Source: Ramlibacter sp. PS4R-6 (GTDB lineage Bacteria; Pseudomonadota; Gammaproteobacteria; Burkholderiales; Burkholderiaceae_C). Taken from it: a DNA stretch of 64,000 nucleotides. The stretch is from assembly GCF_037572775.1 (NCBI RefSeq), contig NZ_JBBHKA010000001.1, positions 1,364,001 to 1,428,000 of the forward strand, read 5' to 3'. This document shows, one piece after another, positions 1 to 64,000 of the stretch (its first letter is position 1; each line of letters starts with the position of its first letter). The translations under genes and the position numbers were made by a program. Below the pieces are notes generated by a model. That model had not been told where the DNA came from. It saw only the letters and a list, made by a program, of their open reading frames with translations, and made no database searches.

Positions 1-154
1 TTTGTGGCGCCGCGACACGATCTACCTGCTGGCGCCGCCGCTGCCCGCCGCGGTGACGCTGGAGAGCCTGGACAAGGCCCTGCCCGCCGGCATGCGGCGC
101 CTGCGAGTGGGGCCTTCCGACGTGCTGTTCGACACGCGCTGCGCGGGGGCGTGA
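1..154 (+). CDS. 3' end of an unidentified protein gene (partial)
   Basis: An open frame (codons in phase with base 2) enters from the left edge and stops at TGA 152-154, one base before the next ATG. The visible 50 residues end in GPSDVLFDTRCAGA and show no domain I recognise. The tight spacing suggests it is in one transcription unit with the acyltransferase that follows, which would fit an envelope-polysaccharide role, but that is inference from position only. Confidence 0.5.
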   Translation, partial: LWRRDTIYLLAPPLPAAVTLESLDKALPAGMRRLRVGPSDVLFDTRCAGA

Positions 155-155
155 C

Positions 156-1136
156 ATGGGCAGCCTGCGCCTCGTCCTCGCGACCCTCGTGCTGCTGAGC
201 CACGCCGGCGTGCGCCTGCACGGACTGAACCCGGGTGTCGTCGCGGTCGTGGTCTTCTACCTGATCTCGGGCTACGTCATGGCCGGCCTGATCCACAAGC
301 ATTACGACTCGCCGGGTGGCATCCCGGGCTTCTACGCGGACCGGGCGTTGCGCATCTTCCCGCAGTACCTGTTCTACATGCTGGCGGCGCTGGCCTGGCA
401 CCTGGCGACGGGCACCCAGACGCTGTTCCTGACGCGCACGCCCACCGCGCAAGACCTGTTCAACAACTTCACCGTCATCCCGCTGAACTTCTTCATGTTC
501 AATGGCGCGGACGGCTACTCGCTGGTGCCGCCGGCCTGGTCGCTCGGCGCGGAACTGCAGTTCTACCTGCTGGCGCCGGTGATGCTGCTGTGGCCGCGCA
601 TCGGGTTGGTCCTTGCCGCCATTTCCGTGGGGGTGCAGGTAATGGCCATGCACGGTGTCCTGAACACCGACTGGTACGGCTACCGGCTGCTCGCCGGCGT
701 GCTGTGGTTCTTCGCGGCCGGCATGCTGATGTTCCACCTCAAGCCCCGCGCGGGGGCGATCCTCGCCGTGCTGGCGCCGGTGCTGGCGGCCGCGGCCTGG
801 CTCTACCTGCGCGCACGGCACCTCGATGGGCTCACCTACAACACGGAAGTGCTGATCGGGTGGGGCGCCGGCATCCCGCTCGTCTGGTTGTTGGGGCGGC
901 GGCGCAGCGGCAAGTTCGACCGGCTGGCCGGCGATGTCTCGTACGGCATGTTCCTCAACCACTTCCTGCTGATCTGGCTGCTGTTCCCCGCGTCCGGGCT
1001 CGGGGCGGCGCAGCTGGCCGCGCTGGCCGTGTGCAGCTTCGCGCTGTCCTGGGCGACGCAAAGGGCGCTCGAGCGGCCGGTGCTGGCCTGGCGCCGGCGC
1101 CTGCGGGCCCGCACCGATGGCACAAGTGTGACCTGA
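156..1136 (+). CDS. Acyltransferase 3 (OafA/YrhL-type) integral membrane protein
   Basis: A 326-residue polytopic membrane protein. Family features visible: an N-terminal helix with LVLLSHAG (the conserved His of acyltransferase-3 proteins), then VVVFYLISGYVM, and RALRIFPQY, which resembles the family's R-x-x-R-I-x-P signature. About ten hydrophobic segments follow, and there is a basic C-terminus. The family transfers acetyl or other acyl groups from the cytoplasm to surface sugars, lipids or peptidoglycan. The substrate cannot be told from sequence. It starts one base after the preceding stop, with a G-rich stretch as ribosome-binding site. Its stop codon lies inside the CRP-type operator of the next gene, so the regulatory site is partly coding. 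Confidence 0.8.
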   Translation: MGSLRLVLATLVLLSHAGVRLHGLNPGVVAVVVFYLISGYVMAGLIHKHYDSPGGIPGFYADRALRIFPQYLFYMLAALAWHLATGTQTLFLTRTPTAQDLFNNFTVIPLNFFMFNGADGYSLVPPAWSLGAELQFYLLAPVMLLWPRIGLVLAAISVGVQVMAMHGVLNTDWYGYRLLAGVLWFFAAGMLMFHLKPRAGAILAVLAPVLAAAAWLYLRARHLDGLTYNTEVLIGWGAGIPLVWLLGRRRSGKFDRLAGDVSYGMFLNHFLLIWLLFPASGLGAAQLAALAVCSFALSWATQRALERPVLAWRRRLRARTDGTSVT

Positions 1137-1142
1137 GTCACA
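1127..1142 (+). promoter_or_regulatory. CRP-type operator upstream of the FecR gene
   Basis: TGTGA-CCTGAG-TCACA is a perfect match to both half-sites of the CRP consensus with the correct 6-base spacer. A -10-like AATACT lies at 1164-1169, giving a start near 1176 and placing the operator centre at about -41.5, the classical class II activator position. The site overlaps the stop codon of the acyltransferase gene. That cAMP-CRP acts here is inference. Confidence 0.7.
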
Positions 1143-1163
1143 ATACCGAACCCGCCCCGCTGC

Positions 1164-1186
1164 AATACTCCAAGTAGGAGTACTCC
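1164..1186 (+). promoter_or_regulatory. -10 element and overlapping inverted repeat
   Basis: AATACT (1164-1169) is the likely -10. TACTCC (1166-1171), five bases, GGAGTA (1177-1182), then TACTCC again (1181-1186) form an inverted plus direct repeat across the predicted start site. That is a good position for a repressor, or for a hairpin at the 5' end of the mRNA. No -35 is needed if the CRP-type site is used. Confidence 0.4.
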
Positions 1187-1211
1187 AACCGGGCCAGGAG
1201 AACGATCGGAC

Positions 1212-2522
1212 ATGACAAAAGGGAAATTGAGAGCGACGGTGATTGCTGCCGGCATGCTGGCTGCCTTGTGCTTCGGCGGTGCCGCCGTGGCGCAGCAGGC
1301 GCCGGCCGGCACGGTCGTTTTCGTCTCCGGCCCCGTCGAGCTGGTCAGCGCCGATGGCTCGCGCAAGGTTGTCCAGGCCGGCGCCGCGATCCGCGCGGGC
1401 GAGCAGGTCGCCACCGGCGCGGACGGTTATGCGCACGTGCGCATGATCGACAACGCCTTCGTGGCGGTGCGGCCCCAGTCCCGGCTGGCCGTCGAGACGT
1501 ACGAATACGATGCCACCAACCCGTCGGCCAGCCGCATCAAGCTGCAGCTGTTCGAAGGCAATGCCCGCACCGTCTCGGGCAAGGGCGGCGAGGCCGCCAA
1601 GCACAACTACCGTTTCAACACGCCCATGGCCGCGATCGGCCTGCGCGGCACCGACTACACCGTGCTCTCCTCGGACAGCGCCACGCGGGTGTCGGTCGCG
1701 CGCGGGGCGGTCGCCGTCACGCCGCTGGGCGGCGGCTGCCAGGCCGACGCGCTGGGCCCGTGCGCAACCGGCAACACGCGCGAACTGAGCGCGAGCACGC
1801 AGCACGCCTATCTCGAGGTCAGCGCCCAGAACCGCGTGCCGGTGCTGGTGAAGCCCGAGCAGGATCCGCAGGGCGGCAGCAACCAGAACCCGCAAGGGCG
1901 CCCGGAAGAGCCGCGCGCCGACAACCGCCAGGACCTGAAGTCAAAGGACGCCGCCTCGCAGGTCGCAGCCGACAAGATCGCCCTGGCGCTGTCCACGCCC
2001 CCCGAGGTGGTGACGCCGCCGCCGCCGCCGCCGCCCGCGCAGTTCGTGTGGGGCCGCTGGTCCACCTACGCCAAGGGCGAAGGCTCCCCGGCCATCACCG
2101 CGCTGCTGGACGGCAAGCGCGAGATCGTCTATTCGAACGAGGTGTTCGGCCTGCTGCGCAACGACCCGATCCCCCGGGACATCCCCTCGCAGGGCGCGTT
2201 CGCCTTCCAGCTGGCCGGCGGCGAGGCCTATTCGGTGTCGCAGGGCGTGGCCACGCCCGCGCAGGTCAATTCGGGCACGTTCGGCCTGGACTTCAGCAAG
2301 CGCACCTTCGAAACCACCCTTTCCGTGCAGCATGCCCAGGGCACGGAACAGCTCAGTGCCAAGGGCAACGTGCAGTTCCAGGGCTTGTTCGTCGCCGATC
2401 CCGCGCGCTCGAACATGAACCTCGCAGGCGCGGTGTCCGGCGACGGCACGCAGGCGGCCTACCTGTTCGACAAGCTGTTGGCCAGCGGGAGCCTCCTGGG
2501 TGTGGTTCGCTGGGTTCGCTAA
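1212..2522 (+). CDS. Secreted FecR-domain protein with C-terminal barrel-like domain
   Basis: 436 residues. A type I signal peptide (basic start, hydrophobic core, cleavage after AVA near residue 27) directs it to the periplasm or beyond. Residues about 33-165 are a FecR domain: GTVVFVSGPVEL, then GEQVATGADGYAHVRM, the R-PQS- segment and IGLRGTDY. Residues about 215-275 are a charged, Pro-rich linker with a run of seven prolines. Residues about 278-436 are beta-rich and end LGVVRWVR. By eye this resembles the C-terminal barrel of TbpB-like Slam substrates, but that match is weak. The gene overlaps the TPR/barrel gene by 23 bases, so the two are translationally linked. It has no sigma/anti-sigma neighbour, so a FecR-type iron-signalling role is unlikely. 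Confidence 0.75.
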   Translation: MTKGKLRATVIAAGMLAALCFGGAAVAQQAPAGTVVFVSGPVELVSADGSRKVVQAGAAIRAGEQVATGADGYAHVRMIDNAFVAVRPQSRLAVETYEYDATNPSASRIKLQLFEGNARTVSGKGGEAAKHNYRFNTPMAAIGLRGTDYTVLSSDSATRVSVARGAVAVTPLGGGCQADALGPCATGNTRELSASTQHAYLEVSAQNRVPVLVKPEQDPQGGSNQNPQGRPEEPRADNRQDLKSKDAASQVAADKIALALSTPPEVVTPPPPPPPAQFVWGRWSTYAKGEGSPAITALLDGKREIVYSNEVFGLLRNDPIPRDIPSQGAFAFQLAGGEAYSVSQGVATPAQVNSGTFGLDFSKRTFETTLSVQHAQGTEQLSAKGNVQFQGLFVADPARSNMNLAGAVSGDGTQAAYLFDKLLASGSLLGVVRWVR

Positions 2523-3846
2523 GGCGGCTCGCGGGCTTGTCACTGCACTTCCGGTCCTAGCCAGCATCCTCGGCGGCGGGAAGGCGCTGGCCCAGAACGA
2601 CGAAGCCCTGCGCTGGTACACCCAGGGACTGCAGGCCCTCGAGGCCCGCCGTTTTTCCGAAGCACGCACGCTGCTGCAGCAAGCGGTCCAAGCCGACCCG
2701 ACCTTCGCCGGTGCGTGGCTCGACCTGGCCATCGCCGCGAACGCGGACGGCGATCCCGTCGAAGCCGAGGAATTCCTGGCGATCCTGGAGGCGCGCTTCG
2801 CCGTCCCCCCCGTGATCGCGCAGCGCGTGTCGGAGTTGCGCAGCGTGATCCAGCGGCGCCGGAACATCGAGGCGCGCGCCTGGGTGTGGTCGGCCATGCT
2901 CCAGGCCGGGACCGGCTTCGACACCAACGCCAATGCCGGCCTCGCGCAGTCGGACCTCACGCTCACCTTCCCCGGCGGCTCGGTCGTGCTGCCGATCGCG
3001 GACACCCAGCGGCCGCGCCACGACGGCTACTTCGCCTCCAGCATGCTCGTCGAGGGCCAGCGCCCCTCGGAAAGCGGCCAGTACGAGGTGGCCGCCAGCC
3101 TGCGTTCGCGCGCCAATGCGCACCTGCACGCGTACGACACGATCGACTTCCAGACCGCGCTTGCCTACGCGGGCGGCGGACCGGCATTCGACGGGCGGGT
3201 GCCCTTTGTCGCCGGCCCTTGGCGCGTCGCCGCGACGCTCCAGCGCCTTTGGCTGGGCAATTCGACGCTGCTGGATAGCGCATCGTTTTCTGCCGTGCAT
3301 GCCTGGCCGTCCTTGCGCTGCACGCCGCAGGGCGGCATCGAGCTGAGCGTGCGGCACTTCCCGGTGGCCAGCAACCTCGACAGCCACCTCGTCTGGCTCA
3401 CGGGCAGCGCCACCTGCGACAGCCCCTGGGCGGGCCCCGGCGCGCGCACGACGGCGCAGGTCCGGGTTGGCTACGAATCGGGTCGTGGCAATTTCGCAAC
3501 GCCCGCGGGGCGGCCGGGCGACGATACCCGCCACTACGAAGCCACCCTTTTGCAGCGCTGGGGCTGGGAGGGGCGCCAAGGCAACCACCGGGTCGAGGCC
3601 CAGGTGCAGTGGGCGCGGGCCGAGGACACCCAGGGCTACAGCCCTCTCCTGGCCTCCAACGCTGCCCGCCGGGTCAGCCGCTGGACAGGCGCCTTGTCGT
3701 ACAGTCACCCCCTCGGAGTCCTGCCCGTGCTGGGCGGCGGCTGGCTCGCCACCGGGACGCTCCAGGCTTTCCGCCAGCAGTCCAACCTCGAGCTATTCCG
3801 ACTGCGGGGCGAGGTTATCCAGCTGAGCCTGCAAAAAAATTGGTGA
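2500..3846 (+). CDS. TPR and outer-membrane beta-barrel protein (Slam-like)
   Basis: 448 residues. The start is GTG at 2500, inside the end of the FecR gene, chosen because it gives a signal peptide (cleavage near GKALA-Q) and has GGGAG upstream. Residues about 35-120 form TPR-type helices (ALRWYTQGLQALEARRFSEA and the following repeat). From about residue 135 the sequence is alternating and beta-rich, beginning TGFDTNANA, a motif position shared with Slam-type (type XI secretion) barrels. It ends in aromatic Trp, as outer-membrane barrels do. The known Slam role is moving proteins with a small C-terminal barrel across the outer membrane, and the FecR protein next door would be the natural client. 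The Slam assignment is tentative; a generic TPR-barrel protein is the alternative. Confidence 0.6.
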   Translation: MWFAGFAKAARGLVTALPVLASILGGGKALAQNDEALRWYTQGLQALEARRFSEARTLLQQAVQADPTFAGAWLDLAIAANADGDPVEAEEFLAILEARFAVPPVIAQRVSELRSVIQRRRNIEARAWVWSAMLQAGTGFDTNANAGLAQSDLTLTFPGGSVVLPIADTQRPRHDGYFASSMLVEGQRPSESGQYEVAASLRSRANAHLHAYDTIDFQTALAYAGGGPAFDGRVPFVAGPWRVAATLQRLWLGNSTLLDSASFSAVHAWPSLRCTPQGGIELSVRHFPVASNLDSHLVWLTGSATCDSPWAGPGARTTAQVRVGYESGRGNFATPAGRPGDDTRHYEATLLQRWGWEGRQGNHRVEAQVQWARAEDTQGYSPLLASNAARRVSRWTGALSYSHPLGVLPVLGGGWLATGTLQAFRQQSNLELFRLRGEVIQLSLQKNW

Positions 3847-3910
3847 GTAGGACAGGGGAAGTGTGGCGCGTGGGCCACGAACCACAGCTGGCGAAAAACG
3901 CAGCCCCTTT

Positions 3911-3926
3911 TGTGACGGCGATCACA
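3911..3926 (+). promoter_or_regulatory. CRP-type operator upstream of the S-layer-like gene
   Basis: TGTGA-CGGCGA-TCACA has perfect half-sites, extended by one symmetric pair to TTGTGA...TCACAA. A good -10, TATACT, sits at 3947-3952, so the operator centre is about 41 bases before the start. This is the same geometry as the site at 1127-1142. Confidence 0.75.
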
Positions 3927-3946
3927 AGAAGCCCATCCTTACCACC

Positions 3947-4007
3947 TATACTCCGCGCTGGCTGAGCGTTTATTAGCGGAGCGCAGCCTCCACCTTCTCT
4001 ACAGGAG
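3947..4007 (+). promoter_or_regulatory. -10 element, leader and strong ribosome-binding site of the S-layer-like gene
   Basis: TATACT at 3947-3952 matches 5 of 6 consensus bases and gives a start near 3959-3960. The leader is about 53 bases and ends in AGGAG (4003-4007), five bases before ATG 4013. Together with the strong codon bias of the gene this suggests high expression. Confidence 0.55.
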
Positions 4008-4012
4008 TTTTC

Positions 4013-7000
4013 ATGGCAATTACTGTCGAAATGCGTACGCAGATCTCCCAGCTGTACGTAGCTCTTTTCGGCCGCGCACCGGACGCGGAAGGGCTCGGTT
4101 TCTGGGTGAGCAAGCTGAACGCAGGCGAGTCGATGGTCTCCATCGCGAACCAGATGTTCGCGACCGACCCGGCTCGTGCGTATTACCCCTCGTTCCTGAC
4201 CAATCAGGAAATCATCGCTTCGTTCTACCTGAACGTGCTGGGCCGTGCCGCTGACGCGGAAGGCCTTGCGTTCTGGACGGCGAAGCTCAACGCCTCTGGC
4301 GCGACGCCCGGCACCGTGATCAACGAAATGATCTCGGCTGTCGCGAACTACGTTGCCAACGGCGGTTCGGACCCGGCCGGCCTGACGAGCGCTGCGCTCT
4401 TCAACAACAAGGTCGCCGTCGCCCAGTACTACGGCGAGCACGCCGGCAACATCGACGACGCAACCGTCGTGCTGGCCACTGTCACGGCCGACCCGGCCAC
4501 CGTCACCGCTGCCAAGGCCGCGATCGACGGCGGCATCGTGGGCCAGAACGGCATCGAAGTCGCTCTGACCACGGGTTCCGACCTGATCAACGGCACGCCC
4601 GTCGTCGACACCGTTACTGGCGTCTTCGGCACCGCGGCCACCGCCACGTTCAACGCCGGCGACGTGATCGACCTCGGCGCGGGCACGAAGGACACCCTGA
4701 ACCTGGTCGCCAACGGCGTCACGGCTTCGGACGCGGTCATCGTCAAGAACGTCGAGATCATCAACGTCACCGACACGCTCGGCGCCACGGTCAACGCGAC
4801 GCTGTTCGAAAACGGCCCCGGCATCAACTTCCTGAGCACGCAAACCGGCCTGACCTCCATGGTCACCGGCGCGTCCACGAGTGGCGTCTACGGCCTGGCC
4901 GGCAAGGGCAACCTGACGGTTGACTTCGCCAGCACGTCCGGCACGAGCGACACCGCCAACGTGTCGCTGGCCGGCGTCGGCGCGTCGACGACGGCTCGCA
5001 GCACGGTGAACGTTTCCGACACGAACACGATCGAGAAGGTCTCGGTTGCCACGACGGGCACGAACTTCGTGACGCTCGCCGCCGGCAGCGCCGCTGGCAC
5101 GCTCACCGTGACCGGCAATGGCACGAACGACTTCGACCTGTCCGCAGCCAGCGCCACCGCTGCCCTGCTGACGCTCGATGCGTCCGCTTCCACCGGCACG
5201 AACACCTTCCGGATGGGCACCAGCCTGGGCGCCGGTGACACGATCAAGGGCGGCACGGGCGCCGACACGGTGACGACCAACTTCACCGCTGCCACGCTGA
5301 ACAAGCCCACGATGACCGGTGTCGAGACGCTGACCGCCGACTTCGACGCGGCCGCCATCCTTGACCTCGGCGGCACGACGGGCCTCACGACCCTGACGCT
5401 GTCGGGCTCCACGGCCGACCAGACGATCAACAACGCGCCGGCGACGGTGACGAAGCTGACCGTGTCGAGCCAGGCCGACAACGACAACGACGTGACCTTC
5501 GGCTACGCGGCCGCCGCCAAGGGCGACCTGACGCTGACGATCGGCAGCACGTCCGCGACGGCCACCGCGTTCGACCTCGACGCCGTGACGCTGAAGAACA
5601 CCTCGGGCGTGACGATCAACACGCTGGGCGCTCTGAAGTACACGACGAACTCGATCGACCTCAACGGCGACCAGTCGCACACCAACGTCAACGTGGCTGC
5701 CGGCTCGGTTTTCCTGCCGGCCGACATCACCAGCACCGGTTCGCTCGGCAACGTGGCGATCACGCTGGGCGCGGGCTCGATCTACTCGGGCGCCATGTAT
5801 GCCCAGAACGGCGGCGGCATCGGCGACATCTCCCTGTCCATGACGGGCACGGGCGATGCCTTCGACAGCGGCGGCGCCCTGTACATCGCGGCCAGCGGCG
5901 GCGGTGACGTGGGTGACGTCTCGGTCACGCTGAATGGCACCGACGAGCGCGGCGGCATCTGGCTGTGGAGCGACGGCGGCAACATCGGCGACCTGAACCT
6001 GAGCGTGACCGGCGAAGACAGCTCCGGCTGGATCTACGCTGCGACGTCGGGCGGCGACATCGGCAACATCACCGTGAACGTCCAGGGTGACAACGCCGAA
6101 GGCGACATGAACGTCAGCGCCGCCTTCTTCAGCGGCGCCGCCGAAGGTGGCAACATCGGCAACATCACCATCACCGTGAACGGCGACGGCGCCAGCTTCT
6201 CCGGCGGCTTCGACGCCAGCGGCGGCGGCATCGGCGACGTGACCGTGAGCATCACCGGCGACGACGCGAGCGCGGGCATCCAGCTGCACGCGGGTTACCA
6301 GTGGAGCGACGACGACTGGGTGGCCGGCGGCAACATCGGCGACATCACCTTCAACGTCAATGGCGACGGCGCCAGCGGCACGGTGTATGCCTCCGCTTCC
6401 GGCGGCTCGATCGGCAACATCACCTTCAACGTCGAAGGCGACGCGCACATGCACTTCCATGTGAGCGCGGACTTCGTGACGTACTCGGGTGCCCCGCTCG
6501 AAGGCGGCAACGTCGGCAACATCACCATCAACCTGGGTGACTCGTCGACTGCTTCCGGCGACATCAACGCCTCCGGCGGCGACGTCGGCGACATCACCAT
6601 CACCGGTGTGGGCGACGACATCTCCGGCGGCCTGACCGTCGAAGCCAGCCAGCAAAGCGGCCTGGCCTGGGCGGGTGGCGGCGACAGCTCCACCTACCTG
6701 AAGGGCGGCAACATCGGCGACGTGACGCTGGACATCAATGGCGACAACTCGAGCTACGACATCGACCTGCTGGCAAGCGGCGGCGACATCGGCACGGTGA
6801 ACCTCACGCTGAACGGCAACGGTGCCTCCGGTGAGTACGAGCTGGCGGCGCAGAGCGCGGACGGCAACGGTGGCAACATCGGCCCGATCACCGTCAACCA
6901 GGGCGACGACACGGCAGCGGACCTGTACGTGATCATCGACGGCGAGACCTCGATCTCCTGGACGGCCGGCGACGGCGCTTCCGGCGACATCTACGTCAGC

Positions 7001-7891
7001 GGTGGTGAAGGCGGCGCGTCGCTCGACGTGGTCACGATGGACTTCGGCGACCATGGCGACCTGGGCTTCCACATCTCCGGCTTCAGCGGCAGCTTCGCCG
7101 GCCTGTCGATCACGACCGGCCTCGACGCGGACGTCGACGTGGACGTGAAGGACATCTACTTCGGTTCGGGCCCGGTGTCGATCACCACGGGTGCCAGCTC
7201 CGACGTGGACGTCGAGATCGCCAACTCGTACGGCGGCGCTGCTGCGCTGACCCTCGCGGGCGGTGATGCGGCCAGCACGGCAACGGTTGACGTCACCGGC
7301 ACGACGCCCAGCTTCGGCGGCATCGTGGCGACGACGTGGGCCGGCATGCTGACGGCTGACCTGTCGGCTGTGACGGTGGGCACCACGGTGCAGGCCGGCA
7401 CGGGCGGCTCGAGCATCACGGGCACCGAAGGTGCGGACAACATCTTCCTCGGCGCCGGCGTGGACACCGTCCACTTCGACACGACGTGGACGGCTGTCGA
7501 CCAGATCTTCGGCTTCACGGCTGGTGCGGGCAAGGACGTGCTGGACATCGAGTTCGCTGCGGACCTGACCAACAACACCCGTACGACGAACACGGCTCTG
7601 GTGGTCAACAACGGCGAAGCGGTCAAGCTGACGGACATCGCCGGCGGCCAGGACATCACGACGGCAACGGGCCTGGCAACGGCGCTCACGACCGGCGAGT
7701 ACAACCTGGTGACGGCGGACAACAGCTCGACGGTGAACATCATCACCGCCTCGACGGCTGCCTCGACGACGTACTACATCTTCGAAGCGACCGACTCGGA
7801 TGCGAACGGCACGCTCGACACGGTGTCTCTGGTCGGTGTGGTGAACGCCAACACCGCGTTCAGCTCGCTGATCCAAGCCAACGTTTCCTGA
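4013..7891 (+). CDS. DUF4214-containing S-layer-like protein, type I secretion substrate
   Basis: 1292 residues, no N-terminal signal peptide. Residues about 5-170 carry a DUF4214 region with two copies of a LYVALFGRAPDAEGLGFW-like unit. Residues about 190-590 are Thr/Ala/Gly-rich, resembling bacterial S-layer proteins. Residues about 600-965 hold 13 GG-x-[IV]-G-[DN]-[IV] repeats. Near residue 1140 there is one RTX-like stretch (GTEGADNIFLGAGVDTV), and the C-terminus is Asp/Thr/Ser-rich and hydrophobic, as in type I-secreted S-layer proteins such as Caulobacter RsaA. It stands alone between a CRP-type promoter and a strong terminator and uses a narrow codon set, which suggests abundance. The exporter at 23048-29321 is its likely secretion route (inference). 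Confidence 0.75.
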   Translation: MAITVEMRTQISQLYVALFGRAPDAEGLGFWVSKLNAGESMVSIANQMFATDPARAYYPSFLTNQEIIASFYLNVLGRAADAEGLAFWTAKLNASGATPGTVINEMISAVANYVANGGSDPAGLTSAALFNNKVAVAQYYGEHAGNIDDATVVLATVTADPATVTAAKAAIDGGIVGQNGIEVALTTGSDLINGTPVVDTVTGVFGTAATATFNAGDVIDLGAGTKDTLNLVANGVTASDAVIVKNVEIINVTDTLGATVNATLFENGPGINFLSTQTGLTSMVTGASTSGVYGLAGKGNLTVDFASTSGTSDTANVSLAGVGASTTARSTVNVSDTNTIEKVSVATTGTNFVTLAAGSAAGTLTVTGNGTNDFDLSAASATAALLTLDASASTGTNTFRMGTSLGAGDTIKGGTGADTVTTNFTAATLNKPTMTGVETLTADFDAAAILDLGGTTGLTTLTLSGSTADQTINNAPATVTKLTVSSQADNDNDVTFGYAAAAKGDLTLTIGSTSATATAFDLDAVTLKNTSGVTINTLGALKYTTNSIDLNGDQSHTNVNVAAGSVFLPADITSTGSLGNVAITLGAGSIYSGAMYAQNGGGIGDISLSMTGTGDAFDSGGALYIAASGGGDVGDVSVTLNGTDERGGIWLWSDGGNIGDLNLSVTGEDSSGWIYAATSGGDIGNITVNVQGDNAEGDMNVSAAFFSGAAEGGNIGNITITVNGDGASFSGGFDASGGGIGDVTVSITGDDASAGIQLHAGYQWSDDDWVAGGNIGDITFNVNGDGASGTVYASASGGSIGNITFNVEGDAHMHFHVSADFVTYSGAPLEGGNVGNITINLGDSSTASGDINASGGDVGDITITGVGDDISGGLTVEASQQSGLAWAGGGDSSTYLKGGNIGDVTLDINGDNSSYDIDLLASGGDIGTVNLTLNGNGASGEYELAAQSADGNGGNIGPITVNQGDDTAADLYVIIDGETSISWTAGDGASGDIYVSGGEGGASLDVVTMDFGDHGDLGFHISGFSGSFAGLSITTGLDADVDVDVKDIYFGSGPVSITTGASSDVDVEIANSYGGAAALTLAGGDAASTATVDVTGTTPSFGGIVATTWAGMLTADLSAVTVGTTVQAGTGGSSITGTEGADNIFLGAGVDTVHFDTTWTAVDQIFGFTAGAGKDVLDIEFAADLTNNTRTTNTALVVNNGEAVKLTDIAGGQDITTATGLATALTTGEYNLVTADNSSTVNIITASTAASTTYYIFEATDSDANGTLDTVSLVGVVNANTAFSSLIQANVS
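5811..6900 (+). repeat. 13-copy GG-x-[IV]-G-[DN]-[IV] protein repeat
   Basis: Within the S-layer-like protein (residues about 600-965), units begin GGGIGDISL, GGDVGDVSV, GGNIGDLNL, GGDIGNITV, GGNIGNITI and so on to GGNIGPITV. They recur every 20-40 residues. The core strand is followed by an NVNGDGASG-like turn, and the spacers vary in length. The DNA repeats are diverged, so this is an old protein repeat rather than a recent expansion. A stacked beta fold is likely. Confidence 0.7.
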
Positions 7892-7942
7892 TGACCTGAC
7901 GGGTTCCGGCCGCGAGGCCGGGCCCTGAAGTGGTACCCTACG

Positions 7943-7975
7943 AAACCCCGCCACCTCACCGGTGGCGGGGTTTTC
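7943..7975 (+). terminator. Rho-independent terminator after the S-layer-like gene
   Basis: A perfect 13-bp stem, AAACCCCGCCACC (7943-7955) with GGTGGCGGGGTTT (7961-7973), has a 5-base loop and ends in a short T run. It lies about 50 bases after the stop codon. It also argues that the next gene does not start before it. Confidence 0.9.
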
Positions 7976-8022
7976 CATTTGATGAAGAGCTGCGCCCGTG
8001 CGCAGCAGCGAGCGATCCAGAA

Positions 8023-9459
8023 ATGACGAAACCGAACGAGCCTGCAACGCAGGAATTCGAGACCAATCCCGAAACGGAAACCGCGGAAGTCCCCGAGTCG
8101 CCGGGCGTCCCGGAGCCCGCGCCGGAAGCTCCGATCGTCACCCCGGCTCCCACGCAGGCCGTGGACAAGCGACCGGGCGTGCTTTACGCGTGCCCGATGA
8201 ACATCCTGGACATCACCAGCGGCGCTGCGCTGTCCATGCGCACCATGCTCTCGTCACTGGCCAAGCGCGGCTTCCGCGTGGTCGCCCTGCAGGCGCAGAT
8301 GTTCGACTCGGCGCAAGGCGCCGAACATGTCGTCGCCGCCGGTGAGCAGGTCAAGGACAAGGCCATCCTGCGCGCCCAGGTCCTCGGTGTCGAGCACCTG
8401 ATCGTGCGCACGCAGGCTGTCCGCCGCCCGGACATGCGGTCGATGGAAGAGGAAATCTACCTGCGGCGCTTCCGCGAGGAACTGGTGACGCGCCGGCCGG
8501 AGTTCATCATCCTCTGGGGCGGCCTGCTGCTGGAAATGACGGTGATGCGCGAGGCGCGCCAGCTGGGCATCCCGGTGATCTTCTACCTCGTCAACGCCGG
8601 CTACACGAACAAGGACACCTTCCAGTACGTCTCGCGCATCGTGACCGATACCGAGGCGACCGCACAGCTCTACCGCGAGCGGCACGGCTTCGAATGCGTG
8701 CCCATCGGCAAGTTCATCGACCCCGAACTGATCAAGGCGAAAGAGCGCAAGCCGGAGTACATCACCTTCATCAACCCGAGCTTTGAAAAGGGCGTCAACG
8801 TCTTCATGCCGCTGGCCAAGCTGGCGGCGCGTGAGGCGCCCGAGATCAAGTTCCTCGTCGTCCAGAGCCGGGGCCGCTGGGGCAACGCGCTTCAGGTGCT
8901 GAAGTTCAAGGCCGAGGATTTCCCGAACGTGCGGATCATCGGGCACCAGAAGAACATGAAGCCCGTGTACGCCGCGACGCGGGCGCTGCTGCTGCCTTCG
9001 GTGTGGCATGAGAGCGGCGCGCGCGTGATCGCCGAAGCGTTGATCAACGACATCCCCGTGCTGGCCAGCCGCACCGGCGGCTCCGCCGAACTCGTGGGCA
9101 AGGGTGGCGTGGTGTTCGACCTGCCGGAAACCGTGCGCGAAAACCGCGGCGTCGCGGCGACCGAAGAGGTCGTGCGCCCGTGGCTCGAGGAGATCAAACG
9201 CATCTGGCACGACGAGGCGTACTACCAGGCGCTCACCGAGACCGTGCGCGAAGAAGGCAAGCTGCACGACATCGAGCGCAACACGGACCGTTTCCTGCGG
9301 GCGGTGGAGCCTCTCGTGAAGCAGGCGCATATGGCGCGGCAGGCGAGGGCGGCGGCCAAGCAGGCGGCGACGCCGGCGCCCGATGTGAAGGGTGCCGTGA
9401 AGCAGGCCCTGACCAAGAAGCAAGCGAAACAGAAGGCGAAGACCTCGCGCAAGCGCTAG
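8023..9459 (+). CDS. Glycosyltransferase family 4 (GT-B fold)
   Basis: 478 residues from ATG 8023. An in-frame start at 7930 is possible but would lie inside the terminator. Residues 1-45 are an acidic, Pro/Glu-rich tail. The GT-B core begins at GVLYACPMNILDITSGA, and the C-terminal half has the retaining GT4 signature SVWHESGARVIAEALINDIPVLA with the E-x7-E spacing. The protein ends in a Lys/Ala-rich tail. It probably transfers an activated sugar to a surface glycan or protein. Lying directly after the S-layer-like gene, it could glycosylate that protein, but nothing in the sequence proves the acceptor. Its stop overlaps the convergent sulfotransferase gene by four bases. Confidence 0.8.
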   Translation: MTKPNEPATQEFETNPETETAEVPESPGVPEPAPEAPIVTPAPTQAVDKRPGVLYACPMNILDITSGAALSMRTMLSSLAKRGFRVVALQAQMFDSAQGAEHVVAAGEQVKDKAILRAQVLGVEHLIVRTQAVRRPDMRSMEEEIYLRRFREELVTRRPEFIILWGGLLLEMTVMREARQLGIPVIFYLVNAGYTNKDTFQYVSRIVTDTEATAQLYRERHGFECVPIGKFIDPELIKAKERKPEYITFINPSFEKGVNVFMPLAKLAAREAPEIKFLVVQSRGRWGNALQVLKFKAEDFPNVRIIGHQKNMKPVYAATRALLLPSVWHESGARVIAEALINDIPVLASRTGGSAELVGKGGVVFDLPETVRENRGVAATEEVVRPWLEEIKRIWHDEAYYQALTETVREEGKLHDIERNTDRFLRAVEPLVKQAHMARQARAAAKQAATPAPDVKGAVKQALTKKQAKQKAKTSRKR

Positions 9460-10493
9460 CGCAGGCCGCTGGCGACTTCACGCAGCAGCGGGCGCCAGTG
9501 CGCCGGGGCGCTTTCCGCCACGGCCAGAAAGGACTCGACATCCTGCCGTTCGAACGTGAATGGCGCCGGCTCGAGGCGGGGGTCGTTCTGGGCAAACGCA
9601 TCGCCCAATTCGCTGCGCAGCCACGCGTTTTCTGCTTGCAGCAAGGGATTGAGCTGTGGGGCTTCCGCCTCGCGCAGGACGAACTTGCCTCGCCCGACCC
9701 CGCGGATCGCCGCCAGCGTGCGCTCGTCCAACAAGCGGCCATAGCCCCGCTTCGACAACGTGCGTGTGTTGAGCCGCGACAGGAAGCGTACGGCAGCGTC
9801 GCTGGCGCGCTGGTTGGCCGCGACGTCGGTGGCCGGAAAGTTAGCCGTGGCCGCAGGGATGCCCAGCACGTCCAGGAACTGCCCGGCCGGCCCCTGTGGA
9901 TGCCGCGCCGCGGCCTCGTAGCTGAGGAAGCGCGTATCGGGGAAGGTGGCACGCAGATTCTGAATGCGGCCACGCACCAGCGAGCCCTGCTGGACGAACT
10001 CCTGCACAACCACGTCGAGGGGGAGGCGCGGGCCTGCGGAAACCCGTTGCGCAACCATCGAATGGAGCCAAGAACTGAGGTGGCGGACCAGGCAAATGGC
10101 CTGGACGGTCCATCCGGCTTCGCCGAACCAGTCCTTCATCCGGTCCAGTTCCTCGCGATCGAAAACCGAGACGCCTTCGGCCACGAAGATGATGTTGCGG
10201 CGCGTGCGGGCCAGCTTGGCAGCCAGGGCTGCTCGGGTCGACAGCTGGGTGGCCGCGAAGTCTTCATCCGGTTCTGGCGCCAGGACGCCCGGACCCCATT
10301 TGTGTGGATCGCGCCGGAACACAAAATGAAACAGCGATGTATGGTTCGCGGGTGCGGCTCTCGATGTGCCCATTTTCCCCACCGGGAAGATGTAGCCGGC
10401 CTCCTGCAGCGCATCCTTGTTCGCGGCACACACCCGTTGGATCGAGGTGGTCCCTGTCTTGTGCAGCCCCGCGACGAGGATGATGGTGCCCAT
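9456..10493 (-). CDS. Sulfotransferase-like P-loop protein
   Basis: 345 residues. The N-terminus IILVAGLHKTGTTSIQ has the form of the 5'-phosphosulfate loop of PAPS-dependent sulfotransferases. The middle segment CLVRHLSSWLHSMVAQRV corresponds to the 3'-phosphate-binding R/S region. It would transfer sulfate from PAPS to a sugar or small molecule in the cytoplasm. It is clearly paralogous to the 345-residue protein at 56822-57859, with the same length and order of motifs. It is divergent from the next sulfotransferase gene, sharing a 160-base region. The acceptor is unknown. Confidence 0.7.
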   Translation of the reverse strand: MGTIILVAGLHKTGTTSIQRVCAANKDALQEAGYIFPVGKMGTSRAAPANHTSLFHFVFRRDPHKWGPGVLAPEPDEDFAATQLSTRAALAAKLARTRRNIIFVAEGVSVFDREELDRMKDWFGEAGWTVQAICLVRHLSSWLHSMVAQRVSAGPRLPLDVVVQEFVQQGSLVRGRIQNLRATFPDTRFLSYEAAARHPQGPAGQFLDVLGIPAATANFPATDVAANQRASDAAVRFLSRLNTRTLSKRGYGRLLDERTLAAIRGVGRGKFVLREAEAPQLNPLLQAENAWLRSELGDAFAQNDPRLEPAPFTFERQDVESFLAVAESAPAHWRPLLREVASGLR

Positions 10494-10608
10494 GCCGCGA
10501 CTCTACCGAACGCCGGTGATATCTTCACGAACCCAGCCCTTGTCCGGCCCTTGCGGCAAAGCCCCGGCGCCACCCCGGGCCCACCGCTTAAAATCCGGTG
10601 AGACCCGG

Positions 10609-10636
10609 CGCCGCCTCGCTTCGAGCGAAGGCGGCG
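10609..10636 (+). other. Hairpin in the leader of the long sulfo/secretion operon
   Basis: CGCCGCCTCGCT (10609-10620) pairs with AGCGAAGGCGGCG (10624-10636) with one bulged base and a TCG loop, followed by TCTTT. It lies 17 bases before ATG 10654. A -10-like TAAAAT sits just upstream at about 10589-10594. It could be a leader hairpin or a weak attenuator; it is not a convincing terminator. Confidence 0.35.
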
Positions 10637-10653
10637 TCTTTGCAGATGCACCC

Positions 10654-11436
10654 ATGACCATTGCGATCTCCGAAAAGCACAAGCGCGAGCTGAGCCCCGA
10701 GCGCGACTTCCCGACGCCCACGCCGGTGACGATGCGCTACGCGATCCTCTCGAGCCCGCGCTCGGGCAGCACGCTGCTGGGCCGACTGCTGCATGAGACG
10801 AAGCAGGCCGGCGACCCCCAGGAGTACTTCAACCCGCCGTTGCTGGCGCTGGCGCGCAAGCAGTACAACAAGCCCGAGCTGACCATCAACCAGTTCCTGC
10901 GCGAGATGCAGAAGCGCCGCACGTCGCCCAACGGCGTGTTCGGCCTGAAGACACACTACTCGCAGCTGCTGGGGGTCTTCCGCACGAAGAAGCCGACCGA
11001 GAACGTCGCCAAGTTCCTGCGCGAAGCCGGCAAGCTCATCTGGATCCGCCGCCGCGACCGCATCGGCCAGGCGATCTCGCAGGCCGTTGCCATCAAGACC
11101 AACGTGTGGAGCTCGGAGGACACGCGCTTCCAGAAGAACCCGGACGTGAAGATCCATCCGTTCGAGATCATCCGCACCCTGCAGGTCATCTCGCACGACG
11201 ACGCGGGCTGGGAGATGCTCATCCCCGCCGCGAAGCTGGAGGTCCTGGAAGTCTGGTACGAGGACCTGGTGAACGACTACGAGAACCAGGCGCGCCGGGT
11301 GCTGCGTTACCTGGGCATCGACAAGGACGTGCCGACCATCCCCGCGCCGCCGCTGGAGCGCCAGGGCGGCGAACTCAACGAACGCCTGCGGCGCGAATTC
11401 CACGCCTACCTGGGCCTGCCGCCGCCCGCGGCCTGA
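10654..11436 (+). CDS. Stf0-like sulfotransferase
   Basis: 260 residues. RYAILSSPRSGSTLLGRLLHET near residue 28 is the 5'-phosphosulfate-binding loop. LIWIRRRDRIGQAISQAVA near residue 130 matches the 3'-phosphate-binding region with its conserved Arg and Ser. LEVWYEDLVNDYENQ is the usual C-terminal WYEDL box. Stf0 enzymes sulfate trehalose in mycobacteria; here the acceptor is unknown. ATG 10654 is chosen because the frame upstream lacks protein-like character. It is the first gene of a plus-strand run reaching 29321 with no gap over 60 bases, so its product may work with the megaenzymes that follow. Confidence 0.8.
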   Translation: MTIAISEKHKRELSPERDFPTPTPVTMRYAILSSPRSGSTLLGRLLHETKQAGDPQEYFNPPLLALARKQYNKPELTINQFLREMQKRRTSPNGVFGLKTHYSQLLGVFRTKKPTENVAKFLREAGKLIWIRRRDRIGQAISQAVAIKTNVWSSEDTRFQKNPDVKIHPFEIIRTLQVISHDDAGWEMLIPAAKLEVLEVWYEDLVNDYENQARRVLRYLGIDKDVPTIPAPPLERQGGELNERLRREFHAYLGLPPPAA

Positions 11437-11479
11437 AGCCGGACGTGCGGCCCGGACGCCCGTCCACGGAAAGCATCCC

Positions 11480-14332
11480 ATGACGTCCACAGTCCTCGAA
11501 CAGATCGAACGCCAGGCGGCGGCGACGCCCGATGCCATCGCGATCGCCGCGCATGGCCGCAGCCCGCTCGCGTACCGCCAGCTGGTCGCGCACATCCGCG
11601 CCACCGCCGAAGCGCTGAACCGCGCGGGCGCGGGCCGCGGCGATCGCGTGGGCATCGTGATGCCCGGCGGCCCGGAGATGGCCACCGCGGTCCTCTCGGT
11701 GGCCGCTGCCGCCGTCGCGACGCCGGTGAACCCCGACTTCAAGCAAGCCGAGTACGAGCAGAACCTGAAGCGCCTGAAGGTCAAGCTGGTCCTGACGCTG
11801 GCCGGCGGGCAGCATCCGGTGCGCGCCGCTGCGAAAGCGCTGGGCCTGCCCGTGGTGGACGTCAAGGTCGACACGGCGAAAGCCGCGGGGCTCTTCGAGC
11901 TCGCCGCGGCGCCCGGCGCGAAGGCCGCAGCTAGCGGCCTCGCCCAGCCCGATGACGTCGCGCTGATCCTGCAGACCTCCGGCACGACGTCGGTGCCCAA
12001 GACGGTCCCGCTCACGCAGCGCAACCTCGTCGCGTCGGCGCGCAACCTGATCGCGTCGCTTCAGCTCACGGCCGCCGACCGCTGCCTGCACTTCCTGCCG
12101 ATGTTCCACATCGGCGGCGTGGTCGACGTGCTCATCGCGCCGCTGATGGCCGGCGGCGGCACGTTCATCCAGCCCAGCTTCGCCTCGGGCGAGTTCTACC
12201 GCGACCTGAAGGCGTGGCGTCCGACGTGGACGCAAGCGGTGCCCGTGATGCAGCAGGAGCTGGTGAACACCGCCGATGCGCATGAGGGCGAACTCGCGGG
12301 GCACCAGCTGCGCTTCCTGCGCTCGGTGTCCGCGCCGCTGCCCGTGCCGCTGATGGAAGCTGTGGAGAAGCGCTTCGGCATTCCCGTCATCGAGATCTTC
12401 GGCATGACCGAAGCCGCCGGCATGATCACCAGCAACCGCCTGCCGCCCGGCAAGCGCAAGCCGGGCTGCGTCGGCGCAAGCGCCGGCATGGAAGTGCGCA
12501 TCCTCGGCGGCAACAACGAACCGCTGGGCACGAAGCAGATCGGCGAAGTGGTCATCCGGGGCGACAACCTGATGGCCGGCTACGAGGACAACCCCGAGGA
12601 GAACGCGCGCCTGTTCTCGGATGCGGGTTTCCGCACCGGCGACCTCGGCTTCCTCGACGAGGACGGTTACTTGGTCCTCACCGGCCGCGTGAAGGACATG
12701 ATCAACCGCGGCGGCGAGAAGGTGTCGCCGCACGAGGTCGACCAGCTGCTGCTCTCGCATCCGGCCGTGGCCGATGCGGCGTCGTTCCCCGTTCCGCACC
12801 CGACGCTCGGCGAAGATGTCGGCGCGGTCGTCGTGTTGCGCAGCGGCGCGAAGGCAAGTGCGGACGACCTGAAGGCCTACCTGCGCGAACGCATCGCCTT
12901 CTTCAAGATCCCGCGCTTGCTGCGTTTCGTCGACGAGATCCCGCGCGGCGCCAACGGCAAGCTGCAGCGTGCCGTTCTGACCGAGAAGTTCGGCAAGCTC
13001 GAAGATGCCGCCGCCGAGCGCGCCGCGTTCGTCGCGCCGGAAGGCCCCGTCGCGAAACAGCTCGCGCAAGTGTGGTCGGAGATCCTGCAAGTCGAGGAGG
13101 TCGGCATGGATTCCGACTTCTTCGAGCTGGGCGGCGATTCGCTCAAGGCCGCCAGCCTGATCAACGCCGTGCAGCAGCGCTGGGGCGACACCATCTATGT
13201 GTCGTCGGTGTTCGACGCCCCCACGCTGGGCCGCTACGCGAAGTTCCTCGAGAAGCACTACCCGGAGCTGGTCGCGCGCATGCTGGGCCAGTCGGTCGCG
13301 CCCAAGGCGCAGGAGCCGAAGATCACGCCGCAGATGGTCACGGAGCTGCGCACGGCCATCGCGAAGTCCGCGCCCAAGCCCTGGGTGCCCAAGAAGAAGA
13401 ACCCGCCGGCCATCTTCGTGCTGAGCCCGCCGCGCTCGGGCTCGACGCTGCTGCGCGCGATGCTCGCCGGCCACCCGAAGCTCTTCTCGCCGCCGGAGCT
13501 GTACCTGCTCACGTACAACACGCTGGCCGACCGCAAGGCCTGGTTCTCGGGCTCGCAGCGCTTCCAGCTCGAAGGCAACATCCGCGCGCTGATGCAGATC
13601 CGCCAGCAGCCGCTCGAGGAAGTGCAGGCCTGGTTCGCCGACCTCGAAGCCAAGGCCTTCCCGACGCAGGAGTACTACGGCCTGCTGCAGCAGTGGCTGG
13701 GCGACCAGTGGCTCACCGACAAGACGCCGGCCTACGCGACGCACCTGGAGACGCTGGAGCGCGGCGAGACCTGGTTCGAGGACACGATCTACATCCACCT
13801 GCTGCGCCATCCGTACGGGATGATCCGCTCGTTCGAGGAAGCCAAGCTCGAGCAGCTCTGGTACCCGCGCCTGGTCGGCCAGGACGCGGGCCATCCGGAT
13901 GCGAGCCCTTACGGGCGCCGGCAGCTGGGCGAGATGATCTGGCTGATCCTGCACGAGAACATCGTGAAGTTCCTGGACAAGATTCCCGCCAACCGCAAGT
14001 TCCAGTTGCGCTTCGAGGACATGGTGAACCAGCCCGAGGCGGCGATGCGCGACGTGTGCACGCGCCTGGGCCTGGATTTCGCGCCGGACATGCTGGCGCC
14101 GCAGGGCGACCAGAAGCAGCGCATGACCGACGGCATCCACGAAGGCGTCTCGCGCATGATCGGCGACCCGAAGTTCCACAAGCACAAGAAGATCGAGGCG
14201 TCGGTCGCCGACCAGTGGAAGAGCGCCTACGAAGTGGACTTCCTGTCCGAGCAGACCCTCGCCCTCGCGAAGAAGCTGGGTTACACGGAGACGGTGGCCG
14301 ACGTGCGCGGCCGCGAGGACATCGAGCTCTGA
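11480..14332 (+). CDS. Adenylation-carrier-sulfotransferase megaenzyme
   Basis: 950 residues, three domains. Residues 1-510 are an AMP-forming adenylation domain: A3 core TSGTTSVPK from T166, FGMTEAAG, FRTGDLG, a DGYLVLTGRVKDMI segment and NGKLQR with the catalytic Lys. Its core (VPLTQRNLVASARN...LPMFHIGG) is closest by eye to oxalate/acyl-CoA ligase-type enzymes rather than to amino-acid-specific domains. Residues about 520-600 are a peptidyl carrier with DSDFFELGGDSL and the phosphopantetheine Ser at 554. Residues about 640-940 are a sulfotransferase with FVLSPPRSGSTLLRAM (648 on) and LLRHPYGMIRSFEEAK. It would load an acid on the carrier and sulfate it or a partner. The stop overlaps the next ATG (TGATG). 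Confidence 0.85.
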   Translation: MTSTVLEQIERQAAATPDAIAIAAHGRSPLAYRQLVAHIRATAEALNRAGAGRGDRVGIVMPGGPEMATAVLSVAAAAVATPVNPDFKQAEYEQNLKRLKVKLVLTLAGGQHPVRAAAKALGLPVVDVKVDTAKAAGLFELAAAPGAKAAASGLAQPDDVALILQTSGTTSVPKTVPLTQRNLVASARNLIASLQLTAADRCLHFLPMFHIGGVVDVLIAPLMAGGGTFIQPSFASGEFYRDLKAWRPTWTQAVPVMQQELVNTADAHEGELAGHQLRFLRSVSAPLPVPLMEAVEKRFGIPVIEIFGMTEAAGMITSNRLPPGKRKPGCVGASAGMEVRILGGNNEPLGTKQIGEVVIRGDNLMAGYEDNPEENARLFSDAGFRTGDLGFLDEDGYLVLTGRVKDMINRGGEKVSPHEVDQLLLSHPAVADAASFPVPHPTLGEDVGAVVVLRSGAKASADDLKAYLRERIAFFKIPRLLRFVDEIPRGANGKLQRAVLTEKFGKLEDAAAERAAFVAPEGPVAKQLAQVWSEILQVEEVGMDSDFFELGGDSLKAASLINAVQQRWGDTIYVSSVFDAPTLGRYAKFLEKHYPELVARMLGQSVAPKAQEPKITPQMVTELRTAIAKSAPKPWVPKKKNPPAIFVLSPPRSGSTLLRAMLAGHPKLFSPPELYLLTYNTLADRKAWFSGSQRFQLEGNIRALMQIRQQPLEEVQAWFADLEAKAFPTQEYYGLLQQWLGDQWLTDKTPAYATHLETLERGETWFEDTIYIHLLRHPYGMIRSFEEAKLEQLWYPRLVGQDAGHPDASPYGRRQLGEMIWLILHENIVKFLDKIPANRKFQLRFEDMVNQPEAAMRDVCTRLGLDFAPDMLAPQGDQKQRMTDGIHEGVSRMIGDPKFHKHKKIEASVADQWKSAYEVDFLSEQTLALAKKLGYTETVADVRGREDIEL

Positions 14333-17300
14333 TGAAGCCGATCGACCAGCTGCTGGCTTCCGTCGCGGCCCTCGACATCAAGTTGTGGGTCGAGGACGGC
14401 AAGCTGCGCGTCAACGCGCCACAAGGCGCGATGACCGGCGAGCTCAAGTCCGAGCTGTCCGCGCGCAAGCAGGAGCTGATCGAATTCCTCGAGCGCGGCG
14501 CCCAGTCCGCCGCGCCGGCGACGCTGCAGAAGCGCGCGCCCGATGCGCGCGTGCCGCTGACGCACGGGCAGGAACGCATCTGGACGCTCGCGCGCCTGGA
14601 GCCGGGCAGCAGCGTCTACAACGTCCCCACGGTGTTCCAGCTGGCGGGCAAGCTGCAGGTGCGCGCGCTCGAGCAGGCGCTGGGCAACGTGTTGCGCCGC
14701 CACGAGAGCCTGCGCACGGTGTTCCCCGGGTCGTCGGCCGCCGATGCGCACCAGGAGGTGCTGCCGCATGCGCCCGTCGTGATTCCGGTGATGGACGCCG
14801 GCCGCGACCTCGCCAAGCTGCCGCCGCAGCAGGCGCAGCGCGCGCTGCACCGCCTGCTGCGCGCGGAGGTGGCCAAGCCCTTCGACCTGGAGCGCGGCCC
14901 GCTGTGGCGGGCGCGACTGTTGCGGCTCAAGCCCGGCGAGCACGTCCTCGTGCTGACCATGCACCACATCGTCTTCGACGGCATGTCCAAGGCGATCTTC
15001 CTCGACGAGCTGGCGCAGGAGTACCGCGCGGCGGTCGAGGAGAAGCCCAGCCCGCTGGCCGAGCCCGAGCTGCAATTCGCCGACTACGCCGTGTGGCAAC
15101 GCGCGCGCCTGGACGAAGCCACGCTGCAGCGCCAGCTCGATTACTGGAAGCAGCGCCTCGCAGGCGCCGTGCCGCCGCTGGCCACGCCGAACGAGAAGGA
15201 CCGCGTGCCGGGCAAGGGCAAGGCGGGCAACCTGAATTTCGTCATCCGCCCCGAGCTCACCGCGCAGCTCGCCGCCTTCGGCCAGGCGGAAAGGGCGAGC
15301 CTCTTCGTCGTGCTGCTCGCGGGCCTGAACCTGCTGCTGCACGGCTACACCGGCCAGCAGGACCAGGTTCTCGCGGCGCCGATGGCCAGCCGCGAGCGCG
15401 CCGAGATCGAGCGCATGGTCGGCTACTTCAACAACATCGTCGCGATGCGCTGCGACCTGCAGGGCAACCCGACGTTCCGCGAACTCGTGGGCCGGCTGCG
15501 CACGCTGTCGCTGGAAGCTTTCGACAACCAGTACGTGCCGCTGCAGCACGTCGCGCAGCTGCCCAACCTGGCGCGCACGCCGCTCACCCGCGGCATGTTC
15601 TCGTTCCAGGATGCCTCCAGCCGCAAGATCGACCTGCCCGGCCTCGCCGCGCGGCCCATGAGCGTGCGCAAGGACGCCGCCGACTTCGATTTCGCCGTGT
15701 ACACGGAGCTCGAAGGCGACCGCATCACGGGCGTGCTCGACTTCAACGCCGACATCTTCTCGGCCGAGCGCATGAAGCTGCTGCTGCAGCGCTTCCAGGA
15801 CGTGCTGGCCCGCGCGGCGGCGGACCCGGACCTGCGCGTCGCGGATTTCCCGCAGTTCGGCCGTCCGCTGGCCGACATCGAGAAGATGCTGGCGGAGCAC
15901 CCGCAGATCGACCAGGCCGTGATCGAGCGCGACGCATCCAGCGGCGCGCTGAATGCGTGGCTGGTCCTGAACGAGCACGACGTGCCCAGCCTCGACGTCG
16001 TGCGCGCGCATGCGCGCAAGTTGCTGCCCGCTTACCGCATGCCGGCCAGCTTCATCCCCGTCGACGAAATGCCGCTCGCGCCGGATGGCAGTGTGAATCG
16101 CAGCGCCCTGCCGCCGCCGGCCAAGGGCCGCGACAGCATCGCCACGCCCTACGCCGAGCCGCGCAGCGACCTCGAGCGGACGCTCGCCGCGATCTGGAAG
16201 CAGGTCCTGTGGCTGGACTTCGACGTCGGCATCCACGACAGCTTCCGCGAGCTGGGCGGCCACTCGCTGCTGTCGGTGCAGATGGTCGTGGAGATCGAGA
16301 AGGCGCTGGGCAAGCCCGTGCCGCCGCGCGCGCTGGCCACGCTCAATACGGTCGCGCAGCTGGCCGAGGCGCTCGAGCGCGGCGACAGCGGCGATGACGC
16401 GCAGGGCGGCAGCTCCGCCGTGCTGCCCAACGACATCTACCAGGGCTTGCGCAGCCACACGGCGTCGTGGGAAGGCCAGCGCACGTCGCCGGACGGCGTG
16501 ATGGTGGGCCTGAACACCGACGGCCCGAAGCAGGCGCTCTTCTGGTGCCTGCAGCGCTACCAGGAACTGCAGCAGCTGGCCAAGTACCTCGGCCCCGAGC
16601 AGCCCGTGTGGGGCATGCGCTCGGGCAACCGCGTGATGGTCAAGACGCAGGACAACATCGAGCTGCTGGCGAAGCACTACGTGGGCGAGATCCTGCAGGC
16701 GCAGCCGCAGGGGCCTTACCTCATCGGCGGGAACTGCCAGGCCGCACTGATCGCTTTCCAGGTGGCGCGCCAGCTGCGTGCACTGGGCCACGAAATCACG
16801 CTGCTGGTGATGCAGGAGAAGTTCGCGCCCTTTGCGTACGACTCGCCGGTGGCGCTGCTCTTCGGCGACCGCAGCGTGTACAACCCGCGCCGCTCGTACG
16901 CGAAGCCCGAGATGGGCTGGCACAAGTTCTACACCGGCCCGGTCGCGATGACGCAGATCCAGGGCGAGCACGGCCAGTTCTTCCGAGAACCCAACGTGCA
17001 AATTCTCACGGCCACCATCAAAAGATCCATCGAGGCGGCCCAAGCTGGAGCATTGCGGGACGACCCCCCTAGGATCGCGTCCGGCCAGGTGCTGCCCGAG
17101 GAAGCCTACCGCGCGCGCGTGTCCGCGCAGGCCCCGCAGGCGCGCGCCGGCGAGCGCGCCGTGGTGCGCGTGGAAGTGACCAACGAAAGCAGCGTGCCGT
17201 GGCAGCCTTCGGCCCGCAGCGGCATCCACGTCGCCAACCGCTGGCTGCGCACCGACGGCGGCGAGCCGATCGAGCTGGATGGCCGCGCTGAACTCGTGCG

Positions 17301-17481
17301 CGAACTCGGTCCCGGCCAGACGGCCACCGTGGAACTGGGCGTGACCGTGCCGGCCGAGGGCGGCCGCTGGGTGCTCGAGATCGATCTGGTCGACGAAGGC
17401 GTGGCCCGTTTCCAGGAGCGCGGCTCCAAACCGTGCTTGTTAGAATTCACTGTTGACGTTCCCGCCGTGGCGGGGGTGTGA
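14332..17481 (+). CDS. NRPS-like protein: TubC docking, condensation, partial adenylation, carrier, thioesterase, Ig-like
   Basis: 1049 residues. Residues 1-55 fit a TubC-type N-terminal docking domain. Residues about 60-490 are a condensation domain with HHIVFDG at 211-217. Residues about 500-595 match only the small C-terminal part of an adenylation domain (LPAYRMPASFIPVDEMPL, DGSVNRSALP); the ATP-binding core is missing. A carrier follows (SFRELGGHSL, Ser 645). Then comes a type I thioesterase-like domain in which the nucleophile elbow reads GGNCQ, so Cys 802 replaces the usual Ser. Residues about 925-1045 are an Ig-like beta domain (VRVEVTNESSVPWQ...). It probably condenses the upstream acyl unit with an amine loaded elsewhere, then releases or transfers it. 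Confidence 0.8.
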   Translation: MKPIDQLLASVAALDIKLWVEDGKLRVNAPQGAMTGELKSELSARKQELIEFLERGAQSAAPATLQKRAPDARVPLTHGQERIWTLARLEPGSSVYNVPTVFQLAGKLQVRALEQALGNVLRRHESLRTVFPGSSAADAHQEVLPHAPVVIPVMDAGRDLAKLPPQQAQRALHRLLRAEVAKPFDLERGPLWRARLLRLKPGEHVLVLTMHHIVFDGMSKAIFLDELAQEYRAAVEEKPSPLAEPELQFADYAVWQRARLDEATLQRQLDYWKQRLAGAVPPLATPNEKDRVPGKGKAGNLNFVIRPELTAQLAAFGQAERASLFVVLLAGLNLLLHGYTGQQDQVLAAPMASRERAEIERMVGYFNNIVAMRCDLQGNPTFRELVGRLRTLSLEAFDNQYVPLQHVAQLPNLARTPLTRGMFSFQDASSRKIDLPGLAARPMSVRKDAADFDFAVYTELEGDRITGVLDFNADIFSAERMKLLLQRFQDVLARAAADPDLRVADFPQFGRPLADIEKMLAEHPQIDQAVIERDASSGALNAWLVLNEHDVPSLDVVRAHARKLLPAYRMPASFIPVDEMPLAPDGSVNRSALPPPAKGRDSIATPYAEPRSDLERTLAAIWKQVLWLDFDVGIHDSFRELGGHSLLSVQMVVEIEKALGKPVPPRALATLNTVAQLAEALERGDSGDDAQGGSSAVLPNDIYQGLRSHTASWEGQRTSPDGVMVGLNTDGPKQALFWCLQRYQELQQLAKYLGPEQPVWGMRSGNRVMVKTQDNIELLAKHYVGEILQAQPQGPYLIGGNCQAALIAFQVARQLRALGHEITLLVMQEKFAPFAYDSPVALLFGDRSVYNPRRSYAKPEMGWHKFYTGPVAMTQIQGEHGQFFREPNVQILTATIKRSIEAAQAGALRDDPPRIASGQVLPEEAYRARVSAQAPQARAGERAVVRVEVTNESSVPWQPSARSGIHVANRWLRTDGGEPIELDGRAELVRELGPGQTATVELGVTVPAEGGRWVLEIDLVDEGVARFQERGSKPCLLEFTVDVPAVAGV

Positions 17482-17493
17482 GGAGCTTGAGGA

Positions 17494-18609
17494 ATGCGTG
17501 ACCGGCGCGTGAACAACCTGTGGTACCAGAGGCTGGATGCGGCCATCCGGCACCACGGTGGCATGCACAACGCCCACCTGCACCTCGATCGCGTGTACAC
17601 GCTGGACGAGAAATACATGCAGGCGGTGGGCCACCGCATCCTCGACACCTCGCATGTCTCGCTGCACCGCAAGCACAGCCTGATCACCGACCTGCATTCG
17701 GGCGAGGCCTACACCGAAGCCGACTTCTACCGCCGCATCAACGCGGCGCTGGACGAGATGGTCGACTGCAACACGAAGCGCGCCGACACGCTGGTCGATT
17801 GCACGGCCGACGGCCTGGGCATGACAGCGATGCGCTGGATGCAGGACATCAAGAAAAAGCGCGCGCACGAGATCGACCTGCGCCTGGCGGCCTACACGCC
17901 CTTCGGTTTCGACGACACCGACCCCGCCCGCTGGAACCTGATCCTCGAGGCGGTCAAGCACGCCGACTTCGTGGCGGCGCTGCCCGAGGCCGACGAGAAG
18001 TCGACCTACCCGCACAAGATCGGGTACGAGGAACACTGCCGCCGCCTGCTGAAGCTGGCCATGGACAACGGCAAGAGCCTGCACGTGCACACCGACCAGC
18101 GCAACGAGCCCGGCGAACGCGGCACCGAGCGCCTGATCGACGTCGTGCGCGAGTTCGGCCGCCTCGAGGTCGACGGCGAGCCCATGGTGTGGGCCATCCA
18201 CGTCATCTCGCCCTCGACCTACGACGACGCGCGCTTCGAGAAGCTGCTCAAGGACATGGTCGACCTGAACATCGGCGTGATCACCTGCCCGTCGGCGGCG
18301 CTGGGCATGCGCCAGTACCGGCCGATCATGACGCCCACGTACAACTCGATCCCGCGCCTGCTCGAGATGCTGGCCGCCGGCGTGCACGTGCGCATGGGCT
18401 CGGACAACTTCGCCGACACGATGTCGCCCAGCACCACGTCGGACCTGGTCGACGAAGCGTTCGTGCTCTCGGCGGCGCTGCGCTTCTACCACCCGGGCGT
18501 CATCGGCACCATCGCCGCCGGCAAGAAGCTGAGCGACGAGGAGCGTGCCATCGTCAAGGACCACCTCGCCAAGAACGAGGCGGAAATCCAGAAGTTCCTC
18601 GCGCGCTGA
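17494..18609 (+). CDS. Metal-dependent amidohydrolase (cytosine-deaminase-like)
   Basis: 371 residues. The amidohydrolase-superfamily metal ligands are in order: MHNAHLHLDRVYT (H-x-H after strand 1, residues about 24-34), LHVHTDQ (about residue 200), WAIHVIS (about 234) and MGSDNFAD (the strand-8 Asp, about 305). It would hydrolyse a C-N bond in a cyclic amide, amidine or aminated compound in the cytoplasm. It lies 12 bases after the NRPS-like gene, so it may prepare the amine substrate or process the product. The exact substrate cannot be read from sequence. Confidence 0.75.
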   Translation: MRDRRVNNLWYQRLDAAIRHHGGMHNAHLHLDRVYTLDEKYMQAVGHRILDTSHVSLHRKHSLITDLHSGEAYTEADFYRRINAALDEMVDCNTKRADTLVDCTADGLGMTAMRWMQDIKKKRAHEIDLRLAAYTPFGFDDTDPARWNLILEAVKHADFVAALPEADEKSTYPHKIGYEEHCRRLLKLAMDNGKSLHVHTDQRNEPGERGTERLIDVVREFGRLEVDGEPMVWAIHVISPSTYDDARFEKLLKDMVDLNIGVITCPSAALGMRQYRPIMTPTYNSIPRLLEMLAAGVHVRMGSDNFADTMSPSTTSDLVDEAFVLSAALRFYHPGVIGTIAAGKKLSDEERAIVKDHLAKNEAEIQKFLAR

Positions 18610-18643
18610 GCGGCCCCTGCCGCCGGCGGACCGCCGCGCCCCC

Positions 18644-19291
18644 ATGTCCGCCCCCGTCCGCATCGCTCCCCTGGAAGGCGTCGAGGTCCATGTGCTCGAT
18701 GGCGCGCCGCCGCCGGAAGCCCACGCGCTCCTGAGCCCCGAGGAAAGCGAACGCGCCGCGCGCTTGCGCGGCCCGGGCCAGGCGCAGGCCTATGTCTGCG
18801 CGCATGCGGCGCTGCGCCGCCTGCTGGCGCAACGCACGCGCCGCGACGCGCGCGAGCTGCGTTTCACCAACGGGCCGAAAGGCAAGCCGGCGCTGGACGA
18901 TGCGCCGGGCGTGCACTTCAGCATCTCCTACCGCGCCGGCTGCGCGGCCGTGGCCATCGCGACGCGCCCGGTCGGCGTGGACGTGGAACGCGTCGATGCC
19001 GCCATCGACGCCACCGGCATCGCGCAGCGCTTCTTCACCCGCGACGAGCAGGCATGGCTGGCCGCCGCGCGCGAGCCGCAGGCCTTCTTCGCGCTGTGGA
19101 CGCGCAAGGAGGCGCTGGTCAAGGCCGCCGGCGTCGGCATCGACGGCATGGGACGCGCGGCGGCGCAGGGCGAAACGGCCCGCATCGGCGACGAAACGGG
19201 GCGCGAGCGCCACTACCGTATCCTCCAGCTGGATGCGATGCCCGGCTACGCGCTCGCGCTGGCCGTCGAAGAACAAGGAAACGAACCATGA
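18644..19291 (+). CDS. Sfp-type 4'-phosphopantetheinyl transferase
   Basis: 215 residues from ATG 18644. It has the two hallmark motifs: GVDVE at 111-115 (Mg and CoA binding) and W152-T-R-K-E-A-L-V-K160 near the C-terminal third, preceded by FFALWT. The enzyme transfers 4'-phosphopantetheine from CoA to the conserved Ser of carrier domains. The obvious clients are Ser 554 and Ser 645 in the two megaenzymes upstream. The last codons overlap the next ATG by four bases (ATGA), so translation is coupled to the UDP-glucose dehydrogenase gene. Confidence 0.9.
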
Positions 19292-20610
19292 AGCTCACCA
19301 TCGTCGGGACCGGTTACGTCGGGCTGGTGACGGGCGCGTGCCTGGCCGAAGTGGGCAACGACGTGCTGTGCCTGGACCTCGACCCGCGCAAGATCGAGAT
19401 GCTCAACGCGGGCGGCATCCCGATCCACGAGCCGGGCCTGGAGGAAATGGTCCGCCGCAACGTTGCCGCGGGGCGGCTGTCGTTCACCACCGACGTCGTG
19501 AAATCCGTCGCCTTCGCCGATGTGCAGTTCATCGCCGTGGGCACACCACCCGGCGAGGACGGCTCGGCCGACCTGAGCCATGTCGTCGCCGCAGCGCGCG
19601 CGATCGCGCAGCACATGGACGGCTTCCGCCTCATCGTCGACAAGTCCACCGTCCCCGTGGGCACCGCCGACAAGGTGCGTTCCGAAGTCGCGCGTGTTCT
19701 CGGCGAGCGCGGCGCGAAGCACGAATTCGCCGTCGCCTCCAACCCCGAGTTCCTGAAGGAAGGCGCGGCGGTCGAGGACTTCATGAAACCCGACCGCATC
19801 GTGATCGGCACGGACTCGGATCACGCCGCGCAGCTGCTGCGCGAGCTGTATGCGCCGTTCCAGCGCAACCACGACCGCATCGTGCAGATGGACATCCGCT
19901 CGGCGGAGCTGACGAAGTACGCCGCCAACGCGATGCTGGCCACGCGCATCTCGTTCATGAACGAGATGGCGCTGCTCGCCGAGCGCGTGGGTGCCGACAT
20001 CGAGGCGGTGCGCAAGGGCATCGGTTCCGATCCGCGCATCGGCTACCACTTCCTCTACGCCGGCTGCGGCTACGGCGGCTCGTGCTTCCCCAAGGACGTG
20101 CAGGCGCTGGTGCGCACGGCGCACGACGACGCAGGCCTCGAGCTGAAGGTGATGACCGCCGTGCGTGCGGCCAACGAGGCGCAGAAGCTCGTGCTGTCCG
20201 CCAAGGTGAAGCAGCGCTTCGGCGACAAGCTCGCCGGCCGCACGTTCGCGCTGTGGGGCCTGGCCTTCAAGCCCAACACCGACGACATGCGCGAGGCCCC
20301 CAGCCGCACCATCGTCAAGGAACTGGTCGATGCCGGCGCGCAGGTGCGCGCCTACGACCCGGTGGCGCTGGACGAGGCGCGCAAGGCCTTCGCCGGCCAG
20401 AAAGGCATCGCCTTCGCCGAGAGCGCGATGGACGCGCTTGAGGGTGCCGACGCGCTGGTGATCGCCACCGAATGGAAGGAATTCCGCAGCCCCGACTTCG
20501 AGGCGATCGCGTCCGCGCTGAAGCAGCCCGTGATCTTCGACGGCCGCAACCTGTACGAGCCCGCTGCGGTGCGAGCGCGCGGCTTCGAATACCACGGCAT
20601 CGGGCGCTGA
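19288..20610 (+). CDS. ugd: UDP-glucose 6-dehydrogenase
   Basis: 440 residues. The N-terminal Rossmann motif [18 protein letters not shown] binds NAD. The catalytic Cys is C266 in [10 protein letters not shown]. The C-terminal UDP-binding domain contains [20 protein letters not shown]. It oxidises UDP-glucose to UDP-glucuronate with two NAD. The next gene, an epimerase, would use that product. ATG 19288 is inside the stop of the phosphopantetheinyl transferase gene. The length and motifs are normal for the family. Confidence 0.95.
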
Positions 20611-20611
20611 C

Positions 20612-21592
20612 ATGAAAGTGCTGGTCACCGGCGCGGCGGGCTTCATCGGCATGTACGTCGCCGAAAGGCTGCTCGCGCGCGGCGACGAGGTGGTCGGCAT
20701 CGACAACCTGAACGACTACTACGACCCGCAGCTCAAGCGCGACCGCCTGGCGCGCCTGCAGCCGCAGCGCGGCTTCACGTTCCTGCCCGTCGACATCGCC
20801 GACCGCCACGCGATGGCCGCGCTCTTCGCCTCCGGCGGCTTCGACCGCGTCGTGCACCTCGCCGCGCAGGCCGGCGTGCGCTACTCGCTGAAGAACCCGC
20901 AGGCCTACGCCCAGGCCAACCTGGTCGGCTTCCTGAACATCCTGGAAGGCTGCCGCCACGCACGCATCGCGCACCTCGTCTACGCCAGCAGTTCCAGCGT
21001 CTACGGCGGCAACACCAAGATGCCGTTCTCCGAAAGCGACCCGGTCGACCACCCGGTGAGCCTGTACGCGGCCACCAAGAAGTCCAACGAGCTGATGGCG
21101 CATGCGTACGCGCACCTGTACGGCTTTCCCGCGACGGGGCTGCGCTTCTTCACCGTGTACGGCCCCTGGGGCCGCCCGGACATGGCGTACTACTCGTTCA
21201 CCGAGGCCATCCTGCAGGGCCGCGCCATCGACGTCTTCAACCACGGCGACATGAAGCGCGACTTCACCTACATCGACGACATCGTCGAAGGCGTGGTGCG
21301 CGTGCTGGACCGCGTGCCCGACGCGAAGGCCGGCGAATCGCTGCACCACGTCTTCAACATCGGCCACCACGAGCCGGTGGCGCTGATGGAATTCATCGCG
21401 ACGCTGGAAAGGCACCTGGGCCGCCAGGCGCAGGTGCGCATGCTGCCCATGCAGCCGGGCGACGTGCCGGCCACCTACGCCGACGTCGACGCGCTCGCGG
21501 CCTGGGTGGGCTTCCGCCCCAGCACCTCGCTCGACGAAGGGCTGGCGCGCTTCACGCGCTGGTACCGCGACTACAAGGGGCCGAAGCAGTGA
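20612..21592 (+). CDS. NAD-dependent epimerase, probably UDP-glucuronate 4-epimerase
   Basis: 326 residues, extended short-chain dehydrogenase fold. GAAGFIGMYVAERLL binds NAD; SSSSVYGG and Y152-A-A-T-K156 are the catalytic Ser region and Tyr-x3-Lys pair. The NLNDYYDPQLKRDRL insert and the GPWGRPDMAYYSF segment are typical of UDP-glucuronate 4-epimerases, which make UDP-galacturonate. The position one base after ugd supports this substrate. Other nucleotide-sugar epimerase activities cannot be excluded. The uronate sugar produced is a reasonable acceptor or building block for the sulfated product of this operon. Confidence 0.85.
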   Translation: MKVLVTGAAGFIGMYVAERLLARGDEVVGIDNLNDYYDPQLKRDRLARLQPQRGFTFLPVDIADRHAMAALFASGGFDRVVHLAAQAGVRYSLKNPQAYAQANLVGFLNILEGCRHARIAHLVYASSSSVYGGNTKMPFSESDPVDHPVSLYAATKKSNELMAHAYAHLYGFPATGLRFFTVYGPWGRPDMAYYSFTEAILQGRAIDVFNHGDMKRDFTYIDDIVEGVVRVLDRVPDAKAGESLHHVFNIGHHEPVALMEFIATLERHLGRQAQVRMLPMQPGDVPATYADVDALAAWVGFRPSTSLDEGLARFTRWYRDYKGPKQ

Positions 21593-22386
21593 ATGCGATC
21601 ACGCAACGCGAGCTCGACGTGCTGTGCGGCATCGCCGAAGCCGCCGGCCGCGAAATCATGGCGGTGTACGAGTCGGGCGACTTCGACGCGACGCGCAAGG
21701 ACGACGAGTCGCCGCTGACGGCGGCCGACCTGCGCGCCGACGCGGTCATCCGCGCGGGCCTAGAGCGCGCGTTCCCCGGCGTGTTCATCCTGTCCGAGGA
21801 ATCGCGCTCGGCGGCGCACGCGACGCTGCCTTCGGCGTTCCTGCTGGTCGACCCGCTGGACGGCACCAAGGAATTCCTCAAGCGCAACGGCGAGTTCACG
21901 GTGAACATCGCGGTGGTGAGGGACGGCGTGCCCATCGCCGGCGTCGTGCAGGCGCCGGCGCTCGGCGAGCTGTTCTACGGCGCGAAAGGGGTGGGTGCGT
22001 GGAAGCGGACGAACGGCGCGCCCCAGGCCATCCACGTGAGCGCTTGCGAACCCACGCAGCCCCTGCGGGTGCTGGGGAGCCGCTCGCATGGCAGCGACGC
22101 CATGGAGCGCTGGCTCGATGCGCTGGGGCGCGAACACCAGTTCCTCGCGGCGGGCAGCTCGCTCAAGTTCCTGCGCATCGCCGAGGGCGCCGCCGACGCC
22201 TACCCCCGCATGGGACCCACCTCGCAGTGGGACACGGCGGCCGGGCAGGCGGTGCTGGAGGCGGCCGGCGGGGCGGTCCACGACCCGGTGGGCCAGCCCC
22301 TGCGCTACGGGCTGGACCGGCCCATCCTGAACCCCAATTTCCTGGCCACCGGCGACCCCCGGCTCGCCCTGCCGCCCATTACCTGA
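21589..22386 (+). CDS. cysQ: 3'(2'),5'-bisphosphate (PAP) nucleotidase, CysQ-like
   Basis: 265 residues, start GTG 21589, overlapping the epimerase stop (GTGA). It has the inositol-monophosphatase-fold metal motifs: SEES near residue 65, DPLDGTKEFLKRNGEFTVNIA near residue 85 and the C-terminal SQWDTAAGQAVLEAAGG. CysQ removes the 3'-phosphate of PAP, the by-product of every PAPS-dependent sulfotransferase. Its presence in the same run as two sulfotransferase genes and next to a third supports real sulfation by this operon. A housekeeping copy may exist elsewhere in the genome. Confidence 0.9.
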   Translation: MNAITQRELDVLCGIAEAAGREIMAVYESGDFDATRKDDESPLTAADLRADAVIRAGLERAFPGVFILSEESRSAAHATLPSAFLLVDPLDGTKEFLKRNGEFTVNIAVVRDGVPIAGVVQAPALGELFYGAKGVGAWKRTNGAPQAIHVSACEPTQPLRVLGSRSHGSDAMERWLDALGREHQFLAAGSSLKFLRIAEGAADAYPRMGPTSQWDTAAGQAVLEAAGGAVHDPVGQPLRYGLDRPILNPNFLATGDPRLALPPIT

Positions 22387-22400
22387 GGCCGTTGTAGGGG

Positions 22401-22459
22401 TTCATATAGGAGAATTCATATAGGACGCTAGAATCCGCCTCCTATATGAATAGCGTCCT
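22401..22459 (+). repeat. Direct and inverted repeats spanning the start of the TnpB-like gene
   Basis: TTCATATAGGA occurs at 22401-22411 and 22415-22425, and its reverse complement TCCTATATGAA at 22440-22450. A second, overlapping pair is AGGACGCTA (22422-22430) with TAGCGTCCT (22451-22459). The ATG at 22446 lies in the third copy. TAGAAT at 22429-22434 is -10-like and would start transcription about five bases before the ATG, giving a nearly leaderless mRNA. This AT-rich island differs sharply from its surroundings. An operator or a start-codon-sequestering hairpin are both possible. Confidence 0.75.
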
Positions 22460-23051
22460 GCGTGTCACCCTGAACCCGGCGCCCGAGCAGTCGGCCCGGC
22501 TGGAGGCCTTGCAGGAGGCGTTCGCCAAGGCCTGCAACAGCATCGCACCGCTGGTGCAAGCCAGCCGGGTGTGGAACCGCGTGGCGCTGCACCACCTGGC
22601 CTACCGGGGCCTGCGGCAAGCCTTCCCGAACATCGGCTCGCAGATGGCGTGCAACGTGATCTATTCGGTCTCGCGCGCCTGCCGCATCGTCTACCAGCAC
22701 CCCGACAGCCCCTTCAACCTCCAGCGCCTGGGCGACAAGCCGCTGCCGCTGGTGCAGTTCGACAAATCCTCGCCCGTGTATTTCGACCGCCATACGCTCA
22801 GTCTCCGCGACGGCACGCTCTCGATGTACACGCTGGACGGCCGGATGCGTTTCCAGGTGGCGCTCACGCCACAGGACGAGGAGCGCTTCCGCAACGAGAA
22901 GGTGCGCGAGATCGTGCTCGCGCGCCCGCTCGGCCAGGGACGCAGCTTCGAGCTGGCGTTCCACTTCTCGCAGGAGGGCGAAGTCGCGGCCCCCATCCCG
23001 GCGCCTTCCGCGGCGCTTCCCGTCTACCTCCGCGTCGAAAGCGCAGCATGA
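22446..23051 (+). CDS. TnpB-like N-terminal (RuvC-less) protein
   Basis: 201 residues. By eye it follows the N-terminal half of IS200/IS605 TnpB proteins: LNPAPEQSARLEALQEAF, the AKACNSIAP stretch, RGLRQAFP then SQMACNVIYSVSRA, and the strand pair DRHTLSLRDGTLSMYTLDGRMR that lies before the RuvC domain. It then ends, after a short Pro/Ala tail, about where RuvC-I should begin. The catalytic Asp/Glu residues and zinc ribbon are absent. The stop overlaps the ABC exporter ATG by four bases, so it is embedded in the operon and not debris. A nucleic-acid-binding regulator derived from TnpB is possible; no function is shown. Confidence 0.6.
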   Translation: MNSVLRVTLNPAPEQSARLEALQEAFAKACNSIAPLVQASRVWNRVALHHLAYRGLRQAFPNIGSQMACNVIYSVSRACRIVYQHPDSPFNLQRLGDKPLPLVQFDKSSPVYFDRHTLSLRDGTLSMYTLDGRMRFQVALTPQDEERFRNEKVREIVLARPLGQGRSFELAFHFSQEGEVAAPIPAPSAALPVYLRVESAA

Positions 23052-24805
23052 GCCCCAACAAGTCCCAGGAACTGCGCGAAGCCTTCGACGCGACCCGGCC
23101 CTACCTGCGCCGCGCGGGCGTGTTCAGCGTCGCCGCCGGCCTGCTGTCGCTGTCTTCCAGCGCGTACATGCTGTCGGTGTACGACCGCGTGCTCACCAGC
23201 CGCAGCATCCTCACGCTCGGGATGCTGCTGCTCGCGGTGCTCGCGGCGTACGCGGTGCTCGAGGTCGTGGAGTGGGCGCGCGGCGAGATCCTGCACGAGG
23301 CCGGCGAAGCCTTCGAGCGCAGCCTGGCCCGCCGCGTGTTCGACGTGATGTTCACGATCAACCTGCAGCGGCCCGGCTCGCCCACCGCCCAGCCGCTGGC
23401 CGACCTGAAGACCCTGCGCGACGCCTACAGCTCGCCGGTCTCGTCGGCGTCGATGGAAGCGCCGGTCGCGCTCGTGTACCTGGTGCTGATCTTCGCCATC
23501 AGCCCCGTGCTGGGTTGGGTGGCCGTCGTCGGCGCGGTGCTGCAGACCGGCATCGGCTGGATGAACGAGCGCAGCACGCGCCCGTCGCTGGTCGCATCGC
23601 AGCGCGAGTCGATGGCCGCGCAGCAGTACGCCGACGGCACGCTGCGCAACGCCGAAGTGATCGAGGCGATGGGCATGCTGCCCGACGTGCACCAGCGCTG
23701 GCAGAAGAAGCAGCGCCAGTTCCTGGACCTGCAGGCCGTGGCGTCGACCAACGCCGGCAAGTACCAGGCCATCACCAAGTTCGTGCAGATGACGCTGAGC
23801 TCCGCGCTGCTGGGGCTGGCCGCATGGCTGATGCTGCACGACTCGCTCAACGGCGGCGGCGCCATGCTGGTGATCTCCTCGATCCTCGGCGCGCGCATGC
23901 TGCAGCCGCTGGTGCAGATCGTCACGCAGTGGCGCACCGTGGTGCTCGCGCGCGACGCATGGACCCGCCTGTCGGAACTGCTCGACGCCAAGCCGGCCCG
24001 CGGCCCGTCGATGTCGCTGCCGCCGCCCAAGGGCATGCTGACGGTGGAACAGGTCACGGCCGGCGCGCCCGGCATGCAGGCCGCCATCCTGCGCAACGTC
24101 TCGTTCGGCCTCGCCTCGGGGCAGGTGCTCGCCGTGGTCGGGCCCTCCGCATCCGGCAAGACGACGCTGGCGCGCCTGCTGGTGGGCATCTGGCCCGCGG
24201 CCGCCGGCAAGGTGCGGCTGGACGGGGCGGATGTCTTCGGCTGGGACAAGGCCGAACTCGGCCCGTACGTCGGCTACCTGCCGCAGGACGTCGAGCTGTT
24301 CGAAGGCACGCTCGCCGAAAACATCGCGCGCTTCGGCGCGGTGGACATGGAGAAGGTCGAAGCCGCCGCGCGCTCCGTCGGGCTGCACGACCTGATCACG
24401 CAATTGCCCGGCGGCTACGACAGCCCCATCGGCGACGACGGCGCGATGCTCTCCGGCGGCCAGCGCCAGCGCGTCGCGCTGGCCCGGGCTCTGTACGGCG
24501 ACCCGGCGCTGGTGGTGCTGGACGAACCCAATTCGAGCCTGGACGAATCGGGCGATGCCGCCCTCGCTTCGGCCATCCGCGGCCTGAAGGAGCGCGGCAC
24601 GACCTTCGTGATCATGACCCACCGCACCAGCGTGCTCGCGGTGGCCGACCGCATGCTGGTCCTGCACGACGGCGTCGCGCAGGCCTTCGGTCCGCGCGAC
24701 GAGGTGCTCGCCGCGCTCGCGAAGGCCGCGGCCGCCGGCAAGGCGAAGGCGGCCGAGGCCGCAGCGGCCGGCGCAGCCCTTCCCGCAACCCCCGCGCGTG
24801 CCTGA
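23048..24805 (+). CDS. Type I secretion ABC permease/ATPase (PrtD-type), first copy
   Basis: 585 residues. The N-terminal half has the membrane helices (VFSVAAGLLSLSSSAYMLSVYDRVL and further segments to about 320). The nucleotide-binding domain has Walker A GPSASGKT at 365-372, the LSGGQRQR signature, Walker B LVVLDEP and the H-loop MTHR, so it looks catalytically complete. There is no C39 peptidase domain, and it ends in an Ala/Lys-rich tail. It energises export of unfolded substrates with HlyD and TolC. It is followed after eight bases by a second ABC gene, so a heterodimer is plausible. Likely substrates are the DUF4214 proteins at 4013 and 29331. Confidence 0.9.
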   Translation: MSPNKSQELREAFDATRPYLRRAGVFSVAAGLLSLSSSAYMLSVYDRVLTSRSILTLGMLLLAVLAAYAVLEVVEWARGEILHEAGEAFERSLARRVFDVMFTINLQRPGSPTAQPLADLKTLRDAYSSPVSSASMEAPVALVYLVLIFAISPVLGWVAVVGAVLQTGIGWMNERSTRPSLVASQRESMAAQQYADGTLRNAEVIEAMGMLPDVHQRWQKKQRQFLDLQAVASTNAGKYQAITKFVQMTLSSALLGLAAWLMLHDSLNGGGAMLVISSILGARMLQPLVQIVTQWRTVVLARDAWTRLSELLDAKPARGPSMSLPPPKGMLTVEQVTAGAPGMQAAILRNVSFGLASGQVLAVVGPSASGKTTLARLLVGIWPAAAGKVRLDGADVFGWDKAELGPYVGYLPQDVELFEGTLAENIARFGAVDMEKVEAAARSVGLHDLITQLPGGYDSPIGDDGAMLSGGQRQRVALARALYGDPALVVLDEPNSSLDESGDAALASAIRGLKERGTTFVIMTHRTSVLAVADRMLVLHDGVAQAFGPRDEVLAALAKAAAAGKAKAAEAAAAGAALPATPARA

Positions 24806-24813
24806 GGACGACC

Positions 24814-26535
24814 ATGAAGACACCCGCTTTCTTCCAGCGCAGCGAACTCGCCGCCTCCCTGTGGAACTTCCGCCGCGAGTTCTGGGTGGTGGGCCTGTGC
24901 AGCTTCGTCGCCAACCTGCTGATGCTCGCGCCCACGCTGTACATGATGCAGGTCTACGACCGCGTCCTGGCCAGCCGCAACGAGCTCACGCTGCTCGCGA
25001 TCTCGCTCATCACGCTGTTCTTCTTCGTGCTGATGGCGATCGCCGAGTGGTCGCGCTCGCAGATCCTGATCCACGCCGGCATCCGCTTCGACGAACGCCT
25101 GAGCTCGCGCGTGTTCAATTCCAGCTTCGAGACCTACCTCGAAGGCTCCAGCAGCGGCCCGACGCGCGCGTTCACCGACCTGCTGCAGATCCGCCAGATG
25201 CTCACGGGGCAGACGCTCTTCACGCTGTTCGACGTGCCGTGGACGCCCATCTACATCGCCGTGATGTACCTCGTGCACCCGCTGCTCGGGTGGGTGGCGA
25301 TCGTGTTCGCCATCATCCAGGGCCTGGTGGCGTGGTTCGGCCACGCGCGCACCGTCAAGCCCACGCAGGACGCTGCCCAGGCGGCCACCGGCGTGCAGAT
25401 GTACCTGAAGAGCAAGCTGCGCAACATCGAGGTGATCGAGTCGATGGGCATGCTGGGCGCGCTGCGCAAGCGCTGGCAGGCGTGGCAGGACGAGTTCAAC
25501 GTGAAGCACGGGCACGCATCGGCGGTCAACCATCGCGCCACGGCGCTGAGCAAGTTCGCGCGCTATGTGCAGCAGTCCGTCGGCCTAGCGGCCGGCGCGC
25601 TGCTGGTGGCGAACGGCGAACTGTCGCCCGGCGGCATGATCGCCTGTAACCTGCTGATGAACCGCGCGCTGTCGCCGATCGACTCGCTGGTGCAGTCCTG
25701 GCGCAGCTTCGCCAATGCGCGCGACGCCTTCCTGCGCCTGGAGACGCTGCTGACCGGCTACCCGGAGCGCGAGGTTCCGCTGCGCGGCGAGGCGCCGACC
25801 GGCGAAGTCGTCCTGCGCGGCGCGGTGGCCGATGCGCCCGGCCGCAAGGAGCCGATCCTCAAGGGCGTGGACCTGTCGGTCCGCCCGGGCGAGGTGGTGG
25901 TGGTCATGGGTCCCTCGGGCTCGGGCAAGTCGACGCTGGCTCGCGTGATCACCGGCATCTGGCCGCACGTCACGGGCGAGGTGCAGCTGGGCGGCGTGCC
26001 GCTCGCGCAGTGGAACCGCGTCGAGCTCGGGCCGCACATCGGCTACCTGCCGCAGGACATCGAACTCTTCGAAGGCAGCATCGCCGAGAACATCAGCCGC
26101 ATGGGCGAGCTCGACTCGGAGAAGGTCATCGAAGCCGCCCGCATCGCCGGCCTGCACGAGATGATCCTGCGCTTCCCGCAAGGCTACGACACGCCGGTGG
26201 GCGCCGCCGGGCGCATGCTCTCGGGCGGCCAGCGCCAGCGCATCGGCCTCGCGCGCGCCGTCTACGGCAACCCGTCGCTGGTCGTGCTCGACGAACCGAA
26301 TGCCAACCTCGACGAAGCCGGCGAGGGCGCACTGGCCCGCGCCGTGCAGCAGCTCAAGGCCGCGGGCAAGGCGGTCATCCTCATCACCCACCGCCCCTCG
26401 GCGATCGCGCTGGCCGACCGCATCGTGCTGGTCCAGGACGGCACGATCCGCGCCGACGGCCCGCGCGACGCGGTGCTCGCATCGCTGCGCCCCGCGCAGG
26501 CCCCCGCCCGGCTGGCGAACCCGCAGCCCGCCTGA
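24814..26535 (+). CDS. Type I secretion ABC permease/ATPase (PrtD-type), second copy
   Basis: 574 residues, homologous to the preceding protein throughout. It has membrane segments from FWVVGLCSFVANLLMLAP, then Walker A GPSGSGKS at 366-373, LSGGQRQR, Walker B LVVLDEPNANLD and an ITHR H-loop. All catalytic residues are present, so neither copy is a degenerate half. Type I systems normally have one ABC gene. Two intact tandem copies with one HlyD and one TolC suggest either a heterodimeric exporter or two homodimers with different clients. Confidence 0.9.
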   Translation: MKTPAFFQRSELAASLWNFRREFWVVGLCSFVANLLMLAPTLYMMQVYDRVLASRNELTLLAISLITLFFFVLMAIAEWSRSQILIHAGIRFDERLSSRVFNSSFETYLEGSSSGPTRAFTDLLQIRQMLTGQTLFTLFDVPWTPIYIAVMYLVHPLLGWVAIVFAIIQGLVAWFGHARTVKPTQDAAQAATGVQMYLKSKLRNIEVIESMGMLGALRKRWQAWQDEFNVKHGHASAVNHRATALSKFARYVQQSVGLAAGALLVANGELSPGGMIACNLLMNRALSPIDSLVQSWRSFANARDAFLRLETLLTGYPEREVPLRGEAPTGEVVLRGAVADAPGRKEPILKGVDLSVRPGEVVVVMGPSGSGKSTLARVITGIWPHVTGEVQLGGVPLAQWNRVELGPHIGYLPQDIELFEGSIAENISRMGELDSEKVIEAARIAGLHEMILRFPQGYDTPVGAAGRMLSGGQRQRIGLARAVYGNPSLVVLDEPNANLDEAGEGALARAVQQLKAAGKAVILITHRPSAIALADRIVLVQDGTIRADGPRDAVLASLRPAQAPARLANPQPA

Positions 26536-26565
26536 TCTCCCACCGAACCGAAACAGTCCCCAGCC

Positions 26566-27927
26566 ATGGAAACGCAAAACCAACTCCAGCCCCCGTCGGC
26601 CACGCCCGCACCGGGCGCACCGGCCGATGAAGGCCACACCCACGGCGACTCCATCCGGGCCGGCCGCATCGGCCTGTGGGCCCTGGGCCTCGGCTTCGTC
26701 GGCTTCCTGCTGTGGGCTGCGTTCGCGCCGCTGGACGAAGGCGTGCCGGCCACCGGCGTCGTCTCCATCAACACCAAGCGCAAGGCGGTGCAGCACCCCA
26801 CCGGCGGCATCATCAAGGAGATGATGGTGCAGGAAGGCGACCGCGTGCGCGAAGGCCAGGTCCTGCTCAAGCTCGACGAAGCCGCCACGCGCGCCAACTA
26901 CGAAAGCATCCGCCAGGAGTATTTCGGCCTGCGCGCGATGCAGGGGCGCCTGCTCGCCGAGCAGTCCGGCCTGCCCGCGATGACGATCCACCCGGACCTG
27001 CAGGCCGCGGCCGCGAAGGACCCGCTGATCCGCAACCAGGTGCAGACGCAGCAGCAGCTGTTCGCCTCGCGCCGCTCCTCGTTGCAGGCCGACCTGCAGC
27101 AGATCCAGGAAAGCATCCGCGGCCAGGAATCGCTGATCCGCTCCTACCAGGAGATCCTCATCAGCCGGCGCAGCCAGCTCGCGCTCATCAACGACGAGCT
27201 GAAGAACACCCGCGAGCTCGTGGTCGAAGGCTACATGCCGCGCAACCGCCAGCTGGAGCTTGAACGGATGGTGGCCGACGCGAACGGCGCGGTCGCCGAA
27301 CTGCTCGGCAACATCGCCCGCACGCACAACGCGATCGCCGAGCTGCGCCAGAAGTCGCTCGGGCGCACGCAGGAGTACCGCAAGGAGGTCGAAGGCGGGC
27401 TGACCGACGTGACGCGCCAGGTGCAGGCCGACGAAGCCAAGTTCCAGGCGCTGGGCGACGACCTCAATCGCACCGAGCTGCGCTCCCCCGCGACCGGCCA
27501 GGTCGTCGGCCTCGCCATCCAGACGGTGGGCGGCGTCATCCAGGGCGGCCAGAAGATCATGGACATCGTGCCCGACAACGAGATGCTGCTCGTGGAGACG
27601 CGCGTGGCGCCGAACCTGATCGACCAGGTGCACGCGGGCCTGCCGGTGGACATCCGCTTCAACACGTTCTCCAACTCGCCGGTGCTAGTCGTCGACGGCA
27701 AGGTCGTGTCGATCTCCGGCGACCTGCTCGCCGACCAGCAAAGCGGCGCCACCTACTACCTGGCGCGCGTGGCCGTCACGCCCGAAGGCCAGAAGAAGCT
27801 CGGCAAGCGCGTGCTGCAGGCCGGCATGCCGGTGGAAGTCGTGCTCAAGACCGGCGAGCGTTCGATGCTGGCCTACGTGCTGCACCCGCTGACCAAGCGC
27901 CTTGCGGCGGCGATGAAGGAGCAATGA
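26566..27927 (+). CDS. HlyD-family membrane fusion protein
   Basis: 453 residues. The N-terminal 40 are cytosolic and Pro/Ala-rich, then one membrane helix (LWALGLGFVGFLLWAAF). A barrel-sandwich/lipoyl part (PTGGIIKEMMVQEGDRV and later LRSPATGQVVGLAIQTVGG) brackets a long coiled coil at about residues 110-300. It bridges the ABC pair and TolC across the periplasm. The stop overlaps the tolC-like ATG (ATGA). Length and layout are standard for type I secretion adaptors. Confidence 0.92.
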   Translation: METQNQLQPPSATPAPGAPADEGHTHGDSIRAGRIGLWALGLGFVGFLLWAAFAPLDEGVPATGVVSINTKRKAVQHPTGGIIKEMMVQEGDRVREGQVLLKLDEAATRANYESIRQEYFGLRAMQGRLLAEQSGLPAMTIHPDLQAAAAKDPLIRNQVQTQQQLFASRRSSLQADLQQIQESIRGQESLIRSYQEILISRRSQLALINDELKNTRELVVEGYMPRNRQLELERMVADANGAVAELLGNIARTHNAIAELRQKSLGRTQEYRKEVEGGLTDVTRQVQADEAKFQALGDDLNRTELRSPATGQVVGLAIQTVGGVIQGGQKIMDIVPDNEMLLVETRVAPNLIDQVHAGLPVDIRFNTFSNSPVLVVDGKVVSISGDLLADQQSGATYYLARVAVTPEGQKKLGKRVLQAGMPVEVVLKTGERSMLAYVLHPLTKRLAAAMKEQ

Positions 27928-29321
27928 CGATGCGGTTCACTTCCCGGGCGGTGTCCGCCGCCTGCGTGGCGATGCTGTGCGCGCTGTCGCCGCTCGCATC
28001 CCATGCGCAGAGCCCCGCGGCGACTCCGGCTGCCAGGCCGGCGACCGAGCCCGCGCTGACGCTGGCCGAGGCATACCGCCTGGCCTTCGTCGAGGACGCG
28101 ACGATCCGCGCCGCGCGCGCGCAAGCCGACGCGCGGCGCGAGCGCCTGCCGCAGGCGCGCGCCGCTCTGCTGCCGAACATCTCGGCCAGCTACGGCCGCA
28201 ACCACAACCACCTCGAGAGCACCTCGCCCGGCATCACCGGCCCGGTGGTCGACGAGACGCGCTACGGCAGCAGCAGCAAGGTGCTGACGCTGCGCCAGCC
28301 GATCTTCCGGCCTTACCAGATCGCCGACCTGGCGCAGGCGCGCGCGGTGGTGGCCGATGCGAACGCGCAGCTGGACAAGGAAACGCAGAACCTCGCGGTG
28401 CGCGTGACCAGCGCCTACCTCGATTGCCTGCTCGCGCAGGACCAGCTGGCGCTGATCCTGGCGCAGAAGTCGACGTACACGACGCAGCTGGATGCGGCGA
28501 AGAAGCGCTTCTCGGCCGGCGCCGGCGTGCGCACCGACATCGACGACGCGCAGGCCAAGCTCGATTTCACGATCGCGACCGAGCTGCAGCTGCGCCAGAA
28601 CGTGGATTACACGCGCCGTGTCTTGCAGGTCCTGATCAACCGCCCCGTCACCGCGCTCGCGCCGGTGGACCCGGCCCGCCTGAAGCTGGGCCCGCCGGTG
28701 CCGGCGCAGCTGGACGAGTGGCAGCAGCGCGCCGAGCTCACCAGCCCCGAGCTGCGCTCGATGTCCGCGCAGCGCGACGCCTCGCGGCGCGAGATCGACA
28801 AGGCGCGCGCCGGCCATCTGCCGACGCTGGACTTCGTGGCGCAGCGCTCGATCAGCAACAGCGAGAACGTCACGCGGATCAACTCCAACTACGACAACAC
28901 GAGCTTCGGCATCCAGCTGAACATCCCGATCTTCGCCGGCGGCGGCGTCACCTCGCAGACGCGCCAGGCCGTGGCGGACACCGAGCGCGCCGAGCAGGCG
29001 CTCGAAGCCACGCGCCGCGACCTCGCGCTGCGCATCGAGCAGGAGTTCCGCGGCGTGACCGAAGGCGTCGCGAAGGTCGCGGCGCTGGAGAAGGCCGTGC
29101 AGTCGGCCGAGGTGATGGTGCGCTCCACGCGCCGCTCCTACGAAGGCGGCGTGCGCACGGTGGTGGACATCCTCGCGGCCGAGGAGCAGCGGGTGACCGC
29201 GCTGCGCGACCTGGCGCAGGCGCGCTACCTGTACCTGCTGTCGCGCGTGCGCCTGCAGGCGCTCACCGGCGTCGCCGACGAGACGGCCATCGCGGAGATC
29301 AATTCGACGCTCGCCCCCTGA
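27924..29321 (+). CDS. TolC-family outer membrane channel
   Basis: 465 residues, signal peptide with cleavage near SHAQS. The internal duplication of the TolC fold is visible: LTLAEAYRLAFVEDATIRAARAQADARRERLPQARAALLP in the first half, and a second helical hairpin near LRSMSAQRDASRREIDKARAGHLPTLD. YEGGVRTVVDILAAEEQ is the typical C-terminal segment. It forms the outer-membrane exit. It may also serve the HlyB/HlyD system at 38426-42123, which lacks its own TolC. Only nine bases separate it from the convergent protease gene, leaving no room for a terminator. Confidence 0.92.
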   Translation: MTMRFTSRAVSAACVAMLCALSPLASHAQSPAATPAARPATEPALTLAEAYRLAFVEDATIRAARAQADARRERLPQARAALLPNISASYGRNHNHLESTSPGITGPVVDETRYGSSSKVLTLRQPIFRPYQIADLAQARAVVADANAQLDKETQNLAVRVTSAYLDCLLAQDQLALILAQKSTYTTQLDAAKKRFSAGAGVRTDIDDAQAKLDFTIATELQLRQNVDYTRRVLQVLINRPVTALAPVDPARLKLGPPVPAQLDEWQQRAELTSPELRSMSAQRDASRREIDKARAGHLPTLDFVAQRSISNSENVTRINSNYDNTSFGIQLNIPIFAGGGVTSQTRQAVADTERAEQALEATRRDLALRIEQEFRGVTEGVAKVAALEKAVQSAEVMVRSTRRSYEGGVRTVVDILAAEEQRVTALRDLAQARYLYLLSRVRLQALTGVADETAIAEINSTLAP

Positions 29322-29330
29322 GGGCGCGCG

Positions 29331-30884
29331 TCATCCCAGGGTAGAGAAGGTGTCGGACACCCCGATCAGCGCAACGGCAGCGGCCGTGCTGGTCGGGGTG
29401 ACCGCCGCTGCCATCTGCATGCCGTGCGTGATGGAGTCCTCGGGCAGCCGGTAGCTCAGGCCCATCTCCACCGCGAAGTGCTGCGCGACCAGCGCCTTGT
29501 TGTCCAGCAAATCCGCCACCCAGCCCCAGGTGGCATTGCCCTTGAACGACAGCGCCGACTGCAGGATCTGGTCGACGAGGTAGCCGCGGCTCGTGCCGTG
29601 CGCGAGCGCGTCGGTCCAGTAGGTCAGGCCTTCCGGGTCCGCGCCTTCGCTGCGCCCCAGCGAGTTGCGGTACACGAGGTTGACGAAGTCGGCGTTGGTC
29701 ATCGCCGCCGAGTAGCCGGTCTGCGCCGGGTACTGCAGCGCCGCCGAATAGAAGTTGTCCGCGACCTGCACGATGCTCTTGCCGGCGCGCACCTGGTTGA
29801 TCCAGAAGTCCAGCCCGTCGGCCTCGGGGATGCGGTTGAAGAAGCCGACGTACAGCGACTCCAGCAGCTTCAGGTCCCACGCCGAGATCGCGCGCGAGTC
29901 GGCGCCGACCTGCAGGTTCACCGTGAAGTCCGAGAACGCCACGTGCGTGGGGCCTTCGAGCGTGTCGCGGCCATCGCGGCCGGCCACGGTGTCGTTCACG
30001 ACGATGTCGCTGCTCGCATGCGAGAGGCGGTAGTCGGTGCGGGCGCCGGAGAACTGCACCGTGTCCGAGCCGCCGCGGCCGAGGAAGCTTTCGTCCAGCG
30101 ACGTGCTGCGGAACGTTTCCGACGCGGTGCTGCCCATGTAGGCCACGATGCCCGTGGCCGCGCCGGGGAAGGTGCCGGCGAAGGGGAACTGCGCACCTTG
30201 CATCACCGCGTCGTCGGCGTGAATGGCGTCCTGCACCCATTGCCAGTTGCTGCCGTAGAGGGCCGCATAGGTGGTTTCCGTCAGCGCGCCGTCGCCGCTG
30301 GAGAGCACGCCGACCACCGACGTCACGCCGCCTTCGGTGCGCAAGAGCGGCCCGCCGGACGCGCCAGGCCCCAGGCTCGCGTCGATGTCGTAGATCTGCC
30401 AGGTGGCCGACGCATGCGCGACGATCTGCTCTTCCATCTGGCCCGAGCCGCGCGCGGGGTAGCCGTTGATGGTGCCGGTGAAGTCGTTGGCGTAGGACGC
30501 GACGGGGGTCCAGCCGGTGGTGTTGCCGATCGGCGTGCGCAGCCCCAGCACTGCCAGGTCGAACTGCGATTCGTCCGGCGTGAGCAGGCCGGGCGCGTCG
30601 CCGTTGTCCCAGTCGGGCGTGCGCGCAAAGATCACGGCGACGTCGGTGTAGCTGCCGAAAGGCGACAGCAGGCCGGGCGACGTGTCGGCGCCGGGCACGA
30701 CCTTGATGCTGGTGGCGAAGCCGCCGCGCGCCGCGTCGTAGATCGCGTGGTCGGCGGTGAGCACGTCGTTCAGGCCGACGACGATGCCGGAGGCTCGCGT
30801 GGCGGGTCCGCCGTCGGGCCACGTGCATTGCAGGTAGCAGATGCTGCTGTAGGGCAGCACCGTGCGGTTCGAGATCTCGTACAT
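29331..30884 (-). CDS. Trypsin-like serine protease with DUF4214 domain, probable type I substrate
   Basis: 517 residues from ATG 30884, which has AGGA upstream. Residues about 1-215 are a chymotrypsin-fold protease with the full triad: H46 in VLTADHA, D109 in FDLAVLGL and S176 in GPGASGGPLL. There is no signal peptide. Residues about 250-335 resemble RTX-associated sequence (GRGGSDTVQFSGARTDYRL). Residues about 350-460 are DUF4214-like, with LLESLYVGFFNRIPEADGLDFW and LVYRNSLGR units like those in the S-layer-like protein. It is convergent with the type I secretion operon, its probable export route. It may process surface proteins or host proteins. Confidence 0.8.
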   Translation of the reverse strand: MYEISNRTVLPYSSICYLQCTWPDGGPATRASGIVVGLNDVLTADHAIYDAARGGFATSIKVVPGADTSPGLLSPFGSYTDVAVIFARTPDWDNGDAPGLLTPDESQFDLAVLGLRTPIGNTTGWTPVASYANDFTGTINGYPARGSGQMEEQIVAHASATWQIYDIDASLGPGASGGPLLRTEGGVTSVVGVLSSGDGALTETTYAALYGSNWQWVQDAIHADDAVMQGAQFPFAGTFPGAATGIVAYMGSTASETFRSTSLDESFLGRGGSDTVQFSGARTDYRLSHASSDIVVNDTVAGRDGRDTLEGPTHVAFSDFTVNLQVGADSRAISAWDLKLLESLYVGFFNRIPEADGLDFWINQVRAGKSIVQVADNFYSAALQYPAQTGYSAAMTNADFVNLVYRNSLGRSEGADPEGLTYWTDALAHGTSRGYLVDQILQSALSFKGNATWGWVADLLDNKALVAQHFAVEMGLSYRLPEDSITHGMQMAAAVTPTSTAAAVALIGVSDTFSTLG

Positions 30885-31030
30885 GGGGTCCTGTGGTCGC
30901 TCCCCCTCCACTCCGGGCGCTATCTTCGCACGGCTGAGCCTGGCGAATCAGTGACGGCCGGTACTGAATGTGACGGGGGGTGAGACAATCCGCGCGAGTT
31001 TCCGGCACCCGAAAGTCCGCACCTGAAGGC

Positions 31031-32137
31031 ATGCTCATTCTCCTGATCCTGTGCGGGGCGGTTTCCTGCATCGCCTGCGCCCTCCTGCTGCGCATCGGCC
31101 GCACCAACGGCCGCCGCTATGGCCAGACGGTGCCCCAGCGGTTCCACACCGGCCACGTCCCGCGCCTGGGCGGCGTGGCGATGATGGCCGCCTGCACGGC
31201 CGGCTGGGCGTGGATGGTCGGCTCCGAACGCTTCTTCGAGGTTCACAGCCAGTTGCGCATGGCGTTTCCCATCGGCGTGGCCTGGTGGTCGGTGGCGCTC
31301 ATCGCGGTGGCCGGCGGCGTCGGCGAGGACCTGACGCACCGCCTCACCGCGGGCTGGCGACTCGCCTTCACGCTGCTGGCCGGCGCGATGGCCACTTGGC
31401 TGCTGGGCCTGTCCATCCCCACGCTGGGTGTCGAATCGCTGCAGGGCCTGTGGGCCGCGACGCCATGGTTCGGCATCGCGCTGGCGATCTTCGCCGTCGC
31501 CGGCCTGCCGCACGCATTCAACCTGATCGACGGCTACAACGGGCTGGCCGGCATCGTCGCCGTGATCTGCTGCTTCGCGCTCGCCTATGTGTGCCTCGCC
31601 CACGGCGACCGCCAGCTGGCCGGCGTCGTGCTCGCGCTCGCCGGGGCCACCGCCGGCTTCCTGGTATGGAACTACCCGCGCGGCCTGCTCTTCGCCGGCG
31701 ACGGCGGCGCCTACCTGTGGGGCGTGGTCATCGCCATCGCCAGCATCCAGCTCGTGCAGCGCTATCCGGACGTCTCGCCCTGGTTCCCGGTGCTGCTCTT
31801 GATCTACCCGGTGTGGGAGACGGTGTTCTCGATCTGGCGCAAGGTGATGCGCGGGCAGTCGCCCGGCGTGGCCGACGCGCTGCACTTCCACCAGTTGATC
31901 TACCGCCGCATCGTGCGCCACGTGTTCGACGACGACGAGGCGCGCGCCATGCTCCTGCGCAACAACCGCACGTCGCCCTACCTGTGGGGCTTCACGGTGC
32001 TCACCGTCATCCCCGCCGTGCTGTTCTGGGGCAACACGCCGGTGCTCATGTTCTTCACGGCCCTGTTCGTGGTGAGTTACGTGTGGGCCTACGTGAGCAT
32101 CGTGCGCTTCAAGGTGCCCAACTGGCTCAGGCGCTGA
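31031..32137 (+). CDS. WecA/TagO-like undecaprenyl-phosphate sugar-1-phosphate transferase
   Basis: 368 residues, about ten membrane helices. Family motifs: VPRLGGVAM near the start, AVAGLPHAFNLIDGYNGLAGI (the Asp-rich active-site loop), FAGDGGAYLWG, and the C-terminal HFHQLIYRR segment. The family attaches a sugar-1-phosphate from a UDP-sugar to undecaprenyl phosphate, the first step of O-antigen, capsule or teichoic-type polymer synthesis. It has a Shine-Dalgarno CTGAAGG eight bases before ATG 31031. GAGACAAT upstream (about 30990) is a plausible -10 region. The sugar used is unknown. Confidence 0.88.
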   Translation: MLILLILCGAVSCIACALLLRIGRTNGRRYGQTVPQRFHTGHVPRLGGVAMMAACTAGWAWMVGSERFFEVHSQLRMAFPIGVAWWSVALIAVAGGVGEDLTHRLTAGWRLAFTLLAGAMATWLLGLSIPTLGVESLQGLWAATPWFGIALAIFAVAGLPHAFNLIDGYNGLAGIVAVICCFALAYVCLAHGDRQLAGVVLALAGATAGFLVWNYPRGLLFAGDGGAYLWGVVIAIASIQLVQRYPDVSPWFPVLLLIYPVWETVFSIWRKVMRGQSPGVADALHFHQLIYRRIVRHVFDDDEARAMLLRNNRTSPYLWGFTVLTVIPAVLFWGNTPVLMFFTALFVVSYVWAYVSIVRFKVPNWLRR

Positions 32138-33064
<927 letters not shown>

Positions 33065-33074
33065 AACTTCTTCC

Positions 33075-33770
33075 ATGCGCCTGCTCCTCGTCGAAGACGA
33101 TGTGATGGTCGCCAGCGGCATCAAGCTGGGGCTGACCGACGCCGGCTACACGGTGGACTGGGTCGGCAGCGGCGAGCGCGCCGAGGAGGTCCTGCGCACC
33201 GAGGTGTTCGACGCCGCGATCATCGACATCGGCCTGCCGCGCATGGACGGGCTGGAGCTGACCAAGCGCCTGCGCCGCCCCGAGATGGCCAGCCATGCGA
33301 TGCCGGTGCTGATCCTCACCGCGCGCGACGCACTGCACGACCGCGTGCATGGCCTGGACCTGGGCGCCGACGACTACATGATCAAGCCCTACGAGCTGCC
33401 CGAGCTGCTGGCGCGGCTGCGCGCACTGCTGCGGCGCTCGCAGGCGGCCACCAGCGCGGTGCTGGCCTTCGGGCCGATCGAGCTGGACACGGCCAACCGC
33501 CGCGCGTCGGCCCGGCACGACGGGCAGGAGACGCCGCTCGAACTGGGCCCGCGCGAATGGACGGTGCTGGAGTACCTCCTGATCAACGCGCCCAAGCCCG
33601 CCAGCAAGGAAAAACTGCTGCAGGTGCTGACCGGCTGGGACCGCGAGATCACGCCCAACGCGGTGGAGGTCTACATCTCGCGCCTGCGCGGCAAGCTGGA
33701 GCCGCACGGCGTGGGGTTGCGGTCTATCCGCGGCTTCGGCTACCGCCTCGAGCTCACGGCCCAGGCGTGA
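33075..33770 (+). CDS. OmpR/PhoB-family response regulator
   Basis: 231 residues. The receiver domain has the acidic pair in LVEDDVM, phospho-acceptor D51 in IIDIGLP, the Thr in LTARD and Lys in IKPYE. The C-terminal winged helix runs from about residue 130 (LGPREWTVLEYLL, ITPNAVEVYISRLRGKL, IRGFGYRL). It is most like the QseB/TctD group. The stop overlaps the GTG of the partner kinase (GTGA). The signal is unknown. Confidence 0.93.
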   Translation: MRLLLVEDDVMVASGIKLGLTDAGYTVDWVGSGERAEEVLRTEVFDAAIIDIGLPRMDGLELTKRLRRPEMASHAMPVLILTARDALHDRVHGLDLGADDYMIKPYELPELLARLRALLRRSQAATSAVLAFGPIELDTANRRASARHDGQETPLELGPREWTVLEYLLINAPKPASKEKLLQVLTGWDREITPNAVEVYISRLRGKLEPHGVGLRSIRGFGYRLELTAQA

Positions 33771-35182
33771 ACCTGCCCTTCATGCCGAAGCGGCGGCGCG
33801 CGAGCGCGGCGCTGGGCATGACCTCCGGCCTGCGCCGGCGGCTGCTGGTGCTGCTGCTGGTGCCCCTGCTGCTGCTAGCGCTGATCAACGCGTGGTTCGA
33901 TTACCGCTCGGCCAGCAACGTCGCGGGCCAGCAGGACCAGCGCCTCGCGGCGTTGCTGCCGCTGCTGGCCGATTCGATCATCGCCGAGGGCCAGAAGCCC
34001 GGGGACCCGCCGGTGCTGCTGCTGGCGCCGGCCGTGGACGAATTCCTCTCGTCGCCCGCATCGGCCTATTCGCTGTGCGACCCCGACGGCAAGGCCCTGC
34101 GCGGCGAAGCCTGGATGTGCGACCTGGCGCCGACCTCGCGCGAGGCCGAGTTCCACAGCGAGGAATACGAGGGCACCACGTGGCGCATCGTGCGCCAGCG
34201 CCAGCAGTCGGTGCTGGGGGAGGTGGTCGTGGTGCTGGCCGACGGCTCGGACCCGCGCCAGCAATGGGCGCGCGCCATCCTGTTCAAGGTGCTGCTGCCC
34301 AACCTGGTGTTGCTCACGCTCGCTGCCTTCGCGGTGCGCTGGGCGGTGGCGCGCGCGCTGAAGCCGCTGCTGGACCTGCGCGTGGCGGTGGAATCGCGCT
34401 CGCCGCGCGACCTGTCGTCGCTGGACGAGAGCGCCTCGCCCGAGGAGGTGCGCCCGCTCGTGCACTCGCTCAACCGCCTGTTCGAGCTGGTCAACGCGCA
34501 GGCCGAAAGCCAGCGCCGCTTCATCGCCGATGCGGCGCACCAGCTGCGCACGCCTCTGGCGGGCCTGCAGGCGCAGGTGGAAGCGTGGGCGCACGCCACG
34601 CCGGCCGCCGACGCGATGGTGCGCCTGCCCGCGCACGAGGTGGCCAAGCTGCGCGACGCGACGCGGCGCACCTCGCAGCTCGCGAGCCAGCTGCTGGCGC
34701 TGTCGCGCGCCGATGCCCGCACCATGCACGCCCAGCCCATGCAGCGCGTCGACCTGAAGGCGCTGTGCGAGGACATCCTGCAGCACCACCTGGACGACGC
34801 CACGGCCAAGCACATCGACCTGGGCCTGGACGCGCAACCGGCGTCGGCCCATGCGCACGAGTGGCTGCTGCGCGAGGCCCTGGAGAACCTGGTCGACAAC
34901 GCGGTGAAGTACACGCCGCCGGGCGGCACGGTCACCATCCACTGCGGCCTGCGCGGCGGCGTGCCGTTTCTATCGGTGGAAGACGACGGCCCCGGCATCG
35001 CGCCGGCCGAACGCTCGCGCGTGCTGGAGCGCTTCTACCGCGTGAAGGGCACGCCGGGCGAGGGCAATGGACTGGGCCTGGCCATCGCCGACGAAATCGC
35101 GCGCGTGCACCACGGCCACCTCACGCTGGAAAGCGGCAACGGCGGGCGCGGCCTGAAGGCCACGCTGGCCCTGCCGGGGTAA
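33767..35182 (+). CDS. Sensor histidine kinase
   Basis: 471 residues from GTG 33767, which overlaps the regulator stop; ATG 33782 is an alternative start. Two membrane helices (LLVLLLVPLLLLALINAWF and VLLPNLVLLTLAAFAVRWAVA) flank a periplasmic domain of about 130 residues. HAMP-like sequence follows, then the phospho-acceptor H258 in ADAAHQLRTPLAGL. The ATPase has N box ENLVDNAVKYTPPGG, VEDDGPGIAP and GEGNGLGLAIA. It resembles QseC/TctE kinases and surely pairs with the regulator before it. Confidence 0.92.
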   Translation: MNLPFMPKRRRASAALGMTSGLRRRLLVLLLVPLLLLALINAWFDYRSASNVAGQQDQRLAALLPLLADSIIAEGQKPGDPPVLLLAPAVDEFLSSPASAYSLCDPDGKALRGEAWMCDLAPTSREAEFHSEEYEGTTWRIVRQRQQSVLGEVVVVLADGSDPRQQWARAILFKVLLPNLVLLTLAAFAVRWAVARALKPLLDLRVAVESRSPRDLSSLDESASPEEVRPLVHSLNRLFELVNAQAESQRRFIADAAHQLRTPLAGLQAQVEAWAHATPAADAMVRLPAHEVAKLRDATRRTSQLASQLLALSRADARTMHAQPMQRVDLKALCEDILQHHLDDATAKHIDLGLDAQPASAHAHEWLLREALENLVDNAVKYTPPGGTVTIHCGLRGGVPFLSVEDDGPGIAPAERSRVLERFYRVKGTPGEGNGLGLAIADEIARVHHGHLTLESGNGGRGLKATLALPG

Positions 35183-35293
35183 GCGCGCACTTGGCGTGTA
35201 TGCATGCAAGCATGCGCGTCTGCTGGCGAAAACCCTGACTTGGGGCTGTGCGAGAATGGCTCAACAGTGACCGCCGAACGCCCGAACGCATCT

Positions 35294-35926
35294 ATGCCCG
35301 ACGCGCAATTCGACAGCCCCGATTCCCCCGCCAGCCCCGACGCCGCACCGGCCCGCAAACGCCCCAAGCCGGGCGAGCGGCGCGTGCAGATCCTCGAGGC
35401 CCTGGCCACCATGCTGGAGCAGCCCGGCGCAGAGCGCATCACCACCGCCGCGCTGGCCGCGCGGCTGGACGTGAGCGAAGCGGCCCTGTACCGCCACTTC
35501 GCGAGCAAGGCCCAGATGTTCGAGGGCCTCATCGAGTTCATCGAGCAGAGCGTGTTCTCGCTGATCAACCAGATCGGCGAGCGCGAGCCCGCAGGCGCCG
35601 GCCAGGCCGCCAAGACGGTGGCGATGCTGCTGCAGTTCGCCGAGAAGAACCCCGGCATGACGCGCGTGATGGTGGGCGACGCCCTGGTCTTCGAGAACGA
35701 GCGCCTGCAGCAGCGCATGAACCTCTTCTTCGACAAGGTCGAGTCGTCGCTGAAGCAAAGCCTGCGCGAAGGCGGCGAAGGCTCGGCCACGCCCAGCGCC
35801 GACGCGCAGGTGCGCGCGTCGCTGCTCACCGCCTTCGTCGTCGGCCGGCTGCAGCGCTTTGCGCGGTCGGGCTTCAAGCGCCCGCCGTCCGAGCACCTGG
35901 ACGCCTGCCTGTCGCGCATGCTCTAG
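35294..35926 (+). CDS. slmA: Nucleoid occlusion factor SlmA (TetR family)
   Basis: 210 residues from ATG 35294; GTG 35267 in frame is an alternative. After a Pro/Ala-rich N-terminus, KRPKPGERRVQILEALATML leads into the helix-turn-helix ITTAALAARLDVSEAALYRHFASKAQMFEGLIEF, the characteristic SlmA sequence. SlmA binds chromosomal sites and FtsZ to block septum formation over DNA. It is a core gene lying about 110 bases after the sensor kinase. Confidence 0.92.
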   Translation: MPDAQFDSPDSPASPDAAPARKRPKPGERRVQILEALATMLEQPGAERITTAALAARLDVSEAALYRHFASKAQMFEGLIEFIEQSVFSLINQIGEREPAGAGQAAKTVAMLLQFAEKNPGMTRVMVGDALVFENERLQQRMNLFFDKVESSLKQSLREGGEGSATPSADAQVRASLLTAFVVGRLQRFARSGFKRPPSEHLDACLSRML

Positions 35927-35930
35927 AAGG

Positions 35931-36617
35931 ATGCTCCGCATCGCAGTCGCAGGCGACGACGTCGTCCTGCATCCCAGCGGCGCCGCGCTGCTGGCCACCC
36001 ACAAGACCCTGCTCATCGCCGACGCGCATTTCGGCAAGGCGGTGAGCTTTCGCAAGCTGGGCGTGCCCGTGCCCAGCGGGACGACGAGCGAGACGCTCGC
36101 AACGCTCGACAAGGCGCTGGCGGACACGGGCGCGGAGCGCATCGTGTTCCTGGGCGACTTCCTGCATTCGCGGCGCTCGCATGCGAAGGGCACGCTCGCG
36201 ACCATCACCGAATGGCGCGAGCGCAACATGCGGCTGGAGATCACGCTGGTGCGCGGCAACCACGACGACCGCGCCGGCGACCCGCCGGCGGAGCTGGGCA
36301 TCCGCGTCGTCGACGAGCCGCTGGCGCTGGGGCCGTTCGCCCTGTGCCATCACCCGAAACCGCGCGAGGGCGCGTACGTGATGGCGGGGCACTGGCATCC
36401 GTGCATCAGCGTCGGCGGGCGCGCGTTCGAGCGGCTGCGGCTGCCGTGTTTCTGGTTTGGGGATGATTCGGGGGCGCTGCCGGACAATGCAGTCGGTGTG
36501 CTACCCGCGTTCGGCAGCTTCACGGGGATGCATCGCATCGAGCCGCGGGCGGGGGATCGGATCTTTCCGGTGGCGGAGGATGTGGTGCGGGCGATTCCGC
36601 AATTGCCGATTGCGTGA
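35931..36617 (+). CDS. pdeM: PdeM-like metallophosphoesterase
   Basis: 228 residues. Calcineurin-type metal motifs: LLIADAHFGK near residue 28, FLGDFLHSRRS near 65, LVRGNHDD near 103 and AGHWHP near 145. The AHFGKA...RKLG...P.P.GTT segment is specific to the ligase-associated DNA-damage-response endonuclease group (PdeM), normally linked to a Lhr-type helicase and ATP-dependent ligase. Those partners are not in this window, so the activity is assigned by family only. ATG 35931 follows the slmA stop by four bases, with AGAAGG just upstream. Confidence 0.85.
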   Translation: MLRIAVAGDDVVLHPSGAALLATHKTLLIADAHFGKAVSFRKLGVPVPSGTTSETLATLDKALADTGAERIVFLGDFLHSRRSHAKGTLATITEWRERNMRLEITLVRGNHDDRAGDPPAELGIRVVDEPLALGPFALCHHPKPREGAYVMAGHWHPCISVGGRAFERLRLPCFWFGDDSGALPDNAVGVLPAFGSFTGMHRIEPRAGDRIFPVAEDVVRAIPQLPIA

Positions 36618-36622
36618 GCTAA

Positions 36623-36638
36623 GGACACAACCGTGTCC
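36623..36638. terminator. Small hairpin between convergent genes
   Basis: GGACAC-AACC-GTGTCC is a perfect 6-bp stem between the stops of pdeM and the Fic gene. There is no proper T run on either side, so it is at best a weak bidirectional terminator. It also marks the left edge of the less GC-rich accessory region. Confidence 0.35.
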
Positions 36639-36642
36639 GGAT

Positions 36643-38139
36643 TCAGTTTCCTGGACGAGCTTCGATTTTCCCCGGATCGTTCGGCAAGGCCGCAAGGTCG
36701 CCTGGAAACAGCAGCCTGAAATCCGTCAGCGATCGCTCGAGTGCGTTGGTGCGTTTGACCTGCTCGATAAGCGCTTGAACTTCGTCATAGTCGAATTCAG
36801 AAGACCACCTCTGGATGTCGCACATCGCTTTGATATACCCGTCCGTCTGGCCCTCGCGCGTCAAGGCCTTGAGGTTGTCCAGATAGGTCTCTCGATACAA
36901 AGTGGGCACGATGATTCGACATTGTTCGGCGGCAGACAGTTCTGCGTTCATGACAAGTCTGGCCAATCTGCCGTTGCCGTCGTTGAAGGGGTGCACTTCC
37001 GAGACGACAAACATCGCGTAGAGCGCCCGGGGCAGGCCCGGTTCCAATTCGTGCAATCGCGCCGCTCCTGCTGCAAGTGTTGCCCTCACGAGGCGTGGCG
37101 CCACAAACGTCGTGTTGCCCGCCCTGTTCGGAAGAACCTTGATTTCGCCAGGACTGACTTCGGGGCGAGCGCTCATCATGTCCTTGTGACGCTCGCACAG
37201 CTGCTGGACCACGGCCGGCGTCGTGAGCATCGTCTGCAGGCGCCACGCCGGCGCGACGATCTGACGGAACACCCCCAAGATGTCGTGCGAATCTTTCGGG
37301 CGCTTCTCGACGATCTTGCCATGGAGCGCAATGTCGGCCGCCTCTTCGATCTCAAACTCCGTCCCTTCGATGAAGTTGCTGAAGTAGGACTCCAGGAACC
37401 CGAAGTTGGCCAAGGCGTCTCCTGCTCGAGCGGGGTCTTTCACGACAGGCAAGGTGTGAGTCTTGAGTGCGCGAATGAGTTGGTCGAAGCGGTGCAAGCG
37501 CTCTTCGTCGAGCGCGGCCGCGACCGCGCCAGTCTTGAGGGCGGTAGCCTCACGCGTCCCCAGGATGGCCCCGATTTTTCCGGAGAGGCTTGCCAGTTCA
37601 CGCTCGCGGGAAATTTGCGGCGCGATCGCTTCTGCTTCCTTGCGAAGCCGCTTCAGCCGGTCCTCGCCCGCCACATCACAGATTTCGGCAAGACGTTGCT
37701 CGACTTCTGCCAAGGGGGCATTTCGGTGGGATTCGTTTCGGCTGAGGTTGTCCAGGAACACTCGCGCCTGGCTTGCCCAAAACAGATCTGTCTTCCCCCA
37801 GCGCTGATCCCCCGGCGCAGGCCCGGCCGCTGTAAAGGAGACGATGTTCAGGCCGGGCAGCTCCACTCGTCTTGAATGTGTGTAGGCAAGAACGAGAGGG
37901 TCGGACACTCCTCCATCGAACGCGGACTTGAAGGTGACGACTGCATTGGGAAACAGTGCTGCTGCAACCCGCAGCTTGTGCCGGCGCAAGAGCGACGGCC
38001 ACTGATCCTCGGCCAGTGGTGAGGCGATGCCTCGGGCGACCCGTTTGAGTTCACCACGAGCCACGCGGCGCTGGACATCGCGAATTTTCGCCGCACTGAG
38101 CTCAGCGTTGATGAAGATCTCTTGTCGCGATTTGTCCAT
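36643..38139 (-). CDS. Fic-domain protein with AbiEi-like N-terminal domain
   Basis: 498 residues from ATG 38139. Residues about 1-130 look like the winged-helix and following domain of AbiEi-type antitoxin/regulator proteins (QEIFINAELSAAKIRDVQRRVARG, LVLAYTHSRRVELPG). The Fic core has HPFNDGNGRLAR starting at H383, so the AMP-transfer site is intact. The inhibitory motif S254-N-F-I-E258-G matches the (S/T)-x3-E-(G/N) helix placed before the Fic fold. Fic proteins AMPylate target proteins and are held off by that Glu. The fusion could be a self-contained toxin/regulator. Codon use is less GC-biased than the core genes, suggesting transfer. Confidence 0.8.
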   Translation of the reverse strand: MDKSRQEIFINAELSAAKIRDVQRRVARGELKRVARGIASPLAEDQWPSLLRRHKLRVAAALFPNAVVTFKSAFDGGVSDPLVLAYTHSRRVELPGLNIVSFTAAGPAPGDQRWGKTDLFWASQARVFLDNLSRNESHRNAPLAEVEQRLAEICDVAGEDRLKRLRKEAEAIAPQISRERELASLSGKIGAILGTREATALKTGAVAAALDEERLHRFDQLIRALKTHTLPVVKDPARAGDALANFGFLESYFSNFIEGTEFEIEEAADIALHGKIVEKRPKDSHDILGVFRQIVAPAWRLQTMLTTPAVVQQLCERHKDMMSARPEVSPGEIKVLPNRAGNTTFVAPRLVRATLAAGAARLHELEPGLPRALYAMFVVSEVHPFNDGNGRLARLVMNAELSAAEQCRIIVPTLYRETYLDNLKALTREGQTDGYIKAMCDIQRWSSEFDYDEVQALIEQVKRTNALERSLTDFRLLFPGDLAALPNDPGKIEARPGN

Positions 38140-38166
38140 CGTTGGTTGACCGACTGTCGTCAATTG

Positions 38167-38185
38167 TACTCACAAGCCGTGAGTA
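38167..38185 (-). promoter_or_regulatory. Palindromic operator of the AbiEi-like/Fic gene
   Basis: TACTCAC-AAGCC-GTGAGTA is a perfect 7-bp inverted repeat 28 bases before the start codon. On the minus strand TTGATT and CATACT are separated by 17 bases, a possible -35/-10 pair, and the inverted repeat begins inside that -10. Autorepression by the protein's own N-terminal winged helix is a natural inference. Confidence 0.5.
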
Positions 38186-38212
38186 TGTCGTGAAATCTTC
38201 GAACAATCAACT

Positions 38213-38286
38213 TTTGCGACAAACGTGAGGCGGCCAATGACAGAACGCGACAATCGCAGGAGGGCGCACCCAGAATTTGCGACAAA
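38213..38286. repeat. Three GCGACAA repeats at 31-32 base spacing
   Basis: GCGACAA occurs at 38216-38222, 38247-38253 and 38279-38285. The outer two are extended to TTTGCGACAAA. The 31-32 base period is three helical turns, so a protein could bind all on one DNA face. They lie in the divergent region between the Fic gene and the HlyB-like operon. Apart from these repeats and the two dyads I see nothing in the 286 bases from 38140 to 38425. Confidence 0.5.
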
Positions 38287-38363
38287 GCGGGCTCACTAGC
38301 CTACCGATGCACGGGCTTTCCCTTCGCGACGAAACTCGTACGAGCCATTCCGCAGGCACCCAT

Positions 38364-38391
38364 TGCATCGATTTTTCTTGATCGAAGCAAC
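38364..38391. promoter_or_regulatory. Dyad upstream of the HlyB-like gene
   Basis: TTGCATCGAT (38364-38373) and ATCGAAGCAA (38382-38391) are inverted repeats with nine of ten pairs matching and an 8-base AT-rich centre. The position before the exporter genes suggests an operator. No clear -35/-10 pair was found beside it. Confidence 0.35.
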
Positions 38392-38425
38392 GTCTCTCGT
38401 AGTCAAGATATAGGACGTAAGTTTC

Positions 38426-40693
38426 ATGTCGGCCCCTAGAATTATTCTTTCGCGCAAAGCGAAGAGGGGCAAGACATGGTGGGGGAGGTCCAGCCGGCCG
38501 CAGAGCCGGTTGAAGAAGTGCGCGATGCGTCGTCAGGGGGGGGGCTGGTCGGGCCTCTATGCGCTGTGCGCCATCGCGCGCTTTCACCAGGTTGCAGCGG
38601 ATCCAGCGGCACTGGCGCACCAACTGGGGATTCGTCCGAGCGATCGCGTCGCAGTCGACGACATCCTGCGTGCTGCCAAGCATCTTGGCCTGAAGGCCAA
38701 GCGCTCCGCGACGACTCTGGAGCGGCTGCCCCTGAACCCCTTGCCGGCGTTGGCGCTGGTTTCGAGGGCTGACGATCAAGTCGGCGCGGTCATCCTTGCC
38801 CAATGCGATGGCCAACGCGTGCTGGTCCAGGACCCGGGCTCGCAAACACCGCGCCCCATGATCGAGCCGCTGGAAGCGTTCGCCGCGAAGTGGACGGGTG
38901 ACCTGATCCTGATCACGAGCCGCGCGAGCCTGGTCGGCGACTTGGCGAAGTTCGACTTCTCGTGGTTCATCCCCGCGATCGTCAAGTACCGCCGACTGCT
39001 GGGCGAAGTGCTGCTCATTTCGCTCTTCTTGCAGCTCTTCGCGCTGGTCAGCCCCTTGTTCTTCCAGGTAGTGATGGACAAGGTGCTGGTGCACAAGGGA
39101 TTGACCACTCTCGATGTGCTCGTGATCGGGCTCGTCGCGGTCGTGATCTTTGAGAGCGTGCTGAGCGCCTTGCGCTCATACGTCTTCAGCCACACCACGA
39201 GCCGCATCGACGTGGAACTGGGCGCGAGGCTTTTCCGGCATCTGGTGCAACTGCCGCTGGCTTACTTCCAGGCACGGCGCGTCGGGGACTCCGTGGCGCG
39301 CGTACGCGAGCTGGAGAACATCCGAAGCTTCCTTACCGGGCAGGCGCTCACGGTGGTGCTGGACGTGATCTTCTCCGTCCTCTTCATAGGCGTGATGCTG
39401 TTCTACAGCGTGTCGCTCACGCTGATCGTGATGGTGAGCCTGCCGCTGTATTTTGGGCTCAGCCTGATGGTGGTGCCCATCCTGCGTCGGCGGCTCGACG
39501 TGAAATTCGCGCGCGGCGCCGAGAATCAGGCCATGCTGGTCGAGACAGTGACCGGCATCCAGACCGTGAAGGCTAGCGCGCTGGAACCCAGCTTCGCACG
39601 CCGCTGGGACAACCAGTTGGCCGCCTACGTCAGCGCGAGCTTCCGCACGCAGAACCTAGCGAGCTGGGCGCACGAGGGCGTGAACCTGATTGGCAAGCTC
39701 GTGAATGCCGCCATGCTCTGGTGGGGCGCGCATCTTGTGATGTCGAACGACCTGACGGTGGGGCAGTTCGTGGCCTTCACCATGTTCGCGCAGCGCGTTG
39801 CCAATCCCATCATGCGCATGGCGCAGTTGTGGACGGACTTCCAGCAGACGGGGATCTCGATGGCGCGGCTGGGGGACATCCTCAACACGCGCACGGAGAT
39901 TCCGCCCACAAACGCCGCGCAGTTGCCGCCGGTGAAGGGCCGCGTCACGCTTGACGGTGTCTCGTTCCGTTACCGCCCCGAAGCGGCGCCTGTGCTCGAA
40001 GGAATCTCGCTCGACGTGAAACCCGGCGAGGTGATCGGCATCGTGGGCCGCTCGGGGTCGGGTAAGAGCACGCTCACCAAACTCGTGCAACGCCTGTATG
40101 TGCCCGAAGCCGGACGCATCCTGGTCGACGGCATCGACATCAGCCTGATCGACGCGGCGCAATTGCGACGGCAGGTGGGCGTGGTGCTGCAGGAGAACCT
40201 GCTGTTCAACCGTAGCGTGCGCGAGAACATCGCCATCGCGGACCCCGCGGCGCCGCTCCAATCCGTGATCCGCGTCGCCCAACTTGCAGGCGCGCACGAC
40301 TTCATCGGCGAGCTGCCGGAAGGTTACGAAACAATCGTCGGTGAACAGGGCTGTTCGCTCTCGGGAGGGCAGCGCCAACGCATCGCGATTGCGCGGGCCC
40401 TGTTCACCAACCCGCGCATCCTGATTTTTGACGAAGCAACCAGCGCACTCGACTACGAGAGCGAAGCCGTCATCCAGCGGAACATGGCGCAGATCTGCAA
40501 TGGGCGCACCGTGTTCGTCATCGCGCATCGGCTGTCGGCTGTGCGTCACACCGACCGGATCATCGTGCTGGAGAAGGGAAAGATCGTGGAGACGGGCTCG
40601 CACCAGGAACTGGTGGTCAAGCCGCGCGGCCTGTACGCGTACCTGTGGCGGATGCAGGACGGCACCTGCCCGGCAGAAGGAGCGACCGCATGA
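38426..40693 (+). CDS. HlyB-like type I secretion ABC exporter, 5' end disturbed by a G9 tract
   Basis: 755 residues as an uninterrupted frame. It matches E. coli HlyB along its length: SGLYALCAIARFHQV (degenerate C39-like domain, no catalytic Cys in place), KFDFSWFIPAIVKYRR, PLFFQVVMDKVLVH, Walker A GRSGSGKS, LSGGQRQR and IFDEATSALDYESE. The first 37 residues are odd (basic, Trp-rich). A better start is ATG 38476 in another frame, giving MVGEVQPAAEPVEEVRDASSGGG with a purine-rich ribosome site. It meets the HlyB frame only if one G of the nine at 38536-38544 is lost. It forms an operon with HlyD and the giant RTX gene. Confidence 0.85.
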   Translation: MSAPRIILSRKAKRGKTWWGRSSRPQSRLKKCAMRRQGGGWSGLYALCAIARFHQVAADPAALAHQLGIRPSDRVAVDDILRAAKHLGLKAKRSATTLERLPLNPLPALALVSRADDQVGAVILAQCDGQRVLVQDPGSQTPRPMIEPLEAFAAKWTGDLILITSRASLVGDLAKFDFSWFIPAIVKYRRLLGEVLLISLFLQLFALVSPLFFQVVMDKVLVHKGLTTLDVLVIGLVAVVIFESVLSALRSYVFSHTTSRIDVELGARLFRHLVQLPLAYFQARRVGDSVARVRELENIRSFLTGQALTVVLDVIFSVLFIGVMLFYSVSLTLIVMVSLPLYFGLSLMVVPILRRRLDVKFARGAENQAMLVETVTGIQTVKASALEPSFARRWDNQLAAYVSASFRTQNLASWAHEGVNLIGKLVNAAMLWWGAHLVMSNDLTVGQFVAFTMFAQRVANPIMRMAQLWTDFQQTGISMARLGDILNTRTEIPPTNAAQLPPVKGRVTLDGVSFRYRPEAAPVLEGISLDVKPGEVIGIVGRSGSGKSTLTKLVQRLYVPEAGRILVDGIDISLIDAAQLRRQVGVVLQENLLFNRSVRENIAIADPAAPLQSVIRVAQLAGAHDFIGELPEGYETIVGEQGCSLSGGQRQRIAIARALFTNPRILIFDEATSALDYESEAVIQRNMAQICNGRTVFVIAHRLSAVRHTDRIIVLEKGKIVETGSHQELVVKPRGLYAYLWRMQDGTCPAEGATA
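38536..38544 (+). repeat. G9 homopolymer at the frame junction of the HlyB-like gene
   Basis: Nine consecutive G residues. With eight, the frame starting at ATG 38476 reads DASSGGGWSGLYALC and runs straight into the HlyB-like body. With nine, that frame continues for 98 codons of unlikely sequence and stops. This is either a phase-variable tract or a one-base length error in the sequence. Confidence 0.65.
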
Positions 40694-42123
40694 ATTCGAC
40701 CGCACCCGTGCGCCATCCCGTCGCCGACTTGCTGGCCCGTTACCGCGCCGTCTTCGGTGCGGCATGGGCCGCGCGTCACCAGCTCGCTGGCCCCGCGCGG
40801 CTCGCTGAAGAAGCGGCCTTCCTGCCCGCGGCGTTGAGCCTGCAGGAATCGCCTGTGCATCCCGCGCCGCGCCGCGCGGCGTACGTGGTAATGGCGCTGT
40901 TCGTAATCGCGCTGCTGTGGGCGATTTTCGGCAAGGTCGATATCGTCGCCGTCGCGAGCGGCCGGGTCGTGGTGAGCGACCGGACGAAGGTCGTGCAGCC
41001 GCTGGAGCGCAGCGTGGTGAAGCGCGTGTTGGTGAACGACGGCGATCGCGTGAGGGCCGGCCAAACGTTGATCGAGCTGGACCCGACGGTCGCCAATGCG
41101 GACAAGGCCGCTGTGCAGGAGCTGGTGAAGGCCGCGAAGTCCGATGCGATTCGCGCGCGCGCCATCCTAAACGCCATGGTATCCGGCCAAGGCCGGCCAC
41201 GCACCGTGTTCCCGGCCGAGTGGCCGGCGGCCGAGATCAGCGCGGCGCAGGCGCAGCTTGACGCGAACTGGAGCGACATCTCGGCCAAGCTAGCCAAGTT
41301 CGGGGCCGAGATCGGCCGGCGGCAGGCGGAGATCGCCACCACGCGAGAGATGATCGCGAAGCTTGAAGCCACCTTGCCTCTGGCCAAGCAGCGCGAGGTG
41401 GACCTGGCAGGCCTTGCCCGCGACGGCTTCGCGCCTAGCCACACGGCGCAGGACAAGGCGCGCGAACGGATCGAGACGGAACGCGACCTCGCGACGCAGC
41501 GCGCCAGGTTGTCCGAGGCGGCCGCGTCGCTGCGCGAAAGCGAAAGCGCGCGATTCGCGTACATCGCCGAGACGCGCCGTACCTTGAGCGAACGCGAAGC
41601 ACAAGCCGAACTCAAATTCCAACAGGCGAAGCAAGACGAAACCAAGGCCGTTCAGCGCGAGCGGCTCACTGCCCTGCGCGCGCCAGTGGACGGCGTTGTG
41701 CAGCAGCTGGCCGTGCACACCAACGGCGGCGTGGTGACAGAAGCGCAGGCGCTCATGGTTATCGTGCCGGACGAAGCGCAGGTGACGGCTGAAGTGATGC
41801 TGGAGAACAAGGACGTCGGCTTTGTGAACGTGGGACAGACGGGGGAGATCAAGCTGGAGACGTTCCCGTACACGCGCTATGGCACGGTTGCTGCAACTGT
41901 GGCGCGAGTGAGCGCAGATGCGGTGAACGACGAGAAGCGCGGGGCGCTGTTCCCGGTGACGCTGGCGCTGCAGAGCGCGCAGATCGATGTGGATGGGAAG
42001 GCTGTACGGCTGACGCCGGGAATGAACTTGACGGCGGAGATCAGGACAGGGGAGCGAAGGGTGATTGAGTTCTTGCTGGGTCCGATTCAGGCGGCTGGTC
42101 GGGAGAGTTTGAGGGAGAGGTGA
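40690..42123 (+). CDS. HlyD-family membrane fusion protein of the second exporter
   Basis: 477 residues from ATG 40690, overlapping the HlyB stop (ATGA). A cytosolic N-terminal stretch of about 60 residues precedes one helix (VVMALFVIALLWAIF). The lipoyl half-motifs are VASGRVVVSDRTKVVQPLE and LRAPVDGVVQQLAVHTNGGVV, with a long coiled coil at about 130-345. It is like E. coli HlyD in layout. It adapts the HlyB-like ABC protein to an outer-membrane TolC, which must come from elsewhere, for example 27924-29321. Confidence 0.92.
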   Translation: MNSTAPVRHPVADLLARYRAVFGAAWAARHQLAGPARLAEEAAFLPAALSLQESPVHPAPRRAAYVVMALFVIALLWAIFGKVDIVAVASGRVVVSDRTKVVQPLERSVVKRVLVNDGDRVRAGQTLIELDPTVANADKAAVQELVKAAKSDAIRARAILNAMVSGQGRPRTVFPAEWPAAEISAAQAQLDANWSDISAKLAKFGAEIGRRQAEIATTREMIAKLEATLPLAKQREVDLAGLARDGFAPSHTAQDKARERIETERDLATQRARLSEAAASLRESESARFAYIAETRRTLSEREAQAELKFQQAKQDETKAVQRERLTALRAPVDGVVQQLAVHTNGGVVTEAQALMVIVPDEAQVTAEVMLENKDVGFVNVGQTGEIKLETFPYTRYGTVAATVARVSADAVNDEKRGALFPVTLALQSAQIDVDGKAVRLTPGMNLTAEIRTGERRVIEFLLGPIQAAGRESLRER

Positions 42124-42132
42124 AGGAAACCT

Positions 42133-42192
42133 ATGTATGAAATATTGGCTATATATATGCGTCCTTACTGCGGTCAGATGGGGATTTTCTAA
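42133..42192 (+). CDS. Possible 19-residue leader or small protein
   Basis: ATG 42133 has AAGGAA seven bases upstream. The frame encodes MYEILAIYMRPYCGQMGIF, with TAA 42190-42192 directly abutting the next ATG. The DNA is strongly AT-rich for this genome and includes TATATATAT, which could alternatively be a -10 region. Translation coupling to the next gene is possible. It could equally be a chance frame. Confidence 0.3.
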   Translation: MYEILAIYMRPYCGQMGIF

Positions 42193-42717
42193 ATGACAGG
42201 CATCTACCTTCTGCTCGTGATCTTACTGTGGGCCGCTCTCGTCGCCTGGCTTACCGTCTTACTCACAAAGAAACTCGACCTTCTTTTCCTCCGAATTCTC
42301 GTAGGAGCACCATCATTCGCAGCTGCGCTCACACTTCCCTTCATTGATGAAATCGTCGGACGAGAGCAGTTCCAAGAGCTGTGTTCTCAGTATTCCCAGA
42401 TTCATATCGACATCTCATCTGCAGCTGGAAAGTCAGTGTATTTCGCGAGTCAACCGAATATCCAGATCCAAGGAACGTGGATTCGCGTCATGCGCAGGCC
42501 GTTCAGATTTGTGGAGCTGACCAGCGGCAAACCTGTCGTTACCTACGACGAGTTGTTCGCCGAAGGAGGCTGGCTCGCGCGCCATCTCGGACTTTCTGAG
42601 GGGCGCGTCCCATTGCTTTTCAAGGGGTATTGTGGGCCCGCCAATCCTCCCAAATCGATTTCATCGTTCAAGTCACTTGGGATCAACTACGTGGAGCCGC
42701 CTGCGCGGAGGATGTGA
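42193..42717 (+). CDS. Small membrane protein of unknown function in the RTX operon
   Basis: 174 residues. Two hydrophobic segments at about 4-25 and 33-50 (LLLVILLWAALVAWLTVLL, FLRILVGAPSFAAALTL), then a soluble part with PFRFVELTSGKPVVTYDEL and LLFKGYCGPANPP. I do not recognise a family. It is not an HlyC-type acyltransferase by visible motifs. It sits between the exporter and the giant substrate, its stop directly before the RTX start codon, so it may help the RTX protein's expression, folding or retention. Codon use is unlike the GC-rich core. Confidence 0.65.
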   Translation: MTGIYLLLVILLWAALVAWLTVLLTKKLDLLFLRILVGAPSFAAALTLPFIDEIVGREQFQELCSQYSQIHIDISSAAGKSVYFASQPNIQIQGTWIRVMRRPFRFVELTSGKPVVTYDELFAEGGWLARHLGLSEGRVPLLFKGYCGPANPPKSISSFKSLGINYVEPPARRM

Positions 42718-45700
42718 ATGACGGCAACACTCAATGACGCTTACATAAATGCCCTTCTCGCAGACGCGAGCTATGTCGACGGGTTAGCGATCGACATGAC
42801 AGGGGCACTGCTTGCCAACCAGATTTCGGGGCGCATGACGCCGGCGCTTGCACGGTACATTGGCTCTAACTTTACGGTCCTTGACGTTGCGGCCGGACTG
42901 TCTTCAAGCTTCGAAGCCGTTGTTTGGCGCGGGAACGTTGGGACTTCTTTTGCGGGGCAGACATTCATTTCTTTTCGAGGGACTCAAGAAGGGCCCGATT
43001 TTACGGATGCCGATCCCGACTTGGCCAGCTCGGGACTTGCTCATCGGCAGTTGGCGGACATGGTGAATTGGTGGCTCCGCGAAACGACTCCAGCGCGATA
43101 TCCCGATGGCGATCCAGTATTCGTTAGACAGGTGAAGTTGACCACAGACAATGATTTTGTTTTGGGGGATCTTGTTCCGGCAGCCGGAAGTTTGGCTGGT
43201 CTTACCTCGGCTAAATCCGTCAACGGTCACAGCTTAGGAGGCTACCTCGCCACCTCCTTCGCACGGATATTCGGCGCCAAGTGGCCCATTGAGACTGTCA
43301 ACACCTTCAACAGCGCAGGGTTTAGCAAGCTCGCGACGTCAAATATTGATCTTGCATTTTCGCGTATCGCATCGGCGATCGGTCCAGAGTTCAGTCTGGA
43401 GACATTCTCGCATTCGCAAAATAACTACTTTGCACTGAACGGGATTAACGTCACTACAAACACGTGGGACCCGGTAGGTTTCCAACAGTACGGCGTCCGT
43501 GTCGGCTTGTTCCAAGAAGACTTAACGTCGGAGGTCATCAACAACCACTACATGTACAAGCTCACGGACCTTCTTTCGCTGGGCAACGTACTCGCACAGT
43601 TGGACCCTACGTTGGATTTTGAAAGGTTGTCCGCCATCGTGCGGGCCGGCAGCAATCGGATGATCGCGTCATATGAAGGCGTGCTCGACGGACTTCGAAT
43701 GGCTCTGCTGGGCCGGGGAACTGAATTGTCGCAAATGGGCGATGCGAATGGTTCCAACTTCGGGCAGCCGGATGCGCGCGTCAATTTTCATGCGAACATC
43801 GAAATGCTCTTGAAGGGCAGCGCCTTCCAGGCGCTCATTGGAAAGGTGACCATTGGGGTCGCGAGTCAGGGCTTGCGTACGCGAGCCCATAATGACTTCG
43901 GCGCGCTCGTAGCGCTGCAAGACCTATCTCCAATTGTGATCGCGGCTAAGAACCCCGCGCTCGAATTGGATATCAACGACTTTTGGCAATCATCACGGAC
44001 CGTTGACTATACAACGTGGCTTGCAGAAAGGGGTGGCACGCCCGCGCGTTTCACGGACGAATGGATTGCTGATCGCGCTGCGATGCTGACGGCGTTGATG
44101 CGATACAACGTCGCCGACGCCACAGGTAACCTGATCAGCGCCGGCGGCGCTACGCAGACTGCGAAGAACATATACATTGATCTCACCACAGGTCGTACTC
44201 TGACCGAAACGAGCAACGGCAGTCTTCCTTCTCGATTTGTTAAATTCGGCGGCTCCGGCAACGACCCGCTCTTGGGCGAGTCGCTCGACGACCACCTGTA
44301 CGGTGGCGAAGGCAACGATCACCTGTCCGGTCAGATGGGGGGAGACTATTTGCAGGGCGACGGAGGCAATGACTCATTGCTTGGCGGCGTCGGCAACGAC
44401 ACCATGGCGGGTGGAGCTGGCGACGACTCGCTCGAAGGCGGCGAGAACGACGACTCGCTCATGGGCGGGGCCGACAATGACACCTACGTCATGTCAGGCT
44501 CGTGGGGTAAAGACAGCCTCATTGACTCCGATGGCTCAGGCCGGATCATGCTCAATGGCTGGAGGCTAATTGGTGGCACTGGCATAGGTGCCCCCGGTGC
44601 CGAATGGCAAGAAGAGTTGCCGGACGATCAGAAGGTGCGTTATCTCCTGCTTGAATCAAAGGCGTCGACCACCGGCAAGCAACTGCAGATCACCGTCCAA
44701 GGCGATGCTGCGAACAGCATCACGATCAACAACTTCGACTTCGCCGCGGCTAAGAGCGGAACGTATCTGGGCATCCACCTGGATGACACCCCTAAAGTCG
44801 CCCTTGTGCAAGGCTCAGGTCCGAGTTTCTGGGGCGACGTGAATGCAAATCTCCAGGCGCTGGTAGGTCGGGCCACGGACATTATCGAAGGTGCCGCGAC
44901 CACCTTCATGCTGAATCTCAAGACTGCCGCGAAGGCCGCCGAGTCATTTGTGTTTCACCTCTTCGGGCTGGAAGACAAAAGCGTCAAAGTAGTCGTCGGC
45001 GACCGTGTAATCGATGCGGACGGCGCGACCATCGCACTAGCCGAAGGCCAGACGCAGGTCTCATTCGCGTTGATTCAAGATGGTGGCCTCGATGCAGATG
45101 TGGTTGGTTCCCTCAGTGTCGACTACATGGGCGCAGGTGGCAAGCTCGCAACCAGCAATTCGTGGGGCCTGTCGCTTCATGATGCTCCCGATCCCGCCAG
45201 CATAATCACCGGCGACTTCACCAAGAAGATCGTCAACAACAAATTCGTCTTCCAGCCCGAGCAGCCAGCCGAAGGCCAATACAACTATGCTGTCGACGAA
45301 GACAACCCTAACTCACCGAACGCAGCAGACCTCATCAGCGGGTTCGACGAAGCCGAGAAGATTCTCGGCCTCGGTGGCAATGACGCTCTGCTCGGGCGAG
45401 GCGGTGCCGACTCGATAGACGGCGGTGACGGCAACGACATCCTGCAAGGCGGTCTGGGCGCAGACACCCTCATTGGCGGCGAGGGCAACGACATCATCTA
45501 CGGCTCGTCCACCGGATGGCTGTGGACTACCGACACGCCTGGACGCGAGGCACCGTACGTGCCATCGGGTGAGTCGCTCTTGTGGGCGGGCTTCGGCTGG
45601 AGCCTAACGACTAACGGTTCCACGAATCTGACGGGTGAGCCAAGTGGCCGGTTGGAGAACACGGTCGCCCGCGACGAGCAGTTCGACGACGTGGGCAACG

Positions 45701-48700
45701 TCATCGAGTCCGGGGCGGGCAACGATCACGTCTACGCCGGCGTTGCGGACGACCGGGTCGAGGCGGGCGATGGGAAGGACATCGTCTACGGATCGATTGG
45801 CAACGACTTGGTGTTGGGCCAGGAAGGCAACGACTACCTTTTTGGGGACGGTCAGTCGAAGCGCGCGAATATCTCTGTCGACTACGCGCCGGCTGCGCAG
45901 CATGGCCAGGATTTCCTTGATGGCGGCGAAGGTGACGACACCTTGGTGGGTCAGGGCAACAACGATGTCCTGTATGGCGGCGTGGGCAGCGACCAGCTGT
46001 GGGGTGACAGTGGGTCGTTCATGAGTTCGGACTGGGAGTACCTCGATGCTGCGTTCCACGGCAACGACTATCTCGACGGCGAAGACGGTGACGACAGCCT
46101 GATCGGCCAAGGTGGCGCCGACACCCTCTATGGCGGCATTGGCAACGACATGCTGCAAGGCGACGACAACTCGACCGCGCGCGTGCCCGGCGACAAGCAA
46201 GGCAACGACTTGATGGACGGCGAGGACGGCGATGACACGCTCTTTGGCGGCGGTGCGGCAGACACGCTGTATGGCGGCGCAGGCAACGACCTGATGCGAG
46301 GCGACGACAACGCGCTCGAGGCCAAATTCCACGGTGCGGACTACATCGATGCCGAAGACGGTGCGGATACGGTGGTTGGCGGCGGCGGTGCCGACACGAT
46401 CTATGGCGGTGCGGGCAACGACCGGTTGTCTGGGGACGGCGGCACGTCTGGCCAAGCAGACTTCGCGGCGCAGTTTTATGGTGCCGATTACATCGACGCC
46501 GAAGACGGTGAAGACTATGTGGTTGCCGGCGGCTCGGCCGACACGGTGTACGGCGGTGCCGGCAACGACACGATTTTCGGCGATGCCAACGGTGCGACGG
46601 GAAGCCGCGAGGGCAGCGATTATCTGGACGGCGAGGGCGGCGACGACCAGATCGCAGCCGGCGGCGGTAACGACACGGTCATCGGGGGTGTCGGCAACGA
46701 TGTGCTGCAAGGCGACGAGGGCGACGACTGGATCGAAGGCGGCGATGGCGACGACACCTTGCAAGCCGGCGGCGGGAGCGACACGCTGATTGGCGGGGAC
46801 GGCGCGAACGTCTTCGTGATCGACAAGAAGGCAGCAGGCAACATCACCATCGAAAGCGAGAGCGAGCTGGATGCGGTGGTGTTCCAGGACGGCATCGTGG
46901 CCGGCTCCATCACCGGCGTCGTCGAAGGCGACACGATGCAAATCCAGGTTGGCACCGGGCAGACGGTGACGGTAGGCGCGAACGTGGGGGCGTTCCAGTT
47001 TGCGGACAACTCCACGATGAGCGCTGCGGCGATGGCCGCGTATCTCCAGGCCCATCCGCCTGCGCCGCCGCCGCCCGCGCCGGCTCCGCCGCCGAGTGGC
47101 ACGACCACCACCACGACCAACCTGACGGACTCCAACGGGAATCCCGCGGGGTCGTCAGTGACAGTGGCCACGCCCACGCAAACGACCACCACGATCTTCT
47201 CGGGACCCAACGGCACCGGCGCGAAGCTCAGCGACACGTGGACGACTGCTGCCGGTGGCCACGGCAGCAACACCTACAACACCGACGGATCCAGCTCGGG
47301 CATCGCGTACAACCTGGACGGCACGCATACGTCTTACACGGATAGCGGCCAGGGCGACAGGACGGACGAAACGTTTGATGCCGGCGGCTTCAAGACGACT
47401 GTCACCTGGAACCATGCGGACGGATCGCGTGGCAACGACAGGTTTTCTTTGGACGGATCGAGTACCGGCGTCACGTATCACGCCAACGAGACGTACGAGA
47501 CCTACACGGATGACGGGCGCGGGCACGTCACCGTGCTCTCCTTCGATTCCCACGGAAAGCTTCTCGGCACGGAGATTGACGGGCGTACGTATCCAAGTAC
47601 GGAAGAGACCGACTATCCGGACGGCGGCCACCGCGTGGTGATGTGGAACGCGCCGGGCGAGATGACTTCGACGATCTACGGAACCGACGGGAAGAAAACC
47701 AGCGTGAGCTGGTCGAAGGCTGATGGCACGCACGGCAGCGAAACCTACTTGCTAGACGGTTCGAGCACGACCACCGCCTGGCGCGCCGACGGAAGCTACG
47801 AAATGCGCGAGAACAACGGCGTCGGCAAGCTTCGCGTCATCCAATTCGGCAGCGCCGGTGAGGTGCTCGGCAGTAGCGTGCAGCAGACCGATGGCCTCAA
47901 CCGGATTACGACCTTCTACGGTCCGGATGGCAGCACGGTGAATCAGGAGTGGGCGCATCCCGGCGGAGGGACGGGCAGCCTTACCGTCGACCCCGAAGAC
48001 TTTAACGGTGTCGTTAACTACCTCGAGGCGACGGAAGCAAGAAATCTGCCTTACTACCAGGCTTGGGACGCCGCAGACGGCAGCGCCGGTCTCCGCGAAG
48101 AACACGAGCGCGAATTCATCGCCACGTCATGGTTCATCAACTACGTTCCGAGTGGTCAGCTCGGCATGGGTGACTACGACGGTGAATTTCACACGATGGA
48201 CAACGGAGTACAGGGTGCATTGCTGAATGCTTGGTGGCAACTCTGGGCTGGAAAGACGGCGTCCTTTTTCGATACTCAGTACTACGTGCTCTCGTACTGG
48301 GACGCTCCGTCGGAGCGTGATGGCTCTTCCCCGGAGGTTGGCGACTACTACATTCGTGACTACTACCTTGATGCTTCTATCACCGTGACACTCCGTAGTT
48401 CGGGGCAAAAAGACATCGACATAAGACGCGTCGGAACTCAATACGATCCCGGCCGGCTCACGATTGTCGGTGGCGCGTCGACCGCGTATAGCAGGCTCAT
48501 CTCCGCTTTCAATGGCTCGGGGAACTACGACGTCTTCGAAGACGACGGCGCGGGCAACATGCGCCTCGTCACCTACAACGCCGTCAAAACGAAGATAGCC
48601 GATGTGTGGTTCCACAACGATGGAAGCTATGGCAGCGACACCTACAATGCCGATGGCAGCATGACCGGCGTTAGCGCCAACCCGGAGGGGCACTACGTCA

Positions 48701-51700
48701 AATTCTCACGAAATGCGCAAGGTGTCCTGACGGTAGCGAACTACCCGGATGCCACGGGCCACTTGGTCGTAGAAACCTACAAACCGCCACCAGTCGCGCT
48801 CCCGCCCGCTCCCCCCGCCCCGGTCCCGGGTCTCGTTCCTTCCGGTGGCACTGCGCAGCACACCAGCCATACCTACACCCCCGATGATTGGTACTTCGAA
48901 ATCACGCATCGGCCTACGGAAAATCCGTGCGACCAGGAGCACATCCTGTACAACAGCGACGGGACCATTCTCTCCAGGACCAAGATTCACACCGACCCAG
49001 GTTACGAGGTGAGTGTAAATGTGGGCAGCACGCGCGTTGGCTCCGCCTACGACGTGCGGGGGCGCGTGACAAGCCGATTCACAGACGATGGTCAAGGCAC
49101 GGTCACCACGCTCCAGCTGGATGCGCAAGGGCACATCAGCCAGCGCGAAGTGGTGTTGACTACCGTCGATGGCGGCATCACGACAAGTCGTTACTCCGCC
49201 AGCGGAGCTCTTTTGGGCTACGACACCCGTGCCGCCGGCTCGAGACGGGTCGACCACTTCGATGCAGCGGGGCGCTACAGCGGCTATGACGAGTCGATTG
49301 GCGACGGCGACGGCAATGCGATGGGCACCCGTTACGACGCGGAGGACAGCCTTCTCGGCTACACCGCGACGGTCGTTTCGCAAAGTGGGCGCGTTATCAC
49401 GGCCACCACATACGACGCCGTTGGCTCCGTCATGGGCACGAACATCACGTCGAGTGATGCGGATGGGGTCGTCCAGACCGACATGTACGACGCCCAAGGG
49501 CACCTGAAGGGTTCGGTCGTCGCCACGCCGCGTGAGGACGGCGACATCGAGACCGTCAACTACGACGCGACAGGAAAGATCGTCGACTACGTGACGCTTC
49601 ATACGGATGCGCAACGCACGATTATCCTTACGACGTTTGATGGTCAGGGAATCAAGCTTCGCGAAGATCGGCACATCGCCGATGGGACGCAAGTCCTTAC
49701 GGAGTTCACGGGCGACGGCTCGAATTCCGCGACGACGTGGGCTGTCGATGGGAGCTGGAGCGTTGCGGCTGTCGACGCGCAAGGCAACACGATCACAACG
49801 CAGTTTTCTGACCTGGGCGTCAAAAGGTCCGACTCCTGGACACGGACTGACGGTTCCCATGGCAGCGATACCTTTGCCCTCGATGGTTCCGCAACCGGCG
49901 AAGCAACTTATGCCGACGGCTCGACCGGAACGTTTGCCACTGACACTACGGGGAAGCAAACCGCCACTTATCGTGATGCGGACGGCGACATCGTGGGCAC
50001 GGGCACCACGTTCAAACTCACGGACCGCACCGAGACCGCGCGCTACGACGCAGCCGGCAAGTTGCTAAGCGACCGATGGTGGGCTAACGACGGTTCGTGG
50101 GGCTTCACCAACTGGACCAACGCTGACGACATCGTCACTGAAGAGCACGCCCCCGACGGCTCCTATACGGTCAGCAACGAACGTCGCGGGAACACAGTCA
50201 CGACCTCCTACGACGCTGCGGGCCGGAAGCAAACCGGTTCATGGACGAACACGGATGGCAGCTTCGGTTCCGACACCTACCACCCCGACGGCGGCCGCAC
50301 AGGGATCGCCACGACGACTGAAGGCAATCTGCAGAAGGTAACGACGAGCGAAATTGATGCATCGGGCCATGTGGTGAGCGACACGTGGACGCTATCCGAC
50401 GGCAGTTATGGCAGCGACACCTTCAACGCCGACGGCTCGGGCTCGGGTGAGGGGCACTTCCTCGATGGGTCGTACACGGACATCACGTATTACGGGCCTG
50501 GCGACTTCAGGACTTACAAGTACAGCGCCGCGGGCGACAACACGCTCGACGAATACCAGGGCCCCGACGGCAGCTGGTGGCGCTGGGAAGGAACGTTCGA
50601 CAGCACCGGCTTCATGACCGGCGACACCTATTCCGACAGCGACGGCTATTGGTGGTTCGACGTGTACAACCCCGACGGCTCGTATTACGGCGAGGACCAC
50701 GGGCCGGATTACTGGCGTAAATACTCGGGCGACGAGCACAGCGAAGCCTGGGAAAAGTCGGATGGCACCCACGGAACCAAGTCGTGGACGGCAACGTCGA
50801 GCACCGAAACGACGTTCCGCGCCGACGGCTCCTACGAGACCTATTTCTTCAGCGCTGGCGAAGGCAGATGGGCCCGCACGCAGTTCGCCGCCGACGGCGC
50901 CAAGCTATCCGCCACGTGGCAGGACGGCGCGACGTCGGGCACTGACGTGTTCTACGCAGATGGATCGAGCTCCGGCACGGCGACGAACGGCAATGACGGC
51001 ACGGGCACCCGCTACATCGACGACGGCCTGGGTGACCGAACGACAACCTCCCTCAACGCGAGCGGCGTGGCCACGGGCGACAGCTGGGTGCGCGCGGATG
51101 GCTCGCACGGCACCACGACCTTCAATGCCGACGGCACGATTTCCGGCACCCGGGTGGCGGCCGACGGCACGGTCACCAACTACACCAACCAGTCGCATGC
51201 AGTATCGGTTGCCGCCCCAATCGCGGACCAGGCCGCCCACGAAAGGGCAAACTGGTCGTACACCGTATCGGCCGATACGTTCTTCGAAGCGGATCCAGGC
51301 GACATGTTCGTCTACACGGCCACGCTCGCCAATGGCAGCGCCTTGCCGGGTTGGCTGACATTCGACGCGCGCTCGCACACGTTCAGCGGTACGCCGCCGA
51401 CGGGAAGCCATGACAATCTGGCGATCAAGGTTTCCGTCACGAACGGTGCCAACCAGACCGCGAGCGATGTCTTCGTGCTCGCGATCACCGATGGCAACAG
51501 CGCACCCGTCGCGGCGCAAACGATCCAGGCCCAGAACGCTACGGAAGACCAACCGTGGACGTTCGCCGTTGCCGCGGACACATTCACCGATGTCGACACG
51601 GGCGACACGATGACGTATTCCGCGCAGCTTGCCAACGGCGTGCCCTTGCCCGCCTGGCTGTCCTTCGACGCCGCCACATGCACCTTTAGCGGCACACCCG

Positions 51701-54700
51701 CCAATGGCGATGTCGGCACGCTGAGCGTCAAACTCATCGCGACAGACAGTGTGGGCGCAAGCGGTAGCACGACCTTCTCGCTTGCCGTTCCCAACGCGAA
51801 CGACGCTCCGACGGTGGCCCAGGCAATAGCCATTCAAAGCGCAACGGAAGACTCGACCTGGAGTTTTGCGGTTCCCACCGGCACGTTCAACGATGTCGAC
51901 GCCAGTGATGTGCTGACCTATGGCGCAAGCCTGGCGGATGGCAGCGCCTTGCCGTCGTGGATTTCTTTCGATAGCACCTCTCGCACTTTCAGCGGCACGC
52001 CCGGCGCTGGCGACATCGGTTCGCTCAGCATCAAGGTGACGGCGACCGACGCAGCGGGAGCGGCGGTAAGCACCGCGTTCACGCTGTCGGTCAACCACGT
52101 CAACCACGCACCTGTCGTGACGCAGCCCATCGGCGCCCAAATGGCGACCGAGGATTCGGCGTGGAGCCTGGTCGTCCCGGCCTCCACTTTCTCGGATGCA
52201 GACGGCGAGACGCTCGTCTTCGGCGCCTTGCTTGCGGACGGTACCGCCCTTCCATCGTGGCTCACTTTCGACGCCGCCGCCCGCACGTTCTCCGGAACTC
52301 CCGTGAACGGTAATGTGGGCGCGCTCAATGTGCGGTTGACTGGCACGGATGCGGCTGGAGCCTCAGCGAGCACCACGTTCGCGCTCGTGGTCCAGAACAC
52401 GAACGACGCGCCTGTGCTTGTCCAGCCGATCCCCGACCAAGGCGCGGCGGAAGACTCGCTGTGGACGTTCCCGACCGCCGGTGCGTTCAGCGACGTCGAT
52501 ACCGGTGACTCTCTGACGTTCGCCGCGACGCTGCAGGACGGTTCTGCGCTTCCGTCCTGGCTGTCGTTCAACGCGTCCACGGGTGTGCTTTCCGGTACGC
52601 CTGGCAATGGCGACGTCGGAAGCCTTGTGATCAAGGTAGCGGCAACGGATGCGGCAGGAGCGAGCGTCAGCACGACATTCAACCTGCTCGTGTCGAATAC
52701 GAACGACGCGCCCACGGTCATCCAGTCCATTCCGGCGCAGTCCGCAACCGAGGACCAGCCATGGACGTACACGGTCGCAGCGGGTGCGTTCGCCGACGTG
52801 GATGTTGGTGACTCGCTGACGTACTCCGCGCGGCTGGCCAATGGTTCGGCCCTGCCTGGCTGGTTGGCCTTCGACGCGGCCACACGCACGTTCAGTGGGA
52901 CGCCTGCCAACGCACAGGTCGGGGCGCAGAGCGTCACCGTCATGGCGACCGATGCGGCCGGTGCGGTCGCAGCAATCGACTTCTTGCTTACCGTGGCCGA
53001 TGTGAACGACGCACCTACCGTCGTCGCGACCATCGGCGACAAGACCGTGGACGAGGACAGCAACTGGACCTTCGCAGTTCCCGCATCGACCTTCGGCGAT
53101 GTCGATGCCGGCGACACGCTCACCCTGTCCGCTTCGCTCGCGGACGGCCAGGCGCTGCCCTCTTGGTTGTCGTTCAATGCCAGCACGCGTACGTTCAGCG
53201 GTGTGCCGGCCAATGGCGACGTCGGAAGCCTTTCGGTGCGCATTACGGCCACCGATGCAGTGGGCGCGAGCGTGAGCACGACTTTTGCGGTCACGGTTCG
53301 CAATGTGAACGATGCGCCTTTTGCCGTCGGCTCGATCGAGGCGCAGGCGGCAACCGAAGGGCAAGCCTGGACGTATTCAGTGGATGCTTCAGCGTTTGCT
53401 GATGTGGACGCGAACGACGTGCTGACGTACTCGGCCGTGATCCCCGCGGAGGATGCGTCCTGGCTGTCGTTCGACCCCACGACACGCACGTTCAGCGGTA
53501 CGCCGGGCCATGTGCAAGGCGGCCCCCGAACGATCACCGTCAAGGCAACGGATTCGGCCGGCGCCGTGGCAGCGACAACTTTCGACTTGTCGGTCACATT
53601 GCTCAATGTGGCGCCCGTGGTGGCCAACACCATCGACGACGTCCAGATCGACGAGGATGGCGCATGGACATTCGCCGTGCCGTCTTCGACTTTCAGCGAT
53701 GCGGATGTCGGTGACACGCTGACGTATGTAGCAACGATGGTGGACGGTTCCGCGCTGCCTTCATGGCTGGCGTTCAACGTGGCCACTCATACGTTCAGCG
53801 GTACACCCGCCAACGAAAACGTTGGCACTCTGGGTATCACCGTGACAGCGACAGATACCGCTGGGGAGAGCGTCGGCACCAGCTTCGACCTGACGGTGCG
53901 CAACGTCAACGACGCACCCGTGTCGGCTGGCATTTCAACGCAGACCGCCTACGAAGACGCCTTGTGGACTTTCACCGTTCCGGCGTCGACTTTCTCCGAC
54001 GTCGATCCGGGTGACACATTGGTTTACGGAGCATCGCGCGGAACAGGCGCGGGGCTGTTCCTGCCCTCGTGGCTCTCGTTCGATCCACAAACGCGGACTT
54101 TCAGTGGGACTCCCGCGCAGGCTGATGTGGGCGACCTCACGGTCACGGTGCGGGCCTACGACACGAGCGGGGCGTGGGCCGCCGCGACCTTCACGGTGGC
54201 TGTCCAAAACACCAATGACGCGCCGCACCCCTTGCAAGGCATTTCGAGCGTGAACACGAAGGAAGATCAGGCGTTCAACTACACCTTTGCGGCAGGTGCC
54301 TTCACAGATCCGGACCCGAACGACGTGCTTTCTTACAGTGCGAAGCGTTCCGATGGGAGCGCCCTGCCCAGTTGGCTGTCCTTCAATGCCGCGAGTCGCA
54401 CGTTCAGCGGCACGCCGGTTAACGATGACGTCGGAGTCGTGGGTATCAAGGTGACGGCTACCGACTTGGCCGGGGCCAGCACCCATACCAGCTTCAACAT
54501 CACCGTCGAGAACACGAACGATGCACCCGAGGCGGTGACCATCCTGCCACAGTCCGTCGACGAGGATTCGCCGTGGACGTTCTACATCCCTGCCTTCAAG
54601 GACGTGGACCAAGGCAGCCAGTTGAGCTACACGGTCAAGCAGGAGTCGGGTGCGTCGTTGCCCGGATGGTTGACGTTCGTGTCGAACGAGCACAAGTTGG

Positions 54701-56703
54701 TCGGTACGCCTACAAATGCCTATGTCGGACCCTTGTCCCTGAAAGTTACCGCCGACGACGGCAGGGGAGGGTCCGCGAGCACGGTTTTCTCCGTCACGGT
54801 GAACAACGTCAACGACGCGCCCACTGCGGTGGGCACTCTCGCCAACTGGTCGGCACTCGCCGGAAGCTCCGCAAGCTACATGTTCGCTGCCACGGCTTTC
54901 AAGGATGTCGACGTGGGCGACTCTCTTACCTATACGGCGACGAGGACAGACGGATCGCCTATTCCGTCATGGATCACATTCAACGCCGCCACTCGCACGT
55001 TCACCGGTACACCTGGCTTGGGTGACGGCGGCGATTTCGGTCTGAAGATCACGGCAACCGACAAGAGCGGTCTTTCAGCGTCGCAGGCATTGCAGCTCCA
55101 CGTTGACACAAGCCAGAACCTCGTCGGGACGGCCGGCAACGATAGCCTGGTAGGCGCAGGAGGCAACGACACACTCGACGGCATGGCGGGGGCCGACACC
55201 ATGCGTGGTGGAGCGGGTGACGACACGTATTACGTCGACAATGCCGGCGATGTCGTTACGGAAAACGCGAACGAAGGCTTCGACACCGTCAATACATCCC
55301 TGACCTATGTGCTCGGTGCGAACGTCGAGAAACTCGTGTTGACGGGTTCGAACAATCGCAACGGAACCGGGAACGAGTTGAACAACGTTCTCATCGGCAA
55401 CTCGGGCGGAAACTCGCTTCAAGGGGGCGCGGGCAACGACACGCTGGACGGCGGGGGAGGCGCGGATACGCTCAAAGGCGGTGCGGGCGATGATCTCTAC
55501 TACGTCTACGGTGGGGCGGGGACAATAACCGAGCAAGCAGGCGAGGGTGTAGACACGGTGGCGAGCTTCAACTCCTGGAGCCTAGGCCTGAATTTCGAGA
55601 ACCTGCTGTTGACGGGAACCGGCGATGTCGATGGCACCGGCAATGCCCTCGTCAATGTGATTACGGGCAATGCCGGGGCGAACGTCTTGAAAGGGGGTGA
55701 TGGCGACGACACTCTCTACGGCGGGGCAGGGAACGACGACTTGCGCGGTGAAGCGGGCAGCGATGCAATGCTCGGCGGCCAGGGCGACGACACCTACGAG
55801 GTGAAAGACGCAACGGATGTGGTGACCGAATTCGCTGGGGAAGGTATCGACACGGTTACCAGCTACATCAACTACACGTTGGGTGCGAACCTCGAAAACC
55901 TGGACTCCCGATCTGGATCGGGCGCATGGGTGGGCGGGAACCAATTGAACAATCTGCTCAGTGGACACTCCGGCAATGACACTCTTCAAGGAGCCGGAGG
56001 GGACGATACTCTCGACGGTGAAGGTGGAGTGGACACTCTCGCGGGGGGCACGGGCAACGACGTCTACCTTGTCGATACGACGACGGATACCATCACCGAG
56101 AATGCGGACGAGGGAGTGGACTCGGTCCAAACCAAGTTCACCTTCACGCTTGCGGCAAATGTCGAAAACCTGTTGATCCTGGAAAGCAGTTCCGGCGCCA
56201 ATGGAACGGGCAACGCCTCCGACAATGCGTTGACAGGATCGTCCCAGAACAACAAATTCAGCGGACTCGCCGGGAACGACACGCTCAACGGAGGTGCGGG
56301 GAGCGACGATCTGACGGGGGGAACGGGCAATGACACTTACGTCATGGCTCGGGGATACGGGAATGACAACATCATCGAGAACGACTCGACCGCGGGGAAT
56401 ACCGATGTCGCTGTTTTCGGTCCTGACATCGCCAGCAGTCAGTTGTGGTTCCGTCAGAGGAACATGGATCTCGAAGTTATGGTCATTGGGACCAACGACC
56501 GGTTCCTCATCACGAACTGGTACGGGGGCAACCAATTCCATGTCGAGCAATTCCGCACCGGCGATAGCAAGATGCTGCTTGATAGCCAAGTGCAAAACCT
56601 GGTAAATGCAATGGCTGGTTTCAATCCGCCTGCGGGGGGCCAGACTACGCTGCCACCGGGCTACGAAAGTGTGGCGCAGGCGATTGCCGCAAACTGGAGT
56701 TGA
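42718..56703 (+). CDS. Giant RTX protein with N-terminal lipase domain (4661 residues)
   Basis: Start ATG 42718 has GGAGG upstream and follows the previous stop directly. Residues about 1-330 are an alpha/beta hydrolase with the lipase elbow GHSLGG at 170-175 (nucleophile S172). RTX nonapeptides occur at about 511-591 and again at 882-1362, broken by charged inserts. After a Pro-rich linker near 1445, residues about 1460-2820 carry DGSxGSDTYNxDGS repeats. Then come 13 cadherin-like (He_PIG/CADG) domains of about 100 residues at 2826-4130, more RTX repeats to about 4540, and a C-terminus ending YESVAQAIAANWS. It has no signal peptide. It is exported by the HlyB/HlyD genes upstream and is probably a surface adhesin with lipase activity. 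Confidence 0.9.
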   Translation: MTATLNDAYINALLADASYVDGLAIDMTGALLANQISGRMTPALARYIGSNFTVLDVAAGLSSSFEAVVWRGNVGTSFAGQTFISFRGTQEGPDFTDADPDLASSGLAHRQLADMVNWWLRETTPARYPDGDPVFVRQVKLTTDNDFVLGDLVPAAGSLAGLTSAKSVNGHSLGGYLATSFARIFGAKWPIETVNTFNSAGFSKLATSNIDLAFSRIASAIGPEFSLETFSHSQNNYFALNGINVTTNTWDPVGFQQYGVRVGLFQEDLTSEVINNHYMYKLTDLLSLGNVLAQLDPTLDFERLSAIVRAGSNRMIASYEGVLDGLRMALLGRGTELSQMGDANGSNFGQPDARVNFHANIEMLLKGSAFQALIGKVTIGVASQGLRTRAHNDFGALVALQDLSPIVIAAKNPALELDINDFWQSSRTVDYTTWLAERGGTPARFTDEWIADRAAMLTALMRYNVADATGNLISAGGATQTAKNIYIDLTTGRTLTETSNGSLPSRFVKFGGSGNDPLLGESLDDHLYGGEGNDHLSGQMGGDYLQGDGGNDSLLGGVGNDTMAGGAGDDSLEGGENDDSLMGGADNDTYVMSGSWGKDSLIDSDGSGRIMLNGWRLIGGTGIGAPGAEWQEELPDDQKVRYLLLESKASTTGKQLQITVQGDAANSITINNFDFAAAKSGTYLGIHLDDTPKVALVQGSGPSFWGDVNANLQALVGRATDIIEGAATTFMLNLKTAAKAAESFVFHLFGLEDKSVKVVVGDRVIDADGATIALAEGQTQVSFALIQDGGLDADVVGSLSVDYMGAGGKLATSNSWGLSLHDAPDPASIITGDFTKKIVNNKFVFQPEQPAEGQYNYAVDEDNPNSPNAADLISGFDEAEKILGLGGNDALLGRGGADSIDGGDGNDILQGGLGADTLIGGEGNDIIYGSSTGWLWTTDTPGREAPYVPSGESLLWAGFGWSLTTNGSTNLTGEPSGRLENTVARDEQFDDVGNVIESGAGNDHVYAGVADDRVEAGDGKDIVYGSIGNDLVLGQEGNDYLFGDGQSKRANISVDYAPAAQHGQDFLDGGEGDDTLVGQGNNDVLYGGVGSDQLWGDSGSFMSSDWEYLDAAFHGNDYLDGEDGDDSLIGQGGADTLYGGIGNDMLQGDDNSTARVPGDKQGNDLMDGEDGDDTLFGGGAADTLYGGAGNDLMRGDDNALEAKFHGADYIDAEDGADTVVGGGGADTIYGGAGNDRLSGDGGTSGQADFAAQFYGADYIDAEDGEDYVVAGGSADTVYGGAGNDTIFGDANGATGSREGSDYLDGEGGDDQIAAGGGNDTVIGGVGNDVLQGDEGDDWIEGGDGDDTLQAGGGSDTLIGGDGANVFVIDKKAAGNITIESESELDAVVFQDGIVAGSITGVVEGDTMQIQVGTGQTVTVGANVGAFQFADNSTMSAAAMAAYLQAHPPAPPPPAPAPPPSGTTTTTTNLTDSNGNPAGSSVTVATPTQTTTTIFSGPNGTGAKLSDTWTTAAGGHGSNTYNTDGSSSGIAYNLDGTHTSYTDSGQGDRTDETFDAGGFKTTVTWNHADGSRGNDRFSLDGSSTGVTYHANETYETYTDDGRGHVTVLSFDSHGKLLGTEIDGRTYPSTEETDYPDGGHRVVMWNAPGEMTSTIYGTDGKKTSVSWSKADGTHGSETYLLDGSSTTTAWRADGSYEMRENNGVGKLRVIQFGSAGEVLGSSVQQTDGLNRITTFYGPDGSTVNQEWAHPGGGTGSLTVDPEDFNGVVNYLEATEARNLPYYQAWDAADGSAGLREEHEREFIATSWFINYVPSGQLGMGDYDGEFHTMDNGVQGALLNAWWQLWAGKTASFFDTQYYVLSYWDAPSERDGSSPEVGDYYIRDYYLDASITVTLRSSGQKDIDIRRVGTQYDPGRLTIVGGASTAYSRLISAFNGSGNYDVFEDDGAGNMRLVTYNAVKTKIADVWFHNDGSYGSDTYNADGSMTGVSANPEGHYVKFSRNAQGVLTVANYPDATGHLVVETYKPPPVALPPAPPAPVPGLVPSGGTAQHTSHTYTPDDWYFEITHRPTENPCDQEHILYNSDGTILSRTKIHTDPGYEVSVNVGSTRVGSAYDVRGRVTSRFTDDGQGTVTTLQLDAQGHISQREVVLTTVDGGITTSRYSASGALLGYDTRAAGSRRVDHFDAAGRYSGYDESIGDGDGNAMGTRYDAEDSLLGYTATVVSQSGRVITATTYDAVGSVMGTNITSSDADGVVQTDMYDAQGHLKGSVVATPREDGDIETVNYDATGKIVDYVTLHTDAQRTIILTTFDGQGIKLREDRHIADGTQVLTEFTGDGSNSATTWAVDGSWSVAAVDAQGNTITTQFSDLGVKRSDSWTRTDGSHGSDTFALDGSATGEATYADGSTGTFATDTTGKQTATYRDADGDIVGTGTTFKLTDRTETARYDAAGKLLSDRWWANDGSWGFTNWTNADDIVTEEHAPDGSYTVSNERRGNTVTTSYDAAGRKQTGSWTNTDGSFGSDTYHPDGGRTGIATTTEGNLQKVTTSEIDASGHVVSDTWTLSDGSYGSDTFNADGSGSGEGHFLDGSYTDITYYGPGDFRTYKYSAAGDNTLDEYQGPDGSWWRWEGTFDSTGFMTGDTYSDSDGYWWFDVYNPDGSYYGEDHGPDYWRKYSGDEHSEAWEKSDGTHGTKSWTATSSTETTFRADGSYETYFFSAGEGRWARTQFAADGAKLSATWQDGATSGTDVFYADGSSSGTATNGNDGTGTRYIDDGLGDRTTTSLNASGVATGDSWVRADGSHGTTTFNADGTISGTRVAADGTVTNYTNQSHAVSVAAPIADQAAHERANWSYTVSADTFFEADPGDMFVYTATLANGSALPGWLTFDARSHTFSGTPPTGSHDNLAIKVSVTNGANQTASDVFVLAITDGNSAPVAAQTIQAQNATEDQPWTFAVAADTFTDVDTGDTMTYSAQLANGVPLPAWLSFDAATCTFSGTPANGDVGTLSVKLIATDSVGASGSTTFSLAVPNANDAPTVAQAIAIQSATEDSTWSFAVPTGTFNDVDASDVLTYGASLADGSALPSWISFDSTSRTFSGTPGAGDIGSLSIKVTATDAAGAAVSTAFTLSVNHVNHAPVVTQPIGAQMATEDSAWSLVVPASTFSDADGETLVFGALLADGTALPSWLTFDAAARTFSGTPVNGNVGALNVRLTGTDAAGASASTTFALVVQNTNDAPVLVQPIPDQGAAEDSLWTFPTAGAFSDVDTGDSLTFAATLQDGSALPSWLSFNASTGVLSGTPGNGDVGSLVIKVAATDAAGASVSTTFNLLVSNTNDAPTVIQSIPAQSATEDQPWTYTVAAGAFADVDVGDSLTYSARLANGSALPGWLAFDAATRTFSGTPANAQVGAQSVTVMATDAAGAVAAIDFLLTVADVNDAPTVVATIGDKTVDEDSNWTFAVPASTFGDVDAGDTLTLSASLADGQALPSWLSFNASTRTFSGVPANGDVGSLSVRITATDAVGASVSTTFAVTVRNVNDAPFAVGSIEAQAATEGQAWTYSVDASAFADVDANDVLTYSAVIPAEDASWLSFDPTTRTFSGTPGHVQGGPRTITVKATDSAGAVAATTFDLSVTLLNVAPVVANTIDDVQIDEDGAWTFAVPSSTFSDADVGDTLTYVATMVDGSALPSWLAFNVATHTFSGTPANENVGTLGITVTATDTAGESVGTSFDLTVRNVNDAPVSAGISTQTAYEDALWTFTVPASTFSDVDPGDTLVYGASRGTGAGLFLPSWLSFDPQTRTFSGTPAQADVGDLTVTVRAYDTSGAWAAATFTVAVQNTNDAPHPLQGISSVNTKEDQAFNYTFAAGAFTDPDPNDVLSYSAKRSDGSALPSWLSFNAASRTFSGTPVNDDVGVVGIKVTATDLAGASTHTSFNITVENTNDAPEAVTILPQSVDEDSPWTFYIPAFKDVDQGSQLSYTVKQESGASLPGWLTFVSNEHKLVGTPTNAYVGPLSLKVTADDGRGGSASTVFSVTVNNVNDAPTAVGTLANWSALAGSSASYMFAATAFKDVDVGDSLTYTATRTDGSPIPSWITFNAATRTFTGTPGLGDGGDFGLKITATDKSGLSASQALQLHVDTSQNLVGTAGNDSLVGAGGNDTLDGMAGADTMRGGAGDDTYYVDNAGDVVTENANEGFDTVNTSLTYVLGANVEKLVLTGSNNRNGTGNELNNVLIGNSGGNSLQGGAGNDTLDGGGGADTLKGGAGDDLYYVYGGAGTITEQAGEGVDTVASFNSWSLGLNFENLLLTGTGDVDGTGNALVNVITGNAGANVLKGGDGDDTLYGGAGNDDLRGEAGSDAMLGGQGDDTYEVKDATDVVTEFAGEGIDTVTSYINYTLGANLENLDSRSGSGAWVGGNQLNNLLSGHSGNDTLQGAGGDDTLDGEGGVDTLAGGTGNDVYLVDTTTDTITENADEGVDSVQTKFTFTLAANVENLLILESSSGANGTGNASDNALTGSSQNNKFSGLAGNDTLNGGAGSDDLTGGTGNDTYVMARGYGNDNIIENDSTAGNTDVAVFGPDIASSQLWFRQRNMDLEVMVIGTNDRFLITNWYGGNQFHVEQFRTGDSKMLLDSQVQNLVNAMAGFNPPAGGQTTLPPGYESVAQAIAANWS
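44245..44490 (+). repeat. RTX nonapeptide block 1
   Basis: Tandem GGxGND-type calcium-binding nonapeptides (GGEGNDHLS, GGDGGNDSL, GGVGNDTMA, GGAGDDSLE) follow the lipase domain directly, as in bacterial RTX lipases. They probably help folding of the hydrolase after export. Confidence 0.85.
45361..46800 (+). repeat. RTX nonapeptide block 2, interrupted
   Basis: Many GGxGxD units in pairs or triplets separated by longer inserts that recur in form (HGNDYLDGEDGDD, HGADYIDAEDGAD, YGADYIDAEDGED). The inserts look like duplicated modules of about 60-65 residues rather than random breaks. Confidence 0.85.
47100..51180 (+). repeat. DGSxGSDTYNxDGS repeat region
   Basis: About nine copies of a motif of the form WTxxDGSHGSDTYNADGSSTG spread over some 1360 residues, with Asp/Gly/Thr-rich spacers similar in feel to Rhs/YD repeats but lacking YD pairs. 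Two stretches (about 48000-48500 and 48830-49000) break the pattern and may be inserted domains. Confidence 0.7.
51195..55106 (+). repeat. 13 tandem cadherin-like (He_PIG/CADG) domains
   Basis: Each unit of about 100 residues opens with a P-x5-I-x-x-Q-x-A-T-E-D-x-x-W-[ST]-[FY] motif and contains [ST]-F-x-D-[VA]-D-x-G-D, LPSWLSF and TFSGTP before ending in an N-x-N-DAP junction. Copies are diverged in DNA but very regular in protein. They probably form a long rod holding the ends of the protein apart. Confidence 0.88.
55115..56340 (+). repeat. RTX nonapeptide block 3 with spacer modules
   Basis: GGAGNDTLDGGGGADTL-type units alternate with modules of the form DTYYVDNAGDVVTENANEG...LGANVEKLVLTG, giving four to five module pairs. 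This is the usual arrangement just before the secretion signal of large type I substrates. Confidence 0.88.
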
Positions 56704-56821
56704 TCGATTTTCGTATTCCAGCAGTCCCCGCGTGCTTGTCAGAGTGATGGGTGGCTCATCCTCGGGGCATGTCAACATCGCGTGCTTGCTGGATGGTAGC
56801 TGGACTCAGCAAAATGGAGCC

Positions 56822-57859
56822 ATGACAAAGGCGGTCATCCTCCTTGCCGGGCTCCACAAGACCGCGACAACGTCCATCCAGGAGACTTGCTTCGCAAACC
56901 GCGAAGCGCTGCGCGCGGCCGGGTTCGAGTATCCCGTCGTGAACATGAAAACACGACGGGACAGCAACCACTCGCTCTTTCTCAAGGAGCTGTTTCGCGC
57001 CGATCCGGGCCGTCTCGGATTGGCAGGGCAGTTTGCGCTGGATGGCGAGTTCTCGCCCGAAGTTCAGGAGCGGCAACGAAAGGAATTTGCCGCAGCGCTG
57101 GCGCGGGACACGCGGTCGGTGCTGTTCGTCGCCGAGAGTGTTTCTGTCTTCGCCGAAGACGAGCTTCGCACCATGAGTGACTGGTTCGCATCGCAAGGTT
57201 GCTCCTTGCGGGTGATGTGCCACGTTCGCCACATTTCCACATGGCTGCAATCCATGGTCGCACAGCGCGTCGCCGGTCAGATGATGATGACCATCGCACA
57301 AGCGGTCCAGGAGTTCGTCGACGTCGGTGGGATCGTGCGGCCCAGGATCGAAGTCATCCGGCGCGTCTTTCCGGGTGTGGAGTTCTACAGCCACGAGCGC
57401 GCAGTGCGGCATGGCGCCGGCCCGGCGGCCTTCTTTCTCGAAGCCATCGGCTTCCCGGGCGCAGCATCCGTACGGACCGTACGCGCGAACGAAGGAGCAA
57501 GCGACGCCGCTACTCGGACGCTTTCATTGATTTTCGAGCGGTTCGGGCGAAGCCATGCATCGCCGCGCGAATTGCGAGAACACCGGCAAGACGCCGGGAT
57601 GCGCGCGCTGCGGGCTTTGCCGGGCCCCAAGTTTGCACTCACCAGAGATGAAGCCGCGCCCTTGCTGCCGATGCTGCACGACGAAAACGAGTGGCTGCGC
57701 ACGACGCTAGGCGCCGAGTACCACGACGCTGATCCGCGGTTTGCCGAAGCACGCCCGTCATGGAGTGAAGCGACGCTCCGGAAGTTCCACGAAGCTGTTC
57801 CGTCACTCAGGCCGGATGTCCGGCAGTGGCTGGAAAGCCAACGGCACCGTCTCGAGTAG
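56822..57859 (+). CDS. Sulfotransferase-like P-loop protein, paralogue of 9456-10493
   Basis: 345 residues from ATG 56822 (GGAG five bases upstream). ILLAGLHKTATTSIQETCFANREALRAAGF aligns with the start of the other copy, as do VRHISTWLQSMVAQRV and the C-terminal LLPMLHDENEWLRTTLG. In the P-loop the central Gly of HKTGTTS is Ala here, which could weaken PAPS binding. It follows the giant RTX gene by 118 bases with no terminator seen. It might modify a surface product of this island; the acceptor is unknown. It is convergent with the next gene, nine bases away. Confidence 0.7.
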   Translation: MTKAVILLAGLHKTATTSIQETCFANREALRAAGFEYPVVNMKTRRDSNHSLFLKELFRADPGRLGLAGQFALDGEFSPEVQERQRKEFAAALARDTRSVLFVAESVSVFAEDELRTMSDWFASQGCSLRVMCHVRHISTWLQSMVAQRVAGQMMMTIAQAVQEFVDVGGIVRPRIEVIRRVFPGVEFYSHERAVRHGAGPAAFFLEAIGFPGAASVRTVRANEGASDAATRTLSLIFERFGRSHASPRELREHRQDAGMRALRALPGPKFALTRDEAAPLLPMLHDENEWLRTTLGAEYHDADPRFAEARPSWSEATLRKFHEAVPSLRPDVRQWLESQRHRLE

Positions 57860-57868
57860 GCGTCTGAA

Positions 57869-58939
57869 TCAATGCGGCGCAGCTAGCTGCTGGATGCCGA
57901 CCTTGCGTGCCGACGCCGCGATCTCGCCCCAGGTCGTGTCGTCCACCGCAATCCCCGAACGCCTGCGCTCCTCGCGCGCAATGCGCTCCGGCTCACCCGC
58001 AACCATCACGCCTTCCGTCCCCGGCGCCGGCGGGCTTTGCCGGAGCCAGTCGACGAAGGCGAGCGCATCGCTCTCGAACTTCTCGCGCGTGCCCAGCTTC
58101 TGCGGGTCGATGAGGATCGTGAGCATGCCGTTGAAGACCGCGCGTTTCGTGTTCGCAGGCACGTGCCACGTGCCGCCACCTGTCAGCGCCCCGCCGAGCA
58201 ATTCACAGGCCACCGCCAGCCCGAAGCCCTTGTGCTCGCCGAACGGCATCAGCGCGCCGAACAGCCCGTTCGTCTGCGGCACGACGACGACACCCGGGTC
58301 GATGGTCGGCCGCCCATGCTCGTCGATCAGCAGTCCCGCATCCACCTTGCGCCCCTCGTTGTGCGCCACGCGCATCTTGCCTTGCGCCACGCGGCTGGTC
58401 GCGAAGTCCAGCACGAAGGGATCGCGGCCTTTGAGCGGGATACCGATGCAGCACGGGTTGGTGCCGTAGCGCCCATCCGCGCCGTTCCACGCGGCCACCA
58501 CCGGCCGCGACAGCACGTTGACGAAATGGATGGAGACGAAGCCCTGCGCCACCGCCATCTCGGCGAAGTGGCCGATGCGCCCCAGGTGGTGCGCGTTGGC
58601 CAGCGTCAGGATGCAGCTGCCCGTCTGCTTGGCGCGCTGCATGCCCAGCACCATCGCCTCTTCGCCGACGATCTGCCCGTAGCCGCGCTGGCCGTCCATG
58701 GCGATCAGGCTCGCGGCGTCGACGTTCACCTTCGCGTGCGCGTTGGGTTGCAGCCCGCCTTCCAGGATCGAGTCGACGTAGCGCGGAAGCATGCCCACGC
58801 CGTGCGAGTCGTGCCCGCTCAGGTTGGCGAGGACCAGGTTCTCGGCGACACGCCGCGCCTCGTCTTCGTGGCTGCCGGCGGCCCGCAGGATCTTCGTGCA
58901 GTCGGCGGTGAGCGCCTCTGCCGATACGACCTTCGTCAT
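57869..58939 (-). CDS. Ldh2/malate-lactate dehydrogenase family oxidoreductase
   Basis: 356 residues. Family features: NLSGHDSHGVGMLPRYV with the catalytic His near residue 48, ILTLANAHHLGRIGHFAEMA, GTNPCCIGIP, DFATSRVAQGKMR and MPFGEHKGFGLAVACELL. This NAD(P)-dependent family oxidises 2-hydroxy acids such as malate, lactate, ureidoglycolate, sulfolactate or sugar-acid derivatives. It is the last gene of the minus-strand catabolic operon, one base after the UxaA/GarD-like gene, so a sugar-acid or related hydroxy-acid intermediate is likely. Confidence 0.88.
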   Translation of the reverse strand: MTKVVSAEALTADCTKILRAAGSHEDEARRVAENLVLANLSGHDSHGVGMLPRYVDSILEGGLQPNAHAKVNVDAASLIAMDGQRGYGQIVGEEAMVLGMQRAKQTGSCILTLANAHHLGRIGHFAEMAVAQGFVSIHFVNVLSRPVVAAWNGADGRYGTNPCCIGIPLKGRDPFVLDFATSRVAQGKMRVAHNEGRKVDAGLLIDEHGRPTIDPGVVVVPQTNGLFGALMPFGEHKGFGLAVACELLGGALTGGGTWHVPANTKRAVFNGMLTILIDPQKLGTREKFESDALAFVDWLRQSPPAPGTEGVMVAGEPERIAREERRRSGIAVDDTTWGEIAASARKVGIQQLAAPH

Positions 58940-58940
58940 C

Positions 58941-60455
58941 TCACATCACCGCGCCGACCTGCCAGGGCACGAACTCGTTCTGCCCGTAGCCGTGCACCTC
59001 GCTCTTGCTGCGCTCGCCCGACGCGGTGGCCAGCACCAGGCGGAAGATGCGCTCGCCCATCTCCTGGATGGACGCCTTGCCGTCGATGATCTCGCCGCAG
59101 TTGATGTCCATGTCCTCCTCCTGCCGCTGCCACAGCGTGGTGTTGGTGGCGAGCTTGAGCGAAGGCGAAGGCGCGCAGCCGTAGGCGGAGCCGCGGCCGG
59201 TGGTGAAGCAGATCATGTTGGCGCCGCCGGCCACCTGGCCCGTGGCGCTCACGGGGTCGTAGCCGGGCGTGTCCATGTAGACGAAGCCGTGCGCGGTGAC
59301 GGGCTCCGCGTACTCGTACACCGCCTTGAGGTTGGTCGTGCCGCCCTTGGCGACGGCGCCCAGCGACTTCTCGAGGATGGTCGTGAGGCCGCCCGCCTTG
59401 TTGCCCGGCGAGGGGTTGTTGTTCATCTCGCCTTCGTTCACCTTGGTGTAGTGCTCCCACCAGTGGATGCGCTCGATCAGCTTCTCGCCCACTTCGCGCG
59501 ACACGGCGCGCTTGGTCAGCAGGTGTTCCGCGCCATAGATCTCCGGCGTCTCCGACAGGATGGCCGTGCCGCCGTGCGCCACCAGCAGGTCCACCGCCGC
59601 GCCCAGCGCCGGGTTGGCGCTGATGCCCGAATAGCCGTCGCTGCCGCCGCACTGCAGGCCGATGGTGATGTGCTCGGCCGAGCAGGGCTCGCGCCGCACG
59701 CGGTTGGCCTGCGGCAGCATCTCCTCGATCAGGGCGATGCCGCGCTCCACCGTCTTGCGCGTGCCGCCCGTATCCTGGATGTTGAAGACCTTCAGCGTCT
59801 CGCCTTCGCGCAAGGACGAATGGGCCAGCCAGGCGTTGATCTGGTTGGCCTCGCACCCCAGGCCCACGACCAGCACGCCCCAGAAGTTGGCGTGTGTCGC
59901 ATAGCCCGCGAGCACGCGCTCGAGGATCTTCATGCCGAAGCCTTCGGTGTCCATGCCGCAGCCGGTGCCGTGCGTCAACGCGACCACGCCGTCGACGTTC
60001 GGGTACGCCGCCATCGCCTCGGGGTTCGTCAAGCGCGAGAAGTGGTCGGCGATGGCGCGCGCCGCCGTCGCCGAGCAGTTCACGCTGGACAGGATGCCGA
60101 TGTAGTTGCGCGTGGCCACGCGGCCGTCGGCGCGCTTGATGCCCAGGAAGGTCGCCTGCTTGCGCGGCGGCTCGGGCTTCACGTCCGCGCCAAAGGCGTA
60201 GTCGCGCGTGAACTCGCCCATCACGAGGTTGTGCGTGTGCACGTGCTCGCCGGCGGCGATCGGCTTGCTGGCGAAGCCGATGATCTGGTTGTAGCGGCGC
60301 ACCGGCTGGCCGGTGGCGATGTCGCGCATCGCGACCTTGTGGCCGGGCGGGATGAGGCCCTTGACGGCGACGTTCTCCACGGTGGCGCCGCCCACGAGCT
60401 GGCTGCGCGCGATGATGACGTCGTCGTCGGGATGCAGGCGGATGAAGGGGGTCAT
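58941..60455 (-). CDS. UxaA/GarD-family hydro-lyase (altronate/galactarate dehydratase-like)
   Basis: 504 residues from ATG 60455. The N-terminal SAF-type domain (about 1-95) runs from IRLHPDDDVIIARSQLVGG to HTHNLVMGEFTRDYAFG. The catalytic part has FLGIKRADGRVATRNYIGIL, HGTGCGMD, VVGLGCEANQI, LQCGGSDGYSGISANPALG and CFTTGRGSAYG, including the Cys/Glu metal ligands of this iron-dependent dehydratase family. It would dehydrate altronate, galactarate or a related acid. The SuyAB sulfolactate lyases belong to the same superfamily but are two proteins. The neighbours give the transporter and dehydrogenase of the same pathway. Confidence 0.87.
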   Translation of the reverse strand: MTPFIRLHPDDDVIIARSQLVGGATVENVAVKGLIPPGHKVAMRDIATGQPVRRYNQIIGFASKPIAAGEHVHTHNLVMGEFTRDYAFGADVKPEPPRKQATFLGIKRADGRVATRNYIGILSSVNCSATAARAIADHFSRLTNPEAMAAYPNVDGVVALTHGTGCGMDTEGFGMKILERVLAGYATHANFWGVLVVGLGCEANQINAWLAHSSLREGETLKVFNIQDTGGTRKTVERGIALIEEMLPQANRVRREPCSAEHITIGLQCGGSDGYSGISANPALGAAVDLLVAHGGTAILSETPEIYGAEHLLTKRAVSREVGEKLIERIHWWEHYTKVNEGEMNNNPSPGNKAGGLTTILEKSLGAVAKGGTTNLKAVYEYAEPVTAHGFVYMDTPGYDPVSATGQVAGGANMICFTTGRGSAYGCAPSPSLKLATNTTLWQRQEEDMDINCGEIIDGKASIQEMGERIFRLVLATASGERSKSEVHGYGQNEFVPWQVGAVM

Positions 60456-60460
60456 GATGT

Positions 60461-61855
60461 TCAGAAGAATTGCTTGGGCAGCCAGAGCACCAGCTTCGGG
60501 AAGTACGTGATGATCACCAGCGAGCCGAGCAGCGGCACCAGCCACGGCAGGATCGCCATGGTCGTGCGCTCCACCGACAGCTTGGCCACGCGGGCCAGCA
60601 CGAACAGCACCATGCCCATCGGCGGGTGCAGTAGGCCGATCATCAGGTTCAGCACCATCACCAGGCCGAAGTGCACGAGGTCGATGCCCAGCTGCTGGCA
60701 GATGGGCGCGAGGATGGGCACCAGGATCGTGATGGCCGCCGTCGGCTCCAGGAAGCAGCCGACGAACAGCATCAGCAGGTTGGCCAGCAGCAGGAACACC
60801 CAGGCTTCCTTGGTGAAGCCCAGCACCCACTGCGAGATCGCGGTCGTCACACCGGTGGCCGTGAGCATCCAGCCGAAGATGCTGGCGGCGGCGACGATGA
60901 AGAGCACCGTGGACGTCGTCTCGACCGTGTCGAGGCATACCTTCACGAACATCTTCCACGTGAGCGTGCGGTACCAGAACAGGCCCAGCGCCATCGCCCA
61001 CACGCAGGCGGCGATCGCGCCCTCGGTCGGTGTGAACACGCCCGTGGTCATGCCGCCGATCAGCAGCACCGGCGTCATGATGGGCAGCACCGCCTGGAAC
61101 TTGAACGCCTTGTCCGCAGCGAACAGCAGCACGATGCCCGTGAGCACCGTGGGCTGCGCGGGCAGGCCCACCTTCACGATCAGCAGCCACAGCGCCAGCG
61201 GCCAGACGATGACCACCGCGGTTTCGCCCAGCGCCTTGCCCAGGCGATGCCAGTCGAACTTGACGTCCGCGCCCCAGCCGTTCTTGTGCGCGTAGTACGC
61301 CACCGTGATCATCATCAGCACGGCCATCAGGATGCCCGGCAGGATGCCGGCGAGGAACAGGGCGCCCACGCTGACGTTGGCCATCATCCCGTAGATCACG
61401 AAGGGCAGCGACGGCGGGATGATCGGGCCCAGCGTGGCCGATGCGGCCGTGACGCCCACGGCGAACTCCGTGTCGTAGCCGTGGTCCTTCATCGCCTTGA
61501 TTTCGATCGTGCCCAGGCCCGCGGCGTCGGCGATCGCCGTGCCGCTCATGCCGGCGAAGATCACCGAGCCCAGCACGTTGACGTGACCGAGGCCGCCCTT
61601 GAGCCAGCCCACCAGCGCCAGCGCGAAGTTGTAGATGCGGTTGGTGATGCCGGCGTTGTTCATCAGGTTGCCGGCCAGGATGAAGAAGGGCACCGCCAGC
61701 AGCGGGAAGCTGTCGATGCCGCTCACCATGCGGTGGATCACCACGAAAGGCGGCGTGGTCTGCGCCCAGAACAGGTAGATCAGCGACGCGCCGGCCATGG
61801 CAATCGCCACCGGCAGTCCGCCCGACATCAGGAACAGGAAGACGATCTTGAGCAT
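60461..61855 (-). CDS. dctM: TRAP transporter large permease (DctM)
   Basis: 464 residues from ATG 61855, which sits seven bases after the DctQ stop. About twelve hydrophobic segments; typical sequences are PLLAVPFFILAGNLMNNAGIT, FAGMSGTAIADAAGLGTIEIKAM and ASATLGPIIPPSLPFVIYG, plus the C-terminal LMIGLLHPPMGMVLFV. It carries the solute with Na+ or H+ across the inner membrane, together with DctQ and the periplasmic binding protein. Confidence 0.94.
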   Translation of the reverse strand: MLKIVFLFLMSGGLPVAIAMAGASLIYLFWAQTTPPFVVIHRMVSGIDSFPLLAVPFFILAGNLMNNAGITNRIYNFALALVGWLKGGLGHVNVLGSVIFAGMSGTAIADAAGLGTIEIKAMKDHGYDTEFAVGVTAASATLGPIIPPSLPFVIYGMMANVSVGALFLAGILPGILMAVLMMITVAYYAHKNGWGADVKFDWHRLGKALGETAVVIVWPLALWLLIVKVGLPAQPTVLTGIVLLFAADKAFKFQAVLPIMTPVLLIGGMTTGVFTPTEGAIAACVWAMALGLFWYRTLTWKMFVKVCLDTVETTSTVLFIVAAASIFGWMLTATGVTTAISQWVLGFTKEAWVFLLLANLLMLFVGCFLEPTAAITILVPILAPICQQLGIDLVHFGLVMVLNLMIGLLHPPMGMVLFVLARVAKLSVERTTMAILPWLVPLLGSLVIITYFPKLVLWLPKQFF

Positions 61856-61862
61856 GGGGTCC

Positions 61863-62453
61863 TTAGCGGTCTTCCATCGTGGATTCGACGCGTTCGAGCA
61901 CGCTGTAGCCACGCTTCCAATGCACGCGCGCGACCCAGACGGAGCGAACCAGCATCAGCGCGAAGCCGAACAGGCACACGCCGTAGACCAGGTTCATCGG
62001 AAGGTCGACGATGGTCATGCGCGTCGTCGAACCCAGGCGCATCATCATCTGGATGGTGAGCACCACCGCGGTGGCGAAGAACAGGATGCGAAGCGCGTCG
62101 ACCAGGCGCGACAGCCAGAAACCCATCGCGCGCGGCATGTGGCGGTAGAAGAAGTCCACCTGGATGTGGTTGTTCTTGGCCACGCCGATCACGGCGCCCG
62201 TGAACACCGTGGCGATGAGCAGGTAGCGCGCGATCTCCTCCGTCCACGACGCGGAGTCGTTCATCACGTAGCGCGTGAAGAACTGGTAGAAGACCGTCAG
62301 CCCCAGGATCCAGAAGAAGCCCAGGGCCACCCACGCCTCCCTCGGCACGCCGGAGAAGTCGACGGCTTCGTCGGTGGCGTGGAACTCGCCGTCCTCCCCC
62401 ATCACCCGGGGGAGGTCGTCGATCACGCTGCGCTCGGGGACGGCAGCGCTCAC
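61863..62453 (-). CDS. dctQ: TRAP transporter small permease (DctQ)
   Basis: 196 residues, start GTG 62453 overlapping the DctP stop (GTGA). After about 45 cytosolic residues come four membrane helices beginning EAWVALGFFWILGLTVFYQFF. The family segments are NDSASWTEEIARYLLI and KNNHIQVDFFYRHMP. It partners DctM in the TRAP complex. The GTG start is chosen for the overlap and because upstream sequence in this frame is a shadow of dctP. Confidence 0.92.
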   Translation of the reverse strand: MSAAVPERSVIDDLPRVMGEDGEFHATDEAVDFSGVPREAWVALGFFWILGLTVFYQFFTRYVMNDSASWTEEIARYLLIATVFTGAVIGVAKNNHIQVDFFYRHMPRAMGFWLSRLVDALRILFFATAVVLTIQMMMRLGSTTRMTIVDLPMNLVYGVCLFGFALMLVRSVWVARVHWKRGYSVLERVESTMEDR

Positions 62454-63436
62454 TTGAGATTGACGATCTTGTCGTAGTCCGCCTGGCGGTAGCCCAGGTC
62501 GGCGGGCTTGGTGGTCTTGAGCACGGCGTCGCGGAACGCGTTCTTGTCCACGCTGATCACGTTGATGCCGCGCTTCTTGAAGTCGTCGGCCAGCTTCGCC
62601 TCGGTCGCGGCGATCTCGCGGCTGCACTTCTCGGCCGCCTCATGCAGCGTGTCGGCGAAGATCTTCTTGTCGGCGTCCGACAACTTGGCCCAAGTGGAGC
62701 CCGACACCACCGTCAGCAGCGAATCGACGATGTGGCCCGTCAGCGAGATGTTCTTCTGCACTTCGTAGAACTTCTTGGCCTCGATGGTGGGCAGCGGGTT
62801 CTCCTGTGCATCCACGGTGCCGTTCTGCAGCGCGAGGTAGACCTCGGCGAAGGCGATCGGCGTCGGGTTCGCGCCCAGGGCCTTCGGGAACGCCAGGTAG
62901 GCCGGCGCGTCCGGCACGCGGATCTTCAGGCCCTTCATGTCCTCGGGCTTGGACACCGGCTTGTTCGAGGTGACGTGGCGCGCGCCGTAGTACGTGAGCG
63001 CAACGATGTGGTTGCCGCTGACCTTGTCGTAGCCGGCGGCGAGTTCCTTGAAGGTGTCGCTCGAGGCGTACTTCAACTGGTGCTCGGCGTCGCGGAAGAT
63101 GAAGGGGAAGTAGCTGATCGCCAGCGGCGTGTAGCTGCGCGCCGCGAAGCTGGCGCCGGTGAGGATCACGTCCACCGTGCCCAGCGTCAGGCCCTGGTTG
63201 ATGTCCGATTCCTTGCCCAGCGTGGAGGCCGGGAACACCTGCATCTCGTAGCGGCCGTTGGTGCGCTTCTTGATCTCGTCGGCCGCCCACAGCGCGTACT
63301 TGTGGTACGCCTCGGACGTCTCGTACACGTGCGCGAACTTCAGCTTGGTCTGCGCCTGCGCCAGCGTGGGCATGCCGAAGGCGGCGGCGATCGCGACGGC
63401 ACAGGCCGCCAGTTTCAAAGTGGAACGCTTGTCCAT
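62450..63436 (-). CDS. dctP: TRAP transporter solute-binding protein (DctP)
   Basis: 328 residues from ATG 63436, with AGGAGA upstream. Signal peptide with cleavage near LAQAQ. Typical motifs: LKFAHVYETSEAYHKYALWAADEIKKRT, GNHIVALTYYGARHVTSNKPV, DMKGLKIRVPDAPAY with the carboxylate-binding Arg, and EVYLALQNGTVDAQENPL. It captures an organic acid in the periplasm. The neighbours suggest a sugar acid or similar hydroxy acid; the ligand is not readable from sequence. Confidence 0.94.
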   Translation of the reverse strand: MDKRSTLKLAACAVAIAAAFGMPTLAQAQTKLKFAHVYETSEAYHKYALWAADEIKKRTNGRYEMQVFPASTLGKESDINQGLTLGTVDVILTGASFAARSYTPLAISYFPFIFRDAEHQLKYASSDTFKELAAGYDKVSGNHIVALTYYGARHVTSNKPVSKPEDMKGLKIRVPDAPAYLAFPKALGANPTPIAFAEVYLALQNGTVDAQENPLPTIEAKKFYEVQKNISLTGHIVDSLLTVVSGSTWAKLSDADKKIFADTLHEAAEKCSREIAATEAKLADDFKKRGINVISVDKNAFRDAVLKTTKPADLGYRQADYDKIVNLK

Positions 63437-63474
63437 CGTCTGTCTCCTAGGGTGTCTTGCTTGGGGGGAAGGAA

Positions 63475-64000
63475 TCAGTGCGGGTTGGCCTTGGACCAAC
63501 TCGCCGAGAAGCGGGCGTGCGACTTGTCCATGTGGGCGTGCATCGCCTCGCGCGCGGCTTCGGCGTCGTGCGCGCGGATCGCCTCGAGGATCGCCTCGTG
63601 CTCGCCGATGGCCGTGCGCCACGACGGCACGTTCTCGAAGTAGTCGCCCAGGCGCTCGAACAGCGGGCCGCGGCGCGCGTCCCAGAAGGTGCGCACGGTG
63701 TCCACAAGCACGGCGTTGCCCGCGGCCTCGGCGATGGCGGTGTGGAAGGCGCGGTCGCCGGCCGTCGGCGCGATGCCGCGCTCGGTGTCCTCGTGCATCA
63801 GGTCGATCGCTTCGCGGATGGCCTGGATGTCCTTGCGTTTCGCATGCGCGGCGGCCAGCGCGGCGATCTCGCCTTCGATCAAGCGCCGCGCGCGGATGAT
63901 CTCCAGCGGCCCCCATTCGTCGTCGGCGACCTTGCGCGTTTCGATCTTCTGCTGCGCGCGGTCGAGCACGAACACGCCCGAGCCGGTGCGCACCTCGACC
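63475..64000 (-). CDS. GntR/FadR-family transcriptional regulator (5' end outside window)
   Basis: The C-terminal 174 residues are visible. The frame enters from the right edge with VEVRTGSGVFVLDRAQQ, the wing of a GntR winged helix. It continues into an FCD ligand domain (LEIIRARRLIEGEIAALAAAH, DRAFHTAIAEAAGNAVL, EHEAILEAIRAHDAEAAREAMHAHM) with the metal-binding Asp and His residues. It probably represses the TRAP/UxaA/Ldh2 operon 38 bases downstream until the acid is present. Confidence 0.88.
   Translation of the reverse strand, partial: VEVRTGSGVFVLDRAQQKIETRKVADDEWGPLEIIRARRLIEGEIAALAAAHAKRKDIQAIREAIDLMHEDTERGIAPTAGDRAFHTAIAEAAGNAVLVDTVRTFWDARRGPLFERLGDYFENVPSWRTAIGEHEAILEAIRAHDAEAAREAMHAHMDKSHARFSASWSKANPH

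Follow-up and report, generated by a model that had tools for sequence, protein, structure and literature searches.

A TnpB cut down to its TAM-reading lobe as a likely guide-free repressor, predicted from sequence, of its own type I exporter operon

We found that the first gene of a type I secretion operon encodes a descendant of TnpB that lacks the RuvC half, and that its promoter carries a dedicated set of operator-like sites. The gene lies in the window, that is, the whole 64,000-nucleotide stretch of DNA analysed here. Judged from sequence, this TnpB, cut down to the lobe that reads the TAM, is likely to act as a guide-free repressor of its own exporter operon.

A TnpB-derived protein without the nuclease half

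The lobe gene (22446..23051, forward strand) encodes a protein of 201 amino acids (P0001), which was assigned as a RuvC-less TnpB WED-REC protein from its open reading frame, its predicted fold, its kinship to TnpB and the absence of the C-terminal half. The predicted fold (pLDDT 92) has its best solved matches in the WED-REC lobes of Cas12f and TnpB, which is how the structure check proposed in a first-pass annotation of this DNA turned out. P0001 is 40% identical over 144 amino acids to the front of P0196, a complete TnpB with an adjoining tnpA-like open reading frame (E 3e-33 in a single comparison), and a profile of 63 P0001 relatives recovers P0196 at E 9e-37 in a sample of 299 genomes; the earlier impression that the product follows the N-terminal half of TnpB is borne out by both values. 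All plasmid records matched by P0001 are annotated as TnpB or transposase (9/9), and in a tree the 36 sampled members of the lobe family form one clade amid TnpBs of the P0196 type. The lobe protein thus descends from a TnpB.

No model in Pfam or NCBIfam came near its cut-off with P0001, so that the TnpB resemblance is invisible to standard annotation, and no helix-turn-helix or other standard DNA-binding family was matched in these two collections. The best PHROGs match had an E-value of 0.23, the TnpB model NF040570 matched nothing in the window's genome at E ≤ 1e-3, and the A1 profile found no TnpB or Cas12 chain among PDB sequences, while P0196 matched the TnpB and Cas12 chains there mainly through its RuvC half. 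Among the 63 members, weak family matches comprised TarH in 2 (best E 0.001), the putative anti-sigmaE PRK13920 in 20 (0.0036), KefC in 2 (0.0044), DUF6741 in 5 (0.0096) and the TIGR01765 transposase N-terminal domain in 3 (0.11). Related protein clusters number 4,214 at E ≤ 1e-3; the best 120 of these are about 200 amino acids long, have no Pfam domain and, where a name is given, are called hypothetical or uncharacterized protein, the closest named relative among them being the Ramlibacter protein P0004. Carriers include Comamonas, Acidovorax and Thauera.

For comparison across loci, the best 80 of 234 related contig stretches were combined with family genomes to give 98 loci, of which 95 hold the full gene (three short partial matches, L016-L018, were left out) and encode 89 distinct proteins; six repeats of the same protein were left out of distinct-locus counts. 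P0001 stops short of RuvC-I, about where the first-pass annotation had placed its end. By tblastn, the N-terminal half of TnpB matched 95 of the 98 loci and three TnpB C-terminal halves matched none at E < 1e-3, in agreement with the earlier statement that no second half was visible. As predicted from these sequences, the lobe protein has neither the RuvC domain with its catalytic residues nor the C-terminal zinc-binding part of TnpB. A frameshifted RuvC remnant downstream, which the annotation had named as a finding that would speak against it, was ruled out, since a loose motif scan flagged only L022 and the tblastn search was empty there below E 1e-3, as in all 98 loci. A reading of the gene as debris or a pseudogene was ruled out by the 89 distinct full-length proteins with their many invariant columns.

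The C-terminal tail of the protein (residues 190-198 in P0001) follows a variable linker, has the consensus PEYVxV with P192 and Y194 invariant in 63 sequences, and is predicted as a confident strand (pLDDT 93 for residues 191-200). Nothing resembling it stands at that place in the aligned TnpBs.

The exporter operon and the sites at its promoter

The TGA of the lobe gene shares an ATGA with the start of the first exporter gene, ABC1 (23048..24805, forward strand, as are the three that follow), a type I secretion permease/ATPase of the PrtD type (TIGR01842, 619.7 bits against a cut-off of 510.15). Behind it lie a second PrtD-type permease/ATPase, ABC2 (24814..26535; 662.2 bits with the same model, in a profile search that began at 24805, the ATG being at 24814), an HlyD-type periplasmic adaptor (26566..27927; TIGR01843, 371.7 bits, cut-off 208.65) and a TolC-type outer membrane channel (27924..29321; TIGR01844, 313.5 bits, cut-off 225.15). 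The intact frame and the overlap of its stop with the exporter ATG are as first described. The two PrtD-type ABC genes in tandem (23048-26535) make a heterodimeric exporter possible. A second ABC, 40-46% identical, also stands directly behind the first in 12 of 14 gene-bearing genomes, and in one locus (L193, genome G087) the exporter match falls in an open frame of 1172 amino acids, either an ABC1/ABC2 fusion or a chance frame.

Exporters in the other loci were scored by tblastn. Of the distinct loci, 85 extend 900 nt or more downstream, and all 85 have an ABC1/ABC2 relative on the same strand within 800 nt; HlyD is also present in all 55 with more than 4.9 kb, and in 62 of the 85 the lobe gene ends in an ATGA overlapping the exporter ATG. 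The lobe gene is therefore fixed before an exporter, without the tnpA or IS ends of a transposon context. This linkage, together with the 4,214 related clusters, upholds the first-pass annotation in treating the gene as more than debris, and the search for further carriers that it had suggested returned the form of about 200 residues ahead of type I exporters throughout these 85 loci.

Three copies of the 11-base word TTCATATAGGA lie within the 50 bases upstream of the lobe gene and over its start: two exact direct copies on the forward strand (22401..22411 and 22415..22425) and one inverted on the reverse strand (22440..22450), which covers the start codon at 22446-22448. Between the second and third arms is a -10-like hexamer, TAGAAT (22429..22434), 11 nt before the ATG, a layout common to most relatives. 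These three are the only exact copies in the 3.84 Mb genome of the window, in which the lobe gene itself occurs once.

Sites were then defined as TTCATATAGGA with at most two mismatches and counted in 87 distinct promoters, after removal of duplicate upstream sequences and of L072 and L097, which have under 100 nt before the gene. Of these promoters, 64 have two sites, 11 have three, 11 have a single one and 1 has none; in the same loci, the background over 699,435 bp is 42 sites of that stringency. The promoter without a site, L009 (genome G009), belongs to a protein with 76 extra N-terminal residues and has two exact arms at its true start, 228 nt before the aligned start, which indicates that the conserved thing is the promoter and not the N-terminal codons. 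With this start mended, all 87 promoters have a site and 76 have two or more. Typically one site precedes the -10 and another covers the ATG, the last site spanning the ATG in 74 of the 87; a converging pair is the commonest layout (55/87), and direct arms occur instead in 5 promoters as '--' and in 1 as '++'. In 50 promoters, 26-28 bp separate the starts of the last two sites.

L009, its start being misplaced in the alignment, was left out of the counts of -10 elements, upstream conservation, synonymous sites and arm symmetry. A -10-like TAnnnT is present at -30..-6 in 82 of 86 promoters versus 8 of 86 for an upstream stretch of equal length, and ends 6-11 nt from the ATG in 76 of them, from which we infer a leader of about 0-5 nt. 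The word itself approaches a dyad: five of the six pairs in TTCATATAGGAA are symmetric, which has a chance of 0.5%. Among 177 arms, symmetry is kept at the four inner pairs in 168-173, at the outer pair in 90 and at the 4/9 pair in 11; resemblance to the consensus was the criterion for choosing these arms, so the symmetry counts depend on it. The arms are conserved to about position 12-13: within one promoter, two arms have the same base at position 12 in 77% versus 51% by chance, and there is no excess beyond position 13.

The protein matched 18 of 200 family genomes, three through weak partial matches only, so the trait is patchy, and 14 genomes with the lobe gene could be compared with 20 without it (the first listed, not a random draw). 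At E ≤ 1e-120, an ABC1 copy 54-65% identical was found in 14/14 gene-bearing genomes and a copy 47% identical in 1/20 gene-less genomes, with neither lobe gene nor arm near the latter. All 21 exact copies of TTCATATAGGA in the gene-bearing genomes are at the lobe gene (G024 and G025 have none), and the gene-less genomes hold 2 copies, one of them within a coding gene. Gene, operator and exporter lineage thus travel together. Such strict exporter linkage would also suit an exporter accessory, such as a partner of the ABC subunits in the cytosol, with another factor binding the arms, and the conserved tail with P192 and Y194, absent from the aligned TnpBs, could be its contact. We regard this as very improbable, given that the exact arms nearly vanish where the gene is missing, that the modelled fold is that of a DNA-gripping lobe, and that the REC residues are the most conserved of the lobe.

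Dedicated, conserved sites at its own promoter are what a DNA-binding autoregulator has, and they lend strong support to the earlier suggestion that the protein could regulate the exporter; the arrangement of promoter sites is itself new in the present analysis. An operator over the ATG and downstream of the -10 is in a place that typically blocks the start of transcription or translation, and this is where 74 of the 87 promoters have a site. The sign of regulation is nevertheless left free by sequence data, and one site is usually upstream of the -10, so that the lobe protein might bind the arms and activate, or only tune, the operon together with RNA polymerase; we give this a small probability.

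The TAM of a related transposon and the question of a guide

The insertion site of an IS200/IS605 element is also the TAM of its TnpB. We compared the IS around P0196 with the orthologous empty site in another genome of its genus, between the same two neighbour genes (homology by eye). The left flank ends in ...CATTCAT and the right begins with CGCTA, compared with ...CATTCAACGCTA in the empty site, which places the IS directly 3' of TTCAT. The 11-base operator word opens with the same five bases. Two features of this comparison count against the autorepressor reading: this one insertion is the sole basis for TTCAT as the TAM, and the empty site has TTCAA, differing in the last base. Within the 78 genomes of its class, P0196 itself was the only copy, and none of 369 genomes of the window's class had a relative at E ≤ 1e-40. 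Plasmids gave 86 records, with one match at 65% and the others below 60% among the best 30 listed; the 65% relative lies beside an IS4-family gene, and its left end is not definable. One match at 45% was found in phages and two distant ones in viral contigs. In the flanks of the Mariprofundus IS (L134), a stretch on the left nearly recurs on the right, 13 nt into that flank (CACCATTCAT / TACCATTCAT), and it also occurs in the empty site as CTAACATTCA.

In TnpB, as described in the available part of PMC10097598, WED and REC grip the TAM duplex and the RNA scaffold sits on WED and RuvC, which makes the part kept in the lobe protein the TAM-gripping part. The TAM residues given there for ISDra2 TnpB (Y52, S56, K76, F77, Q80, T123 and N124) might, at a guess from spacing, correspond to Y53/R57 and Q66/M67/N70 of P0001.

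We propose that this lobe would still read TTCAT, now within the imperfect dyad TTCnTATAnGAA that is presumably bound by a dimer, the rest of the operator word perhaps forming a second, opposed half-site, and that the DNA would be recognised without a guide RNA. By occupying the arms that precede the -10 and the arm across the start codon, the protein would obstruct RNA polymerase, the mRNA being near-leaderless by prediction, and so exert negative feedback on the lobe gene and on the exporter genes behind it. Against such an autorepressor stand the single site in 11 of the 87 promoters, the two gene-bearing genomes without an exact site, and the direct arms and variable arm spacing, which are unusual for a rigid operator.

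The main rival is a smaller version of an RNA-guided repressor, in which the lobe, without RuvC, would hold a small guide RNA from another locus, and the arms would each combine the TAM TTCAT with a seed match of 6-7 nt (ATAGGA). In the available portion of PMC13418256, guides of only 6 nt suffice for repression by TldR, whose seed is 6 nt long, and 5 + 6 equals the 11 bases of the arm, a coincidence of length that also weighs against the autorepressor. The end of arm conservation at about position 12-13 would suit a seed as well, and loss of the RuvC half is compatible with RNA binding because WED also binds RNA in TnpB. We nonetheless judge this rival unlikely and think the guide-free mode more likely than RNA binding. 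The upstream region holds no conserved sequence for a guide (no 9-mer is common to more than 4 of 92 loci at -160..-50, whereas one is common to 69 of 92 at -50..0), the lobe gene has no strong synonymous-site signal (L009, L095, L015 and L011 left out), and 62 of 85 genes leave no room for a guide on their 3' side, overlapping the exporter ATG. Rfam gave no match near its gathering score; at E ≤ 1 only HIV-1_SD and Twister-sister appeared, which did not reach their gathering scores and were set aside as chance matches. The right-end hairpin motif of the related IS is absent from the window's genome and from viral contigs and occurs in 1 of 398 genomes, as the motif's own IS (G347). Moreover, a guide would be free to drift, yet ATAGGA is nearly constant across many genera, and the arm is a near dyad. 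A guide encoded in trans would be compatible with all of these results. An omegaRNA relic in the window's genome was rejected: a 14-nt hairpin pattern with at most 2 mismatches gave 43+34 matches versus 45+58 in the reversed control, which leaves no hairpin signal.

Comparison with known systems and significance

Classical dimeric autorepressors have a dyad operator over their own promoter. The lobe protein shares this operator layout and an apparently single-target regulon with them, and differs in a DNA-binding fold of TnpB origin that matches no standard family. From TnpBs of the P0196/P0207 clade it has the WED-REC lobe, but these are complete nucleases with an adjoining tnpA-like open reading frame and no exporter operon. 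Cas12f and nuclease-dead Cas12f (8dzj, 9n9c) are RNA-guided effectors, and the 9n9c chain of 365 residues reaches far beyond the lobe. TldR is alike in being a TnpB descendant without nuclease activity beside its probable target gene and a probable promoter repressor, which acts through a TAM and a short match, according to the part of PMC13418256 available. It keeps a mutated RuvC and a guide RNA, whereas the lobe protein appears from its sequence to have no part of the RuvC/TNB half, inactivated or otherwise, and no guide RNA was found for it; this agrees with the contrast drawn in the first-pass annotation, that nuclease-dead TnpB regulators keep a RuvC-like part. The lobe gene further differs in having several dyad-like operator sites, which lie at its own promoter.

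In literature mostly outside subscription journals, neither a TnpB-derived regulator without RuvC nor an operon of this kind turned up. Lobe-only proteins can be missed in TnpB mining, as truncated-RuvC sequences were discarded in the procedure seen in part of PMC9956272. We put at roughly even odds the conversion of an RNA-guided nuclease into a conventional guide-free transcription factor, in which the RuvC half and the guide RNA would have been lost, the TAM lobe, formerly no more than a checkpoint, would have become the sole source of specificity, and two TAM-like half-sites would have been paired into a dyad operator. If so, the lobe proteins would make up a new class of DNA-binding regulators, one that lacks annotation and apparently spans thousands of protein clusters, and the TAM/PAM-recognition module of TnpB and Cas12 could stand alone as a sequence-specific regulator, in contrast to domesticated TnpBs of the TldR type, which stay RNA-guided (PMC13418256, in the part available). 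With about 180 ordered residues, the lobe protein would then be a very small natural test piece for DNA reading by the TAM module.

A large set of type I secretion operons, so far uncharacterised, also gains a specific and testable candidate regulator and operator. As for what these exporters might secrete, the convergent gene behind the operon (29331-30911, reverse strand) has a weak serine-protease match (MarP family, below cut-off) and, by eye, a DUF4214-like stretch, and may encode a secreted substrate. Repeat proteins rich in VVTWG stretches, perhaps exporter substrates too, are encoded upstream of the lobe gene on either strand in 19 loci.
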